NCBI GenBank assembly: GCA_030220185.1
Contig: JASPKZ010007250.1
Span: forward strand, 3,359,501 to 3,423,500
Source of the DNA: Diploptera punctata
Lineage: Eukaryota > Arthropoda > Insecta > Blattodea > Blaberidae
Reading direction: 5' to 3'
Length of the DNA stretch: 64,000 bases
Shown here: positions 1 through 64,000 of the stretch, in pieces
How the letters are laid out: the number at the start of each line of letters is the position of its first letter
How positions within the stretch are numbered: position 1 is the first letter of the stretch
Notes under the pieces: model-generated
Database searches by the model: none
What the model was told of the DNA's origin: nothing
The model's input: the letters and a program-made list of their open reading frames with translations, nothing else
Made by a program: the position numbers and the translations under genes

Positions 1-418
1 TGTGTAAAATGAGGTTAGGTGAATGTAATGACGTCATTGTTTCCTTAGCAACGATTATGGCACGCGTGGCATAATTAGCCGCTTCAACATGATTTTGGAT
101 ATGGGTCAATTCAATGCTAACTGGCGTAAAAAAATGCAACAAAATAAAATCACACTTCAAGAATTTTAGCTTTCTGATAGTACGACACTACTTTTTCTTT
201 TCAATACATTTATACACAGGTTTCAATCTCTGTAATAAAACATATGGACTTTCTATCTCTCATAAACTATACTTAAAAAGTTCGGTTTTATATACGTAAC
301 TGACATAACTGTAGAATGACATTACGTTTTATAGAGAGAGGGTAAAAATGATAATCTCTGTGTATTTTTCAATTTCATTTTACCAAGCAATTATGAATGT
401 TGGGTATACCGGTATATA
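1..418. other. no gene recognised
   Basis: AT-rich sequence with short open frames only. No recognisable repeat or gene was seen. It ends at the TA dinucleotide (417-418) used by the next element. Confidence 0.5.
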
Positions 419-1289
419 CAGGGTGTTTCATAAACTTATATGGTTGAAAGTACACGATAATAGAAGCAACAATGTCCCAATAAACATGGGTCCGCAAACG
501 AGCCGTTTGCGAGATAATTACGAATGTATGGTTACAAGCCACCACTGACATTGTTTGTAACATCGTACTAGGTGATTATCTCATTGGGCCACACATTCTT
601 CCACGAAAATTTAATGGACGGAGGTACATTAGGTTTCTGCGGCGTCATCTTCCAGGATTGCTTGAGGATGTTTCTCTTCAGCAACGTCGGAGTTTGTGGT
701 ACATGCATAATGGAGCTCCGGCACATTTTGCTGCTGCTGTGAGACGGCATCTAATGCGCAGATACGGCCGAAGATGGATAGGTCGAGGCGGATCTGTACC
801 TTGGCCTCCAAGATCACCTGATCTAAATCCTTTGGATTTTTATGTCTGGGGTCATCTCAAAGGCGAAGTGTACACCCGTTAACACGATTGAAGAACTGGA
901 GCAGAGAGTTGTACATGCTTGTCAAAAATTCAGAAATGATCCAGGGGTTTTCGAAAGAATTCGACATTCATTGCAGAGACGAGCTCAGTATTGCACCCAG
1001 ATGCAAGGAAGACACTTTAACATCTCCTTTAACAGGTAACCCATAAGTGAAGTGAACTGTGAAATGTGAACTAAATGAGATGAAAAATTAATAGTAAAGT
1101 CTAAATTCAAATAAATTTCTACTAACTAGGACGATGTTTACAATGAAGTCAGTGGCGGCTTGTAACCATACATTCGTAATTATCTCGCAAACGGTCGTTT
1201 GTGGACCCATGTTTGTTGGGACATTGTTGCTTCTATTATCGTGTACTTTCAACCACTTAAGTTTGCGCCATCATTTACGAAACACCCTG
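419..1289 (+). mobile_element. mariner-like DNA transposon, internally deleted, with long TIRs
   Basis: The element begins CAGGGTGTTTCATAAAC and ends in the reverse complement of CAGGGTGTTTCGTAAAT, flanked by TA on both sides (417-418 and 1290-1291), the duplication expected for the Tc1/mariner superfamily. The inverted repeats are unusually long, about 150 bp (419-572 and about 1124-1289), and still closely match. Between them lies only the C-terminal part of a transposase, so the copy is non-autonomous. At 871 bp it is shorter than the 1.2-1.3 kb relatives at 8.9 and 35.6 kb. Confidence 0.9.
571..1039 (+). pseudogene. DD41D mariner-like transposase, C-terminal remnant
   Basis: The reading frame from 571 gives GDYLIGPHILPRKFNGRRY, then the region around the second and third catalytic residues (HNGAPAHF, and PPRSPDLNPLDFYVWGHLK). 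The spacing between the second and third acidic positions is 41 residues, as in DD41D (rosa-like) transposases. The second aspartate is changed to asparagine (HNGAPAHF; relatives at 9.3 and 36.5 kb have QDGAPPH). The N-terminal DNA-binding domain and first aspartate are missing. A one-base deletion near 876 ends the frame, and the C-terminus (NTIEELEQRVVHACQ) continues in another frame from 842. The enzyme cannot be active. Confidence 0.88.
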
Positions 1290-1291
1290 TA

Positions 1292-1313
1292 TGTATGTAT
1301 GTATATATATATA

Positions 1314-1344
<31 letters not shown>

Positions 1345-1345
1345 A
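1292..1345. repeat. TGTA/TA microsatellite
   Basis: A run of GTAT and then TA dinucleotides directly abuts the mariner right end, so the element inserted in or beside a TA-rich repeat. Confidence 0.9.
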
Positions 1346-1489
1346 TGAACCACATTCCGTTAAGAAATGTCATTTATTACGAGTAAAATGATAGCAAATA
1401 AATGAATTGAAATATCCATATAATAATTTGTAAATGCGCCAGTGATGAGTTAAAACATATAGACACACAATGTATTAACAACAATACTG

Positions 1490-1722
1490 CCCAATTAGGA
1501 ATTAAACACAACAATAGAGAAATACAGAACACACTGGAAAGAACACTTGGCAAGGATGACTGGGAATAGAATACCAAAAGCAGCATACAGCTATTCACCA
1601 CGAGGAAGAAGAAGTTTGGGAACAGCAAAGAAAAGATGGAAAGAGCAGCAATTTGGAGCCGGAACAGGCTAGTAAATAAGACTAAACCGTGAACAAGAAG
1701 AAGAAGAAGAAGAAGAAGAAAA
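1490..1722 (+). mobile_element. LINE family B (RTE-type) 3' fragment
   Basis: It matches the 3' end of the family B copies at 27.3-27.6, 58.7-58.9 and 38.6 kb. Translation resembles the C-terminus of RTE reverse transcriptases (NTTIEKYRT..WKEHLARM..NRIPKAAYSYSPRGRRS). It ends GGAGCCGGAACAGGCTAG, then CCTAAACCGTGA-like sequence and a (GAA)n tail at 1696-1720. It is 5'-truncated and has frame damage. Confidence 0.85.
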
Positions 1723-2143
1723 AACTGCCAAATTAGTATTTATAATTTTTTGGAGCATTAAAATCCTTATATCTCAGAAAGAACAATATGTGGCTTATCA
1801 TGTTGTTGCCCTAAGCCCTTCATATATATTTAGGAGGAGTTACAAGGCACATGTTTAGAATTTTATAGTAGCATCTACTGAGTTCCATCGTTTTTTATTG
1901 AAAATTGCGGCCTTTAGAGCGATTTTTAAATTTTAGTTTCAGGTAATCTTCTACACCTAAATACCCGATTTTGCTGGTTAACGAAATCGACCTTACCTTT
2001 TTTTAATTGATTGCTATATGCCAATTTTGATTTTGATAAAACAAACACATACATTTTTTCCTGTTCGTTTTCAGCGTTACTAGAAATATTGTAGAAGATT
2101 TATAAAAAATTAAAAGATATATTTTCATGAAAACAATCTCAGC
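1723..2143. other. no gene; dispersed repeat trace
   Basis: AT-rich. About 1905-1990 (GAGCGATTTTTAAATTTTAG and following) resembles 45305-45375, so a low-copy dispersed repeat is likely. No coding potential was seen. Confidence 0.4.
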
Positions 2144-2145
2144 AG

Positions 2146-2313
2146 GTCCACCGCTGTGGTTTCGAGGTGGCGTGCTGCTTTGTCAAGCAGCGGATCCGGG
2201 TTCAATTCCCGGTCGGGATAGGATTCCAGGGTGATGTTTTCTTCGGAGTTTTTCCTCACCTGTAAGTCAAAGGGCTTAGGACCCAAATGATGCCAGAAAG
2301 TCATCAGGCCATT

Positions 2314-2344
<31 letters not shown>

Positions 2345-2465
2345 CCATCATTAACCTGAGTGGAAAGCAATGGGAAGCTACCACACCTATAATTCCATAG
2401 TGAAACTGCAAAACATAGCATGGAAATGCTATGATTGCAATAAAAGACCTGCCCATGGGCAAAGC
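2146..2465 (+). mobile_element. SINE-1, type A 3' end
   Basis: The tRNA-like head has an A-box region (GTGGTTTCGAGGTGGCGTGC) and a B box (GGGTTCAATTCCC). It is followed by the family's body (TTTTTCCTCACCTGTAAG), a CAT repeat at about 2310-2349 and the type A module (GTGGAAAGCAATGGGAAGC through GACCTGCCC). Other type A copies are at 30.2, 44.4 and 47.4 kb. Confidence 0.85.
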
Positions 2466-2768
2466 ACTATAAAAATAGAAAAACTTCAATAGCTTCATTG
2501 GGAATTTGCTGAAAACAGTGTAATATATGAATGCTCTTTGTTGAAGGGTGAAGAATGTCAATTCAGAAGAGGGATGCTAGGATAACTGGAATGTATTTCG
2601 CGTGTTTTTGAGAGAACTAATCAACTACACGTGTTAACAATCCGCATAACAACGAGTGAAGTTCACTGAATCCAATAATGAGCCGCCAGATAAACAGCTG
2701 TTTTCATACATGTGGCCATTGTTCTTCATGGGCATACAAAGGCATATCTACCAACACTAACTATTCCT
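2466..2768. other. no gene recognised
   Basis: Unassigned AT-rich sequence between a SINE and a LINE target duplication. Nothing supportable was seen. Confidence 0.4.
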
Positions 2769-2783
2769 GCATTATACGATTAC

Positions 2784-3696
2784 TTACTTACTTACTTACT
2801 CACTGGCACTATCGAACCCGTAGGTTCATGGCCGCGCGGACATAAGCTCTCCATACATCCCTATCCTGAGCTAATCCTTTCCAATCATTCCCTGTATAAT
2901 TTACTTCCCTCAAATCATAGTTAATGTTATTCTCCCACCTCTTTCTTGGTCTACCAACTGGGCGTTTTCCCTCTGGTTTTCCTACAAGAAGCTTCCATGC
3001 AACTCTTTCATTCCCCATACGTGCAACATGTCCTGCCCATCGCAGTCTACGAGACTTAACTGTTCTTATTATATCTGGCTTCCTATAAAGAGCATGTAGT
3101 TCATCCATTCACCTGTCTGTTCATCTCTCTTTGGTCCAAAAATTTTCCTAAGTACTTTATTCTCAAATACCTGTAATCTCCTTTCCTCCCTTAAGTAAGA
3201 GTCCATGTTTCGCACCCATATAATATAACTGGTAGAATAATAGTTTTATATATTTTCAGTTTAACGTTTTTTGAAAGGAGTTGGGACATCAAGAGTCTCT
3301 GCAATGCATAATAGCACGCATTTCCAGAATTGAGTCTATGTTTAATTTCTTTGTGCATCTCATTCCTATTTGTGATTATTGTTCCTAGGTATTTGAATTC
3401 AGCCACTTCCTCAAAATTTCCCTCATTTGTCATTAGCTGTCCATTTCCATTATATAATGTATTTCTACGTGTGACCATATATTTAGTTTTATTGATATTT
3501 ACTTCCAGTCCTAATTTCTTAGCGTTACTCAATAGTGTGTGCGTATTGTCCTTTAGTATCTCCTCACTATCGGCCAACAATACTACATCATCAGCATAAA
3601 CTAACAGTTTATTAATACCATTCAGTTGTAAGCCTTCCTCATTCTCTAAAGATTTAATGGCATGCTCCAGTACAAAATTAAATAGTAGAGGAGATA
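2784..3696 (-). mobile_element. LINE family A, 5'-truncated, with 15-bp target duplication
   Basis: The reverse strand encodes a reverse-transcriptase C-terminal half, and its 3' end carries a TAAG tail (read as CTTACTTACTTACTTACT at the low-coordinate side). The flanks repeat GCATTATACGATTAC exactly at 2769-2783 and 3697-3711, a 15-bp target-site duplication. This fixes both boundaries and shows insertion by target-primed reverse transcription. The 913-bp copy is the best-dated family A insertion in the window. Confidence 0.92.
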
Positions 3697-3700
3697 GCAT
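2809..3700 (-). pseudogene. reverse transcriptase of LINE family A (C-terminal part)
   Basis: The frame at 3191-3700 contains SPLLFNFVLEHAIK, then the catalytic motif YADDVVLLAD, then KYLGTIITN and LPVILYGCETWTLT (thumb and linker). After a shift near 3190-3110 the frame at 2809-3108 continues with RTVKSRRLRWAGHVARMGNE and GRPRKRWENNINYDLREV to the natural end. Endonuclease and N-terminal RT motifs are absent because of 5' truncation. The C-terminal tryptophan/GRP..RW pattern is typical of RTE-like elements. Start codons here are fortuitous. Confidence 0.85.
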
Positions 3701-3772
3701 TATACGATTACACTATTATAAATTCCATGTTAATAAATTAATTAAATGTTTTCTTTGAGGTATAAAACTTAC

Positions 3773-3992
3773 AAGACCAAAGAGAGATGAACAGGCAGAT
3801 GAATGGAGAAGACTACTTAATGGTTGAACTACATGGTCTTTATACGAAACCAGACATAATAAGAACAGTTTAGTCTCGTAGACTGCGAAGGGCAGGACAT
3901 ATGGCACGAATGGGGATTGAAAGACGTGCATGGAAGCTTCTTGTAGGAAAACCAGAGGGAAAACGCCCAGTTGGTAGACCGAGAATACTACA
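3773..3992 (+). mobile_element. LINE family A fragment, opposite orientation
   Basis: It matches the family A C-terminal region (DEQADEWRRL..., RRAGHMARMGIERRAWKLL, GKRPVGRPRI). There is an in-frame TAG in the RTV-SRR segment. Both ends are truncated, with no TAAG tail. Confidence 0.8.
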
Positions 3993-4041
3993 TCTCCCCC
4001 TAAACATTTTATGTACCTATATTGGCCACATTTTCAGATAT

Positions 4042-4510
4042 AATAAATAATAGTTTTAAAAAACTAAAAGAACACGCTTTATTAGAAAACTAAAAAATGA
4101 AAAATAATTTTAATTTCCAATACGCTTGGGATAAAATAAAGTGGTCAACAAAAAAATCGTCTCCAACACATATAGAATAAAATTAGAGTTATCAACAAAA
4201 AGAAAATAATTTTACCATCAAAAGCGTGGGGTGCTCTATATCAATTAATATATTTGATAATAAACAGATATTGGTAAAAGTAAGCTCTCTAAGAAGAAAT
4301 TGTAAAAATCATAAAAATCACCCCACGCTTTTGATGGTAAAATTATTTTCTTTTTGTTGATAACTCTAATTTTATTCTATATGTGTTGGAGATGATTTTT
4401 TTGTTGACCACTTTATTTTATCCCAAGCGTATTGGAAATTAAAATTATTTTTCATTTTTTAGTTTTCTAATAAAGCGTGTTCTTTTAGTTTTTTAAAACT
4501 ATTATTTATT
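4042..4510. repeat. near-perfect 192-bp inverted repeat (palindrome)
   Basis: Arms 4042-4233 and 4319-4510 are both 192 bp and complementary at all but one position that I could find (G4159 against T4393). The spacer is 85 bp (4234-4318). The arms are AT-rich, without coding frames, and contain AAAGCGTG motifs. No terminal target duplication was recognised. It could be a foldback-type element or a template-switch hairpin. Confidence 0.93.
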
Positions 4511-4627
4511 TTTTATTTTTTAGTTTTAATATTTTACAGAATAAGATAAAAATGTAAATATCTTTAAATTCGATACTATTGTAGTATGAGCTAAAAGTAA
4601 TACTCTTCTATAAAAAAAAAACCTCCC

Positions 4628-4724
4628 AGCCGGATTTGAACCAGCGACGTATGGATTACTGAAATTATATACCACTAAGAGTTCACTGCTCTACCAACTG
4701 AGCTCTTACAACGATTGACTAAAA
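4628..4724 (-). other. tRNA-like sequence (SINE head or tRNA pseudogene)
   Basis: On the reverse strand GAGCTCAGTTGGTAGAGC forms a D arm and A box, and GCTGGTTCAAATCCGGC forms a T arm with B box. The acceptor strands do not pair and the anticodon region is too long. It is therefore not a functional tRNA. A T-run follows at the 3' side on this strand. Confidence 0.65.
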
Positions 4725-4760
4725 ACTCGACAAGTCCGCAACCTATTATACCAGTTTTCA

Positions 4761-5250
4761 TTTTTTTGATTTTCGGATGATTCTGGCCAGGATTTTGGAA
4801 ACAAAATATGAAATTATTGTATTGTCACGGGTCCTCTACACGTATACAAAGTTTCAAGTCGATCCAATGTTTCTAAGTGGGTGAAAATCGCGTTGAAAGA
4901 TTCCGTTACATTGATACAAAAACACTTTTTTTGATTTTCTGATGATTATGGCCAGGATTTTAGAAAATAAATATGAAATTATTGTATTGTCACGGGTCCT
5001 CTACAAGTATACAAAGTTTCAAGTCGATCCAATGTTTCTAAGTGGGTGAAAATCGCGTTGAAAGATTCCGTTACATTGATACAAAAACACTTTTTTTGAT
5101 TTTCTGATGATTATGGCCAGGATTTTAGAAAATAAATATGAAATTATTGTATTGTCACGGGTCCTCTACAAGTATACAAAATTTCAAGTCGATTCAATTA
5201 TTTTAAGTGGGTGAAAATCGCGTTGAAAGATTCCGTTACATAGATAGATA
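4761..5250. repeat. tandem repeat, three units of 165 bp
   Basis: Units start at 4761, 4926 and 5091, each opening with a T-run and GATTTTC, and running through GGCCAGGATTTT, TGTCACGGGTCCTCTACA and AAATCGCGTTGAAAGATTCC. Units 2 and 3 are nearly identical; unit 1 has more changes. The third ends in GATA repeats (5241-5256), then AGGTCAAGCTAATATAAAGC. It may be the expanded body of the tRNA-like element beside it. Confidence 0.88.
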
Positions 5251-5334
5251 GATACAGGTCAAGCTAATATAAAGCGTGTAAAAAAAGGTTAAACTAAAAA
5301 TATATAAAATTGTGATATTTCAAGTTATATGGAC

Positions 5335-5485
5335 GAGAAACATGATTTTTACTTTAAAAGAGGAGAAAATATTACCAGTATTTGAGAATAAACTAATTAG
5401 GAAAATGTTATCTTTATGAGAAACCATAACAAAAACGGTAGTTACGTTTCATAGTCTCCGATAGCAGGACATGTGAAACAAAATA
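5335..5485 (+). mobile_element. LINE family A, strongly decayed fragment
   Basis: CATGATTTTTACTTTAAAAG and GTATTTGAGAATAAACTA resemble the family A segment coding for ETWTLTLREERRL..FENKVLRK. Many substitutions and stops are present. Confidence 0.6.
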
Positions 5486-6111
5486 TATAATGAATTGTAA
5501 TGAATGAAAAAGTTGTACGAAAACTTAAAGAAAATAAAAATATATCCTCAACTCGTGTCCTTCTCAGGGTCGAGTCAAACGATGAGGTGAGATGAAGTCC
5601 CTATATTTATAGGCAAGGAAATTACCTTAGTTGGTTAGGAAATTAGGTATACTACACATAGAACCATTGCGTCTGTATTCTGTTCACTCTAGTATGCACC
5701 GCAGCTGCGCACTAGGCTGCGTTGCTGTCTTGCGCCGTCACATCGCATGCATACTCCGATTTCAGTTAACTTGTGCTCACTACAGAGCACTACAATGCCA
5801 ACCTAGGCACTTTCCCTGTTTTTATTAGGATAATAGTTCAGGTCGACCACGGCTGACGCACCGTCACAGGGACTCTTAAACGAAATGGATCAGATGAAAT
5901 GATGGCATGAATTTTGTAGCATAGGAAAATGTGAGAAACCCTGAGAAAACCCTGCGCAAGCTCTGCTTCGTTACGAAACCTACATGGAGTGACCGAGACA
6001 TGGTCTAGAGATCCCAGTTGTGAGAGGCGAGCGGAGCAACTGCAATAGAAATATCAATAAAATTCCATTCCATCCACACTTTTCTATTAAATATCATGTC
6101 CTATATAATAA
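5486..6111. other. no gene recognised
   Basis: The base composition is more mixed than in the neighbours (for example CCGCAGCTGCGCACTAGGCTGCG near 5700), with open frames below 70 codons. I recognise no gene or repeat. Confidence 0.4.
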
Positions 6112-6655
6112 ATAACTAACTCATGGGCACTATCGAACACGTAGGTTCATGGCCGCGCGGACATAAGCTCTCCATACATCCCTATCTTGAGCTAATGTTT
6201 TCCAATCATTCCCTGTATAATCTACTTCCCTCAAATCATAGTTAATGTTATTCTTCCATCTCATTCTTGATCTACCAACTGGGCGTTTTCCCTCTGGTTT
6301 TCCTACAAGACGCTTCCATGCACGCCTTTCATTCCCCATTCGTGCCAAATGTCCTGCCCATCGTAATCTACGAGACTTAACTGTTCTTATTATATTTGGC
6401 TTCCTATAAAGGTCATCAAGTTCACTGTTATGTAATCTTCTCCATTCACCTGTCTGTTCATTTCTCTTTAATCCAAACATTTTCCTAACAACTTTGTTCT
6501 CAAATACTAGTAATCTCCTTTCCTCCTTAAAATAATAGTCCATGTTTCGCATCCATATAATATAACTGGTAGAATAATAGTTTTATATTTTTCAATTTTA
6601 TGTTTTTTTTGGAAGGAGATGTGACGTCAGGAGTCCCTGTAATGCATAATGCAAC
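6112..6655 (-). mobile_element. LINE family A 3' fragment
   Basis: The reverse-strand frame 6130-6552 reads RNMDYYFKEERRL, FENKVVRKMFGLKRNEQTGE, RRLRWAGHLARMGNERRAW and GRSRMRWKNNINYDLREVDY to the family end RAAMNLRVR. This 140-residue stretch has no stop. The tail is degraded (TAACTAACTCA). It is 5'-truncated near 6655. Confidence 0.88.
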
Positions 6656-6819
6656 AAAATAGTTAATTAAAATCCCGACATAATGAATAATAAAATACAC
6701 AGAACGAATAACAAACAGTTATTCCTGTAGAAAAGTAAAAAAAAAAAAAAAAGTTAAAAATTAAGCAACTTAATGAAACCATCTCTAAAATTAAATCCCT
6801 ATGGAAATTTAATGTAAAA

Positions 6820-6962
6820 AATCAGAGGGAAAGAGCCCAACTGGTAGACCAAGAGTGATTGGAAGGAAGTGAATAATACAGGAAATGATTGGAAAATACG
6901 GTATTAGCTCATGATAGAGATGCATGATGTCCGCTCGATTATGAATCCTCGTATTTAATAGT
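6820..6962 (+). mobile_element. LINE family A, decayed 3' fragment
   Basis: AGAGGGAAAGAGCCCAACTG onward matches the GKRPVGRPR..EVNNTGNDWK region with multiple deletions. It is followed by a degenerate end near TATTTAATAG. Confidence 0.65.
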
Positions 6963-7394
6963 ATCTTGGAGTTACTTTGTTTTTTACCCTGAACTTCAAA
7001 ATAAAAACTCCTTGTATAAAGTAAAGAATAGAGATCATGTTCAGAATTAAAATCGCAGTTTATCTTTGCCCCGAGCTTTAAGTTAAGGATGAAAAATTGA
7101 AAACAAACACTTAAATATTAATACTCTTCTCTCGGTGAGTTTTTTAAAGCTCTTTTTTAATGAAAACAAAAATCGATACACATAAATATGTATCCTCTTT
7201 ACTGTGGAAGAATGGTCTAAAGCATCATGCCTTAGCGCAAAGTTACAGAACATACACTCGTTTGAATTCCCATGGAGGAAAAAATTTGTTATGAAATTTC
7301 GGCCAGTTTATCGGCATAGCAGTTCCGCGCCTTAGCCGACCGATTTAAGGCATTATTCCTTGGTATTTACACACAATGTAAATGACAGTGTAAA
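6963..7394. other. no gene; possible SINE-like head
   Basis: Mostly unassigned. At 7200-7275, TGGTCTAAAGCATC and GTTTGAATTCC are spaced like pol III A and B boxes, so a degenerate tRNA-derived SINE is possible. Confidence 0.35.
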
Positions 7395-7975
7395 TGCTGC
7401 GATAAGAGCCCTAAGCGACATTAAGTCAATAAGCAGACTCTCACCAGAAACAGCCCTACAACTTTTTGAAGACAAAGTTGATCCCATTGCAACATATGGG
7501 TTAGAGAATATATGAGTCCATTTAAAGAAAAAGAACCAAAAAAATTAGAGAAACTAAAAGCCACATACCTAAAAAAGGGTGCTCTGTCTCTTCAAACACA
7601 CCCTCGCGACTTGTATATCAGCTAGCCAGAGAGCCCTTCTACATAGAAGAGCTGAGACTGAAATTTATACTACCAGTGACACCAGCTTACCAGGACATCC
7701 TGCAAGAACTCCACGAGAAAAAACGCGAGATATGGAAAGAATTCTACATTACTGACGCCATGACAACCACGAATGGACTCAGGGAGGATATGAATTGCGC
7801 CACACAGTGACCAGACTCGCTGTGCATGGATTTCACCACAAGCTGTGCAACCACTAGAGATTCCACGAGCCCAGACTGCGTGTGTGCAAGATGTCGCGAA
7901 CAGTGCGAGAGATATCATGTGGTGAACTGTAGGATGAGATCAGAATCGTTGTTGAAACTCTGCAGTGACTGAGAA
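7395..7975 (+). pseudogene. LINE C-terminal fragment with cysteine/histidine knuckle
   Basis: This belongs to a LINE unlike families A-F. Split across frames are ALSDIKSISRLSPETALQLF, then KLKATYLKKGALSL, REPFYIEELRLKFILPV and EKKREIWKEFYITDAM. The closing motif is DCVCARCREQCERYHVVNC, a Cys/His cluster like those ending several LINE ORFs. There is a TGA in IWV and further frameshifts. The product would bind nucleic acid during retrotransposition. Its clade cannot be told from this piece. Confidence 0.7.
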
Positions 7976-8009
7976 CAATCTTATTTGCAAGTTGTGCGCA
8001 TTTTATATT

Positions 8010-8245
8010 TTATTATAAGTAGCGGCTCCAGGTTAAGGAAACCAACTATAATGGCTGAAGGACTGGGCATGCTGACTTGTTGCCCATAGGCCCACTGGCC
8101 AGTTGATCGTTCATTTTTGGAAATGACAAGTGGACGTGAAACCAGCAGCTGGATAGTAGGGCAAGGGCCTTCTACGCCTGTCGCATCATGGAGCTGGATT
8201 TATCGGGTACAGCGTCGCGTCGTGAAGAATTTGAAAACCTGGGAT
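8010..8245 (+). mobile_element. SINE-3 tail / LINE 3'UTR
   Basis: TAAGTAGCGGCTCCAGG to GCCTTCTACGCCTGTCGC matches, in sense, the 3' two thirds of SINE-3 (copy at 39.7-40.0 kb, reverse strand). The tRNA head is absent. It follows the LINE stop at about 7970 by some 40 bp without a visible boundary. Confidence 0.7.
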
Positions 8246-8249
8246 AAGT

Positions 8250-8440
8250 AGTAGTTCCACGTGGAGAAATCCAGCTAGGCCTACATCTGCTGGGAAATCC
8301 GATATGGTAACAGTAATTATTCATCCTTATACTAGCTGGATTATTCTATTTACCTGGTGGGATACATGTGGATTTTGAGGGCAGCAGGCGGCTTTGCGAC
8401 CAAGGGCCTTCTAGGCCTTTTTTTAGTATGGAGTTTAGTA
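8250..8440 (+). mobile_element. SINE-3-like degenerate partial copy
   Basis: A weaker repeat of the SINE-3 3' segment (CTAGCTGGATT, GGATTTTGAGGGCAGCAGG, AAGGGCCTTCTAGGCC), lying directly after the preceding copy. Confidence 0.5.
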
Positions 8441-8519
8441 TTCTATATATAATTTGTCCTACTATTTTTTGTTGTTGTCAATGTTTAACATCTACATGTG
8501 AAACGAGGTCATTAAGATT

Positions 8520-8825
8520 GAAAAGTCTATTAAGTTCATGCGCAGAACAGCGGGTTACACCAGATGGGATCGGAAAAGGAACACCGATACCTTAAAAGAA
8601 TTGAAGACTACACCAATTTTGGAATATATTAAACAGTACCAACTAAATTGGAAACACCATCTTGAAAGAATGAGTTCAAATCGGATCCCCAAAGCTGTTT
8701 ATAATTATATACCAAGAGGACGAAGATCACTGGGCCGTCCTATGAAACGCTGGAGGGAAAATTTTCTATAGGATCGTAACAGGCCTTGGTCTAATACTTG
8801 GAAGGAAGAAGAAGAAGAAGAAGTC
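8520..8825 (+). mobile_element. LINE family D 3' fragment with GAA tail
   Basis: Frame 8538-8771 reads MRRTAGYTRWDRKRNTDTLK, then YQLNWKHHLERMSSNRIPKA and GRRSLGRPMKRWRENF, then a stop. The 3'UTR is short (GATCGTAACAGGCCTTGG), followed by (GAA)n at 8808-8823. It is the C-terminus of an RTE-like LINE. Near-identical segments occur at 32.8-33.1 kb (reverse) and 49.0-49.3 kb. Confidence 0.87.
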
Positions 8826-8945
8826 TATTAAGTAGTGGAACATTTATTAGCCAAGAGAGCGCTGCCATAGGAGCACCGAAACTGTCCTCAATCAACATTT
8901 GTGCGCAACTTTGCATCCCTCCTCTGGACTTCAGTTATAGAAGTA

Positions 8946-10173
8946 CAGAGTATCCCAAATTGATGTATACACTCTTTGAAACGGTATTTCTCAGCAACGA
9001 AATGAGACAGAAATACATTTTTTGTGTGTTTTATTTCTAAAGTCCGTACATGTTCAAAATGCTCACCTCCTGCCGCAGTACACTCCCAACAACGGCGTTG
9101 AACAGAGCGACACACGTTTTGGGTTATTGTTATTGGAATGTCATTAACGGCATTTTCAATTTGATGTCTCAGTTCCTCCAGTGTTTGTTGTTTTGTAGCG
9201 TACACCGTGTTCATTACAATTCTCCAAAGAAATAAGTCTAGAGGGGTTAAATCCGGAGATCGAGGCGGGAACTCTGTAGTACTTCCTTTTCGTCCTATCT
9301 ATCTCTGATATTTGCATCCAAAAAATTTCTCACATCGACATGAAAATGAGGTGGAGCCCCGTCTTGTTAGAAGTATACCTCATTTTGATTCTCAAAAAGA
9401 TCTTAAATACGTGGAATCATGATTTGCAACGTTTTCAGGCAAGCTTGACCCGTGACAGTCCCTTGGAAGAAGTATGGCCCAATTAATACTCGGGAAGACA
9501 AACCACATCAAACCGATACTCCTGAAAGATTGACGGTCTTTCTTCAATGATGTTTGGGTTTTGGGTAGCCCAGTACACATAGTTATGCCAATTAATTGTG
9601 CCATTAAGTTTGAATGTGGGTTCATCTGACCAAACAATTGAGTCTGGAAAATCTTCCCTTTCGTCACACTTCTGCAGGAACCACTCACAAAATTGTAGTC
9701 GTCTTATCTGGGTCGTCCTCATTTAGTGCGTGGAGAAGTCTTGGAATGTAAGGCTTCCATTTTTTGTCCCGCAAAATTCAAGATCGTGCAAAAATCTGCA
9801 TGACTGCAAGTGTACTCTCGTTATCAGTCGAACGTCTGTTTCTTCCGCACCGACCTTTCAACACATATTGCACCGTTCAAACTTGTCTCGGATTCTTGTT
9901 ATTGTTACCCTTGTTGGTGGTGGTGTCCAAATTCAACCATCCAACGTCGTTGCACTTCAACAACATTCTCACTTTCCAATAACACTTCAGTATCCACTTA
10001 CGTTCATCGAATGATAATCTCGCCGCCATTGTTGTGCGTGAAGATCGATGAACGTGTGGCTATGCTTCTCCAGTGCCCTGTGGAGCAAACACAATAAAAA
10101 TCGTACTTCTGTCTCATTTGGTTGCTGAGAAATAACGTTTCAAAGAGTGTATACATCAGTTTGGGACACACTG
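8946..10173 (-). mobile_element. mariner-like DNA transposon with TIRs and TA duplication
   Basis: The low-coordinate end reads CAGAGTATCCCAAATTGATG and the other end is the complement of CAGTGTGTCCCAAACTGATG. About 75-80 bp are shared as inverted repeats. TA flanks both ends (8944-8945, 10174-10175). The element is 1228 bp, close to full length for the group. Confidence 0.92.
9040..10029 (-). pseudogene. DD41D-type mariner-like transposase, frameshifted
   Basis: Reverse strand from ATG 10029: MAARLSFDERKWILKCYWK (helix-turn-helix region), then PTRVTITRIRDKFE. The frame at 9483-9722 gives RRLQFCEWFLQKCDEREDF and the first aspartate in WSDEPTFKLNG. Further on are QDGAPPHF (second aspartate) and PPRSPDLTPLDLFLW (third), then MNTVYATKQQTLEELRHQIE. 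The three catalytic residues survive, but at least three frameshifts and in-frame stops break the gene. It is about 330 residues in all, normal for the family. Confidence 0.88.
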
Positions 10174-10214
10174 TATAAAGATATGTTGGAAGGAGAGAAG
10201 TGCAGAAACTATTA

Positions 10215-11060
10215 AAAAAAATAATAATAATGATTTATTTTAGCTGGCAGAGTTAAGGCCATAAGGCCTTCTCTTCCACTCAACCAGCGAATAGTAAAAT
10301 TATACAAAAATTACGTACATATTACAATTTTAAGATATTAAAATACAGACTAAATAAAATACAATGATGATGTAATCTAATACTAGCTAATACTAACAAA
10401 AACATAGAATATAATAAAATTAAAATGATATAAAATAAAGTAAGTAGCTTCTTACATGATTATTAATGGAATGCTCTATATAGTTGTCAGGCAGTTGATG
10501 TTTTCATTGTGTCGAACTTAAGAAATCAGTTAATTTGTATTTAAATAATGATAGCGATTGACAGTCCCTGACATGACTGGGAAGTGAGTTCCATGCTCGT
10601 CATAGATATTGTGTAAGATTCAGAGTACAGACAGGTCCTGTGTTGTGGTATCAAAAGTAAAGAAGAGTCTTGTGATCTTGTTCCTAAATTGTGATGAGCC
10701 GATAAATGTTGAAAACGTGTTGTTAAATAAGTTGGTAAATATGTGTGCAGAATTTGGAATAGTAAGGTATGTGAATGTAAAGTTCTTCTGTCATTTAGGC
10801 GTAGCCATGATAAGGCCTGAAATGAAGGAGACACGTGGTCATAACGACGGAGATTGAATATAAATCGAATGCACGCATTATGAGCACGCTGTAGTCTGTC
10901 AGATAGATCAGTTGTCAGATTAGTCAGTAATATGTCGCAGTAGTCGAAGTGTGGCATTATAAGAGTCTGTACAAGTATTTGTTTTAATTTTGTAGGAAGG
11001 AAGTTTTTAAAACTATTTAGGGAGTAGAATTGAGAACACTTTCTTGCAGGTATTATTCAC
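10215..11060 (-). mobile_element. CR1/L2-like LINE, 3' end
   Basis: The reverse-strand frame 10541-10957 reads MPHFDYCDILLTNLTTDLSD, then LQRAHNACIRFIFNLRRYDH, SWLRLNDRRTLHSHTLLFQI and RSQDSSLLLIPQHRTCLYSE. This is the C-terminal region typical of CR1/L2-type reverse transcriptases. The 3'UTR at 10230-10300 has the family hairpin (AAGGCCTTATGGCCTT on this strand). It ends in an AT-rich tail at about 10215. Confidence 0.82.
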
Positions 11061-11779
11061 CTGGATTTTCCAATTTTTTTGAATTCAGAACAGGCCTCTG
11101 AAGGCTCAATCCTTGTTGGTTTTGATGATGATGATGTAATTGAAATTTTCTTGGTTTGATTTACAGTAAATTAATGTTAAGAAGTCGCATTACTCAGATT
11201 GACAACGAAGATTTAGTAGGCTGTATCGACATATACTAAAGTGATCTAATCTTTTATCTAGACAGCAAATTTATTGCCCCCTCCTCCCCGTTGCTAGCCC
11301 AAATGCTGCATTATTGGAAATGTATTAGTATTGCTGTGGAATCCATTTCTCATTCTACGTAACCTACCTCAAGAGTATAGTTACATTATTTGTAACTCTT
11401 TTAATGATACTCCAATGTAACAGCAATCTTTATTCCGAATTACATTCCCTAACAACTTTTTCCTAACTTATTTCTTTTCTACTTCAGGGGTTAGGCATTT
11501 CTGCCTGTTCTAGCTCCAAAAATACCACATGCTTTGAACCATCCATCTTGACAATGGTAGTCATTAACTTCTCCCTCCATTAGATTTGTATAGCAGTGTC
11601 TGTTTTTCTTCATTGTAGACCTATATTAGTTTACGGTTTAAATATTCTGTCAATGTTGTCCTATATTCAACGGCACTTTTTATTTAAGTTAAATATTGGC
11701 GTTTTATGCCATATAGGCCCTAAGTCAAGTTAAATTAAAAAAAAATATTTTTATCAGTATGTGAATAAATACCTCAGTA
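11061..11779. other. no gene recognised
   Basis: AT-rich unassigned sequence. A GATGAT run at about 11124-11135 follows AGGCCTCTGAAGG and could be a LINE tail relic. No coding signal was seen. Confidence 0.35.
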
Positions 11780-11789
11780 ATTTATGCTG

Positions 11790-12021
11790 AAAAAAGATTA
11801 TTAAGGTAGTACCAACAATTCAAGAGATTGCCAATTGACAGATTTCCTAAGAAGATCTTGGAATGGAGAAAAGATGGAACAAGAGGAAGGGGAAAACCTA
11901 AAGATGGTTGGATGGATAGAGTGAGAAGAAGTATGGGTGAGCTGGGACAAGCCCGCTGCAGCGGTGAGAAGTAAGCGTCTACCGCTTGATCCACGGAGCC
12001 GCCATTGTTAAACAATAACCA

Positions 12022-12074
<53 letters not shown>

Positions 12075-12075
12075 T
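11790..12075 (+). mobile_element. LINE 3' fragment with (AAT)n tail
   Basis: Translates as RLPIDRFPKKILEWRKDGTR, then GRGKPKDGWMDRVRRSMGEL, then a stop, GCGTCTACCGCTTGATCC and (AAT)n at 12021-12073. It is the extreme C-terminus of a non-LTR element. The tail is one of several family-specific triplet tails in the window. Confidence 0.75.
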
Positions 12076-12428
12076 ATATTTTTTTTTCAATTCCACCAGT
12101 TTCTCATTTCGACATTTCCGGTATTCTCTCTTGGCATCGGCGTATTGTAACCCACTTCTGAAGTTGGGGCCCCTCGAAGGCGGGGTTACGCTGCCCCAAT
12201 GATATATAGGTGATGTCGATGGTAATGATGCGCCAGGAGAGGCCTTAATCCTAAACTTAATCTAATATGAATATGATATTGATGATGATGATGGCCAGAT
12301 GATGTTCGGGGACCGTTTGGGCCTTAAAGTATCCTGACATTTGTCTTACAGGTGAGGAAAAACCCGAGAAAACCTCACTCAGGAAGCTTGTCCCGATCGG
12401 GGATCGAATCCGGGCCCGCTGCGTGTAA
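12076..12428 (-). mobile_element. SINE-1, type B 3' end
   Basis: Reverse strand: the head retains GGGCCCGGATTCGATCCCCG (B box). The body has CCTCACCTGTAAGACAAATG and CGGTCCCCGAACATCATC. The type B module (AACCCACTTCTGAAGTTGGG on the plus strand) runs to a T-run at 12078-12087 (poly-A). The A-box side is truncated at about 12428, where TAATAA repeats begin. Confidence 0.85.
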
Positions 12429-12445
12429 TAATAATAATAATAATA

Positions 12446-13035
12446 CTTACTCACTGGCACTATCGAACCCGTAGGTTCATGGCCGCGCGGACATAAGCTC
12501 TCCATACATCCCTATCCTGAGCTAATGCTTTCCAATCATTCCCTGTATAATCTGCTTCCCTCAAATCATAGTTAATGTTGTTCTCCCACCTCAATCTTGG
12601 TCTACCAACTGGGCGTTTTCCTTCTGGCTTTCCTACAAGAAGTTTCCATGCACGTCTTTCATTCTCCATACGCGCAACATGTCCTGCCCATCGCAGTCTA
12701 CGAGACTTAACTGTTCTTATTATATCTGGTTTCCTATAAAGAGCATGTAGTTCATTGTTATGTAGTCTTCTCCATTCACCTATCTGTTCATCTCTCTTTG
12801 GTCCAAAAATTTTCCTAAGAACTTTATTCTCAAATACTCGTAATCTCCTTTCATCCCTTAAAGTAAGAGTCCATGTTTCGCACACATATAATATAACTGG
12901 TAGAATAATAGTTTTATATATTTTCAGTTTAACGTTTTTTGAAAGGAGTTGAGACATCAAAAGTTTCTGCAATGCATAATAGCATGCATTTCCAGAAATG
13001 AGCCTATGTTTAATTTCTTTGTGCATCTCATTCCT
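12446..13035 (-). mobile_element. LINE family A, 3' fragment between AAT repeats
   Basis: The copy sits between TAATAA repeats at 12428-12445 and 13039-13095 and begins (3' end) with CTTACTCACTGGCACTATCG. Family A boundaries match those of the copies at 2.8, 14.8 and 60.1 kb. Confidence 0.9.
12460..13026 (-). pseudogene. LINE family A reverse transcriptase C-terminus, 188 codons open
   Basis: The longest uninterrupted family A 3' reading frame: HKEIKHRLISGNACYYALQK, QLLSKNVKLKIYKTIILPVI, WTLTLRDERRLRVFENKVL, RRLRWAGHVARMENERRAWK, then VGRPRLRWENNINYDLREAD to RAAMNLRVR and stop. It has no endonuclease or palm motifs because of 5' truncation. It makes a good consensus reference for the decayed copies. 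Confidence 0.85.
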
Positions 13036-13038
13036 AAA

Positions 13039-13052
13039 TAATGATAATAATG

Positions 13053-13095
<43 letters not shown>
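13039..13095. repeat. (AAT)n microsatellite
   Basis: AATGATAATAATG grades into a clean AAT run. It borders the family A insertion. Confidence 0.95.
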
Positions 13096-13239
13096 ACGGG
13101 GTCGTCAATGTAATATATTATCAGTATTATACTGTGTTGTTACATAGCTTGAAAAAAAACTAAAAAGATAGAAACTGCAGAAATGAATTTCCCAAGACAT
13201 GTAGCTGTATATATAATACAAGATAAAAATGTAGCAAAT

Positions 13240-13481
13240 ATATTAGGAATGAGCTTACAAAATTCAGGTTACCAGACAGAATCAGAGAATAAAAACAAAA
13301 TTGGTTCGACCATATTTAAGAATGGACAAGAACGTATAACAAAACAATAATTATTCATATTTAAGCCAGAGGAGTATGGGTGAGTGGGACGGCCAAGAGC
13401 ATGATGGAGAGATCAGTTTTCTACATGAGACCCAGAACGAACCTTTTGAAGTTCAATCAGTAAAGATTATTATTATTATTC

Positions 13482-13543
<62 letters not shown>

Positions 13544-13545
13544 AC
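13240..13545 (+). mobile_element. LINE 3' fragment with (ATT)n tail
   Basis: GAATAAAAACAAAATTGGTTCGACC and GAGTATGGGTGAGTGGGACG translate, with shifts, to a LINE C-terminus (QNWFDHI..., PEEYG.VGRPRA.WRDQFS). An ATT tail at 13466-13542 follows. Confidence 0.65.
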
Positions 13546-13555
13546 TTCGGTCATT

Positions 13556-13912
13556 AACAGCAAAGACAAATAAGTATCTTTTGGCAACAGAAATGGATTT
13601 TATACGAAGGGCAGCAAGAATTTCAAGAAGAGAAAATAGTAGAAACTATTTTAGATTACATTAAAACTCAGCAATTAAGATGGTACGGACATATTCAGCG
13701 AATGGAAGAGGATCGGCTATACAAATGTGTTTTTAAATGGAGACCTGAGGGATGATGAGGGAGAGGAAGACCTAAAACCTCCTGGAGCCAGGGAATATAT
13801 TTATACATGAAGGAGAAACATCTACAACCAGGAGATTGGATGGACGAACAAAATTGGCTATTAGGAATCGGACGATGTCAAAGACATTAATCAACCGATG
13901 ATATATCTATCG

Positions 13913-13964
<52 letters not shown>
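13556..13964 (+). mobile_element. LINE 3' fragment carrying the KTNKYLLATEMDF segment
   Basis: Opens with AAGACAAATAAGTATCTTTTG, read as KTNKYLLATEMDFIRRAARI then SRREN, followed by QQLRWYGHIQRMEEDRLYK, CVFKWRPEG and EKHLQPGDWMDEQNWLLGIG. A (TTA)n tail runs at 13915-13963. It is the C-terminal part of an RTE-like reverse transcriptase, with a frameshift near 13635. The first segment is homologous to the unit of the 30.8-kb minisatellite. Confidence 0.8.
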
Positions 13965-13965
<1 letters not shown>

Positions 13966-14250
13966 GTCAGCCGCAGTGGTCTAGTGCTTATGTTTCTTGC
14001 CTCTAGTTCTAAGGGACGCGGGTTCGAACCAAACCAGGGTTGAAGGAAAAATCCAAGGTACAAGTTCCCGGGAAGAACTTTAAGCCATAGATCCCAGGCT
14101 CGTTAAAGAGCCGCAAGCCCGAATAAAGAGGCCTCTGTGTAAAATTTACCGACAGTTACCCATCCTAGTAATACCTTAGTTACCCGCTAGGCGTCTCACT
14201 GAGACAATACACAGACCCCATATCATTCCGATATGTAATCATAATCACCA
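13966..14250 (+). mobile_element. SINE-4
   Basis: The tRNA-like head has an A box (GTGGTCTAGTGCTTATG) and a B box (GGGTTCGAACC). The family body follows (AAAAATCCAAGG, ACTTTAAGCCATAG, CAGGCTCGTTAAAGAG, AATAAAGAGGCCTCTG). Other copies are at 52.2 and 60.8 kb. It inserted in or at a TTA repeat. Confidence 0.83.
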
Positions 14251-14254
14251 TCAT

Positions 14255-14640
14255 CCATGCAAGTATTAGGCCATGTGGCCTGTTACGGTCTCAAAGAAGA
14301 ATTTTCCATCCAACGCATTTTTGGACGTCCCAGCAATTTTTTGCCTCGTGGGCAGTAACGAAGCATGGCTTTTGGAATTTAGAGATGGCATTTGTTGGAG
14401 ATGGGCCTTCCAGTTGTTCTGGTAGTTTTGTATTATGTAGAGAATAGGTCCTACATCCAACTCTTCTATAATTTCCTCATTTCTTTCATGGTCATATTTT
14501 GTATAGCCTGCTGTACGGCGCATAAATCGCATCTCATTTGCTGTTATTCGGCTTTCATTACTTCTTCGTATTGTCCATGCTTCACTACCATATATTAATA
14601 TTGCTCTTGCGATAAACGTATAACTCTGATATGTATGGGC
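14255..14640 (-). mobile_element. LINE family D-like 3' fragment
   Basis: The reverse-strand frame 14266-14532 reads MRFMRRTAGYTKYDHERNEE, then NYQNNWKAHLQQM and KFFFETVTGHMA. Upstream the order RRSNESRITANEM and AWTIRRSNE is visible in translation. It diverges from the 8.5- and 49-kb copies, so it is an older branch. Confidence 0.75.
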
Positions 14641-14764
14641 AAATAAGCGTAACTAAATTAGCTTGGTTAAAATAATCCCACTATGAAATACCCTAATCCC
14701 TACACTGGGAAGTATGGGAAATAGCTATTGATAGAGATTGTTATTATTATTATTATTATTATAC

Positions 14765-15337
14765 TTACTTACTCACTGGCACTATCGAACCCGTAGGTTC
14801 ATGGCCGCGCGGACATAAGCTCTCCATACATCCCTATCCTGAGCTAATCCTTTCCAATCATTCCCTGTATAATCTACTTCCCTCAAATCATAGTTAATGT
14901 TATTCTCCCACCTCATTCTTGGTCTACCAACTGGGCGTTTTCCCTCTGGCTTTCCTACAAGAAGCTTCCATGCAAGTCTTTCATTCCCCATACGTGCCAC
15001 ATGTCCTGCCCAACGCAGTCTACGAGACTTGGCTGTTCTTATTATATCTGGCTTCCTATAAAGACCATGTAGTTCATTGTTATGAAGTCTTCTCCATTCA
15101 CCTGCCTGTTCATCTCTCTTTGGTCCAAAATTTTTTCTAAGTACTTTATTCTCAAATACCTGTAATCTCCTTTCCTCCCTTAAAGTAAGAGTCCATGTTT
15201 CGCACCCATATAATATAACTGGTAGAATAATAGTTTTATATATTTTCAGTTTAACGTTTTTTTGAAAGGAGTTGGGACATCAAAAGACTCTGTAATGCAT
15301 AATAGCACGCATTTCCAGAATTAAGCCTATGTTTAAT
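14765..15337 (-). mobile_element. LINE family A 3' fragment
   Basis: Begins CTTACTTACTCACTGGCACT after a TTA run (14737-14761). The reverse frame from 15000 down to 14782 is ARMGNERLAWKLLVGKPEGK through RAAMNLRVR. Upstream sequence to 15337 matches the family in other frames. It is 5'-truncated into another ATT tract. Confidence 0.88.
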
Positions 15338-15966
15338 AATATTATTATTATTGTTACTAGGATATGTAATATTTTTCTAATTGATTTCATTTCATTCTCG
15401 TCATGTAAATCACGTTAACATTTTATTACTAACATACCTATTTCTAATCATATCTGAAAGTTTATCTTTTCCACGCTCATCCGCACATGAAGAATTGAAA
15501 TGTTGTCCGTTGTTACAACGTCTCAGGTTTAGAACACAATAAAACTCGGCCCCTTTTTTCCATTCTGTTTGCATAAATAATCAATTTCCCATTTCTCACA
15601 AAATATATATTTAGATGTTACGTTAGTCTTGATGGTACGCCACTGATGGTACGCTCTGTGTTATCATTGGGGTTTAACAATTTATTTTAACAAAACAAGA
15701 ATATATGAACACAGACATTTCCGAGGAATTAGAAATAAATGGAACAAAGACCAAAACAGTGTAATATTTTAAGTATTTGCAACCAATTAAAATTCTAATT
15801 ATATTTGGGCTAATAATTAAAAATATTATTGATATAAAAATAAAGGAACAAGGAAAATAAATCGATTAAGATCATCTGACTTAGACACTGAAAAATAATA
15901 ATAGAAACGTAGAAACATAGAAAGTTATTGACATATTAAATTATATTTTATGGAGTAGGAATATAA
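15338..15966. other. no gene recognised
   Basis: AT-rich with short ATT runs. No repeat assigned. Confidence 0.4.
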
Positions 15967-16262
15967 TCATCATCATCATCATCATCATCATAGTACATTC
16001 ACGAATTTAGGCCACTTGTTGACCTGTTTCGGCCTCAAGAGAAACACCATCCAGAAGTCTTTTGAGTGGACGTCCTGGTCTTCTTCTTCCTGCAGGTTGA
16101 TATCTTAACATTTGTTTGGGTATTCTGTGATCTTCCATTCGATGAACATGTTGCATCCATCTTGACTTATAATCAGAAATTTTGTTTTCTAAAGATTCCA
16201 TGTGTAATTCTTCTAAGATGTCTCCATTTTTTTTGTGATCTAGTAGTGTGTATCCTGGGGTT
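15967..16262 (-). mobile_element. LINE family E 3' fragment with (ATG)n tail
   Basis: Reverse-strand frame 16007-16201: MESLENKISDYKSRWMQHVH, RMEDHRIPKQMLRYQPAGRR and RPGRPLKRLLDGVSLEAETG, then stop. The tail is CAT repeats on the plus strand (15967-15991). A second copy is at 33.6-34.0 kb. Confidence 0.85.
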
Positions 16263-16299
16263 GTAAGGGGTAGTGACGTGTGTATAACCTCTCCTACCT

Positions 16300-16478
16300 A
16301 ATTCTGATCCTCACCTTCTCGTGGTACAACCCGTTTTCACAAACGAGGCTCTGAGGACCGAGTCACGGCGGTATAACCGTTCCATCAGGTACTGAGTAAA
16401 TGCAGTATCCTAATGTCTGTCCAGAGACTAAAAGGTAGCAGCCCTACCACTGGACTACTTAGCGTCGGGCCAGTAACC
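16300..16478 (-). mobile_element. possible tRNA-derived SINE remnant
   Basis: On the reverse strand AAGTAGTCCAGTGGTAGGGC resembles an A box. A canonical B box is weak, so this is tentative. Confidence 0.3.
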
Positions 16479-16489
16479 TGTCCTAAGGA

Positions 16490-16960
16490 ACTTCAAAACT
16501 ACTTTCAAGTCTCAACACGAAAAAAGCCAGAAGGAATATAATCAAGAGGACTAAATTATTAATATATAACACAATTGTGAAGAGTATTTTGTTATATGGT
16601 GCGAAAACATGGACGTTGAAGCAAAAACACAAAAATAAATTATTAGTCACATAGATGGACTTTTTAAAGAAAACCGGCAAGAATATCAAAATTAAACAAA
16701 ATGAAATGAAATACAGTAAGGGAAACTATGAATGTAGAAAAGGATATTATACAAGGGTTTGAAGAAATCCAACTAAGATTGTATGAGCATATAATGAGAA
16801 GGGACACAGAAACAAACAAATATTGTAATGGATACCTCCTGCAAAATGGAAACGTGGTAGACCAAATCAACGTGGATAAAGGGAATTTAAGATAACATGA
16901 AGAAGTAGATATGACAGAAACAGACACGCAAAACGGGGAAATGTGGAAGAAAAAAAATGT
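16490..16960 (+). mobile_element. LINE C-terminal fragment, decayed
   Basis: Translates in pieces as NTIVKSILLYGAKTWTLKQK and VEKDIIQGFEEIQLRLYEHI, then MRRDTETN. This is the usual order after the reverse-transcriptase palm in RTE-like LINEs. Several stops and shifts are present and the tail is unclear. Confidence 0.68.
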
Positions 16961-17075
16961 ATATTTTGGTTGTGGATACCTGTGTACATAACATAAACAA
17001 TTCTAAAATAAATGTATGTGTATTTTATTAGAGATTTTCGCGGATATAAATATGATTACAAAGTTTTTTTTTTCT

Positions 17076-17247
17076 GGGGGTGGGTTCCGCGTCAAATATT
17101 GAAGACTGACTTTTGACCATTGATTTCAACGTTACGACATGATCCCACAAGTAATTGTCAAAATATTTTTTATTTTGGTGTATGGATCATATCGAAATGT
17201 TGGAACCAGTGGCCAATCTTGAATATTTGACGCGGAAAACCCCCCCA
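17076..17247. mobile_element. candidate MITE with 30-bp terminal inverted repeats
   Basis: GGGGGTGGGTTCCGCGTC at one end and GACGCGGAAAACCCCCCC at the other extend inward as AAATATTGAAGA / TCTTGAATATTT. Total length is about 172 bp with no ORF. No clean target duplication was seen. Confidence 0.55.
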
Positions 17248-17869
17248 TAAAAACCTTGTCTACTAGATTGGATCAATGAAGATTCATAAAAATTGTTCAA
17301 AAAAACTTATGAAAACAACTTTAATAGCTTCATTCCTTAGAAATTCGCTAAAAATTGTCATAAAATTGATTGTCTTAAACGATAAAAATACGTCATGAAT
17401 AATATGAGAGAGGTGATCTGGATGTATAGATAAATTAGCTATGTCTAAAGAACCGACATCAAAATATGACATGCCCTCATAAAAATCCAGTCCCTCATTA
17501 GTTATGTGCTTCTGGCTAGTTTCATTTGCGATTAGGAGTAAAGAGCTTATAAAATATTTTATTATTTCATATTTTATAATATTAATAAGTATTGGAAGTT
17601 ATATTTTAGAAATAAGCCCATTTCGTTTTGATAAAGGAAAGTAAAGTTATTTCACATCATAAAATATATTAGAAGATTCAACAGAGATATTCATTCATTT
17701 ACTAGTAGTTAAAGATAAATGGAGAAAAGCTTTCCCATTTGTAGAATTTAATGTGAATAGAAAATGAATCTTAGTACAAGTCTTTGTAGCGGTAGCATCC
17801 GAGATTAAAATTACGAGAAACACTAATTGAAAGTGAAACATCAACTCTTGCTAGAATTCACATTTCTCA
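17248..17869. other. no gene recognised
   Basis: AT-rich. About 17310-17350 resembles a segment near 45410-45440, which suggests an old dispersed repeat. Confidence 0.35.
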
Positions 17870-18540
17870 TGCTTTTCATTCAAGAAGCCTATCTTTAAAG
17901 CAGATACCTTAACACGCATTAAAAAATTGTTTCAACATATACAAACATTTGTCAACTGAAAAATACATCCATTGAATATATTCCTTACCTATTATTCGAA
18001 ATTGTTTACAATTTCTCTTGCTAGAAAATGCAATTCCCTTCCACCCTATGTCAGAGACTGTCAAATTTTACAATCTTTCAGAAACAAATTGATAATAAAA
18101 TTATTAACAGAAACAACTCACTAATATTACTTTTTAAAAATTAATAATTTGTTTTTTCATTATTTAATACAAATAGTTTTAAGATGTGTTAATATATTTA
18201 CCTAATGCCTTGTATAAAAGTGATAGATTAATTCATCATAGTTTATTACTTTCTTTGTATTTTTTTCTTTCTTTTCTTTTTATGTATAGTAGAATCGATG
18301 TGATATTCCTTTCTGTATTCATCGTACCATTAATTTAATTTTAATTGTATTTAATTTCATTGTATTATTAGACATTATTTTCATTATTATTCAATTTAAC
18401 ACATAATTAATTGTTTAGTATGACTATTATTGTAATTTTTTGTGTTTATATGTAACATGTGTTTGTCCTGGTGAGTGGAAGAGAAGGCCACATGGCCTTA
18501 ACTCCACTAGGCTAAATAAATCTAATTTATTCTATTCCAG
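17870..18540 (+). mobile_element. CR1/L2-like LINE 3' end
   Basis: The end of the ORF is recognisable around 18015-18110 (ARKCNSLPPYVRDCQILQSF, RNKLIIKLL). A 3'UTR of about 400 bp follows, with the hairpin AAGGCC-ACAT-GGCCTT at 18484-18499 preceded by GAGTGGAAGAG. Same family as the copies at 10.2, 43.9, 44.8 and 52.6 kb. Confidence 0.75.
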
Positions 18541-18559
18541 ATCTATTTCAAAACTTGCA

Positions 18560-18619
18560 TCAATATTAATTTATCAAAAATTCACCCCAATGTGTCATTA
18601 ACTTTCCATTTCCATTATA
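18560..18619 (-). mobile_element. short LINE family A remnant
   Basis: TGTCATTAACTTTCCATTTC resembles the family A segment at 3425-3455 (reverse strand). It is cut by the TA start of the following mariner remnant. Confidence 0.5.
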
Positions 18620-18965
18620 CACTGTGTCCCATTCAAACCTCCCACATTTTAATTAATCATAACTCTCAAAATATGCGGAATTATGAAATGAGGTTGGTAT
18701 TAAAAGAAAGAGAAACTCAAAGAACTTTTGTTTTCATTGTTGCAGTTAATTCATCTGTCGCATGTTGGACAATAATGACATAAAACAAAATAGCGACTCC
18801 TCAGCAACGAGCACAAACTGTTTTCTGGTATGTAAAAGACCGTGTCTTTGTGACTCCAGTACAAGATCTTCATGATTTACGAACCCGTATCCTTGACACA
18901 ATATTGCAACAGTACCAATGACATGTTGGACAAAACGTGGCACGAAATCGAATACAGACTTTTAC
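18620..18965 (+). mobile_element. internally deleted mariner-like element
   Basis: Left end TA then CACTGTGTCCCATTCAAAC (18618 onward). At about 18791 the N-terminal transposase start (ATPQQRAQTVFWYVK) is fused directly to the C-terminal region (DRVFVTPVQDLHDLRTRILD), so the catalytic core was deleted between. The right terminus was not found. Confidence 0.75.
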
Positions 18966-19044
18966 TTTCCTGTATAGTTTTAAAGGCAAATATACCCTTA
19001 ATTAACAAAAATTGTAACACTGTTAGATAATTGTAATAAGAGAT

Positions 19045-19395
19045 ATTGTATAAAGTCCTAACATTCCATGTTCCTAGGAACATGTCCCTATGTTTGAGCC
19101 TTTGGCATGGGTTCCCTGAAGTAGTCCCCGCCCGGAGAACCGAATGGGGGACTATTTGACCTCCGGAAAATTTTACCCCAGATGAACCCATGTCCGCATT
19201 TCTTGACGGTTGTATTTTTACGGTGAAAGATCGTCACTCTTTCGCCCAAGGTACTTTTTTCGTCTGGCTCATCACCTTCGACCAGTCCGGCATGGGTAAC
19301 CCTATCGGCAGCAATGCTACCGCCGGCATAGCTCTCAGGATCATTTAAGCACGCAAGCCACTCCATCACGACAAGGTAAAGATACCATGGAGGGA
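19045..19395 (-). mobile_element. LINE 5' end fragment (leader plus start of endonuclease)
   Basis: On the reverse strand a roughly 300-base leader (from CCCTCCATGG at 19395) is followed by HRDMFLGTWNVRTLYNI. The LGTWNVRTL motif starts APE-type endonucleases of LINEs. The fragment then stops matching near 19045. Keeping a 5' end but not the 3' end is unusual, since LINE insertions usually lose the 5' side. The leader starts with a possible HDV-like ribozyme (separate entry). Confidence 0.72.
19245..19395 (-). ncRNA. possible decayed HDV-like ribozyme in LINE leader
   Basis: Reverse strand: CTCCAT and ATGGAG can form P1 around a TTGTCGT loop that matches the L3 pattern of the better example at 23.66 kb (TTGACGT). 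GGTATCTTT could pair imperfectly with AAAGTACC, preceded by ACGAAA like a J4/2 strand with catalytic C. P3 is weak, so activity is doubtful. Confidence 0.4.
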
Positions 19396-19397
19396 AT

Positions 19398-19715
19398 AAC
19401 CTTGCTGTTCACTTGTTGTATTTATTTTATTGTGACGAGAATTGTATGTTATCAAACAAAATTACTTTTAAACCGGGCTCTCAGCCATTTTTAACTCAGA
19501 TCATGTAAGAATTTAAAGGGAATCAGACATAAAGAGGATTCAAATATATAATAAGAGATATATATTTGAATCCTCTTTATGTCTGATTCCCTTTAAATTC
19601 TTACATGATCTGAGTTAAAAATGGCTGAGAGCCCGGTTTAAAAGTAATTTTGTTTGATAACATACAATTCTCGTCACTTACAATAAAATAAATACAACAA
19701 GTGAACAGCAAGGTT
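19398..19715. repeat. large hairpin palindrome, 8-nt loop
   Basis: Arms 19398-19550 and 19559-19715 are complementary over about 150 bp; the main difference seen is 3 extra bases in the right arm. The loop is ATAAGAGA. It has no coding content and starts 3 bp from the LINE 5' end. Confidence 0.92.
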
Positions 19716-20009
19716 TTCAATGAAGTGGTATATGAAGAAGAGAAATACGTAAAAAAACAGCGGCTGACAGGAATAGTCAGTGTGAAGCGAGCGAGTTCTC
19801 TGACGGCCACTTCAAGCAGATGTAGTGTTGTACACAACTGAAGACAGTCTATCTCTCTCCAACATGACGTAATGTCCAACCCCTCCATTTTATTCTCTCT
19901 CTCCCCTCACCCTCTTTACTCTGTTCCATCGATCCCAACACTGCTACCAACATATAATCTCAAATTTCACTAAGCTTAGCATTTCCACGGATAGCTATAT
20001 TATCCAAGC

Positions 20010-20640
20010 AATGCAAGTAAAGAACATTCAGTGGTAGATTATATAAGATATAAGCAGTTAAATTAGTATGGACATGAACGAGGAATGAAACAAGAGAGGT
20101 TAACCAGAAAACAAAAACATTTCCACACGTAGCTCTATTATCCAAGCAATGCAAGAAAAGGATATTCAATAGTAGATTACATAAGCTATAAGCGGTTAGA
20201 TTGGTGTATGTACGATGAATGCAAGAAGAAATGTTACCAGAAAAAATCCACGCAAGATTATATTGTCCAAGCAATGCAAGTAAATGGATTTCTTGAGGAG
20301 TGCAACAAGATATTCAAAATTTAAAAAAAAGCAAATAAAATAAATAAATAAATAAAGTCTTATGAGAAAAAAATGAATATTAAATATTCAATAGTAGATT
20401 ATATAATATACAAGCAGTTAATTTGGTATGGGCAGGAACGACGAATGCAAGAAGAAAAGTTACCCAGAAAAACGTAGGGATGGTGTCCACCTGAAAGAAG
20501 AAAGAAAGAAAGACCTCGAAACACATGGATGCAAGAAATAAGAACTGGAATGAGATCAAGCAGACGGAAGACATGGGCTGGATATATAGGGACAAGTGGA
20601 GAACGAAAATAAAACTTTAGAAATACAAAAAAAGTATGGA
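20010..20640 (+). mobile_element. LINE 3' fragment with internally triplicated segment
   Basis: The last part (20385-20620) reads NIQAVNLV / LIWYGQERRMQEEKLPRKT, then WCPPERRKKGRPRNTWMQEI and RTGMRSSRRKTW, an RTE-like C-terminus. Two further partial copies of its first half (TTCAATAGTAGATTA...GCAAGAAG) precede it at about 20030 and 20165, each with ATCCAAGCAATGCAAG. The segment is thus present about three times in tandem. Confidence 0.7.
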
Positions 20641-20990
20641 CATTGAAAATATGTATATAAATAATAAAACAAGCACGTAGAGGCAAATTAAACTTACAAT
20701 TATAAGAAAGAAGTTTATATCACGTAATTTTCATAAGTAGTGCCAGGAGTGATTTCCAATTTATCCAGAGGATTTGGAAATCAAGAGTGGCATTTGTTAG
20801 GACTATTTACGAATAAAATTAAGCCGTTTACTCACAAATCATTATTTAAATATAATTGTTTTAAATTATTTATATATTTAATGTAAACGGCGATGTTTGA
20901 AAACAAATGAGAAATGTTTGGTTATGTTTGATTTAACTTTTATAAGATTCATGATGTGTTCCGTTGAGGTTTATTCAAAATTAATATAAA
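20641..20990. other. no gene recognised
   Basis: AT-rich, unassigned. Confidence 0.4.
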
Positions 20991-21534
20991 ATTATGGAAT
21001 ATTCACCTGAAAGGTCCGTCTCCTCAACTTAATTAATCATTTAACTGTAGCGCTTTCGGGACTTGTCCCATCATCGGCAGGAAGAAAATAACATTTTCAA
21101 CAGCAAAGGAGCTTATAAACTGACATGTAAGGACTGCAACAAATTTTATATAGGAAGGACAAACAGGAGTTTTAACATCAGATTCAAAGAACATTTTCGA
21201 GACTTCATTCACGCAGAAGGGAAATCAAGCTATGCAAAACACGTTATCCATGAAGGACATCGCATGTTAAATATTGAAAACACCCTAACAGTAATGCACA
21301 GAGAAAATAATCCAGCGAAGATAAACATACTCGAAGAGATGGAAATCATGAAAGCAGCTCACAACGACAGCCTGATAAACGAAAACGAACCCAATACATG
21401 CAACCCCCTCTACCAGATCTTCAGTGAAACACCAGTTTTGAATCCTGCCGATGATGGGACAAGTCCCGAAAGCGCTACAGTTAAATGATTAATTAAGTTG
21501 AGCAGACGGACCTTTCATGTGAATATTCCATAAT
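20991..21534 (+). mobile_element. Penelope-like element fragment in inverted repeats
   Basis: Inverted repeats 20991-21082 and 21443-21534 (about 92 bp, few mismatches) flank a GIY-YIG coding fragment. This matches truncated Penelope-like elements, where terminal repeats lie in inverted orientation. The repeat contains GATGAT-GGGAC..GTCCC-GAAAGCGC, resembling the hammerhead-like core known from Penelope terminal repeats. Confidence 0.8.
21084..21442 (+). pseudogene. GIY-YIG endonuclease domain of a Penelope-like retroelement
   Basis: The open frame (21063-21488) has no credible own start. It reads GAYKLTCKDCNKFYIGRTNR, SFNIRFKEHFRDFIHAEGKS, YAKHVIHEGHRM and NILEEMEIMKAAH. The Y of GAY, the YIG of FYIG and R in RFKEH are the diagnostic positions of this nuclease, which nicks target DNA for Penelope retrotransposition. 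The two cysteines in CKDC are typical of the family's zinc-binding linker. The reverse-transcriptase part is missing, so this is a 5'-truncated piece, although the domain itself lacks stops. Confidence 0.85.
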
Positions 21535-21608
21535 TGTATATGTTTGATTTGTTCTTCACTGCAACTTGATCATATTATTTATTGCCAATTAGAATCGCTC
21601 TATTGTAA

Positions 21609-21664
21609 GAGTCCACCGCTGTGTTCTCGAGGTAGCATGCTGCGAATTCGCAGTCGAGTCTACG
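21609..21664 (+). mobile_element. SINE-1 head fragment
   Basis: GTCCACCGCTGTGTTCTCGAGGTAGC matches the first 30-35 bp of SINE-1. It breaks off at the following Penelope repeat. Confidence 0.6.
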
Positions 21665-21815
21665 ACAGGGAAGCAACAGCTGGAAGCGCTCGCCACTAAA
21701 GATGCCCTCCGCAGTTGAGGGAGAAACGTCTGGAAGAAACGCCAGTTATAGACCACGGCCACATAGCCCGGAATCTTTTATTACCATGATTACCGGCCGT
21801 GAAAGCCTGCATTCC
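21665..21815 (+). mobile_element. Penelope-like terminal repeat (single)
   Basis: CGCCACTAAAGATGCCCTCCGC, then GAGGGAGAAACGTCTGG and CCACGGCCACATAGCCCGG, ending CCGGCCGTGAAAGCCTGCATTC. The 29.3-29.6 kb palindrome contains the same sequence twice. The core is CTAAAGA instead of CTGAAGA. Confidence 0.75.
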
Positions 21816-21839
21816 ACTAGCAGCAACAATCCTTCTTCT

Positions 21840-22350
21840 CTAGTCTGGAAGGTCGACGGGAAGTGGTGGTACGTACACATGGTCATTCACATACCCCAAA
21901 GGAAGAAATCACAAGGTGTTTGATCGGGAGAACGTGGAGGGTATGGGAATGTATCATGTCACCCGAACCGACGCGTCATTTGGTGTTCGTGGACGTCCTG
22001 GACTTTTCCTTTTACAGATACATCTAGTTGCTTCTAACTGTTTATACCATCAACGGATAATCTTATCTGTCGGAGGATCAATTCCAAATTGCCATCGGAA
22101 AGCTTGCTGCACTGCAACACTGGAACCAGACCTCGTAAATTGCAACACATAGAATGACTTCTGTACAGGAATCGCCATCTTCACGAATTTAACGCTGACG
22201 ACGTAATAATGACAAGAAACAAATTACTGCATACAGGATATGAAACTTTCACAGTTTTTCTTTCATTATAGCAAATAATGGCGCATCCAATTTAATTTGT
22301 AAAGCTATACCAACTACTTAAAACCCCGACCATAATTTAGAAACACGGTG
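21840..22350 (-). mobile_element. internally deleted mariner-like element
   Basis: The reverse strand begins CACCGTGTTTCTAAATTATGG just inside a TA (22351-22352). ATG at about 22178 opens MAIPVQKSFYVLQFTRSGSS, then PPTDKIIR-WYKQLEATR and CKRKSPGRPRTPNDASVRVT. This joins directly to PPRSPDQTPCDFFLWGYVND (third catalytic aspartate region). The first and second aspartates are deleted. The other end is lost at the Penelope fragment. Confidence 0.78.
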
Positions 22351-22352
22351 TA

Positions 22353-22672
22353 CATGGTCTTTATAGAAGCCAGATATAATAAGAACAGTTAAGTCTCGTA
22401 GACTGCGATGGGGAAGACATATGGCATGAATGGGGAATGAAAGACGTGTATGGAAGCTTCTTGTAGGAAAACCAGAAGGAAAATGCCCAGTTGGTAGACA
22501 AAAAAAACGAGGCGGTAGAATAATATTAACTATGATTTGAGGGAAGTAGTTTATACAGGGAATGAATGGAAACCATTAGCTCAGGATAGAGATGTATGGA
22601 GAGCTGATGTCCGCGTGCCCATGAACCTATGGATTCGATAGTGCTAGTGCGTTAGTTAGTTATATCTACTTA
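22353..22672 (+). mobile_element. LINE family A 3' fragment
   Basis: CATGGTCTTTATAGAAGCCAG to CGATAGTGCTAGTGCG then TTAG repeats. It matches the RKPDIIRTVKSRRLRWG..H to family-end region with small indels. Confidence 0.8.
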
Positions 22673-22734
22673 TGTGGAGGTAAAATATTTGCCCATTGAG
22701 TTCTTCGGTGGAGATACTTCAGTGAATCATGCCA

Positions 22735-23150
22735 AAGGCTAAAAACAGGAACATGGACTCTTACTTTAAGGGAGGAGAAAATATTACGAGTATTCGAGAA
22801 TAAAGTTTAGGAAAAAATTTGAACCAAAGAAAGATGTGTATATACCAGTGAGCTACATTATCTTCATGGAAAACCAGATATAAAAAAAAAGGTGTTGAGT
22901 TTCATAGACTGGGAATAAAAGAGGAGCATGGAAGCTAATTGTAGGAAAAACATGAGGGAAAGCGCCCTTAGGCAGGTCAAGAATGAGGTGGGAGAATAAT
23001 ATTAACTATGTTTTGAGGAAGTAGATTATACAGGGGGTGATTGGAAAACATTAGCTCTGGATACAATATTTTATGAAGAGCTTATGTCCGTGCGGAGATG
23101 AAGCTATGAGTTGATAGTGCCACGAGTTAGTTAGTTAGTTATATCTAATT
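22735..23150 (+). mobile_element. LINE family A 3' fragment, second copy
   Basis: GGAACATGGACTCTTACTTT onward, decayed, ending ATAGTGCCACGAGTTAGTTAG. It follows the previous copy head-to-tail. Confidence 0.78.
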
Positions 23151-23519
23151 AAGAAAACATAAAAAAGTCATTAGAAGGTGATATAGTTATATATATTTAT
23201 ATTGTACACTGAAGGTTTGACATGTTAGATCAACTATTCTATCATATTCAATCATTGCAATAAAAAATTAAAAATAAATAAATGTGATACAATAATATTT
23301 AATTATTCATAGAATATATTTACTGAAATATGTTTCAAGATGATAAAATGGTTGCTTTAGCATGTCAAATCAGAAGTGAGCAACAAAAGAAAAACATATA
23401 GGCCATATAAATTTGTAATGGTACTTTTTTTCTGAAAAGTGTGCCTATTTAGATTAATTTTTATTTTTTCCACTCTTTGGAGCTTGTAAATATTTTTAAA
23501 TGTCCCCTGAATGTGATAC
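23151..23519. other. no gene recognised
   Basis: AT-rich unassigned sequence. Confidence 0.4.
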
Positions 23520-23600
23520 TAATGTTCTGCAGAAGTGCAGCAATTTGGAGACGGAACAGGCTATCAAAAAGCCTAAACCGTGACGAGGAAGAAGAATATT
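23520..23600 (+). mobile_element. LINE family B 3' terminus
   Basis: GCAGCAATTTGGAGACGGAAC and CCTAAACCGTGACGAGGAAG match the last 60 bp of family B. Confidence 0.7.
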
Positions 23601-23661
23601 TTTTCTACAATATTTTTTTAAATACTGTAAAAGACAAACCGTAGTGCATATAACTTTATAT

Positions 23662-23795
23662 GCTCCCCCCAGGAGCTATCACCTTGACGTGGTGGGGGGG
23701 CTTAGTACCCGATGAACCAGACGACTCTACTGGGGAAGATTGACTTAGGTTAATCTTGCTGGTGGGTAAGAGGCGAGGGGAACTAAGTATAGCTC
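23662..23795 (+). ncRNA. predicted HDV-like self-cleaving ribozyme at the RTE 5' end
   Basis: The RNA can fold as a nested double pseudoknot. P1 is GCUCCCC (23662-23668) with GGGGGGC (23695-23701), exactly 7 bp. P2 is GAGCUAU (23673-23679) with AUAGCUC (23789-23795). P3 is CACC (23680-23683) with GGUG (23691-23694), closing loop L3 UUGACGU. P4 is UACCC (23706-23710)/GGGUA (23764-23768) continued by ACCAG/CUGGU and AAGAUU/AAUCUU. The strand before P2' holds CUAAG, with C23783 a candidate catalytic base. HDV-like ribozymes are known at 5' ends of R2 and some RTE elements. J4/2 is longer than usual here. Activity is inferred. Confidence 0.75.
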
Positions 23796-23957
23796 ACAAC
23801 GAAGGAATGGCGTCTGTATCCATATTGGGCGGCCACATCTTCGTCAAGTCAAGTCTTCAACGGTCAACAGGGCGACAAGGAATAGCACAGCTAAACTTGT
23901 AGGGCTTGAAGAGCGGAAGAAGCAGCCCTCTCTTGGGGGGTGGATACCCAGAGGAGC

Positions 23958-26870
23958 ATGTTTGGAGGCTCAGAGGAAGCAGCCCTTCCACCATCCTTGT
24001 CCTGCGAAGCGCTCGTAACGCTTCCAGGAGACATTTATCTTACTGAGAAGCTTCATGGAAATCAGCCGGATTGTCATAAAAGGAACCGACCCAAGCAAGA
24101 TAAAAGGATACGATTTGGAATAAAGGACATTTTGAAATTAGGAAATTGGAACGTAAGGGGAATAAATACAAAAGAAGAAGAATTAGAAAGAGAATTAAAG
24201 AAAAAAGAAATAAATATAGCAACAATAACAGAAACAAAAAAGAAACTAAAAGGAACAAAGGACTTACAACACTATACTATGTTGTATAGCGGAGTAGAAC
24301 AGACAACAAGAGCGCAGTGTGGAGTAGCAATTTTAATAGATGAAAAATGGAAGAACAAATTGAATAGCTATGAGTTTATAAATGAAAGAATCCTGATAGC
24401 CAGATTTAAAATTGAAAGAGGATATATGATGATAATTGCTGTGTATGCCCCAGAGGAAGGCAAGAAAGAAGAAACAAAAAAATTTTATAAAACATTACAA
24501 ACATTAGTTGATAAATATACAAAAGATCATCATTTAATAATAAGTGGAGACTTAAATGCCAGAGTAGGCAATGTCCCTATACCTAATGTAATAGGAAATA
24601 ATGGAGAAATAACAATAAATGATAATGGACAGGATTTGAGACAGTTTTCAGCCTATAATCAATTAAAAATAATGAATACCTATTTCCGAAAAAAGGACAT
24701 ACATAAATATACAAGAAGTGGATATAACTCAAGATCAATAATTGACTATTTAATCGTAAACAACAAGCTAGGAGCCTTGGTAAAAGATGTGAGAGTACAT
24801 AGAGGCAGCGATATATACTCTGATCACTATCTCGTGATAAGCAAAATAAACATAATAGCTAAATGGCGGAAAAATAACATAAAGAACAAAAGAAACCAAG
24901 AAGAAGTATATAAAATATATTTATTACAAGATCAAAGTATTAGACAACATTATGAAAGCAGAATGAATAAATATATATCAGAGATAGCGACGTCAGAAGA
25001 TATAAATATTGAATGGGAAAATATATCAAATGTAATACATAAAACAGCAAATGAGATATTAGGAAAGAAAAATAGAATAAGGAATAGGAAGGGCTTGAGA
25101 ACTTGGAATGCGAATATACAAAATGCAGTGAATGAAAAACAAAAAGCATATCATACATACTTACGACTGAAAACAGAAGAATCTTATGAAGAATATAAAA
25201 TGAAAAGGAGAATTGCTAAAAGCATTATAAGAAAATCCCATCAGGAGTCATGGGATAAATTTATAAGCTCAGTAGAACATGATATGTATGGAAGACAAGA
25301 AATAGGTTATAAATTAGTGAAACATCTAAATCAGACTGAGAAAGATTCTGCCAGATTGAATATAATCCCAGAACAAGAATGGATCCAGCATTATGAAAAA
25401 CTTTGGAAAAAGGAGGAAATTGAAGGAAAAGAGAACAATGAGGAAGAAATAAAAGTGGAAAATATTGATGTAATAGACATAAATGAATTAGAAATGGCTT
25501 TGAAAACCACTAAGAATAGGAAAGCAACAGGATTAGATAATATAAATATGGAATTAATCAAATATAGTGGAATATTGTGTAAACTACGAATACTTCATCT
25601 AATTAATATATGTTGGCAGACCTATGGGATTCCAACCACTTGGAAAACAGCAATTGTCAAGAATATATTCAAAAGAGGAGACCGGAGAAATTGCGAGAAT
25701 TACAGAGGGATTAGCTTAATGAATACTGGCTACAAAATATATACGAAAATAATAAATAATAGATTGAGAAACATAACAGAAGTAATAATAAGTGAAAATC
25801 AAAGTGGATTCAGAAAGGGAAGGTCATGTATAGACAATGTCTTTACACTGAAACAACTCATAGAAAAGAGAAGAGAACATAACTTAGAAACTCACATAGG
25901 ATTTATAGATTTGGATAAGGCCTTCGATCGAGTAAACAGACAAAAATTATGGGAAATATTACGAATGAAAGGATACCCGCTGTGCCTTGTTGAAACAATA
26001 AAGACATTATATGAAGACACAAATATAATTATAGATACCGGATTCAAAAGAACAGATGCAATCAAAACAAATACTGGATTACGACAAGGATGTAGTTTAT
26101 CACCCACTTTGTTTAATATATATATAGACGATATTTTTAATAAATGGAAAGTTTTAGTAAATCCAGGAATAAGAATGGATAATAAAATGTGCATAAATAA
26201 TCTTTTATTTGCTGACGATGTAATCATAATACAGAAAAATGAAGACGACTTACAGAAATCAATGCATGCATTAAATGAAATATGTAAATTATACGATCTA
26301 AAAATTTCTGTAAGGAAAACGAAGACCATGGCTTTTAGAGGAAGAGATCCAGTGAGAACCAAAATTATTTTAGAAAATCAAAGTATAGAACAGGTGTCTA
26401 GTTTCAAATATTTGGGCTGTGATGTTGGCTACAATGTGGAAAGAGATATTGACTCCAAAATAAATAAATTTCAGACGGTGTGTGGAACAATACAGAGAAC
26501 ATTCAAAAATAAAATTAGAAAAGAAACCAAGATAAAAATGTATAATGTTATGGCGGTTCCCACAATATTGTATGGATGTGAAACTTGGGCTCCAGTGAAA
26601 AGACAGAAGGATAGAATACAGACGGCAGAGATGCGGTTCCTAAGACAAGTAAAAGGATGTACAAGACTTGATAGAATAAGAAATGAGGATATAAGAGAAG
26701 AATTGAAAGTACAGCCTTTATTGGATAAAGTCACGAATTACAGACAGAAATGGATTGATCACATGGATGGAATGAGCAAGGAGAGATATCCATTGTTAGC
26801 CAGAAATTATCAAGCAAGAGGAAGGCGTGATGTTGGAAGACCTAGAAGACGTTGGGCTGATGCAATATGA
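23958..26870 (+). CDS. RTE-type endonuclease / reverse transcriptase polyprotein, intact
   Basis: A continuous frame of 970 codons from ATG 23958 to TGA 26868-26870. The frame is also open from a GTG at 23940, but ATG is the plausible eukaryotic start. The APE endonuclease spans about residues 58-292: NWN (N63), TITETKK (E92), SGDLNAR (D198), SDHYLV (D289, H290). The reverse transcriptase spans about 515-775: GFRKGRSCIDN, FIDLDKAFDRV (catalytic D651), LRQGCSLSPTLFN, LLFADDVIII (FADD 751-754). A thumb and linker follow (KYLGCDVGY, LYGCETWAP), then a C-terminus with GRRDVGRPRRRWADAI. All catalytic residues I looked for are present. The protein would nick target DNA and copy its own RNA there. 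There is no zinc knuckle. The copy may be active or very young. Confidence 0.93.
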   Translation: MFGGSEEAALPPSLSCEALVTLPGDIYLTEKLHGNQPDCHKRNRPKQDKRIRFGIKDILKLGNWNVRGINTKEEELERELKKKEINIATITETKKKLKGTKDLQHYTMLYSGVEQTTRAQCGVAILIDEKWKNKLNSYEFINERILIARFKIERGYMMIIAVYAPEEGKKEETKKFYKTLQTLVDKYTKDHHLIISGDLNARVGNVPIPNVIGNNGEITINDNGQDLRQFSAYNQLKIMNTYFRKKDIHKYTRSGYNSRSIIDYLIVNNKLGALVKDVRVHRGSDIYSDHYLVISKINIIAKWRKNNIKNKRNQEEVYKIYLLQDQSIRQHYESRMNKYISEIATSEDINIEWENISNVIHKTANEILGKKNRIRNRKGLRTWNANIQNAVNEKQKAYHTYLRLKTEESYEEYKMKRRIAKSIIRKSHQESWDKFISSVEHDMYGRQEIGYKLVKHLNQTEKDSARLNIIPEQEWIQHYEKLWKKEEIEGKENNEEEIKVENIDVIDINELEMALKTTKNRKATGLDNINMELIKYSGILCKLRILHLINICWQTYGIPTTWKTAIVKNIFKRGDRRNCENYRGISLMNTGYKIYTKIINNRLRNITEVIISENQSGFRKGRSCIDNVFTLKQLIEKRREHNLETHIGFIDLDKAFDRVNRQKLWEILRMKGYPLCLVETIKTLYEDTNIIIDTGFKRTDAIKTNTGLRQGCSLSPTLFNIYIDDIFNKWKVLVNPGIRMDNKMCINNLLFADDVIIIQKNEDDLQKSMHALNEICKLYDLKISVRKTKTMAFRGRDPVRTKIILENQSIEQVSSFKYLGCDVGYNVERDIDSKINKFQTVCGTIQRTFKNKIRKETKIKMYNVMAVPTILYGCETWAPVKRQKDRIQTAEMRFLRQVKGCTRLDRIRNEDIREELKVQPLLDKVTNYRQKWIDHMDGMSKERYPLLARNYQARGRRDVGRPRRRWADAI

Positions 26871-26930
26871 AGTCGGAACGGGCAATTGCCTAATCCCTGG
26901 AGTGATGATGATGATGATGATGATGATGAA

Positions 26931-27642
26931 GAATGCTACATAAACTAAATGAAATATCAAACAAATACAACATGGAAATATCCTCAAAAAAATTTAAAAA
27001 CAATGGCCTTCAAGGGCGCTCATCCAGTTCGGACAAAGATAATATTAGAAAATAAACCAATAGAACAGGTAGTAAGATATAACTTCCTAAGTTGCGAAAT
27101 ATCATACACAGCGGAAACAGATATAAATAACAAACCAAATAAGTTTAATTATATAACAGGAACATTAAAAAGAACTTTGAAAAATAAAGCCAGGAAAGAC
27201 TCTATAATGAAATTATACAAGACAATGGCAGTGCCTATTATTACTTATGGATCCGAAACATAGACAGTGACAACACAACAATCTGCCAGGATACAAGCTG
27301 CTGAAATGAGATTCCTCAGACCAATAGCAGGATATCAAACAGACAAAAAACATAACACAGAAATGAAACAAGAACTAAAAGTAGGGGAATTAAACACAAC
27401 AATAGAGAAATACAGAACAAACTGGAAAGAACACTTGGCAAGGATGACTGAGAATAGAATACCAAAAGCAGCATACAGATATTCACCACGAGAAAGAAGA
27501 AGTTTGGAAAGACCAAAGAAAAGATGGAAAGAGCAACAATTTGGAGCCGGAACAGGCTAGTAAATAAGCATAAACCGTGAGAAGAAGAAGAGAGAAGAAG
27601 AAGAAGAAGAAGAAGAGAAGAAGAAGAAGAAGAAGATTTATG
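26931..27642 (+). mobile_element. LINE family B, 5'-truncated, directly downstream of the RTE
   Basis: Starts mid-reverse-transcriptase (LHKLNEISNKYN), continues with TMAFKGAHPVRTKIILENKP, EQVVRYNFLSCEISY and VPIITYGSET. After a TAG at about 27261 comes TTQQSARIQAAEMRFLRPIA, then NWKEHLARMTENRIPKAAYR to GAGTG-stop (27558). The 3'UTR and (GAA)n (27584-27635) end it. Protein similarity to the full-length RTE is clear but distant, so it is a separate family. Confidence 0.87.
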
Positions 27643-28004
27643 CTCACAATTCATGAAACTATAAATTATTTTGGAAGATTTGCTCTGGTTTTTCATTTAA
27701 TCTTTATTTTCATTTTATACTACAAAAATCGGAAAATATGAAAAAAAACAGGTATATTTGTAATGTCAATTTTTTTTGAAAAAATAGTATATACCGACGT
27801 AAATAGAAAGAAAAATGTCGAAAACCCATGTTATACTTCAGTGAAATACTTTTATAAAATTTTCTTCTATAATTTTTTGAGCACATTCAGCACTTTCATG
27901 AATATATTCGTAAAGTTTGGACTTGAAAACATAGGAATTCGCAGAGTTATCCAGGGCAACAATTTTTTTGTAGAGCTGTGTTATGAACAGATGGTGTTTA
28001 AGGA
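27643..28004. other. no gene recognised
   Basis: AT-rich with a T-run region; the open frame at 27763-28044 has no recognisable motif. Confidence 0.4.
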
Positions 28005-28150
28005 CTGTTTAAGCCTTAAAGTTTCCCGACATTTATTTCACTGACGAAGACAAAATTGCGAATAACTTAACTCAGGAAACTGGTCAGGACCGAACTAGGG
28101 TCTGCTAAATCTGAGGCAACGTCGTTACCACTAGATCACAACCCGGTAGA
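28005..28150 (-). mobile_element. degenerate tRNA-derived SINE
   Basis: Reverse strand: ATCTAGTGGTAACGACG (A box-like) and TTCGGTCCTGACC, with GGAAACTTTAAGGC as in the SINE-1 body. Strongly mutated. Confidence 0.5.
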
Positions 28151-29332
28151 CACAGAGATATCTACTTACTATAATTAAAAAAAAAATCTCGAATTATCGT
28201 TGCAGAAAGTAGTTAACTACCTGAAATAGGCAGTAATAGAAATTACTGACATTTTTCGAAATAAAGGAAATGCATTTTAATTTACACTCCGCACAGGCCT
28301 GCTTGGCCGTACGTGTATATTTTGTTCCATATATGAAAGCAAGCAAATGTATAAACAAATGCATATATGGCTACACACCTACAGTCATACATAAAAAAGG
28401 CATAAAAACAATTAAAGTATATACATGTCTACATCTAAAGTACATACATAATAATTAGGGTTCGGAAGTTGAGAAAATATCATTTTTGCGTGATAGAACG
28501 TTTTGTCGTACTTACAGCAATGGCGACCATGATTGAAAGTTCAACTTCCTACATTTCGGAGTTGCCAACCTTAATAAATATATTGTAATAAAATAACTAT
28601 ACTGTAATATTATATATTACGAAACGCGTGTGGGAAGTATGTATACTACATACAATGTATATACAAAAATATCCAAAAGGTTGTGTATATACATTATACG
28701 AAACAATTCACTGCATTTTAAATGAACATAACTTTATTTGAAACAATATAAAACAATAAATACGTACTTGCCGCCATTTTATCACTAATATTGGTCTCAC
28801 GGCCTCCAGTAGTTTCAACTAATAAACACTATTAACGTTAGTCAATTATTTATAATGAACGCAAATATTTCCAACAAAGATGTTATTATTTTACTATTAT
28901 TTATTATTTTGAAAACACCATCCGCGCAAAAAATAATATACAACGCATGTTGTGAGGTGTTTTGCAGAATCTCGGAAATTAAAAACTCGCTATCGCTCGG
29001 TTTTTAAACATTTTCCTCGTTCTGTAAAAATCACTTCCCAACCTCGCATCATAATATGATATACTATTTTTTTTTAATTTTATGCCTGAAGACGAGACCC
29101 AACATAAAATAAATACATTTTGGTTCACTGTAGGCCAGAGAATGGTGGGTTTTATTTGTCCTTCTTCCATGTTTTTTTGTTTATTGGCCTTTTTTTTTAA
29201 GTCTTAACGCTTTTTTTTGCAACTTCGCCTTTTCTTGGCTACATTTATACTATTTGTATAGGCCTAATTCAAGAATCAAAAGAGTCGAGTCTATTTCCAA
29301 CTTCTTTTATAAACAGTATCTAGTTTTAGTTG
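28151..29332. other. no gene recognised
   Basis: About 1.2 kb of AT-rich sequence. It includes a TATAC-rich imperfect palindrome near 28630-28700 and no coding frame worth keeping. A T-rich run is near 29170-29220. Confidence 0.4.
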
Positions 29333-29578
29333 AATGCAGGCTTTCACGGCCGGTAATCATAATGTTGAGTGATTCCGGGCTATGTGGCCGTGGTCTATAA
29401 CTGGTGTTCCTACCAGATGTTTTCCCTTAGCTGCGGAGGGCATCTTCAGTGGCGACCAGGAAACAACACCTAGAAACTACTCGCCACTGAAGATACCCTC
29501 CGCAGTTGAGGGAGAAAACGTCTGGTAGGAACACCAGTAATGGACCACGGCCACATAGCCCGGAATCACTCAACATTG
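29333..29578. mobile_element. Penelope-like terminal repeats, head-to-head palindrome
   Basis: Arms about 29364-29460 and 29482-29577 are inverted copies of one terminal repeat (GGCCACATAGCCCGGAATCAC). The right arm has a hammerhead-like core: CTGAAGA (29487-29493), stem CCCTC/GAGGG and GAAA (29514-29517). The left arm extends outward into GAATGCAGGCTTTCACGGCC, the sequence at the end of the 21.7-kb copy. There is no coding part. Confidence 0.82.
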
Positions 29579-30185
29579 TAGTATCTATTTTTACTTTCTA
29601 AACACTTTTTTCCCGCTAGAAACTATTGAACACTTACAAAATATCACGTTATTTCGTTATTTTTAACCGTCAGCCTACTGACCGCCTGAATTATTGTGTT
29701 TCGAATTCAAATTTCCTAAGAAGTTGCCACTTTGTGAAAATTACTTCAAACAAAGGGTGAAGGCAGCGAGGTTGTCTTTATTCACTGGTTAGTATCTACA
29801 ACACTTTTTACGCCCTTATTCCAGTTTTTAAAGTATTTTGTAGGATATCTTTTGGTCTTTTTAAATTTCTTTTATAGGCATTTTATAGGTCCTCAACTTC
29901 CGAGCACTTATAATAGTACATATCTACACTCATACAAAACATATTTTGTGTATAGGTATAAAAATAAAAGAAATATTTCACTTTGTACAATAGTAAAGAA
30001 ATTAGCTACATTCTAGATTAAAAAAGAGAACCCACACACACACACACACACACACACAACAACGATCATACCCACACCCACACACATATCAACCCCACCC
30101 ACCTCAGACAGGAAATGCACTGGAAGGCTATTCAACTTAGACTACATAATAGATGATCGGAAACAAATACCGTATGACCTCAAAT
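29579..30185. other. no gene; CA microsatellite
   Basis: Mostly unassigned AT-rich DNA. A (CA)n run at 30031-30058 is followed by degenerate CACCCA sequence. Confidence 0.5.
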
Positions 30186-30472
30186 ATCCATCCATAGTAA
30201 TTCATGCTATGCTTTGCAGCTTTACTAGAAAATTATAGGTGTGATAGCTTAACGTTGCTTTCCACACCGGTGATGGATGATGATGATAAGGTTGATGATG
30301 ATGGCTGGATAATATTCGGGGACCACTGGTCTCTAAGCATCCTGAAATTTGTCTTACCGGTGAGGAAAAACCCCGAAAAAACCTCACTCAGAAGCCTGTT
30401 CCGACCGGGAATCGAACCCGGGCCCGCTGCTTGACAAGGCAGCACGCTACCTCGAGACCACAGCGGTGGAAA
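30186..30472 (-). mobile_element. SINE-1, type A
   Basis: Reverse strand: TCCACCGCTGTGGTCTCGAGG head with B box GGGTTCGATTCCC, body GAGGTTTTTTCGGGG and CACCGGTAAGACAAATTTC, then ATCATC repeats and the type A module to CCATCCATAG near 30186. Confidence 0.9.
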
Positions 30473-30838
30473 CCTCAAACATAGTTCTACATAATCTGTG
30501 TTTGGTATGTGTTTTTGCTTGATGAAAGTACGAGAAATACCAAAATAATTTTATGTGTAGATAGAAATAACTTAAAAGACGCGATATAACTTTACAGGAC
30601 GTGTAAAGATAGCTACGGATTACGCGTAAAGTAGGATTACAACTTAATTGGAATAGGCCTACGAGACAGTCATTGAATGTGGCTTTACCATGAAAATACT
30701 TTCCAAATTTGGGAAATTACTATAAAATGATTCAACTAATTGCCATTATAATAAGTTATGTGGCGACAAGTACCCAGTTTATTTAATTATTTATCAGTTC
30801 TGGTAAACTAGCTAATATTTGAAAATTAATAAACTCTC
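30473..30838. other. no gene recognised
   Basis: AT-rich flank of the minisatellite. Confidence 0.4.
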
Positions 30839-32606
30839 GTAAGCAAGCCAACAAGCTGTTAGCAGTAGTAAGCAAGCCAACAAGCTGTTAGCAGTAGTAA
30901 GCAAGCCAACAAGCTGTTAGCAGTAGTAAGCAAGCCAAAAAGCTGTTAGCAGTAGTAAGCAAGCCAACAAGCTGTTAGCAGTAGTAAGCAAGCCAACAAG
31001 CTGTTAGCAGTAGTAAGCAAGCCAACAAGCTGTTAGCAGTAGTAAGCAAGCCAACAAGCTGTTAGCAGTAGTAAGCAAGCCAACAAGCTGTTAGCAGTAG
31101 TAAGCAAGCCAACAAGCTGTTAGCAGTAGTAAGCAAGCCAACAAGCTGTTAGCAGTAGTAAGCAAGCCAACAAGCTGTTAGCAGTAGTAAGCAAGCCAAC
31201 AAGCTGTTAGCAGTAGTAAGCAAGCCAACAAGCTGTTAGCAGTAGTAAGCAAGCCAACAAGCTGTTAGCAGTAGTAAGCAAGCCAACAAGCTGTTAGCAG
31301 TAGTAAGCAAGCCAACAAGCTGTTGCAGTAGTAAGCAAGCCAACAAGCTGTTAGCAGTAGTAAGCAAGCCAACAAGCTGTTAGCAGTAGTAAGCAAGCCA
31401 ACAAGCTGTTAGCAGTAGTAAGCAAGCCAACAAGCTGTTAGCAGTAGTAAGCAAGCCAACAAGCTGTTAGCAGTAGTAAGCAAGCCAACAAGCTGTTAGC
31501 AGTAGTAAGCAAGCCAACAAGCTGTTAGCAGTAGTAAGCAAGCCAACAAGCTGTTAGCAGTAGTAAGCAAGCCAACAAGCTGTTAGCAGTAGTAAGCAAG
31601 CCAACAAGCTGTTAGCAGTAGTAAGCAAGCCAACAAGCTGTTAGCAGTAGTAAGCAAGCCAACAAGCTGTTAGCAGTAGTAAGCAAGCCAACAAGCTGTT
31701 AGCAGTAGTAAGCAAGCCAACAAGCTGTTAGCAGTAGTAAGCAAGCCAACAAGCTGTTAGCAGTAGTAAGCAAGCCAACAAGCTGTTAGCAGTAGTAAGC
31801 AAGCCAACAAGCTGTTAGCAGTAGTAAGCAAGCCAACAAGCTGTTAGCAGTAGTAAGCAAGCCAACAAGCTGTTAGCAGTAGTAAGCAAGCCAACAAGCT
31901 GTTAGCAGTAGTAAGCAAGCCAACAAGCTGTTAGCAGTAGTAAGCAAGCCAACAAGCTGTTAGCAGTAGTAAGCAAGCCAACAAGCTGTTAGCAGTAGTA
32001 AGCAAGCCAACAAGCTGTTAGCAGTAGTAAGCAAGCCAACAAGCTGTTAGCAGTAGTAAGCAAGCCAACAAGCTGTTAGCAGTAGTAAGCAAGCCAACAA
32101 GCTGTTAGCAGTAGTAAGCAAGCCAACAAGCTGTTAGCAGTAGTAAGCAAGCCAACAAGCTGTTAGCAGTAGTAAGCAAGCCAACAAGCTGTTAGCAGTA
32201 GTAAGCAAGCCAACAAGCTGTTAGCAGTAGTAAGCAAGCCAACAAGCTGTTAGCAGTAGTAAGCAAGCCAACAAGCTGTTAGCAGTAGTAAGCAAGCCAA
32301 CAAGCTGTTAGCAGTAGTAAGCAAGCCAACAAGCTGTTAGCAGTAGTAAGCAAGCCAACAAGCTGTTAGCAGTAGTAAGCAAGCCAACAAGCTGTTAGCA
32401 GTAGTAAGCAAGCCAACAAGCTGTTAGCAGTAGTAAGCAAGCCAACAAGCTGTTAGCAGTAGTAAGCAAGCCAACAAGCTGTTAGCAGTAGTAAGCAAGC
32501 CAACAAGCTGTTAGCAGTAGTAAGCAAGCCAACAAGCTGTTAGCAGTAGTAAGCAAGCCAACAAGCTGTTAGCAGTAGTAAGCAAGCCAACAAGCTGTTA
32601 GCAGTA
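30839..32606. repeat. 29-bp minisatellite, 61 tandem units
   Basis: The unit is GTAAGCAAGCCAACAAGCTG followed by TTAGCAGTA. The array is 1768 bp, i.e. 61 units with a single 1-base deletion. The only differences I found are C-to-A in unit 4 (near 30938) and the lost A in unit 17 (near 31324). There is no long ORF in any frame because 29 is not a multiple of three and stops recur. The last unit runs straight into LINE coding sequence. One unit reads KQANKLLAV in the frame of that LINE. Confidence 0.97.
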
Positions 32607-32725
32607 GAAATGCATTTTTGGAGACGATCGAAAAGAATTTCAAGAAGGGAAAAAGTCAGAAACAGCACAATAAGGGAATTCATGCAATTCAGAGGAATGT
32701 AGCATCGTTGGAGGGACTTGGTAAA
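32607..32725 (+). mobile_element. LINE coding fragment at the minisatellite edge
   Basis: In frame with the last minisatellite unit: EMHFWRRSKRISRREKVRNS then TIREFMQF. It is homologous to the segment at 13.56-13.65 kb (EMDFIRRAARISRREN). Only about 120 bp are recognisable. Confidence 0.75.
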
Positions 32726-32772
32726 TTTAATCTTTAGGTTTTTATACAACATTCGAGAAGACGGGAAACATT

Positions 32773-33160
32773 CTTCTTCTTCTTCTTCTTCCTTCCAAGT
32801 ATTAGGCCAAGGCCTGTTACGATCCTATAGAAAATTTTCCCTCCAGCGTTTCATAGGACGGCACAGTGATCTTCGTCATCTTGGTATATAATTATAAACA
32901 GCTTTGGGGATCCGATTTGAACTCATTCTTTCAAGATGGTGTTTCCAATTTAGTTGGTACTGTTTAATATATTCCAAAATTGGCGTAGTCTTCAATTCTT
33001 TTAAGATATCGGTGTTCCTTTTCCGATCCCATCTGGTGTAACCCGCTGTTCTGCGCATGAATCTCATTTCACAAGCCGTTATTCTGCTTTCATGTTGTTT
33101 TTTTAGTGTCCATGCTTCACTACCATAGGTCAACACTGGTCTAGCCAAAGTGTTTATATA
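32773..33160 (-). mobile_element. LINE family D 3' fragment with GAA tail
   Basis: TTC repeats (32773-32790) are the reverse of the GAA tail. Reverse frame 32876-33148: ARPVLTYGSEAWTLKKQHES, RITACEMRFMRRTAGYTRWD, RKRNTDILKEL and NWKHHLERMSSNRIPKAVYN. The stretch has no stop until the GRRS region, where a shift occurs near 32870. Confidence 0.88.
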
Positions 33161-33559
33161 AACGTAATCTGTGTGTTTTTGTACACCATTTAAACATTAA
33201 ACTTAACAATAATACAAATTTCCTGCTTCAACGCTTTCATACAGAAATGTGTAGGCTGTTTTATGCCACCGTTCCATCGTTCAGAGAACAAGTGACTACT
33301 AACGTTATGTTGGCCAATCTGATAAAATACGTTCCGGCTAAAGCGAATTGCCAACATGTTTATTCACATACAAGGGGTTTCTATCCCAAGAGTCCATCTA
33401 CATTGTAAGCAGGTTAGGGTGGGAAAATAGGCAAGTCAGCGTTAGATGGGCAAGTTAGAGTCAGAAAATGGACGAGTTAATACATCATAATATTAGTTTA
33501 ACGTTCAGTTGTTTGTTAGCGTTTTGTGATAAATTAGCTACACTATTTGAACAATGACT
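33161..33559. other. no gene recognised
   Basis: Unassigned. GGCAAGTCAGCGTTAGATGG and GGGCAAGTTAGAGTCAG near 33430-33475 form a short imperfect repeat. Confidence 0.4.
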
Positions 33560-34030
33560 AATGCATATATTCATCATCATAGTACATTCATGAATTTAGG
33601 CCATTTGTTGATCTGTTTCGGCCTCAAGTGAAACACCATCCAGAAGTCTTTAAGTGGACGCCCTGGTCTTCTTCTTCCTGCAGATTGATATCTTAACATT
33701 TGTTTGGGTTCCTGTGACCTTCCATTCGATGAACATGTTGCATCCATCTTGACTTATAATCAAAATTTTGTTTTCTAAAGGTTCCATGTGCAATTCTTCT
33801 AAGATGTCTTCATTTTTTTGTGATCTAATGGAGTGTATCCTGCAGTCCTCCGACGGAATCTCATTTCAGCAGATCTAAGTCTTTGTATATCCTTCAGTTT
33901 CAACGTCCATACTTCGCTACCATACAAAAGAGTTGGAAGAGCCAGTGTTTTATACACTTCTAGTCTTGAATGTTTTTGGACTAACTGTGGCTTGAAGATA
34001 GAATTTATTAACCCTAAAATTCTTTAAAAA
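33560..34030 (-). mobile_element. LINE family E 3' fragment
   Basis: Nearly the same sequence as 15.97-16.26 kb (GTACATTCATGAATTTAGGCC, GTGGACGCCCTGGTCTTC) but longer. Upstream on the reverse strand are VYKTLALPTLLYGSEVWTLK and RRSAEMRFRR-type segments. The tail is a short CATCAT. Confidence 0.82.
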
Positions 34031-34359
34031 ATTTTGATATTTTTGCATTTTACATCCTTTTCTTCTTCATATGAGATATTGCATTCTAGGTATGCTCCAA
34101 AATTTTATTGCCAAGTACAATTTTATTCTGACAGGATCTACAATTGAAATACCATAATTTGCGTTTTCTCTATGCATATTTTATATTGCAAATATGATGA
34201 TTTTAGGTTACCTTAAGCTCAACTTCTAGTTTCATTTTAGAGCATTTATTATATTTTTTTTGGAAAAAACTAACATATATGTTTCTCTCAGGTTATTACT
34301 CACATACTAAACAATATTTTTTTTTTGCTTGAAATTATATAGGTGACATGGGTGGCATT
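34031..34359. other. no gene recognised
   Basis: AT-rich, T-runs, unassigned. Confidence 0.4.
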
Positions 34360-34870
34360 AGAATTTCCAGTGTTTATTATATACTTCAATTTGTTTTTAA
34401 ATGTTTAGCAGACTCTGATACAGAGCGGAAGAGAATTCCATGTTCTGTCAGTTGAAACTCTAAGAGGTAGTGAATAATACACAGTGTGATGAGGAAGGAT
34501 ATAAAAGAAAATGCGTTGATGGGACAGGATGCCTAAATTATGTCCATCGGAGAATCTGACATAAAGTTGTGATAAGTTATTAGGTGATGCTGTGTTTAGT
34601 ATTTTATGGAGAAGAGATAAGGAATGGACGATTCTACGATCTCGTAAACGAATGACATTTCTTCCTGGAATGGAGTAATGTCATATCTACGAATACCACC
34701 AATAAAACGATCGCAAGAATTAAGAACATATTACATTCTTTGATTAAAAATAGTATATAGGTCTGTAAAAAGAGTATCACAATAATCAAAATGGGGCACT
34801 GCATGGGATTCTACTGGAATTTGCCTTGGATCAGATGATAAGCGTTTTCTTATGCGATTCATAAATTAAT
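34360..34870 (-). mobile_element. CR1/L2-like LINE fragment, decayed
   Basis: Reverse strand around 34800: VPHFDYCDTLFTDLYTIF, then NSCDRFIGGIRRYDI, matching the order PHFDYC..LQR..ACIRFIF..RYDH of the 10.5-kb copy. Further on, SESAKHL-like sequence lies near 34410. Many stops. Confidence 0.7.
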
Positions 34871-35089
34871 TATCGAGAAGATGGTTTCCCTGCGAAAAGA
34901 AGTAAAGTCCTGAGACCCGTGTCGAACATTTTAAGAAATATATAAAAAAGTATGGAGCATGAAAGTACCTCAAGAAATGAGTTCTCTCTGTGTAAATTAC
35001 CGGTTGTTTTAAGCCCAGATTTTTGAAAAGCTAATTGAGTAGGATATTGAAAAGCGTCATTAAATAAAAATAATACATTATGCTTATTT

Positions 35090-35591
35090 CACTGGTCAAC
35101 ATGATTTTTGTCTCATGAGTACGAATAGTTGCACTTAATGCAGTTTTTATATCGTGTTTTCAAATATGTATTCGGAATTTCTCCATAGCCCACAGTTTTT
35201 TTATTTCAATTTCAATTAATGGATTTAAATAATTATTTTTTAATAAACGTTTTTTCGTCCATTTGTCCATTGTAAAATGAAACTAAATGAGCTAACTCAG
35301 GAGATTTCAGCTATGGAGAAGAGATATCAAGGCAAATGGAATCCTAATATGCTGGCCGATTATTGTTGGACCATCAAAACGGATGCTCCACAGGCGAAAT
35401 ATAGCAGAAAATCATCATTTCTTACTTTCTTTGTGAGTTCGAATGTTCGAATATTGTGTAGTTACGAATGTAGAAAACATTAAAGTGTTTGAAATTATAA
35501 ATTCCTGTCTCTCGGAAACTTTGCGTGATGGAGAAAAGCCGAACGATATCATATTTGAATTCAGGAGAAAAAATAGTATCTCAATCACATA
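35090..35591 (+). mobile_element. repeat X, left part (split by mariner)
   Basis: Starts CACTGGTCAACATG and runs to the TA at 35590-35591 where the mariner sits; it resumes at 36922-36968 and ends GCTCAGTG. A second, unsplit copy in opposite orientation is at 40.24-40.79 kb. The ends (CACTG..CAACA with TTTTGTCTCA inside) look like imperfect terminal inverted repeats. A frame reads ISAMEKRYQGKWNPNMLADY then CWTIKTDAPQAKYSRKSS, resembling an ORF I recall as widespread in arthropod genomes. Its function is unknown to me. Confidence 0.65.
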
Positions 35592-36919
35592 CAGGGTGGA
35601 CCGCTCGAATGGACCTAATTTCAATTGCTTGTTACTGGCAAACGGTTGAAGATAGAAACTTAAAACAACGTTCATAGTACAGAAAAACTCACCAAGTTTC
35701 GAATCCTGTCGGTAGATGGCACAAAGATACGTTTCTCGTTCTTAGATTTAATTGTTTGTGAAAATGGCGACTCCGCAGATGAAAGCGCAAGCTGTTTTGT
35801 GGTATGCGGAGTTTAAATCAATCATTAGAGTTCAAAGGGAGTTCCGGCGTGTGTTTAACCGTGATGCTCCAACTGCTAGAAGCATAAAGAAGTGGCGTGA
35901 TACATTATTAGCTACAGGATCTGTGTTGAAGAAGCATGGTGGTGGTCGCAGAGCGTCCGATGAAATGGTAGCAAATGTTCAAGCCGCATTTGAGCGAAGC
36001 CCCCGGAAGTCATTAAGAAGAGCTTCGCGGGAACTTCAAATACCAAAATCGACATTACAACGGATTGTCCACAAACGCCTCAAACTGCACGCATATAAAG
36101 TGCAGTTAGTGCAACGTCTGGAGCCGAATGACATGCCGAAACGAGTGGAATTCGCCAATACGATGCTGGACCGTCTCGGCGCTGATCCTGACTTCATGAC
36201 CAAGATTTTCTTCTCGGACGAAGCCACTTTCCATTTGTCAGGCAAGGTAAACCGGCATAATGTGCGGATCTGGGGATCGGAGAATCCTCACGCTATTCAA
36301 GAGCATGTTCGTGATAGTCCGAAGATGAATGTTTGGTGCAGTTTGTCACATAATAAGGTCATTGGACCGTTTTTCTTCGCCGAGAGAAAACTGTTCGTGG
36401 TACCACATATCTTGACATGCTGGAGCAGTTCTTCTTTCCACAAATTGAACAACTGCAGCCTAACATCGTTTTCCAGCAAGATGGTGCTCCTCCCCACTGG
36501 TCCAATGAAGTTCGTACGACTTTGGACAACATTTTCCCTGGCCGTTGGATTGGTAGGGGAGGACCAATCGCGTGGCCCCCGAGATCTCCCGATTTAACAC
36601 CACTGGATTTCTTTCTCTGGGGCTATGTCAAAGATAAAGTTTACACCACCCCAGTCAAAGAACTTCGTGATCTTCGTGAGCGCATCATAGAGGCTATTGA
36701 GAACATTCCAGAAGACATACTCCAACGTACTTGGCAAGAAATTGTTCATCGCTTTGATATCGTCACAGTGACTGCTGGGGCTCATATAGAGATGTGGTGA
36801 TCTGGATATCAAAACTTGGTGAGTTTTTCTGTAATATGAACGTTGTTTTAAGTTTCTATCTTCAACCGTTTGCCAGTAACAAGCAATTGAAATTAGGTCC
36901 ATTCGAGCGGTCCACCCTG
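35592..36919 (+). mobile_element. mariner-like DNA transposon, nearly complete
   Basis: Ends CAGGGTGGACCGCTCGAATGG and its complement, inverted repeats of about 110 bp, TA duplication at 35590-35591 and 36920-36921. Length is 1328 bp. The empty paralogue at about 40.3 kb reads ...AATCACATATGTTTC, with one TA at the same place, confirming the boundaries. Confidence 0.95.
35764..36800 (+). pseudogene. DD41D mariner-like transposase, one frameshift
   Basis: ATG 35764 (MATPQMKAQAVLWYAEFKSI) opens a helix-turn-helix half with TARSIKKWRDT, then KSTLQRIVHKRLKLHA. The first aspartate is D152 in FFSDEATFHLSG. The frame is lost by a small indel in an A-run near 36386-36391 and resumes as DMLEQFFFPQIEQLQ, QQDGAPPHW (second aspartate), PPRSPDLTPLDFFLWGYVKD (third), ending IVTVTAGAHIEMW at 36800. 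The second-to-third spacing is 41 residues. All three catalytic residues survive and only this shift is evident, so the copy died recently. Confidence 0.92.
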
Positions 36920-36969
36920 TATTTTTCTTTCTGAGACAAAAAAAAAAGTTTATTTTTTGTTGCTCAGTG
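36920..36969 (+). mobile_element. repeat X, right part
   Basis: Continuation of repeat X after the mariner: TTTTTCTTTCTGAGAC, an A-run, then GTTGCTCAGTG. It matches the reverse complement of 40250-40300. Confidence 0.7.
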
Positions 36970-36989
36970 TAATGTAATGTTATTTAGGC

Positions 36990-37696
36990 AATATCACGGA
37001 AAAAATAAAAGCCAACAAAAACATTATATTAAAAGACAATAAGAAATTGGAACTGGAAGTAAAATAGATAAAACTAATTACAGGCTTATGATCACACATA
37101 TAATACATTATATAATGCAAATGGACAGCTAATGACAAAGAAGGGAATTTTGAAGATGTGACAGAATTCAAATACCTAAGAAGAATAATTACAAACGTGA
37201 ATGAGATGAAAAAAGAAATTAAATCTAGTCTCAATCCTGGAAAAGCACACTATTTTGCATTACAGATACTCTTGCCATCATCCCAACTTATCTAAAAAAA
37301 AGTAAAAATATAAATATATAAAACAGTTATTCTTCCAGTTATGTGGATGTGAAACATGCTTTCTTACTTTAAGGGATAGGAAAATATTGCGAATATTTAA
37401 GACTAAAGTTCTTAGGAAAATTTTGGACCAAAAAGAGACAAACAGATAAGTGAAGGAAGTAACGTGAGCTACATGGTCTTTCTTCATGAGAAACCAGATA
37501 TAATATAAAAATAATTAAGTCTCATAGAATGCGGTAGGCAGGGCATGTGGAAAATTAAATAGGGGCATGGGAATTTCTTGGAAGAAAATCATAGGGAAAA
37601 CGCCCTGTAGATAAACCAAGAATGAGTTAGGAGAATAATATTAACCATGAATAGAGGGTGATTAATTATATAATAATAATAATTAATAATAATAAT

Positions 37697-37728
<32 letters not shown>

Positions 37729-37970
37729 GCTTTATTTTACCTGGCAGAGTTAAGGCCTTAAGGCCTTGTCTGCCACTCAACCAGGTTTTAAAAAAATACA
37801 AAATACAAAAAAAAAATAGTCTTACAACTACATAAACAATTACATATTATAAAAACAATACAATACATAAAAACAATACAATGGTGATGATTGGAAGGGA
37901 TGTACGGAGAGCTTATATCCGTTTGGCAATTAACCTTTGGTTTCGGTAGTGCCAATGACGTATTTAATAC
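36990..37970 (+). mobile_element. LINE family A, long decayed copy interrupted by another LINE
   Basis: Order from LKDNKKLELEV (KLGLEVN region) through NGQLMTKKGNFEDV, EFKYLRRIITNVNEMKKEI, LPVMWM-CETCFLTL and VGRQGMW to NINHE. It is then broken at about 37667 and resumes at about 37882 (GTGATGATTGGAAGGGATG) to CGGTAGTGCCAATGACG. It starts upstream of most family copies. Confidence 0.75.
37667..37880 (-). mobile_element. CR1/L2-like LINE 3'UTR insert
   Basis: TAATAA repeats (37667-37728), then AGCTTTATTTTACCTGGCAG and the self-complementary AAGGCCTTAAGGCCTT (37752-37767), CACTCAACCAGG. Same 3'UTR as at 10.25 kb. It lies inside a family A LINE copy. Confidence 0.78.
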
Positions 37971-38457
37971 ATATTTAATTTTGGAATAGAGCTACCATTT
38001 TCAATGAGGACAATACGACTCTAAGTTCATAGCACGATTTGTCAGAAAAATAATGCATGTAAATTTACATAGAAACATAGTCGTTGAAATGGATTACAGA
38101 AGTCGTTGGACGTTGAGAAAGGGATCGTTTGAGAGGAGCAGGGATTTTAGGGAATAAGCATGTAGTCAATTTGTAGCAGCGTATGCAAATGTACAGAGAA
38201 GGGACCAGAGGCTCTCTGGACCCGATTATGAATGCTTGGTGTATCTTGTATCACTGTGTGTGTGTTAACTACACAATTGCAATTCAATTTCTATTCCATC
38301 TCCTGACTCAAGCTCTTATCTGATTACCAGAAACCCCAACCAAGATAACTGCTTACTCCACTTCTTCAAACATAAATGCCATTATTCATTTCCTTCATAT
38401 TTCCAGAATTAGTACGAATTTCAGGCAACTATATTTCAAAATGTATAAAGATGCTAT
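37971..38457. other. no gene recognised
   Basis: Unassigned sequence. Confidence 0.4.
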
Positions 38458-38612
38458 AGATTACGTTGATTAAGATTTTCACGGTTATCTTTATGTATTT
38501 TATAATACCTTTTCGGGATTCTTGCCCGTGTCTTCCAGTGTTGTCTTCTCGATGTTTCATCACCTACTGCGGGTGACATCTTCAGGGGATATCGCTTGTG
38601 TAATTTTTTTAC
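38458..38612 (-). mobile_element. Penelope-like terminal repeat
   Basis: Reverse strand: CCCCTGAAGATGTCACCCGC, then AGTAGGTGATGAAACATCGAG and GACACGGGCAAGAATCCCG, ending ACCGTGAAAATCTTAATC. The layout (core, stem TCACC/GGTGA, GAAAC, then a GTGAAA end) parallels the 21.7- and 29.4-kb repeats. Confidence 0.68.
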
Positions 38613-38644
38613 AGTAAACTTTTGGGGACAAAAATTAGTCTTAT

Positions 38645-39465
38645 TCTTCTTCACGGTTTAGCCTTATTTACTAGCCTGTTCCGGCTGTTTCCATCTTTTC
38701 TTTGGTCTTCGCAAAGTTCTTCTTCCTCGTGGTGCATAGCTGTATGCTGCTTTTGGTATTCTATTCTCAGTCATCCTTGCCAAGTGTTCTTTCCAGTTTG
38801 TTCTGTATTTCACTATTGTTGTGTTTAATTCCTCTACTTTTAGTTGTCTTAATTCTGTGTTTTTTTTTTGTCTGTTCTTTGATATCCTGCTATTGGTCTG
38901 AGGAATTTCATTTCAGCAGCTTGTATTCTGGCAGATTGTTGTGTTGTTACTGTCAATGTTTCGGATCCATAAGTAGTAATAGGCACTGCCATTGTCTTGT
39001 ATAATTTCATTATAGAATCTTTCCTGGCTTTATTTTTCAAAGTTCTTTTTAATGTTCCTGTTATATAATTAAACTTATTTAGTTTGTTATTTATATCTGT
39101 TTCCACTGTGTATGATATTTCACAAGCTAGGAAGTTATATCTTACCACTTATTTTCTAATATTATCTTTGTCCGAACTGGATTAGCGCCCTAGAAGTCCG
39201 TAGTTTTTTATTTTTCTGATGATATTTCCATGTTATATATTTTTGATATTTTATTTAGTTTATGTAGAATTTTTTATAGTTCGTCCTCTGTTTTTTCTAT
39301 TAAAATCTGGTCATCTGCAAAGGTAACTGTTTTTATTACTATATTTCCTAAGTTAATTCCCCCAGTCGTCATTTGCTTCCATGATCCTATCATGTCAAAA
39401 TAAATGTTAAAAAGAATGGTTGATAGTGGAACACCTTGTCTAAGTCACAAAAAAATAGTGCTGGT
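38645..39465 (-). mobile_element. LINE family B, 5'-truncated
   Basis: Reverse strand: LRQGVPLSTILFNIYFDMIG and TFADDQILIEKTEDEL (palm motif FADD), then KISKIYNMEISSEK, NPVRTKIILENK and VVRYNFLACEISYTVETDIN through TYGSETLTVTTQQSARIQAA (39148-38849), EMKFLRPIAGYQRTDKK and the family end at about 38650. It has several stops and shifts. The GAA tail is nearly absent. Confidence 0.87.
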
Positions 39466-39699
39466 GGATTTCATTATATTGAAATTAATGAGCATATAAA
39501 TAAGGGCAAATATGCGATATCAAAATTAAATTGTATTTTGTGACATCAGAATATAAGTTATAAAAAATTAATAAAATAATGCGTACATTGGAGCAGAAAC
39601 ATTGGAACTGAAATCTAGAACGATAAGTAAGTTCTGCCGAAATGAATTCTTGGAGGCGTTCAACTGGAATTTATTGAAGAGATAAAATAAGAAACTGCA
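39466..39699. other. no gene recognised
   Basis: AT-rich, unassigned. Confidence 0.4.
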
Positions 39700-40035
39700 A
39701 GCGCGACAGGCCTAGAAGGGCCTTGGCCAACCAGCTGACTGCTGGCCTCACATCCGCATGTGTTAATCACAGAGATAGACGATCATCTAGCTAGTGTAGG
39801 GGTGACATGTTGTCAGCATGTCGGGTCCCCCAACCGTTATAGCTGGTCTTCTCAAACTGGAGTCGCTACTTATTGTAGCTACCCAAATGACTCAAGATGC
39901 TGGGTGGGCACCAGTCTCATACTGGACAAAATTCCATGAGAAAAATTCTTCTCCCATGGGGACGTGAACCAGCGCAAGCCCCGTAGCTCTGTGCCAAAGA
40001 TTCTTGCCTCAACCACTCGGCTACGGCGCGGGACT
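39700..40035 (-). mobile_element. SINE-3, full length
   Basis: Reverse strand: GTCCCGCGCCGTAGCCGAG, A box TAGCCGAGTGGTTGAGG as in class II tRNAs, B box GGTTCACGTCC. The body is AATTTTTCTCATGG, GACTGGTGCCCACCCAGC, TAAGTAGCGACTCCAG and GGCCCTTCTAGGCCTGTCG. About 335 bp. Confidence 0.85.
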
Positions 40036-40239
40036 AAAATAAAAAAACAGTGCAATTAAAAAAGGTGAATGTTCAAACTTCAATTGTGGATTTCATAAAT
40101 AAAACAAACAATTAAAATGGCGTGCTCATGTAAAAAGATCGACAGAAGGATTACCAAAACCATTTGGCCATCATGATTATTATATTGTACTAGGTTTTTT
40201 TTTTAATATGAGTGTGTGAGCGAATGGAAAATCTTGTCT

Positions 40240-40790
40240 TAAATAACACTGACCAACAAAATAGAAACCTTTTTTTTTTGTCTCAGAAAGAAACATATGT
40301 GATTCAGATATTATTTTTTCTCCTGAATTAAAATATGATATCGGTTTTTCTCCATCACGCAAGGTTTCCGAGAGACAGGAATTTATAATTTCAAACATTT
40401 TAATATCTTCTACATTCGTAACCACACAATATTCGAACATTGGACTCACCTAGAAAGTAAGAAATGACGATTTTCTGCTATATTTCGCCTGTGGATCATT
40501 CCTCTTGATGGTCCAACAATAATCGGCCAGCATATTAGGATTCCATTTGCCTTGATATCTCTTTTCCATGGGTGAAAACTATTTGAGTTAGCTCATTTGG
40601 TTTTATTTTACAATGGACAAATGGACGAAAAAAAGTTTATTAAAAATAATTATTTAAATCCATTAATTGAAATTGAAATAGAAAAACTGTGAATGATGGA
40701 GAAATTCCGAATACATATTTGAAAACACGATAAAAAACTGCATTAAGTACAACTATTGGTACTCATGAGACAAAAATCATGTTGACTGGA
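40240..40790 (-). mobile_element. repeat X, unsplit copy (mariner empty site)
   Basis: Reverse complement of the 35.09-35.59 plus 36.92-36.97 kb sequence, with CACTGACCAACAAAATAG at one end. The frame reads MSPMFEYCVVTNVEDIKMFE, INSCLSETLRDGEKPISYF. On the same strand the segment equivalent to MEKRYQGKWNPNMLADYCW is at about 40490-40575. It contains no mariner. Confidence 0.85.
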
Positions 40791-40834
40791 GTTACTAATT
40801 GATTTGGCGGTTACTTGATGAAAATCCATATTCC

Positions 40835-40940
40835 ATTAATCGAATAAAAATAAAAATGTGAAAGTTGTACACGATTTTCATATTTATTTAAAGACAAATT
40901 CGTTACAGCTGTTTCAGTACTTCGTACCTTCTTCAGCCGA
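40835..40940 (-). mobile_element. Penelope-like terminal repeat
   Basis: Reverse strand: GCTGAAGAAGGTACGAAGTACTGAAACAGC, core CTGAAGA, stem GGTAC/GTACT, GAAAC. Matches 48.74-48.83 kb, including CATATTTATTTAAAGA. Confidence 0.6.
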
Positions 40941-41047
40941 ATACCATGATTACAGTTGAATTTTGTTATTAAAACTGTATTATATTATTATTGTATATTA
41001 TACTTTTTTAAATTATTCTTCACTGAGAGTAATTAATATTATAATTT

Positions 41048-41905
41048 CAAAGAAATAAACGTTATCTCAGTCAAAACATAAATTTATTGTGTCGACGTTT
41101 CAATCTCCTTATGTGAGATCATTTTCAAGACATGGTTGTTTATAAATTTATTGTACATAGACAACTCATCATTTTTTAAATATATGTATACAAATTTAAA
41201 TGAATAAATTTAAAATTCCAATTTATAATTAAAAATATTTTAGCAAGGAATCATATGTTCCACACCATTCATTTAAATATTTTTGTTTATTTAATACTTT
41301 ATTTTGTTCTTTTTTATATAGGCCATTTCTGCTATTAATGTTTTTTGGCAATTGCTTTCTTTGTGTAAAATTTTTATGTTATTCAATTTAATTATAAGTT
41401 GGAATTTTAAATTTATTCATTTAAATATGTATACATATAAGTAAAGTAAAGTAAAGTGATCCCACAACAGACCCGGAGGCCCTTGGGGTAGTAGGAGGTT
41501 AAGGCTCCCACTTTTTCTAGACAATCGGCCCTTGATGTCAGCCGGGTTGTCAGCCCTGCGTGACGGCCGCCTTTACCCCCAGAACAAGCGTCTGGTACTC
41601 ATTTCCGTTAGAGGCTGAGTCGACCCCAGGGCCATAGTGCCGCCAGAGGGTTTGGGTCAGTTTAAAAATCCTGACCCCAACGGGACTTGAACCCTGGACC
41701 CTCCGGCTTGTAGCTCAGTGCCTTAACCACTACGCTGCGGCGTGCCCCCAATATGTATACATATATTAAAAAAATTGTCTTGGTGATGGTAACTATGTAC
41801 AATAAATTTATAAACAACCATGTCTTGAAAATGATCTCACATAAGTAGATTGAAACGTCGACACAATAAATTTATGCTTTGACTGAGATAACGTTTATTT
41901 CTTTG
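41048..41905. mobile_element. Penelope-like palindrome interrupted by a SINE
   Basis: Outer arms 41048-41162 and 41792-41905 are inverted copies containing GTCGACGTTTCAATCTCCTT / TTGAAACGTCGAC; an inner pair (41180-41235, 41385-41440) extends the palindrome. A SINE-2 copy sits in the right half (41440-41749). The arms hold a degenerate hammerhead-like core (CTTGAAAATGATCTC...GAGATTGAAACG). Confidence 0.78.
41440..41749 (-). mobile_element. SINE-2 with perfect 16-bp target duplication
   Basis: Reverse strand: GGGGCACGCCGCAGCGTAG, A box TAGTGGTTAAGG, B box GGTTCAAGTCC, body CAGGATTTTTAAACTGACCC through GCCTTAACCTCCTACTACCC, tail (ACTTT)n. AATATGTATACATATA flanks it at 41424-41439 and 41750-41765 without mismatch. 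The second family copy is at 62.7 kb. Confidence 0.94.
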
Positions 41906-42329
41906 TAATTATTTTATTTATTGTCTTAAATGATCTTACAATATCGGGGATGGCGCCGTATTGAGCTGATCTCTCATTTGATAGGGGAGCCCCCCATGTC
42001 TTTCTGTAATCAAGAAGGATTGTTATAATTATGATGCAACGTAACATCTAATAACTGTAACAGGCACGTTTGAAACTAGCGACCAAGGTGTTTACGTTCC
42101 CTGTAGTAAATTCAACATAAAGTTGGAAAACTGCGTAATAAATACATCTATAAAATCAGGTGATGATCTTTAGAGACCAGAGCTGGGCCAAAGGGACAGT
42201 AAAGTGTGCCACAGCAGTAGTGTAAATGGTATCGTATATACAGTACCTCTCCGTTTAAATCTTGCAAACGTTTTAAGACACTAGTTTCATACGGATACAT
42301 ACATAGTATTCTGCACAAGAGCAGGTCTT
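41906..42329. other. no gene recognised
   Basis: Unassigned. GGGGATGGCGCCGTATTGAG (about 41945) is locally GC-rich, without a matching repeat in the window. Confidence 0.4.
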
Positions 42330-42968
42330 TCACTGCAAACTCAATATTCTCCACTCTTTCCTTTTTGTATCTGCATACAAACCATTTATTTTAATATTGT
42401 CTATCATCTGATGCATTTTTCTGCGTCTAATTTTCTTCCCGCTTATCATTCCTTCTAGGGCATCCGTCAGCAGGCAGTTTCTTCTTAGCCATTGACCAAT
42501 CCAAATTATTTTCCTCTTTTTTATGAGTTCCAGTATAGTTCTTCCTTCAACCACTCTGCCTAGCACATCTTTATCTTTATTTTGTCTGTCCTTTTTATAT
42601 GTTCCATCCTTCTCCATATCCACATCTCAAAAGCTTCCAGTCGCTTTTCCTCATTCCGTCGTAATGTCCAATTCTCTGCACTATACAATGCTACACTCCA
42701 CACAAAGCACTTCACTAGCCTCTTCCGTAATTCTTTCGTCAAAGGTCCGCAGAAAATGCTTCTATTCTTGTTAAAAGCTTCTTTTGCCATTGCTATCCTC
42801 TGCTGTACTTCTTGGCCGCAGTTCATGTTACTACTGATACTACAACCCAAGTATTTGAGGCTCTCCACTTGCTCAATGGCCTCATCTTTAATCCTCATGT
42901 TTATCTTCCTTGGTTTCCTTCCTATAATCATGGCCTTCGTCTTATTTATATTTATCTTCATCCCATAA
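42330..42968 (-). mobile_element. LINE family F, 5'-truncated
   Basis: Reverse frame 42560-42961: MKININKTKAMIIGRKPRKI, EQVESLKYLGCSISSNMNCG, RKRLVKCFVWSVALYSAENW, TLRRNEEKRLEAFEMWIWRR. It then shifts to the frame ending at 42330: DVLGRVVEGRTILELIKKRK, WIGQWLRRNCLLTDALEGMI. This is the thumb and C-terminal region of a reverse transcriptase from a further RTE-like/LINE family. It is the only copy in the window and no tail was seen. Confidence 0.82.
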
Positions 42969-43289
42969 TCCTCATACTGTTCTTACGGATGAACAAAGCA
43001 ATATTATCAGAACGATATAGGCCTACTGTTAAATTCTGAGTTGAACAGCACGCTGCGCTGTAAGGGAGGAAACTGGCGGAAACACACCAGGTGAGGGAGC
43101 TAGTACAACTACAGGGATGAAAGAGTATATATTAATCCAGAAACATTGACCTTCAAGCTAGCACCACCAGCCTTAATGTTTGGTATGTTTTGTACATGAA
43201 ATTTCCATTTCGACATTTAACATATTTTTAATTATTTATAAATAGTATAGCGATATATAATCTATATTGTCAAATATGTACTTGTAATT
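42969..43289. other. no gene recognised
   Basis: Unassigned; may include the upstream 3'UTR of the following CR1-like end. Confidence 0.35.
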
Positions 43290-43375
43290 TGTGGTGATTG
43301 TGTGGAAGAAGAGGCCTTAAGGCTTTAACTCTGCCAGAATAAAAATATTATTATTATTATTAGTATTATTATTAT
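43290..43375 (+). mobile_element. CR1/L2-like LINE 3' terminus
   Basis: GTGTGGAAGAAGAGGCCTTAAGGCTTTAAC and TCTGCCAGAATAAA then an ATT run match the family 3'UTR. Confidence 0.7.
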
Positions 43376-43934
43376 ATTACTATATTAAGAATGTATGGTA
43401 ATTCAGCGTGAACACGCTCACTCTGCTTCTGATGTCACTGCAACAACATTACCCCTACATCATGTTGTTAAGCTCAGGATGTAACAGTAGGTATTATACG
43501 ACACATCACAGTGGAGCGTTTACCTCCAGTCAAAGCAGCACTGTTGCTGCTTCGTACGGACGTAGATACCAACCATGTATAGTCAGAAACAAATAGCAAA
43601 TAAAGCAGTTACCCAGATCACTTAAGGTAATAGTTGCAGTCTCCTCGACGCCACAGACTGACGTGAAGCGAATGTACGCAGGATAACACGGCATTAGTTC
43701 GCAAATCATCCAGAAACGAAGCAGATAAATGTTCCCTGTTTCGGAAAGTAATCTTCCGGGGATTATTAACGAGTTCACAATGCTTTTGCGCGTTGTATAG
43801 CTATGCAATCTCCGTTAATCAGACCACGTAGCTCCAATATTTGAAATGTATTGGCTCCGATTGGAAGACAGGCGAAGAATACAATTGCGTCTGCATCTTA
43901 TACAACACTTTGTACAGCTAATCGCCCCTTTATA
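43376..43934. other. no gene recognised
   Basis: Mixed composition, short frames only. Confidence 0.4.
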
Positions 43935-44259
43935 TTTCTACTCGCTTCCATTCGCTATCTTTCCACCGTAACTTAAACACACGATGGAGAGAAAATTTAA
44001 CTCTAGCTGTTCCTCTACATCGAACATCTCACTATTCCTCATCCTTCCTTGTTTCAGCCACACGACTCTGGAATTCCCTCCCCTCATATATCCAGGACTG
44101 CCCGATTCAAAAACAGTTAAAAACAAAACTCACTTCATATTTTCTTACACAATATAACATATAACCGTGTTCCATGTATTATTTTATTATTTTATATTTT
44201 AAACTTTTCTTACCAAGCCAATTACTTAAACTGATTATTGGTTATTATTATTATTATTA

Positions 44260-44337
<78 letters not shown>
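43935..44337 (+). mobile_element. CR1/L2-like LINE 3' end with ATT tract
   Basis: Translates NTRWRENLTLAVPLHRTSHY then SSFLVSATRLWNSLPSYIQD and LKTKLTSYFLT, the conserved C-terminal block (RLWNSLP). It ends in a long (ATT)n at 44243-44335. The usual 3'UTR hairpin is missing, so the tract replaced or deleted it. Confidence 0.75.
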
Positions 44338-44672
44338 GACCACCGCTGTGTCTCAAGGTAGCGTGCTGCCTTGTCACGCAGCGGGCCCGGGTTCGATTCC
44401 CGGTCGGGGCACTTTTTCTGGGTGAGGTTTTTCTCGGGGTTTTTCCTCACCTGTAAGACAAATGCCAGGAAAAATTTAAGGCCCAAACAGTCCCCGAAAT
44501 CATATGGCCATCATCATCATCCTTCACCGGTGTGGAAAGCAACGGCTAGCTACCACACCTACAATTCCCTAGTAAAGCTGCAAAGCAAAGCATGAAAATG
44601 CTATGATTGCAGTGAAGGACCTGCCCCCTTGCAGAATTAGTATGCATGTATGTATGGATGGATGGATGAATT
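44338..44672 (+). mobile_element. SINE-1, type A, with ATGG tail
   Basis: ACCACCGCTGTGTCTCAAGG head, B box GGGTTCGATTCCC, body and CATCAT segment, then the type A module (GTGTGGAAAGCAACGGCTAG to GACCTGCCC) and a tail of ATGG/ATGT repeats (44643-44668). The clearest type A reference copy. Confidence 0.92.
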
Positions 44673-44789
44673 ATTATTATTACTTTTTTTTTTTTGCTTC
44701 CCTTGTCAACTTTATATTGTGTAGCCTATATCGATTATGTATCATTAATCAACATGTAGATAATTCATAATTTATATTATAATTATGTA

Positions 44790-44880
44790 CAATTTAACCT
44801 GATGAAGTGAAAGAGAAGACCTTACGGTCTTAACTCCATCAGATAAATTAAATAAATTAATTAAAAATAAATAAAAACAT
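44790..44880 (+). mobile_element. CR1/L2-like LINE 3' terminus with covarying hairpin
   Basis: AACCTGATGAAGTGAAAGAG, then AAGACC-TTAC-GGTCTT (44816-44831), AACTCCATCAG and an ATAAATTA tail. Both stem arms differ from the usual AAGGCC/GGCCTT yet still pair. Confidence 0.72.
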
Positions 44881-44993
44881 TTACAATTTTCAATCTTTTA
44901 AAAGAAGATTAAACAAATTTTGTGTGTGTTTATTAGTATGCAGGAATAGTAGTGAGACGTGAAGTTACGAACAAAGTAAACATAGTGCATTTA

Positions 44994-45101
44994 GGGTCGG
45001 TTTCACCAACAGAGATAACTGTATTACGCCAGTTTAAGCTATGTATTATATATGGGGAAAAACTGGCGTAACAGAGTTACCTCTGTTGGCGAAACTGATC
45101 C
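44994..45101. mobile_element. 108-bp MITE with TTA duplication
   Basis: GGGTCGGTTTCACCAACAGAG at one end and its complement (CTGTTGGCGAAACTGATCC) at the other; about 45-bp inverted repeats, TTA on both sides (44991-44993, 45102-45104). A 3-bp TTA duplication suits PIF/Harbinger-type MITEs. Confidence 0.72.
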
Positions 45102-45800
45102 TTAATGGTTAATTAAACTGTTGGGTACACAGTGCGACGGGCCAAACATGGCGGTTACTAAAGTTAGTTTTTAATTTCGGATTTAAGCAAATCCCCCACT
45201 TCTAATTGGTCCGTTTCGCAGATGTTTGGAGAATACCTTCCTCGGTTTATTTTAATAGGATATACAGAGTCTGGCTGTGAATCATCCAAAATTACGACCA
45301 CTAGAGCGATTTTTAAATTTTAATTTCAGGTGAATCCTACGTCTAATGGTCCCATTTTCGGTGCCTACTAGAAAGGATCGGCGAAGATCTGTAGTTTTTT
45401 TAAAAACTATTTTATCAGAACAACCTTAACAGCTTCATTCCTCCGAAATTCCCTAATAACAGAAAAGGTGAAAGAAAAAGGTAATTGATATAAGAAAGAC
45501 ACTAGGGTAAAAAAAGCAGAAAAGTAGTAGTAGGACCTTATTAGACAGAAAGTAAGATATTTACAATGTTATTTACAAATATGGGTCGCACGGGCAGTAA
45601 GCCGTACGTGCTGTTGACAGTCCGTTACAATAAAGTAATAATTGCTACTAGTGTGAAGAAAAATAAACAACAAAAAAAAACAATAACATTACAATTACAT
45701 AAAGAAAACGCAATAATATTACAATTAAATAATAACACAATAGCATTATACACTAATTAATTTATATATAATTATTAAGAATTAATGTTATTGCATTTTG
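45102..45800. other. no gene; dispersed repeat trace
   Basis: 45300-45440 shares short stretches with 1905-1990 and 17310-17350 (GAGCGATTTTTAAATTTTA, AGCTTCATTCCT). The rest is AT-rich, with ACAATTACATTA-type repeats near 45670-45740. Confidence 0.4.
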
Positions 45801-45811
45801 ATAACATATAT

Positions 45812-46100
45812 TTATTCAAGAATGAGTGTTGTTCTTATTGTCTGCGTTTTGTCCAGAAATTTACCCAAGTTTATCCAATTTTCTGGATTTACCAATAACT
45901 CGTAGCATGCCAATCTTTCCCGATTTGAATTTAGAAATCTTTCCAGTAATAACTGACGTCTCCAATATTCTAAATCATTACATTGTCCTAATATATGTAT
46001 CTCATCTTCAAATTTCCCGCACATTGGACATATTCGCATATCGTGATCGTCGCTAATTTTTTTTGAAATTTCCATGTCCCTAGCCTAAACCAAGCAAACC
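45812..46100 (-). pseudogene. LINE-like C-terminal zinc-finger fragment
   Basis: Reverse frame 45812-46075: MEISKKISDDHDMRICPMCG, KFEDEIHILGQCNDLEYWRR and QLLLERFLNSNRERLACYEL. CPMCG with H and C in EDEIHILGQC forms a CCHC motif like that ending many R1/Jockey/I-type LINE ORFs and related standalone arthropod ORFs. It lacks recognisable RT. A host gene fragment cannot be excluded. Confidence 0.5.
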
Positions 46101-46319
46101 CTGATCTCTCTTTAAATCATAGGTTGAGTATATACGATTCTTTTCCCCAGACGTGTTTTAGGTCTCTTTGTAAACACAGTGAGCGTTTTCCTGTAAAGTA
46201 TAAAAAAGGGGAAAAAAACCTTCCCGCAATATAAATATGATAGTGAATATCATCTCGAAGCACTTAATTTTTCTAACGACCGTCAATTAAAAATATACAT
46301 TCTATATAAATCCGGGGTC

Positions 46320-46348
46320 TAATCTCTCTCTCTCTCTCTCTCTCTCTA
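46320..46348. repeat. (TC)n microsatellite
   Basis: Clean CT repeat of about 28 bp. Confidence 0.95.
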
Positions 46349-46372
46349 CTTTGGCCCGTTGAATTTCCAGAT

Positions 46373-46580
46373 ATGAATATTATTAAAGCAATATGGTGTA
46401 AATCGGAAACTAGATATGAACAAAATTTCCAATCATCATCTTCTCTTAGAGAATCAAAAGAAATTCTCCATGAAGAATTGTACAAGATACCCATAGAATA
46501 CATTCATAAGTTGTACGAATCAATTCAAAGAATAAATGCAGCTGCTTCAAAGACTAATGGTGATCTTACACCATGTTAAT
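46373..46580 (+). pseudogene. Tc1-like transposase C-terminal fragment
   Basis: The frame ends ELYKIPIEYIHKLYESIQRI then NAAASKTNGDLTPC and stop, which resembles the C-terminal end of Tc1-type transposases (a short amphipathic region, then small residues and a G-x-T-x-C/Y end). No catalytic region is present, so the call is tentative. Confidence 0.45.
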
Positions 46581-47296
46581 GAAGATTTAGAAGGTGTTTT
46601 CATTATTTTGTCTACCCCCTGAATATTTTTCTTGTTTAATTAAATCCTTCTTGATTAGAAGTTGAGATATAATTCAGTAATGTAGCACATTTGTCCATCT
46701 GACAGTCCAATTACCTCTGACAAATCAACTGACAATCAAGATGTCAGACAAAATTAACAAGGACTCGTCTCCATTAGGCTATGTTTGGTGTCTAAATCAG
46801 GATATTTTCATGCATGTTTCATTCTATGGAAATACTAAGAATTCCAACAAATTATGAAGGATGATCTTAGTTAGTTTGATAGACATATCCGTTGGGAGTT
46901 TTTTTCCTCAATCCAATTATTCTCTAGGTAATTTCTCGCAACTAAATTCCCAAAGATAAAAAAGGAAAAATAACAAATTTTCAAAGTAATTATGCTTCCA
47001 ATGATCATAATTCACAAAACAAAACAATAATTCAATACCATCATTTATCATCATTTCAAGGTTTAGGAGAATCTTCTATTGCGGCCTTTGGACTGTTTAT
47101 AAAAGTCCCTTGGTCTTCCCAAATTCCGTCTTCCTGTTGCTTTGTATTCGTAGACTTGCCCTGGAATGCGGAATACTGGCATCCGCAGTACATGGAAATT
47201 CCATCAAATAATATAATAAAATATTTTTTTTTTCGTGGAGGGGAAAGATGTTGAAGTGGTTGCGGATGTATTCGATTCTTATTTTACCTAAATTCA
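46581..47296. other. no gene recognised
   Basis: AT-rich. No repeat assigned. Confidence 0.4.
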
Positions 47297-47641
47297 GATC
47301 ATCCCTTCCATCCATCCATCCATCCATCCATAGTAATTCTGCCCGAAGGAAGGTCCTTCACTGCAATAATAGCATTTTCATGCTATGCTTGCAACTTTAC
47401 TAGGGAATTGTAGGTGTGGTAGCTTCCCGTTGCTTTCCACACCGGTGAAGGATGATGATGATAAGGATGATGATGATGGCCATATGATTTCGGGGACTGT
47501 TTGGCTCTTAAAGTTTTCCTGACATTTGTCTTACAAAACCCCGATAAAAACCTCACTCAGAAAAACTGCCCCGACCGGGGATCGAACCCGGGCCCGCTGC
47601 GTGACAAGGCAGCACGCTACCTCGAGACCACAGCGGTGGAC
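47297..47641 (-). mobile_element. SINE-1, type A
   Basis: Reverse strand: TCCACCGCTGTGGTCTCGAGG head, B box GGGTTCGATCCCC, body, ATCATC segment, type A module, and an ATGG tail seen as CCATCCATCC at 47308-47332. Well preserved. Confidence 0.93.
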
Positions 47642-48714
47642 ATTCATCCCTTAATGGAACTTAAAAAATGATTTCAGTTTACTGTATTTTATTCAAATAT
47701 ACCTTTCTCAATGTCTAAGTTCCATCCCCATTCATTTGTTTTACAAACCCCTACTAGTACTTTTTGAATATTTTCAATTTTAGAGAATTCAGAAAGAATG
47801 AAACTATTGTTTTCATGAAAATATATATTTTTTAATGTTTACAGATCTTCCCTTCCCCGATCCTATCAAGTAGGTGCCGAACATTACCACGATACAAATA
47901 AATAAATAAATAAATAAATACATAAATAAATAAATACATAAATAAATAAATACATAAATAAATAAACAAATAAACATAATTACCATGATATTTGTATCAT
48001 GGTAATTTGTGTCTGTATGTGTGTGTGTGTGTGTGTGTGTATTAATGTGTGTGTGTGTGTCCGTTGATTCTCTAGCGGCCGCAATTTTTGTTTCATGGAA
48101 ACTAAACTTGGCATATGGCAATTCATTTTAAAAAGTAAGGTAGAGTTTGTTAACCAACAATATCGAACAATTACGTGTAGGAATTCACTTGAAACTAAAA
48201 CCCAAAAATCGATTTAAAGGTCGCAATTTCAGATGTTTCACAAAGAAAAACTCAGTATACCCTATTAAAATAAACCGAGGAAGACATTCTCCAAAAATCA
48301 GTGAAATGCAAACATTAGAACTGACCTCTTATCAGAAACCCCAAATTAAAAATTGACTAGCAACTGTTATGTTTGGTTCGTTGCACTGTATCCCATACAT
48401 TTTAATTAATATATCCTGTAATCTACAATGGTTTAATTTATTTAATGTTTTAATAAAGTAATTGAAAAATGAATCGGTAGATATTACTCAAATAAGTGTC
48501 AAATTATACAATATACAATACGTAGGTAATAATTTACGGTTATGCATGCTTTATTTTCACTGCAGTCCGACACTTTTAAATAAGCTGGCATTAGATATTG
48601 AGTTTCTACAATTCAGAAAATAAATATAGTGCTCAAAACAGCAAAATGGGAGCATCAATTTTACTTGCTGTGGAATTTGCCTAGTTTACGTAGTTCTTGT
48701 AAGATGGACTTCTT
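47642..48714. other. no gene; AAAT and TG microsatellites
   Basis: AAATAAAT/ACATAAAT repeats at 47895-47975 and TG repeats at 48015-48060. The open frame 48147-48356 (RFKGRNFRCFTKKNSVYPIK) has no recognised match. It might be a mobile-element fragment. Confidence 0.5.
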
Positions 48715-48734
48715 AAAATTAATTAAATAAAAAT

Positions 48735-48835
48735 AAAACTTAGTTTTATTTGATTTTCATATTTATTAAGATATAATTCAGTGACAGGTGTTTCGGTACA
48801 CTGTACCTTCTTCAGACATGTTAACAAATTATGAA
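48735..48835 (-). mobile_element. Penelope-like terminal repeat
   Basis: Reverse strand: GTCTGAAGAAGGTACAGTGTACCGAAACACC, core CTGAAGA, stem GGTAC/GTACC, GAAAC. Same family as 40.84-40.94 kb. Confidence 0.65.
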
Positions 48836-48889
48836 TTGTGTTATTATAGTACGGGATGAAAAGGATATCCCTGAAAAAAATACTAGTTA

Positions 48890-49334
48890 TGATAAAAGTT
48901 TGGGAATTATTAATCAAGCTATGAAACCATTACTTGTACAAAAACGCCAGATTACGTTTATATAACCCTTTGGCTAGACCAGTGTTGACCTAAGGTAGTG
49001 AAGCATGGACACTAAAAAGACAACATGAAAGAAGAATAACGACTTGTGAAATGAGATTCATGAGCAGAACAGCGGGTTACACCAGATGGGATCGGAAAAG
49101 GAACACCGATATCTTAAAACAATTGAAGACTACGCCAATTTTGGAATATATTAAACAGTGCCAACTAAATTGGAAACACCATCAAGAAAGAATGAGTTCA
49201 AATCGGATCCCCAAAGCTGTTATAATTATATACCAAGAGGACGAAGATCACTGGGCCGTCCTATGATACGCTGGAGGGAAAATTTTCTATAGGATCGTAA
49301 CAGGCCTTGGCCTAATACTTGGAAGGAAGAAGAA
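48890..49334 (+). mobile_element. LINE family D 3' fragment
   Basis: LGIINQAMKPLLVQKR, RLYNPLARPVLT-GSEAWTLK, RITTCEMRFMSRTAGYTRWD, NWKHHQERMSSNRIPKAV, then a shift to GRRSLGRPMIRWRENFL and stop. The short 3'UTR GATCGTAACAGGCCTTGGCC ends in GAAGAAG. The stop in TYGSE and the later shift show decay. Confidence 0.87.
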
Positions 49335-49640
49335 GCTCTCATGTGTTCTTTTATACGAGAGATAAAAGGTCTACCTGTTTGTCCTATATAGTCATTATCA
49401 CATGTGCCACACTTCAATTTATATACACCTGATAATTTTTATTTTTTATTTTGGTTTTATTGTTTTTATTATATTATGTAAAGTTTTATTAGTTTTAAAT
49501 GCCACATTAATGTTCAACTTTTTTAAGTGTTTAGATATTTTATTGGAAAGTGGGCCTATGTATGACATTATGACATATTTCTTTATGTTCTCCTTGGGTA
49601 AAGGAAAAACTTTGTTAATTGCTTTTTTGTAATGAATTTT
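49335..49640 (-). mobile_element. Penelope-like element, linker and GIY-YIG start
   Basis: Reverse strand: INKVFPLPKENIKKYVIMSY, IGPLSNKISKHLKKLNINVA, FKTNKTLHNI, then YKLKCGTCDNDYIGQTGRPF, SRIKEHMRA. This is the junction of the reverse transcriptase C-terminus and the GIY-YIG nuclease in Penelope-like elements, including the CGTC zinc pair and YIG. It stops abruptly at the GAA tail of the LINE at 49334. Confidence 0.85.
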
Positions 49641-50409
49641 CTTTTTTTAAATGTATAATTGATTTTGATGATTAGATATGGATGATTGGACGTGAGGAGG
49701 AGACACGTTATAGTTCTTGTTCCTTCCCTCTTACTTTCCGCAAGTGGATGATCACGTTCCAGGAACTTGATTGTGTCTGCTGAGTTGTTTCCCAACTCTT
49801 CGCCTTCTGCAAACTCTAAAATTTATCTTCCTAAGAAAATTTCTCTAACCAGGAAATTCAGCTTTCTGTTTGGAGAGAGGAATGACCGTTCAGAAGTTTA
49901 GCGAAAGATAGAGAGAGGAAGAGAATGAAAAAGGATAAAAGCAACCACTAGAAGGATGGGAAAAGGGGTGGAGAATGCGGACTTTCTCGTAACCAATAAC
50001 ACTGCTTGAAATTGAGTTTGCGGTCAATGTGTGCGTGCGTGTGTGCGTGTGAATGTGTAAGTTCAATTCGCACTATGAAGGAAATAGAGGGAAAAAAACA
50101 CAAGAGATGCAAGTATTCTATTCGTTGAGTTTCTCATCTTCGCGAAGATTAAAGTTAAGGGAAATAACAAAGCAATTTCGCTCTCAAGGATGGAAATATA
50201 GGAATTTAAAACGAATGCTTAAAGTAAAAGGCAAAGAAAAATTATATTTGCATTTAGTTTTCTTCTTCTCTACAGGTTAATTTAATCAGTATTATCCGTG
50301 CAATACAATATATATTCTATTTGGGGGTCAAATAAGCTTTCAGATCATTAGGCGTGCACAACTGGACACCTCCACTCAGTCAGTAAAATCTGTACCCAGG
50401 AACTATCTA
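49641..50409. other. no gene recognised
   Basis: The reverse frame up to 49795 may belong to the Penelope element but shows no motif. TG/GTGCG-rich 50027-50057. The rest is unassigned. Confidence 0.4.
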
Positions 50410-50876
50410 AGTAACTAATTCACTGACACTATGGAACCCGTAGGTGCATGGTCGCGCGGACATAAGCTCTCCATACGAATCTCTATCACTGAGCTAATAT
50501 TTTACAATCATCCCCTGTATAATCTACTTCCATCAAATCATAGTTAATGTTATTCTCCCACCTCATTCTTGTCTGTCAACGGGGCCGTTTTCCCTCTGGT
50601 TCCCTACAAGAAAGCTTCCATGCAAGTCTTTCATTCCCCAATTCGTGCCACATGTCCTGCCCATCGCAGTCTAAGAGGAATAACTGCTCTCAGTATATCG
50701 GGCTACTAAAAAAGATCAAGTAATTCAATGTTATGCCGTCTTTTTTCATTCATGTGTCTGGTTCATCTCACTTTGGTCCAAAATTTTTCCTAAGAAATTT
50801 ATTCTCAAATACTCGTATCTCCTTTCCTCCCTTAAAGTAAGAGCCCATGTTTCGCATCCATATAATATAGTACCCA
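50410..50876 (-). mobile_element. LINE family A 3' fragment, decayed
   Basis: ACTAATTCACTGACACTATGG start, GCGCGGACATAAGCTCTCC and CTTTCCTCCCTTAAAGTAAG match the family with many indels. Confidence 0.82.
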
Positions 50877-50899
50877 AGAACTGCGTAAACTAATCGAAT

Positions 50900-51165
50900 A
50901 AAACTAACTCACTGGCACTATCGAACCCGTGGGTTCATGGCACCGGGAACAAAAGCTTTACATGCATCCCTATCCTGAACTAATGTTTTCCAATCATCCC
51001 TCTATAATCTACTTCCATTAAATCATGAATAATGTTATTCTCCCTTATAATTCTTCGTCTAATAATTGGACGTTCTCAGTCTGTTTTTCTACAACAAGTT
51101 TCTATACCTCTCTTTCAATTCCCATGGATTACTGGAGATGTTCATCGCGTAAGTCCAGTTTAGAA
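50900..51165 (-). mobile_element. LINE family A 3' fragment, second copy
   Basis: AACTAACTCACTGGCACTATC start directly after the former copy; strongly mutated beyond 51060. Confidence 0.75.
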
Positions 51166-51345
51166 AAAAAAAATAGAAACTTTGAAATTAAGAATAATTT
51201 TGAAAGAAATGTATTAAAGGCAATTGAAGAGAGGTAGTTAATATTGTACGGACATGTTAAAAGAAGTATGTGCGAACTGGGACTTACAGATGAGGATATT
51301 CAGGCCACTACACCTGGAAAAGACGAATTTCTTGAGGGCTACGGA
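51165..51345 (+). mobile_element. LINE fragment
   Basis: Reads KNRNFEIKNNFERNVLKAIE then ER-LILYGHVKRSMCELGL, a LINE C-terminal block (LI.YGHV.R). Confidence 0.55.
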
Positions 51346-51790
51346 AAACTACTGTATTGTGGACAATTTCCGAGATAAATTTAAAAAATAAAGATGGGGA
51401 CCTAAAAAAAACAATGAGAAGAACGTTGTGGCTAAGGAGAAATGAATGAGTGGTGGAATTTCAGTTACTTTTATCCATGCATGTTTGAAAGAGCTCCGGT
51501 TTACATGGTATTTATAGATGCTTTGAAGTTGTCTATCACACTTGATACTCACCTGCGGCATTTAGCAGCTGCTCTGTGCATTCAAAGAATCTAATCGAGA
51601 GGAATGACAGGTTTCTCCAGGGACATGCTAACATTCAAGCTCTCGGTTTACACTCTGATATTTACATAGCGTAAAGAACACTTACATCTTATTATCACAG
51701 TTTAAAATATATATACTTTTTTTATTTTCAGTTAATTTCAATACTAATAAAATTCATTGTTAAAACCGTTGAGGTGGAGAGTCATAAATT
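51346..51790. other. no gene recognised
   Basis: Unassigned AT-rich sequence. Confidence 0.4.
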
Positions 51791-52063
51791 AAAATAAGTT
51801 AAAATATACCTTCTTAGGTAAAATCCGTCGTCCTCAACTTATACAATATGTAATATTTATGCCTGTAAGCCTTTCAGAACATCCGTTCCATCTTCAGCAG
51901 GTCACTCTTCGCTACAACATCCAGTATGGTGGTTGATGTAGCGAAGAATGACCTGCTGAAGATGGAACGGATGTTCTGAAAGGGCTACAGGCATAAAGAT
52001 AACATATTTTATAAGTTGAGGACGACGGATTTTACCTAAGAAGGTATATTTTAACTTATTTTA
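51791..52063. mobile_element. Penelope-like terminal repeats, head-to-head palindrome
   Basis: Arms about 51791-51922 and 51935-52063, almost complementary, with a centre near 51928. The right arm reads CTGAAGA (51956-51962), stem GGAAC (51964-51968)/GTTCT (51973-51977) with loop GGAT, GAAA (51978-51981): a hammerhead-like core with one extra U before stem II. There is no coding part. Confidence 0.8.
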
Positions 52064-52224
52064 TTTTATTCAGTTAATTTATTTAAAGGAATATTTTAAA
52101 TTTAAATAGGAATTAAAATAAAATACATATTGGAACTACAGGAAATGAACATGTAAATTATCTTTCCAAATCAGCTGCTAATTCAAGAATGGATTGCTTT
52201 TACTCACAATGTCCTCCATTATAA

Positions 52225-52515
52225 TATACTAGTGGTTATGCTCCTTGCCTCTGGTCCCGAGGGTCGCGGATTCAAACCCGGCCGGGGTCGATGGAGTTTT
52301 AAGGATGGAAAAATCCAAGGAGCAAGTTCTCCGGGAGAGACTTTAAGCCATGGGTCCCGAGTCTGAAGATTTTCAGGCTCGTAAAAGATCCTTAAGCCTG
52401 AATAAAAAGGCCTCTAAGCAAAATTTACCGAATTTTCCCGTCCTAGTACTACCTTGGTTTCCTAGATGTCAGTATGAGGCGGAACGCTAACCATGGGCCA
52501 CTCCAAAGGCATCTA
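52225..52515 (+). mobile_element. SINE-4
   Basis: CTAGTGGTTATGCTCCTTGCC (A box), GGATTCAAACC (B box), then AAAAATCCAAGGAGCAAG, CTTTAAGCCATGGGTCCC, GATTTTCAGGCTCGTAAAAG and GGCCTCTAAGCAAAATTTACC. About 290 bp. Confidence 0.85.
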
Positions 52516-52614
52516 TACGAAAACAAGTGTAATTAAATTACAATGGTTCAATTTCTTCCATGTAGGGCAATAGCGCCTAAATCTCTGTTAAGGGAAACAA
52601 GGGCTTACAAGAAG

Positions 52615-53100
52615 ATCATTATTTCACTTGGCAGAATTAAGATTTTAAGGCCTTGTCTATCACTCAAGCAGGTTAACAAAATACAATAATTATTCTTACA
52701 ACTAATTACAATAAACATAAATAAATATTACGTGGCATATCTACAATATAATTATTATTCACAACATATTTTGAATTAATCAACATTTAACAAATGAAAT
52801 ATAAAATATACAAGATAGAAAAATGAGAAAAAAAAAAGATACTAATGACATAGAATAAATTTAGTTCTCGAGAAAAATAAATTATTTAGCAACAGGTAAT
52901 TGTATAAGCGTGAAATAAAAGTACCAAGTGTGCAGAAACCCCTGATATCTAGAGGAAGGAAATTCCAGGAAGGGGCAGAGGTTACTATGAAAGAAGTCGA
53001 GTAAAGGGAAGTGCTATGAAGAGAGATTGTTAGCATACTATTATCTTGTGACCTAGTGTCGATATTACGGACTCGATTAATATCCTAATATGAAAATTAA
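52615..53100 (-). mobile_element. CR1/L2-like LINE 3' end
   Basis: 3'UTR hairpin remnant at about 52640-52665 (AAGATTTTAAGGCCTTGTC). Reverse frame 52842-53036: TSFIVTSAPSWNFLPLDIRG, FCTLGTFISRLYNYLL, the conserved C-terminal block (normally V.A..LWN.LP). Decayed upstream. Confidence 0.75.
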
Positions 53101-53114
53101 TCTACCATTAATAA

Positions 53115-53280
53115 ATAGCAAACTCCATGACACGGCAGGCTTAGAAGGTCCTTGGTCTGCCAGCCAGCAGCTGGTTCCACACCCACTTGTCATTTACAGA
53201 GGCAGATGTTCATCTAGCTAACGTACCGGTGACATGTAATCAGCATGTCTAGTCCCCAGCCGTTATAGCTGCCTCATTTG
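53115..53280 (-). mobile_element. SINE-3, 5'-truncated
   Basis: GACACGGCAGGCTTAGAAGG to CAGCCGTTATAGCTGCC matches the 3' half of SINE-3. The tRNA head is missing. Confidence 0.75.
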
Positions 53281-53540
53281 ACTCATGTAACCAATTAATT
53301 TTTGCTAGCTTTCTTTTCTTTACAATGTCGGCAATTTCCTCATCAACCATATATTGTTTTGACTCATTCTTAAATAACCAAGAATTTGTTAATCATTACA
53401 GCCACTTTTCCAGATTGTAATTGGTATGTGTACCAAATTTGATTGAAAATTATCAGGTGTTCGAGAGTTAAGCCGACACGTATACACATAAGCATACATT
53501 AATTTATACAAAAAGTTATATATTTGTTACTGTTCTCTCA
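53281..53540. other. no gene recognised
   Basis: Unassigned. Confidence 0.4.
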
Positions 53541-53596
53541 AGTAAAGTTAAGGCCATGTGACCCCCTTTTCCACTCAACCAGGCAAACATGTTTCA
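53541..53596 (-). mobile_element. CR1/L2-like LINE 3'UTR relic
   Basis: AAAGTTAAGGCCATGTGACCC and TTCCACTCAACCAGGC match the family 3'UTR. The hairpin is disrupted. Confidence 0.55.
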
Positions 53597-53609
53597 ATAA
53601 AATTCAACA

Positions 53610-53800
53610 CCACAAAAATCATCATCATCATCATCAACAGCAAGGATTAAGCCCAATGGCCTGTTCCGATCTCATTATAGGTCGAAATGGTCCTTCCATC
53701 TCTTCAATGGTCTTCCCAACAATCTTCTCCCTTTCGGTTTATAATTATATATTCTTCTTGGTATCGATGTTTATTAATTCGTAATACGTGCTGAAGGTAA
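53610..53800 (-). mobile_element. RTE-like LINE 3' end with ATG tail
   Basis: ATCATCATC (53619-53633) is the reversed tail. GGCCTGTTCCGATCTCATTATAG and CTTCTCCCTTTCGGTTTATA resemble the GRRENRRKTIEEMEGP.. end of an RTE-like ORF. No other copy is in the window. Confidence 0.6.
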
Positions 53801-53894
53801 GCATTTATAGTATTTTATTCTTTCACAGAGATTAAATATGTTAATATATTAAATATATTAAGTCCTTATACTACAAACATTAAAATGAAATTAT

Positions 53895-54125
53895 AATAAG
53901 ACATTTGGGGCATTACCGTTATATTCATATTAGCCTCTGGTTTGATTTATTAAAATATGTTTATGATATAAATACGTAAATTAATATATCAGGCAAATAA
54001 TCTGAATTAATTTCTAAAGAGAAAAATTTTTCTCTGAACTGGGATTTGAAACCAAGACACCGTCTTTACGGGCTGTTGCTCTTATCACTTGAGCTACCCA
54101 AGCAAGTTTCAATCCTGACAAAAAT
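53895..54125 (-). mobile_element. SINE-5 (tRNA-derived)
   Basis: Reverse strand: TGGGTAGCTCAAGTGATAAG (A box) and TTGGTTTCAAATCCCAG (B box), then a short body. Paralogous to the next copy; functional tRNA pairing is absent. Confidence 0.55.

Positions 54126-54129
<4 letters not shown>

Positions 54130-54170
<41 letters not shown>
54130..54170. repeat. (TC)n microsatellite
   Basis: Clean CT repeat of about 40 bp. Confidence 0.95.
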
Positions 54171-54172
<2 letters not shown>

Positions 54173-54224
54173 AATCTCGCGTTCCAGTAGCAGTGAAAAT
54201 TAATTCACAATATAGTGGGCTGCT

Positions 54225-54485
54225 TCTTAAATCATGAGGGCATTACGTTGAATTTTTACATTAATTTATGCTGTAAACCCTTTTTATGGTAAAAATGTAC
54301 AAATTAATTCACTCGGCAAATCATGTAAACCAATGTTTAAAGAAAAAAAAATTGCCCCAACCGGGACTCGAACCTTAGACCTGCAAGTGGTCGATTTTCG
54401 CCAAAATTTGAACTGCGATACTAACAATATTTAATAAGACATTGTCTGCCAGATACGATCTAAGCTACTAAAACGATTATAAAAT
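54225..54485 (-). mobile_element. SINE-5, second copy
   Basis: Reverse strand: GTAGCTTAGATCGTATCTGG (A-box-like), AAGGTTCGAGTCCCGG (B box), then a body shared with the 53.9-kb copy (GGGCATTAC, TTAATTC..GGCAAAT). Confidence 0.55.
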
Positions 54486-54538
54486 AATAATTAAATAATT
54501 TGCGGATTGCAAAAATAAAAACTGATGTTCCCAGTGGT

Positions 54539-54580
54539 CAGGGTACTCAACTTGCTACGTAAACGTAGCAAGGTACCCTG
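54539..54580. other. perfect-stem hairpin
   Basis: CAGGGTAC (TCAA bulge) CTTGCTACGT - AA - ACGTAGCAAG GTACCCTG: an 18-bp paired stem with one bulge. No terminator-like context. Its role is unknown. Confidence 0.7.
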
Positions 54581-55424
54581 TCCTGGAACGGACACCTGGC
54601 CATTCCCCGAGAACGAGAAACGAATATCTTGAACTTATATATATACTCAACAAAGGTGTAAAAACCCGGTACCTGCGGATAAGATCAAGAAATTTGTTCT
54701 TGTTTTCGACTGAAATTAAACAAATCAGATATTATAACTAAACAGTCGTTTGCAAAAAATTATTGTGAATAAACTTATAGTACCCACTGTTGAAGAGCAT
54801 TGAGAATGAATTTTTAATAATAAAATAAATTGTGCAAGTTCCCGACATATTTATACAGGGAAAATTGCATTAACTTCACTAGTGTCATCTGTTTAAATAT
54901 TATACAACTAAACTGCTCATAGAAATATACAATGTTGTATCCATAGAAACTATTTTATTATAAAGAAAAATGTCTGAGTTTTGTAATTTTATGAAAATGC
55001 AATGATCCACGACTGTTTGTATTTTTATAACAGAATGATTTATCGTGAAAACATTTAACTTGCATTATAGGTGGGACACGTATTTGTTTACAATACAGTG
55101 ATTTATTAAGAAAATTATTTCTTCGTGTGTGAATTAAATTGTTCATTTTTTTAGTCGTTAGTGAGAAATGGTGTTTGCAGGAAATTTTAATTTAACTCAT
55201 TTTAAAATTAAACTCTATTTCATAAAACAGTATTTTTTTGTTTGGTGTAGAGGCAGTTTTTTTTTGTTCTCTAATAAATGTGAACAGGTAATGATACTGC
55301 TTTCTTGCATAGTTGCGTCCAGTTACTGCTTTCTTGTATTGCTGAAGTTATATTCATGTTATTAAACGTATGTATAACCTTTACTAATGTAATTTAATTG
55401 CAGTGAGAGGTGACAATAAACTAT
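54581..55424. other. no gene recognised
   Basis: AT-rich unassigned sequence; open frames short and without motifs. Confidence 0.4.
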
Positions 55425-56250
55425 TACAATGACAGGAAATTCATACGGGAGTGAGACAAGGATGTTCTCTATCGCCACATTTATTTATCATATGTATGAA
55501 TCATATAATTAGAGAATGGAGAGAACAACGTCACGGATATACACAATTGAATAGAAATATCAAATTTAATTTTTGCAGATGATGTGGCATTACTGGCACC
55601 TTCAGAAGATGAATTACAATATTCAGTTTATAATTTTGTTTAAAAATAATGGATTTGATGGAAAACACTCTGCACGTAGCAATATTTGTATATATTAAAA
55701 AAATACTGGAAAGAGAAATTAATTTACCTATCTTGGATATACAGTAATATATTTGTATGAAGCAGGTATATAAAATAGAATTATTAATTTTAATAAAACT
55801 ATGGGAATAATAAATTCAGTAATGAAACCTTCACTAGTCCAGAGAGATACCAGAGTACGGTTATACAAAACCTTAGCAAGACCTGCACTTTGCTACGTCA
55901 GTAAGGCATGGACTACGAGGAAAGGAGAGGAGAGCAGGATAACTTATAATGAAATGAAATTCATGAGGCATACAGCAGAGTACACCAAGTGGGATTACAA
56001 ACGCAATGATGATGTCTTGAAAGAACTCGTTTAGAACCGGTGATTAAATAGATAGGCTACAAGAAATCTAGAACAACTGGATGAATCATTTGCGACGAAT
56101 GAATTCAGAGTTCCCAAAGCCATGTGTATTTATTGTTTAACAGGGGAGAGATCTCGGGGCCGTCCAAGGAAACGCTGGATTCAAAATTCATCAGTGAGAT
56201 CTTAACAGACCTACAGGCTTAAGCCTTGGATGGAAGAAGAAGAAGAAGGT
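55425..56250 (+). mobile_element. LINE family D-like, 5'-truncated, with palm motif
   Basis: HTGVRQGCSLSPHLFIICMN, HIIREWREQRHGYTQLN, then after a shift FADDVALLAPSEDELQ (palm motif). Later, frame 55801-56034: MGIINSVMKPSLVQRDTRVR, LYKTLARPALCYVSKAWTTR, FMRHTAEYTKWDYKRNDDVL. It ends RSRGRPRKRWIQNS, a stop and (GAA)n at 56236-56248. The longest family D relative in the window, with many shifts. Confidence 0.85.
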
Positions 56251-57256
56251 AGAGTGAGTTAAAAATACGTGGAATGCCCTTTTTAGAGGAGTTTTATTCT
56301 AAGAAATTCATTTTGGAGATGGTTTTTGAGATACAAATTAAAAAAAAATTGTACTTCTGCATATATTATTTTATTATAGTTCATCATCTGTAAGTTATAA
56401 TTTATAATTCATATATCCTTACCTTTAGTATTCATAAGACTCTAACCACACATTTTCATAATATTAAAATATAACAGTCTAAAAGCTTAGCATCACGAAA
56501 CTACCCGGTTTTGCTATATCACATACTGTACCATATTTACTGAGAACGGTCTGTAAAATTGAATTCAAGATTTCTGGTGGAAGATTGATAACTCGTATTG
56601 GGTATAACGCAAAACTGCAAGTAATATATGACAGACTTATTTATCTTGATTCTTGCTTAGGTTCTGTTTGTCCGTAGTGTTTTCAAGTGAATTTTATACA
56701 AACAAATACTAGTTACCTTCAATTAAATATCACGTTCTCTGTTATGCAGCTGAAATGTGTCTACTTGAGCTGCGCTGATAACCGTTTTTTTTTTCACAAA
56801 CCACTGATGGATTCCATGTGGTGTTAGTTATATTCCCAGATATTGTGATTTAAATTTTTATTGTATTTTTCCTGTGATGGTTTTCCGATTTTTATTTTTG
56901 TGCGTACTATACATTTTTATTTAATACCAGAACAATGAAAAACAAATAACAAACATGATTTGTGGGCCTTGAATAATAAACTTATATTTATGATACATTC
57001 AGATAATATTAAAATTCATTTTACAATTCTACAAATTAATTATATATTTAAATAATGTTTATATTAGTTAATACTATTATAATTATAATTATTTAACACA
57101 AAAAGAACATTAAAATTGCAGACGTTGAATGTTTATACAGTAAGATTGTATATGTCACAGCTTTCTTGATCCTCCAGTAAAAGTTTCCTTTGAGTTTTAA
57201 CGAAAATGTAGTTAATCACTGCTCTGTAGTTTTCTCGATATCTACAATGTCAGAAA
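56251..57256. other. no gene recognised
   Basis: One kilobase of AT-rich sequence without recognised repeats or frames. Confidence 0.4.
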
Positions 57257-57595
57257 CAACGTCCACCGCTGTGGTCTCGAGGTAGCGTGCTGCCTTCGAT
57301 CCCCGGTCAGGACAGTTTTTCGGGGAGAGGTTTTTATCGGGGGTTTTCCTCACCTGTAAGACAAATGACAGGAAAACTTTAAGGCCCAAACGGTCCCCGA
57401 AATCATCATCATTCATATTCATCTTAGATTAAGCTGGCGCACCACTATCATCATCACCCATCATATCATCGGGGCAACGTGACCCCGGCTTCCATTCGCC
57501 CCAAACTCAGAAGTGGGTTACAAGTACGCCATGCCAGGAGAGAACACCAGGAATGTCTAAATGAGAACTTTGTGCATTTACAAAAAAAAAAAGTC
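57257..57595 (+). mobile_element. SINE-1, type B, with internal head deletion
   Basis: TCCACCGCTGTGGTCTCGAGG, then a jump from GTGCTGCCT to TCGATCCCCGG, losing part of the B-box arm. Body, ATCATC segment, type B module (GAAGTGGGTTACAAGTACG, CCAGGAATGTC) and an A-run at 57581-57591. Confidence 0.88.
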
Positions 57596-57614
57596 AGAAA
57601 GAAGTATAACATAT

Positions 57615-57750
57615 ATATAGTTGTGGAAAGCAACGGGAAGCTACAACACCTACAATTCCCTAGTAAAGCTGCAAGCATAGCATGAAAATGCTATGATTGC
57701 AGTGAAGGACCTGACTTCGGGCAGAATTACTGTGGTTGGATAGATGGGTA
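57615..57750 (+). mobile_element. SINE-1 type A 3' module
   Basis: TTGTGGAAAGCAACGGGAAGC to GGACCTGACTTCGGGC and GGTTGGATAGATGGG. It follows a type B copy, so either a type B SINE inserted in a type A one or both modules were joined. Confidence 0.8.
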
Positions 57751-57754
57751 TATA

Positions 57755-58148
57755 TGGCATATTAAGAAAAATAAATGCCTTGCTGGAATTTGAACCCGGC
57801 CTCTGGATTGATATTCCGGTGCGCTACCAATTACGCAACCACGCAAATCTAGTAGAAACATTTGCTTATTTTTATCCCCCCTCTATTATTCCGAAAAGTA
57901 GCGGGAACTCTGTCTCCACTGCCATCTAGTAGCTCCTGTACAAAGTAAGCAAATTAAAGATAATATTTTTACATTATAGCAGTGACGCTTTTTCGATGTT
58001 ATAATTAAATTTTTGTTTGACATTGAGCAATGCAAGCTTAATATGACATAAGGAAAATAAATGCCTGGACGGGATTTGAACCCGGATCTGTGCATTGATA
58101 TTCCAGTGCGCTACCAATTACGCTACCTGGAAAATCAAGTACAAACAT

Positions 58149-58205
<57 letters not shown>

Positions 58206-58665
58206 TATTATTACAAGAAATAGCGGAAACTCGGTCTCCACTGCCATCTAGTAGCTCCTATACCAAGTAAGCAAATTAAAGGGAATAATTTTACTTTATA
58301 GCAGTGACGCTTTTTTGATGTTATAATTTTTTTCACATTGAGCAATGCAAGCTTAATATGACATGATAAGAAAAATAAATGCCTGGACGGGATTTGAACC
58401 CGGACCTCTGCATTGATATTCTATTGCGCTACCAATTACGCTCCCTGGAAAATCAAGTACAAACATTTATTTCATTAATATATATGTGTGTGTATTCTCT
58501 ATTACTACATTAAATAGCGGAAGCTCGGTCTCCACTGCCATCTATTAGCTCCTATATCAAGTAAGCAAATTAAAGAGAATATTTTTACTTTATAGCAGTG
58601 AAGCTTTTTTTGGATGTTATAATTTTTTTGACATTGAGCAACGCAAGCTTAATATGATATGATTG
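57755..58665. repeat. tRNA-like unit, three tandem copies of about 290-320 bp
   Basis: Units start near 57757, 58043 and 58358. Each has, on the reverse strand, a tRNA-like part (GGTAGCGTAATTGGTAGCGC A box, GGGTTCAAATCCCG B box), followed on the plus strand by AGCGG.AACTC.GTCTCCACTGCCATCTA and CATTGAGCAA.GCAAGCTTAAT. Units 2 and 3 also have TA or TG repeats (58155-58203; 58481-58495). The tRNA acceptor stem does not pair, so these are SINE-like or tRNA-pseudogene units. Confidence 0.85.
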
Positions 58666-58937
58666 GACCAATAGCAGAATATCAAAGAACAGACAAAAAC
58701 ATAGCACATAAATAAGACAACAACTAAAAGTAGATGACTTAAGCACAACAATAGTGAAATGCAGAACAAACTGGAAAGAACACTTGGCAAGGATGGCTGA
58801 GATTAGCATACAGCTATTCACCACGAGGAAGAAGTTTGAGAAGACCAAAGAAAAGATGGAAACAGCAGCAATTTGGAGCCGGAACAGGCTAGTAAATAAG
58901 CCTAAACCGTGAAGAAGAAGAAGAAGAAGAAGAAGAA
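58663..58937 (+). mobile_element. LINE family B 3' fragment
   Basis: GGACCAATAGCAGAATATCAAAG, then NWKEHLARM and PRGRSLRRPKKRWKQQQF-type translation, GGAGCCGGAACAGGCTAG and a GAA tail at 58915-58936. Two small deletions relative to the 27.3-kb copy. Confidence 0.87.
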
Positions 58938-59574
58938 TAAGGAACTTGGTAGAATAAAATTAATAACAATTAGCATTAACTTTACGAAACGCGCCGTGAA
59001 TACAAGAGTGAAAGTATGGTCAAAATAAACACACACATATAACTAAGTAAATTGACGAACCACGTATATAAGAGGATCAATTAAAAGCTTGGCGTGTACA
59101 TGAGAAATGAAAGCACTTTCTACCTATTTTATTTCCGCCCGCCGTCCGTCTCTAGTACCGTTTCTTCCCTTAACTCTCCACAGGCCGGTCGCACAATGAA
59201 TAAGGGACTTCTGCAGGAATTTATTCTACTTATCCCATTTCCTTTTCCGCTTTCCGCTTTGCTTGTCTTATCTATTATTCATATCCTCCTATCTTATGTG
59301 CCCCTATTATTCTTATAATTATAGGTATAATTTCTATAACAAGTCATTTTTGAAAGCATTCATTTCCGAGAAATTAAATAAAAATTATAAGTTACTGGGC
59401 TTTTTGCCATTTTAACGCTTTACAAATTATACCATGAAGAAGATCATAAAACGTCATCTTACGACTAAAATCTCGTAAGTCTAATTATAAAAATCACGAA
59501 AGCATAAAAACAATTTTTTACATTTATCATTATTTTCTAAGTATGTTTAAAGTTCTATTTTGAATGTTTTTTTT
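58938..59574. other. no gene recognised
   Basis: Unassigned; the frame at 59094-59318 has no motif. Confidence 0.4.
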
Positions 59575-59920
59575 TTTGCAAATGCCCCAGGTTGTCTTTC
59601 GACATTCCTGGTGTTCTCTCCTGGCATAGCTTACTTGTAACCCACTTATGAGGTTGGGGCGCCTGGAAGGCGGGGTCACGTTGCCCCGATGATGTGTACG
59701 GGTGATGATAATGGCGAACCAGGAGAGTCCCTAATCCTAAGCTTATATGAATGATGATGATGATGGCGAGGCCGTATGATTTGGGGGACCGTTTGGGCCT
59801 TAAAGTTTTCCTGACATTTGTCTTACAGGTGAGGAAAAACCCCGATAAAAACCACACCCAGGAAAACTGTCCCGACCGGGGATCGAACCCGAAACCGCTG
59901 CGTGACAAGGCGGTGGACCT
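59575..59920 (-). mobile_element. SINE-1, type B, head truncated
   Basis: T-run at 59568-59577 (poly-A), type B module, GATGATGATGATGG segment, body and B box (GGGTTCGATCCCC reversed) up to CGCTGCGTGACAAGGCGGTGGAC; a deletion removed most of the A-box arm. Confidence 0.85.
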
Positions 59921-60144
59921 TCGGAATTCTTTAAAAATTTGTTAAAATTATTTGAATGTATCTAAATGGCATTAAGACAAGGGTGGGGTAAGTAGACGGT
60001 TTTCAGATACTTTTGAAATTGACAGGGCGTTAAAGCAAGGGTATGCACTAATTATGTAAGGGCCGGGTGGCCTGTGTTACGCCTACATGGTGAGGAATGT
60101 AACATATATATTTGTAATGCTTTTAAAATTATTAATTTATTAAT
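59921..60144. other. no gene recognised
   Basis: Unassigned. Confidence 0.4.
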
Positions 60145-60708
60145 ATGGAAATGCATGCTATTATGCATTGCAGAGACTTTTGATGTCCCAACTCCTTTCA
60201 AAAAACGTTAAACTGAAAATATATAAAACTATTATTCTACCAGTTATATTATATGGGTGTGAAACATGGACTCTTACTTTAAGAGAGGAAAGGAGATTAC
60301 AAGTATTTGAGAATAAAGTACTTAGGAAAATTTTTGGACCAACGAGAGATGAACAGACAGGTGAATGGAGAAGACTTCATAACAATGAACTATATGGTCT
60401 TTATAGGAAGCCAGATATAATAAGAACAGTTAAGTCTCGTAGACTGCGATGGGCAGGACATGTTGCCCGTATGGGGAACGAAAGACTTGCATGGAAGCTT
60501 CTTGTAGGAAAAGCCAGAGGGAAAACGCCCAGTTGGTAGACCAAGAATGAGGTGGGAGAATAACATTAACTATGATTTGAGGGAAGTAGATTATACAGGG
60601 AATGATTGGAAAGCATTAGCTCAGGATAGGGATGTATGGAGAGCTTATGTCCGTGCGGTCATGAACCTACGGGTTCGATAGTGCCAGTGAGTAAGTAAGT
60701 AAGTTAAT
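60145..60708 (+). mobile_element. LINE family A 3' fragment with TAAG tail
   Basis: Starts GGAAATGCATGCTATTATGC. Frame 60168-60539 reads QRLLMSQLLSKNVKLKIYKT, ILPVILYGCETWTLTLREER, RRLHNNELYGLYRKPDIIRT, RRLRWAGHVARMGNERLAWK, shifting at GKARGKTPSW (about 60510), then onward to the family end and GTAAGTAAGTAAG (60690-60704). The best sense-orientation copy. Confidence 0.92.
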
Positions 60709-60711
60709 ATT

Positions 60712-60835
60712 TCTCCACTGCTGTGATCTCGGGGTAGCGTAGTTGCCTCGAACGGAGTAGGGCCTGGTTCGATCCCCGTCTGGGACAAGTTTCTCGGCTG
60801 AGGTTTTCTTCGTTTTTTTTTCTCTCGCCTGTAAG
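60712..60835 (+). mobile_element. SINE-1 head and partial body
   Basis: TCCACTGCTGTGATCTCGGGG, B box GGTTCGATCCCC, body to CGCCTGTAAGAC, where SINE-4 starts. Confidence 0.75.
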
Positions 60836-61525
60836 ACGGTGGTCTAGTGGTTATGCCCTTGTCACTAATCTCGAGAATCGCGGATTCAAACCCGAACGGG
60901 GACCATAGATTTTTAGGATGTAAAAATCCAAGGGGATCCATCAGAGAAGAATTTTTAGTCGTGGGCCCAAGACTGGAGATTTTCATGCTCGGAAAAGAAC
61001 CGCAAGCCTGAATAAAAATCCTCTGTACAAAATTTAACAGAATGTCCACCGCTGTGGTCTCGGGGTAGCGTGCTGCCTTGTCACGCAGCGGGCCCGGGTT
61101 CGATCCCCGGTCGGGACAGTTTTTCTGGGTGAGGTTTTTATCGGGGTTTTTCCTCTCTAAGACAAATGTCAGGAAAACTTTAAGGCCTAAACGGTCCCCG
61201 AAAACATATGCCCATCGGCAATCATCATCATTCATATTCATCTTAGGTTAAGCTTAGGATTAGGGACTCTCCTGGCGCACCATTATCATCATCATCACCC
61301 ATCATATCATCGGGGTAACGTAACCCCGCCTTCCAGGCGCCCCAACCTCAGAAGTGGGTTACAAATACGCCATGTCAGGAGAGAAACCAGGAATGTCCAA
61401 AGACAAACCTGGGGCACTTGAAAAAAAAATTAACAGACTTTCATAATCCATCAAAGTAATACCTACCGTAAGTTTTCCTACTAGATTTCTCATTGAGGCG
61501 ATGTGCTAATCACATGTCACTCGTT
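60836..61525 (+). mobile_element. SINE-4 split by a SINE-1 insertion
   Basis: GGTGGTCTAGTGGTTATGCCC, B box GGATTCAAACC, body to CAAAATTTAACAGA (61041), resumed from 61438 (CTTTCATAATCC to GGCGATGTGCTAATCACATG). Confidence 0.78.
61044..61429 (+). mobile_element. SINE-1, type B, complete
   Basis: GTCCACCGCTGTGGTCTCGG, B box GGGTTCGATCCCC, body, ATCATC, the link GATTAGGGACTCTCCTGGCG, type B module and an A-run (61421-61429). TTAACAGA on both sides (61034-61041, 61430-61437) is a likely short target duplication. The clearest type B reference copy. Confidence 0.93.
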
Positions 61526-61529
61526 GATA

Positions 61530-62115
61530 TCTGTAGATAACTAACTCACTGACACTACCGAACCCGTAGTTCATGGCAGCACGGACATAAGCTCTCCATA
61601 AATCCCTATCCTGAGCTAATGTTTTGCAGTCATCCCCTGTTTAATCTACTTCCTTCAAATCATGGATAATGTTATTTTCCTACCTCATTCTTGGTCTATC
61701 AACTGGGCGTTTACCCTCTGGTTTTCCTTCAAGAAGCTTCCATGTACCACTTTCAACCCTCATATGTGCCACATGTCCTGCCCATCGCAGTCTACGAGAC
61801 TTAACTGTTCTTATTACATCTGGCTTCCTATAAAGACCATGTAGATCACTGTTTGTAGTTTTCTCCATTCACCTGTCTGTTCATCTCTCTTTGGTCCAAA
61901 AATTTTCCTAAGAACTTATTCTCAAATATTCATAATCTCCTTTCCTCCCTTAAAGTAAGAGTCCATGTTTCACATCCATATAATATAACTGGTAGAATAG
62001 TAGTTTTATGTATTTTCAGTTCAACGTTTTTTGAAAGGAGTTGGGACGACAAGAGTCCCTGCAATGCATAATAGCACACATTTCCAGAATTGAGCCTATG
62101 TTTAATTTCTTTATA
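61530..62115 (-). mobile_element. LINE family A 3' fragment
   Basis: TAACTAACTCACTGACACTACC start; reverse frame 61680-61868 reads HGLYRKPDVIRTVKSRRLRW, AGHVAHMRVESGTWKLLEGK. Extends to GAGCCTATGTTTAATTTCTT. Confidence 0.87.
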
Positions 62116-62404
62116 AGCGAACTAAATTAGCTTGGTTAAGAAAGTTCCGTTTTGGGAGCACTCGTGTCCTCGAACACCATTTGGCTATCACAGTCATCAT
62201 TAATATCATATTCGACTTGTGTGAATGGTGTGTCTTAATTATTTGGGATATCTCAGAGGTGACCTTTATAACTCATCCAGGAAGACTTTCCAAGTCATTT
62301 TGTGTTCATTAAAGTATGTACATGATCCAGAATTGTAACTCAGGTCAAGTCTCAATAAGGGCCGAGAGGAGGAAGCATGTAAAAGCACCCAGGAAGAGAG
62401 CAGT
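62116..62404. other. no gene recognised
   Basis: Unassigned. Confidence 0.4.
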
Positions 62405-62690
62405 TAAACTAGGTGCTGTAAAAGAAAGATAGAAAAACGGAAAGGCAAAAAAAAAGGAAGAGAAATATAAAAAAGTAAAAATAATAAAAAGAATGGAAGC
62501 TAAAAGTAAATAAAATAAATAAACAAAAATAAAGAAAGAAATAAAATAAAAAAAAACTTAAAAGGAAATAAAGAAAATAAGAAAAATACATGATAAGAAA
62601 GAAAGATAGAACAAGAAAGAAAGGAAAATAATGAAAATTAGAAAGATGTAAAGAAGGAAAGGAAGTAAGAAAAAACAAAAATACATTAGG
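62405..62690. repeat. polypurine AAAG-rich tract, part 1
   Basis: Almost only A and G on the plus strand (GAAAGATAGAAAAACGG...). The long reverse frame here is compositional (Phe/Ser/Leu) and not a gene. Confidence 0.85.
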
Positions 62691-62999
62691 GGCACGCCGT
62701 AGCGTAGTGGTTAAGGCACTGCGCTACAAGCCGGAAGGTCGAGGGTTCGAGTCCCGGTGGGATCAGGATTTTTAAACTGACCCAAACCTTCTGGCGGCAC
62801 TATGGCCCTGGGGTCGACTCAGCCTCTAACTGAAATGAGTACCAGACGCTTGTTCTGGGGTAAAGGCGGCCGTCACGCAGGGCTGACAACCCGGCTGACA
62901 TCAAGTGCCGATTGTCAAGAAAAAGTGGGAGCCTTAACCTCCTACTACACCAAGGGCCTCCTGAGGCCTGTAGTGGGAACACTTTACCTTTTACCTTTA
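62691..62999 (+). mobile_element. SINE-2
   Basis: GGGGCACGCCGTAGCGTAG, A box TAGTGGTTAAGG, B box GGTTCGAGTCC, body as in the 41.4-kb copy, tail of ACCTTT repeats (62985-62998). Inserted in the polypurine tract. Confidence 0.92.
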
Positions 63000-63283
63000 T
63001 TTAAAAATATAGAAAGAAAATTCGAGGTATAATGAAGTTAAACATAATTAAATTTAAAAAGAAAAAGAACGATAGATAAAGATAAAATATAAAAAAGGAA
63101 TTATGATAGAAGGAGAAATAAAAAAAGAACAAGGAAGAAAGTAAGAGAAAGAATGAATATTAGATAGAATGAAAGAAAGTCGGGTAGAAAAAAAAAAAAA
63201 CAAATCAACGAAGCAAGAAGGGAAATTCGAGATACAATAAAGTTAATGATAATTAAATTTAAAATGAGATGGCACGTTCATCA
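63000..63283. repeat. polypurine tract, part 2, with duplicated segment
   Basis: AATTCGAGGTATAATGAAGT at 63020 and AATTCGAGATACAATAAAGT at 63226, each followed by TAATTAAATTTAAAA, lie about 205 bp apart. Confidence 0.75.
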
Positions 63284-63655
63284 TCATCATCATCGTCACA
63301 CTCCAAGGGTTAGGCAATTCCCCATTCAGACTTCATAATGCATCAGCCCAACATTTTCTAGGTCTTCCGACATCACATCTTCCTCATGCTTGATAATTTC
63401 TTGCTGACAATAGATTTCTCTCCTTACTCATTCCATTCATGTGATCAGTCCACTTTTCTCTATAATTCGTGACTTTATCCAATAAAGGCTGCACTTTTAA
63501 TTCTTCTCTTATATCCTAATTTCTAATTCTATCAAGTTATGCACATCCTTTAACTTACCCGAGGATCCTCATCTCCGCCGTCTGTATTCTAACTTTCTGT
63601 TTTTTTTTCTTTGGAGCCCAAGTTTCACATCCATACAATACAGAAAGAATAACAG
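63284..63655 (-). mobile_element. 5'-truncated copy of the full-length RTE family
   Basis: Reverse strand matches 26.60-26.93 kb: WAPKKK..., YRENWTDHMNGMSKERNLLS, RRCDVGRPRKCWADAL and the 3'UTR AATTGCCTAACCCTTGGAG with a short GAT tail (ATCATCATCATC at 63284). Diverged, with indels. Confidence 0.85.
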
Positions 63656-63790
63656 AAAATGAAATATACAAAAAGGAAGAAATACAGAAGAAGAAAGAAT
63701 GAAAATTATAAATATATAAAGAAAATCAGAAAGGGACAATATACATTTAGAAAGAAAGAGAGAAAATTCGAGATCTATTATATCAAAATT
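63656..63790. repeat. polypurine tract, part 3
   Basis: A/G-rich with AAATTCGAGATCTATT near 63768, like the two segments at 63.0-63.25 kb. Confidence 0.75.
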
Positions 63791-64000
63791 GTCCACCGCT
63801 GTGGTCTCGAGGTAGCGTGCTGCCTTGTCACGCAGCGGGCCCGGGTTCGATCCCCGGTCGGGGCAGTTTTTCTGGGTGAGGTTTTTATCGGGGTTTTTAA
63901 TCACCTGTAAGACAAATGTCAGGAAAACTTTAAGGCCCAAACGGTCCCCGAAATCATATGGCCATCATCCTTATCATTATCATTCTTACCATTATCATCA
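63791..64000 (+). mobile_element. SINE-1, cut by the window end
   Basis: GTCCACCGCTGTGGTCTCGAGG, B box GGGTTCGATCCCC, body through CCCGAAATCATATGGCCATC and the start of the CAT segment. Type A or B cannot be told. Confidence 0.92.

Follow-up and report, generated by a model that had tools for sequence, protein, structure and literature searches.

Minisatellites derived from transposable elements (TEs) are common in the human genome, where Ahmed and Liang (2012, PMC3389668) attributed 7,276 of 31,472 to such a source. According to the part of that survey cited here, only about 6% of the TE-derived cases have a beginning that two established models can explain. These models ask for flanking direct repeats of 5–10 bp or for an incomplete end unit, and 6,817 of the 7,276 repeats had neither (PMC3389668). 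In the sections that concern tandem repeats, one review states that satellites may arise from all parts of a TE, including its ORFs (PMC9659126), and another lists minisatellites from TEs together with the short-flanking-repeat model (PMC6947457). The C-terminal end of RTE elements has been tied to microsatellites in moths and butterflies, as described in the relevant part of PMC2887409.

Here we describe a long and nearly uniform minisatellite that lies against a LINE fragment in a stretch of 64,000 nucleotides from Diploptera punctata (contig JASPKZ010007250.1); the whole of this stretch is called the window, and all positions refer to it. Our literature search, which was not aimed at proving absence, returned no published account of this array.

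Structure of the array

The array and its variants were placed as follows:

30839..32606, + strand: minisatellite, 61 units of 29 bp, GTAAGCAAGCCAACAAGCTGTTAGCAGTA, 59 of them identical (Tandem Repeats Finder and unit cutting)
30926..30954, + strand: unit 4, with a single C-to-A substitution (unit cutting)
31303..31330, + strand: unit 17, 28 bp long through a 1-bp deletion (unit cutting)
32580..32606, + strand: KQANKLLAV, nine codons of the final unit that share the frame of the LINE fragment (unit cutting and codon comparisons)

Tandem Repeats Finder reported positions 30839–32607, a period of 29, 61.0 copies and 99% matches. Cutting unit by unit at a recurring word gave 61 head-to-tail units of 29 bp, the last of which ended at 32606, versus 32607 in the program's output; base 32607 is a G, which is common to the start of the unit. 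The first and last units were perfect and complete, and over its 1,768 bp the array showed a single substitution and a single deletion. The first-pass annotation had reported two variants among 61 units, and unit cutting recovered both of them (units 4 and 17), either of which could be a sequencing error. With 29-bp units in 61 copies, the array falls within the size range of minisatellites as worded in the cited part of PMC3389668 (head-to-tail units of more than 10 and less than 100 bp).

Stop codons were met in all six frames through the array, and a coding function was rejected on these grounds. The unit length of 29 is not a multiple of three, and the LINE frame therefore persists only across the junction of the last unit with the adjoining fragment. 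We infer that the array is non-coding and without function. Folding of two and four units as single-stranded DNA gave z values of −0.03 and 0.56 for the + strand and of −1.89 and −1.86 for the − strand. The latter are suggestive at most, and an unusual structure of the unit was not used as a cause of expansion.

Words of 11 to 14 bases from the unit were absent from the window outside the array, and in a blastn search of the same sequence 46 of 50 shuffled units matched as well as the real unit, which is as expected of a local event. Nor did we find in the window a LINE that carries just one unit, in the KQANKLLAVEM context. A 29-bp dimer at 55295–55350 resembled the unit on the opposite strand, to a degree equalled by 3 of 300 plain shuffles; it was dismissed as chance, since 186 of 2,000 period-keeping shuffles did as well. 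The exact 29-base unit had no match in bacterial and archaeal contigs, nor did a 25-base part of it in viral contigs; insect DNA is not expected in these collections, and both results carry little weight.

Other repeats were observed elsewhere in the window. The region 4042–5255 contains an inverted repeat with 205-bp arms (4042–4246 and 4306–4510, 97% complementary, 59 bp apart), followed by three tandem 165-bp copies at 4761–5255. A unit of about 290–320 bp is present at 57761–58673 in up to three tandem copies, and inside them an Rfam tRNA match was found on the minus strand (58061–58132, 31.6 bits). This may perhaps be a tandem tRNA-derived repeat; ARAGORN reported no tRNA across the window.

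LINE sequence to the right of the array

Three stretches of LINE sequence are needed for the comparisons below:

32607..32702, + strand: LINE C-terminal fragment, EMHFWRRSKRISRREKVRNSTIREFMQFRGM followed by a stop (window matches; no Pfam match)
13562..13646, + strand: the closest LINE copy of the window, KTNKYLLATEMDF..., which served as a reference (window matches and alignment)
16550..16690, + strand: broken LINE copy, YGAKTWTLKQKHKNKLLVT*MDF..., used as a reference, with approximate limits (alignment)

The last unit passes without interruption, and in the same frame, into the LINE C-terminal fragment; the translation runs KQANKLLAV-EMHFWRRSKRISRRE... up to a stop at 32700–32702. The junction had been read in the same way, as KQANKLLAV-EMHFWRRSKRISRREK, in the first-pass annotation, and its reading of the LINE copy at 13.56 kb, KTNKYLLATEMDFIRRAARISRREN, was also as described. 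The 3′ remainder of the interval then assigned to the array, which extended to 32725, is the LINE fragment.

The best relative of the fragment in the window was found at 13578–13646 (16 of 23 residues, E 8e-6). Weaker matches lay in other LINE copies, including an ORF of 986 residues at 23910–26870 (12 of 33 residues, E 7e-5), which is stop-free and carries RVT_1 (reverse transcriptase) and endonuclease domains. The fragment is thus homologous to the C-terminal region of ORFs that encode non-LTR reverse transcriptases. A Pfam search of the fragment itself gave no match, so its identity as LINE rests on the copies in the window. The 120 bp of the right flank were compared with the downstream parts of the copies at 13.56 and 16.6 kb, and in both cases outscored all of 500 shuffles. 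The LINEs of the window may belong to the RTE clade.

In a protein collection, the C-terminal region of the 986-residue ORF had eight relatives (E ≤ 1e-5, 51–58% identity) among 232 candidates. A 40-residue query made of the last unit and the fragment yielded no candidate, and neither did an 80-residue query from the 13.56 kb copy. In viral contigs, the latter query returned 14 pattern-matching stretches, none of which was confirmed, and the C-terminal part of the ORF at 23.9–26.9 kb returned one, also not confirmed. The array end with the fragment had no match among phage records. Downstream of the fragment we also observed a LINE piece on the − strand (32773–33185), 96% identical to 48935–49335 (404 bp) and 98% identical to 8535–8823 (289 bp); at such identities it is probably young.

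Relation of the unit to LINE coding sequence

The unit was compared with 19 LINE sequences aligned at the EM site, namely 11 copies from the window and eight database relatives of the 986-residue ORF. The window references were picked by eye, with weaker matches such as those at 8.5 and 51.1 kb omitted, and among the 19 are several from more distant LINE families. Placed before EM, KQANKLLAV scored 143 against this set, and the runner-up among the 58 phases and strands of the unit scored 72. The same score was reached by 76 of 73,643 stop-free nonamers, taken in six frames from the rest of the window, and by 35 of 20,000 nucleotide shuffles of the 27 bases. With the 11 window copies or the eight database relatives as separate references, 84 and 98 of the 73,643 nonamers, respectively, scored as high. 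All these nonamer counts are conservative, because the background still contains LINE copies. The two nearest copies as references gave only 7 of 73,643 nonamers and 1 of 20,000 shuffles; these copies were selected for their likeness to the tail and the unit, so the figures for the 19 references are fairer. Against the 13.56 kb copy alone, 362 of 124,224 nonamers scored as high as KQANKLLAV.

The DNA of the unit was identical to the two nearest copies at 14 and 15 of 27 positions, and 1,844 and 362 of 200,000 shuffles, respectively, were as good. If a tandem repeat is called TE-derived when it resembles or overlaps a TE by at least one period, the present unit shows protein likeness and in-frame contact, with a DNA identity of only 14–15 of 27. 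On these comparisons, the derivation of the unit from LINE codons has support of moderate strength. The first-pass annotation had stated outright that the unit is LINE codons; the best of the 58 phases and strands does fall in the LINE frame, which bears this out to a moderate degree, whereas the low DNA identity counts against it.

The left edge of the array

The left flank was examined over the following interval:

30719..30838, no strand assigned: left flank of the array, with no similarity to the sequence upstream in the two nearest LINE copies (shuffle test)

The copy at 16.6 kb, although broken, shows sequence upstream of the EM site. Against this upstream part, which is decayed, 424 of 500 shuffles of the 120-bp left flank were as good as the flank itself, and against that of the 13.56 kb copy, of which only 60 bp, mostly microsatellite, were usable, 209 of 500 were as good. 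Both reference copies are broken and the usable part of one is so short and repetitive that this test is of limited power. Reading the left flank in the frame of the first unit, we saw by eye nothing resembling YGAKTWTLKQ. LINE similarity was thus present to the right of the array and none was found to the left, and the array seems to stand at the upstream edge of the fragment. Within the limited power of the test, the array does not seem to have LINE sequence on both sides; it would instead abut or replace the upstream LINE part. The tests on the LINE-likeness of the unit and on the lack of LINE similarity on the left each lend support of moderate strength. In consequence of this position, the source of the unit was probably the outermost surviving piece of the fragment, a point that the first-pass annotation did not make. 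If the array had simply expanded inside a LINE, the end of the LINE at the start of the array would be left unexplained.

We must also note two repeats in these surroundings. A 77-bp (ATT)n run (13466–13542) lies closely upstream of the 13.56 kb LINE copy and bears on the reading of the edge; two LINE fragments, each with a tandem repeat upstream, prove nothing. A dispersed repeat at 30201–30470 is located to the left of the array, with ten further blastn matches in the window (at least 66 bp, 74–88% identical).

Origin and expansion

We consider it probable that the edge codons of a truncated LINE fragment were duplicated and then recently expanded on the spot to 61 copies. A decayed LINE fragment would have been cut off upstream within its C-terminal region, and about nine of its outermost remaining codons (29 bp) would have been duplicated in tandem. 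Unequal exchange, gene conversion or replication slippage may then have expanded the duplication locally to 61 copies, so recently that no more than two variants appear. The near-identity of the units points to either recent expansion or continuing homogenisation, and the same two options, proposed before from the sequence alone, fit the 59 identical units of 61. We infer the order of events, truncation before expansion, as well as the local character and the recency of the expansion.

The start of the array does not fit the two published initiation models. In the model of Haber and Louis, as given in PMC3389668, slippage or unequal exchange takes place between flanking direct repeats of 5–10 bp; at an offset of 29 bp we found one common base on the right and none on the left. 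The other model calls for an incomplete end unit, and here both end units are complete.

The reading of the unit as LINE sequence has to be weighed against a minisatellite of other origin that abuts the LINE fragment, with the in-frame likeness due to chance. The comparison involves nine codons only, the DNA agrees at 14 and 15 of 27 positions, and the left flank lacks LINE sequence, all of which would suit such an origin. Nevertheless, among 58 phases and strands the LINE frame scores highest, and few nonamers (76 of 73,643) or shuffles (35 of 20,000) do as well against the 19 references, so that we regard a chance likeness as unlikely. An array made elsewhere, for example as a circle by rolling replication, and inserted with the LINE as its neighbour would agree with the sharp left boundary against non-LINE sequence and with the perfect edge units. 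It would, however, sit poorly with a window in which there is no second array or stray unit, and it seems extremely improbable. The copy number itself might be an artefact of assembly, with 61 reached either from a few true units by extension or from a longer array by collapse. Assembly of near-perfect arrays is difficult, and 59 of 61 units are identical here; yet both variants lie within a single regular array and the window sequence shows no sign of error, and we hold such an artefact to be very unlikely.

Another explanation places the first tandem copies at the insertion of the LINE, when target-primed reverse transcription, through template jumping or slippage at its end, would have left them at a truncated 5′ edge, to be expanded later. 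The array is indeed located where LINE similarity ends. Moreover, the cited part of the human survey reports 136 repeats in which a partial Alu lies beside one that is full or nearly so, and it indicates the 5′ end of elements as a site of duplication (PMC3389668). On the other hand, we recognised no target-site duplication. Between the final 40 bp of the left flank and 32608–32790, the longest common word was the 7-bp TGGTAAA, which we took as chance. The near-identity of the units also contrasts with the divergence of the fragment from its nearest copies. An origin at insertion is therefore quite unlikely in our estimate. It would be similarly doubtful to see in the array a class of minisatellites that start at truncated 5′ LINE edges, seeded by template jumping in target-primed reverse transcription and later expanded. 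If this were true, truncated LINE edges would be birthplaces of minisatellites, with no need for the flanking direct repeats of current models.

How minisatellites start is still an open question, for which the array offers a usable test case: it is long and nearly uniform, its probable source codons are still recognisable, and its place is the apparent edge of a LINE fragment. The starting state would become visible in individuals or related species that carry one or a few units. Should it be merely one more local expansion, the array is ordinary.

Comparison with known systems

TE-derived minisatellites are well documented, and the present array is probably a further case of that known phenomenon. 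As far as the cited part of the human survey goes (PMC3389668), its TE-derived minisatellites and our array are alike in being single-locus tandem repeats with units of 20–100 bp that involve a piece of a TE. The array resembles the 6,817 of 7,276 human cases in particular, as it has neither flanking direct repeats nor an incomplete end unit. The unexplained human cases in that part of the survey consist mostly of two units, in contrast to 61 nearly identical ones here, and the human elements are Alu, L1 and ERV, whereas ours is an insect-like LINE (PMC3389668).

Satellites from coding parts of non-LTR elements are also listed in the pertinent section of PMC9659126, for example from CR1 ORF II in chicken and LINE-1 ORF II in a hamster, and the array is similar to them in its probable source. 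Those ORF-derived satellites form families, while ours is one short array in one window. Lastly, the moth and butterfly RTE microsatellites, as presented in the relevant part of PMC2887409, share with our array the link between the C-terminal end of a non-LTR reverse transcriptase and tandem repeats in insects. They differ in that their short units lie in the 3′ UTR, downstream of the ORF, whereas the array described here seems to be built from a 29-bp coding unit at the upstream edge of the fragment.
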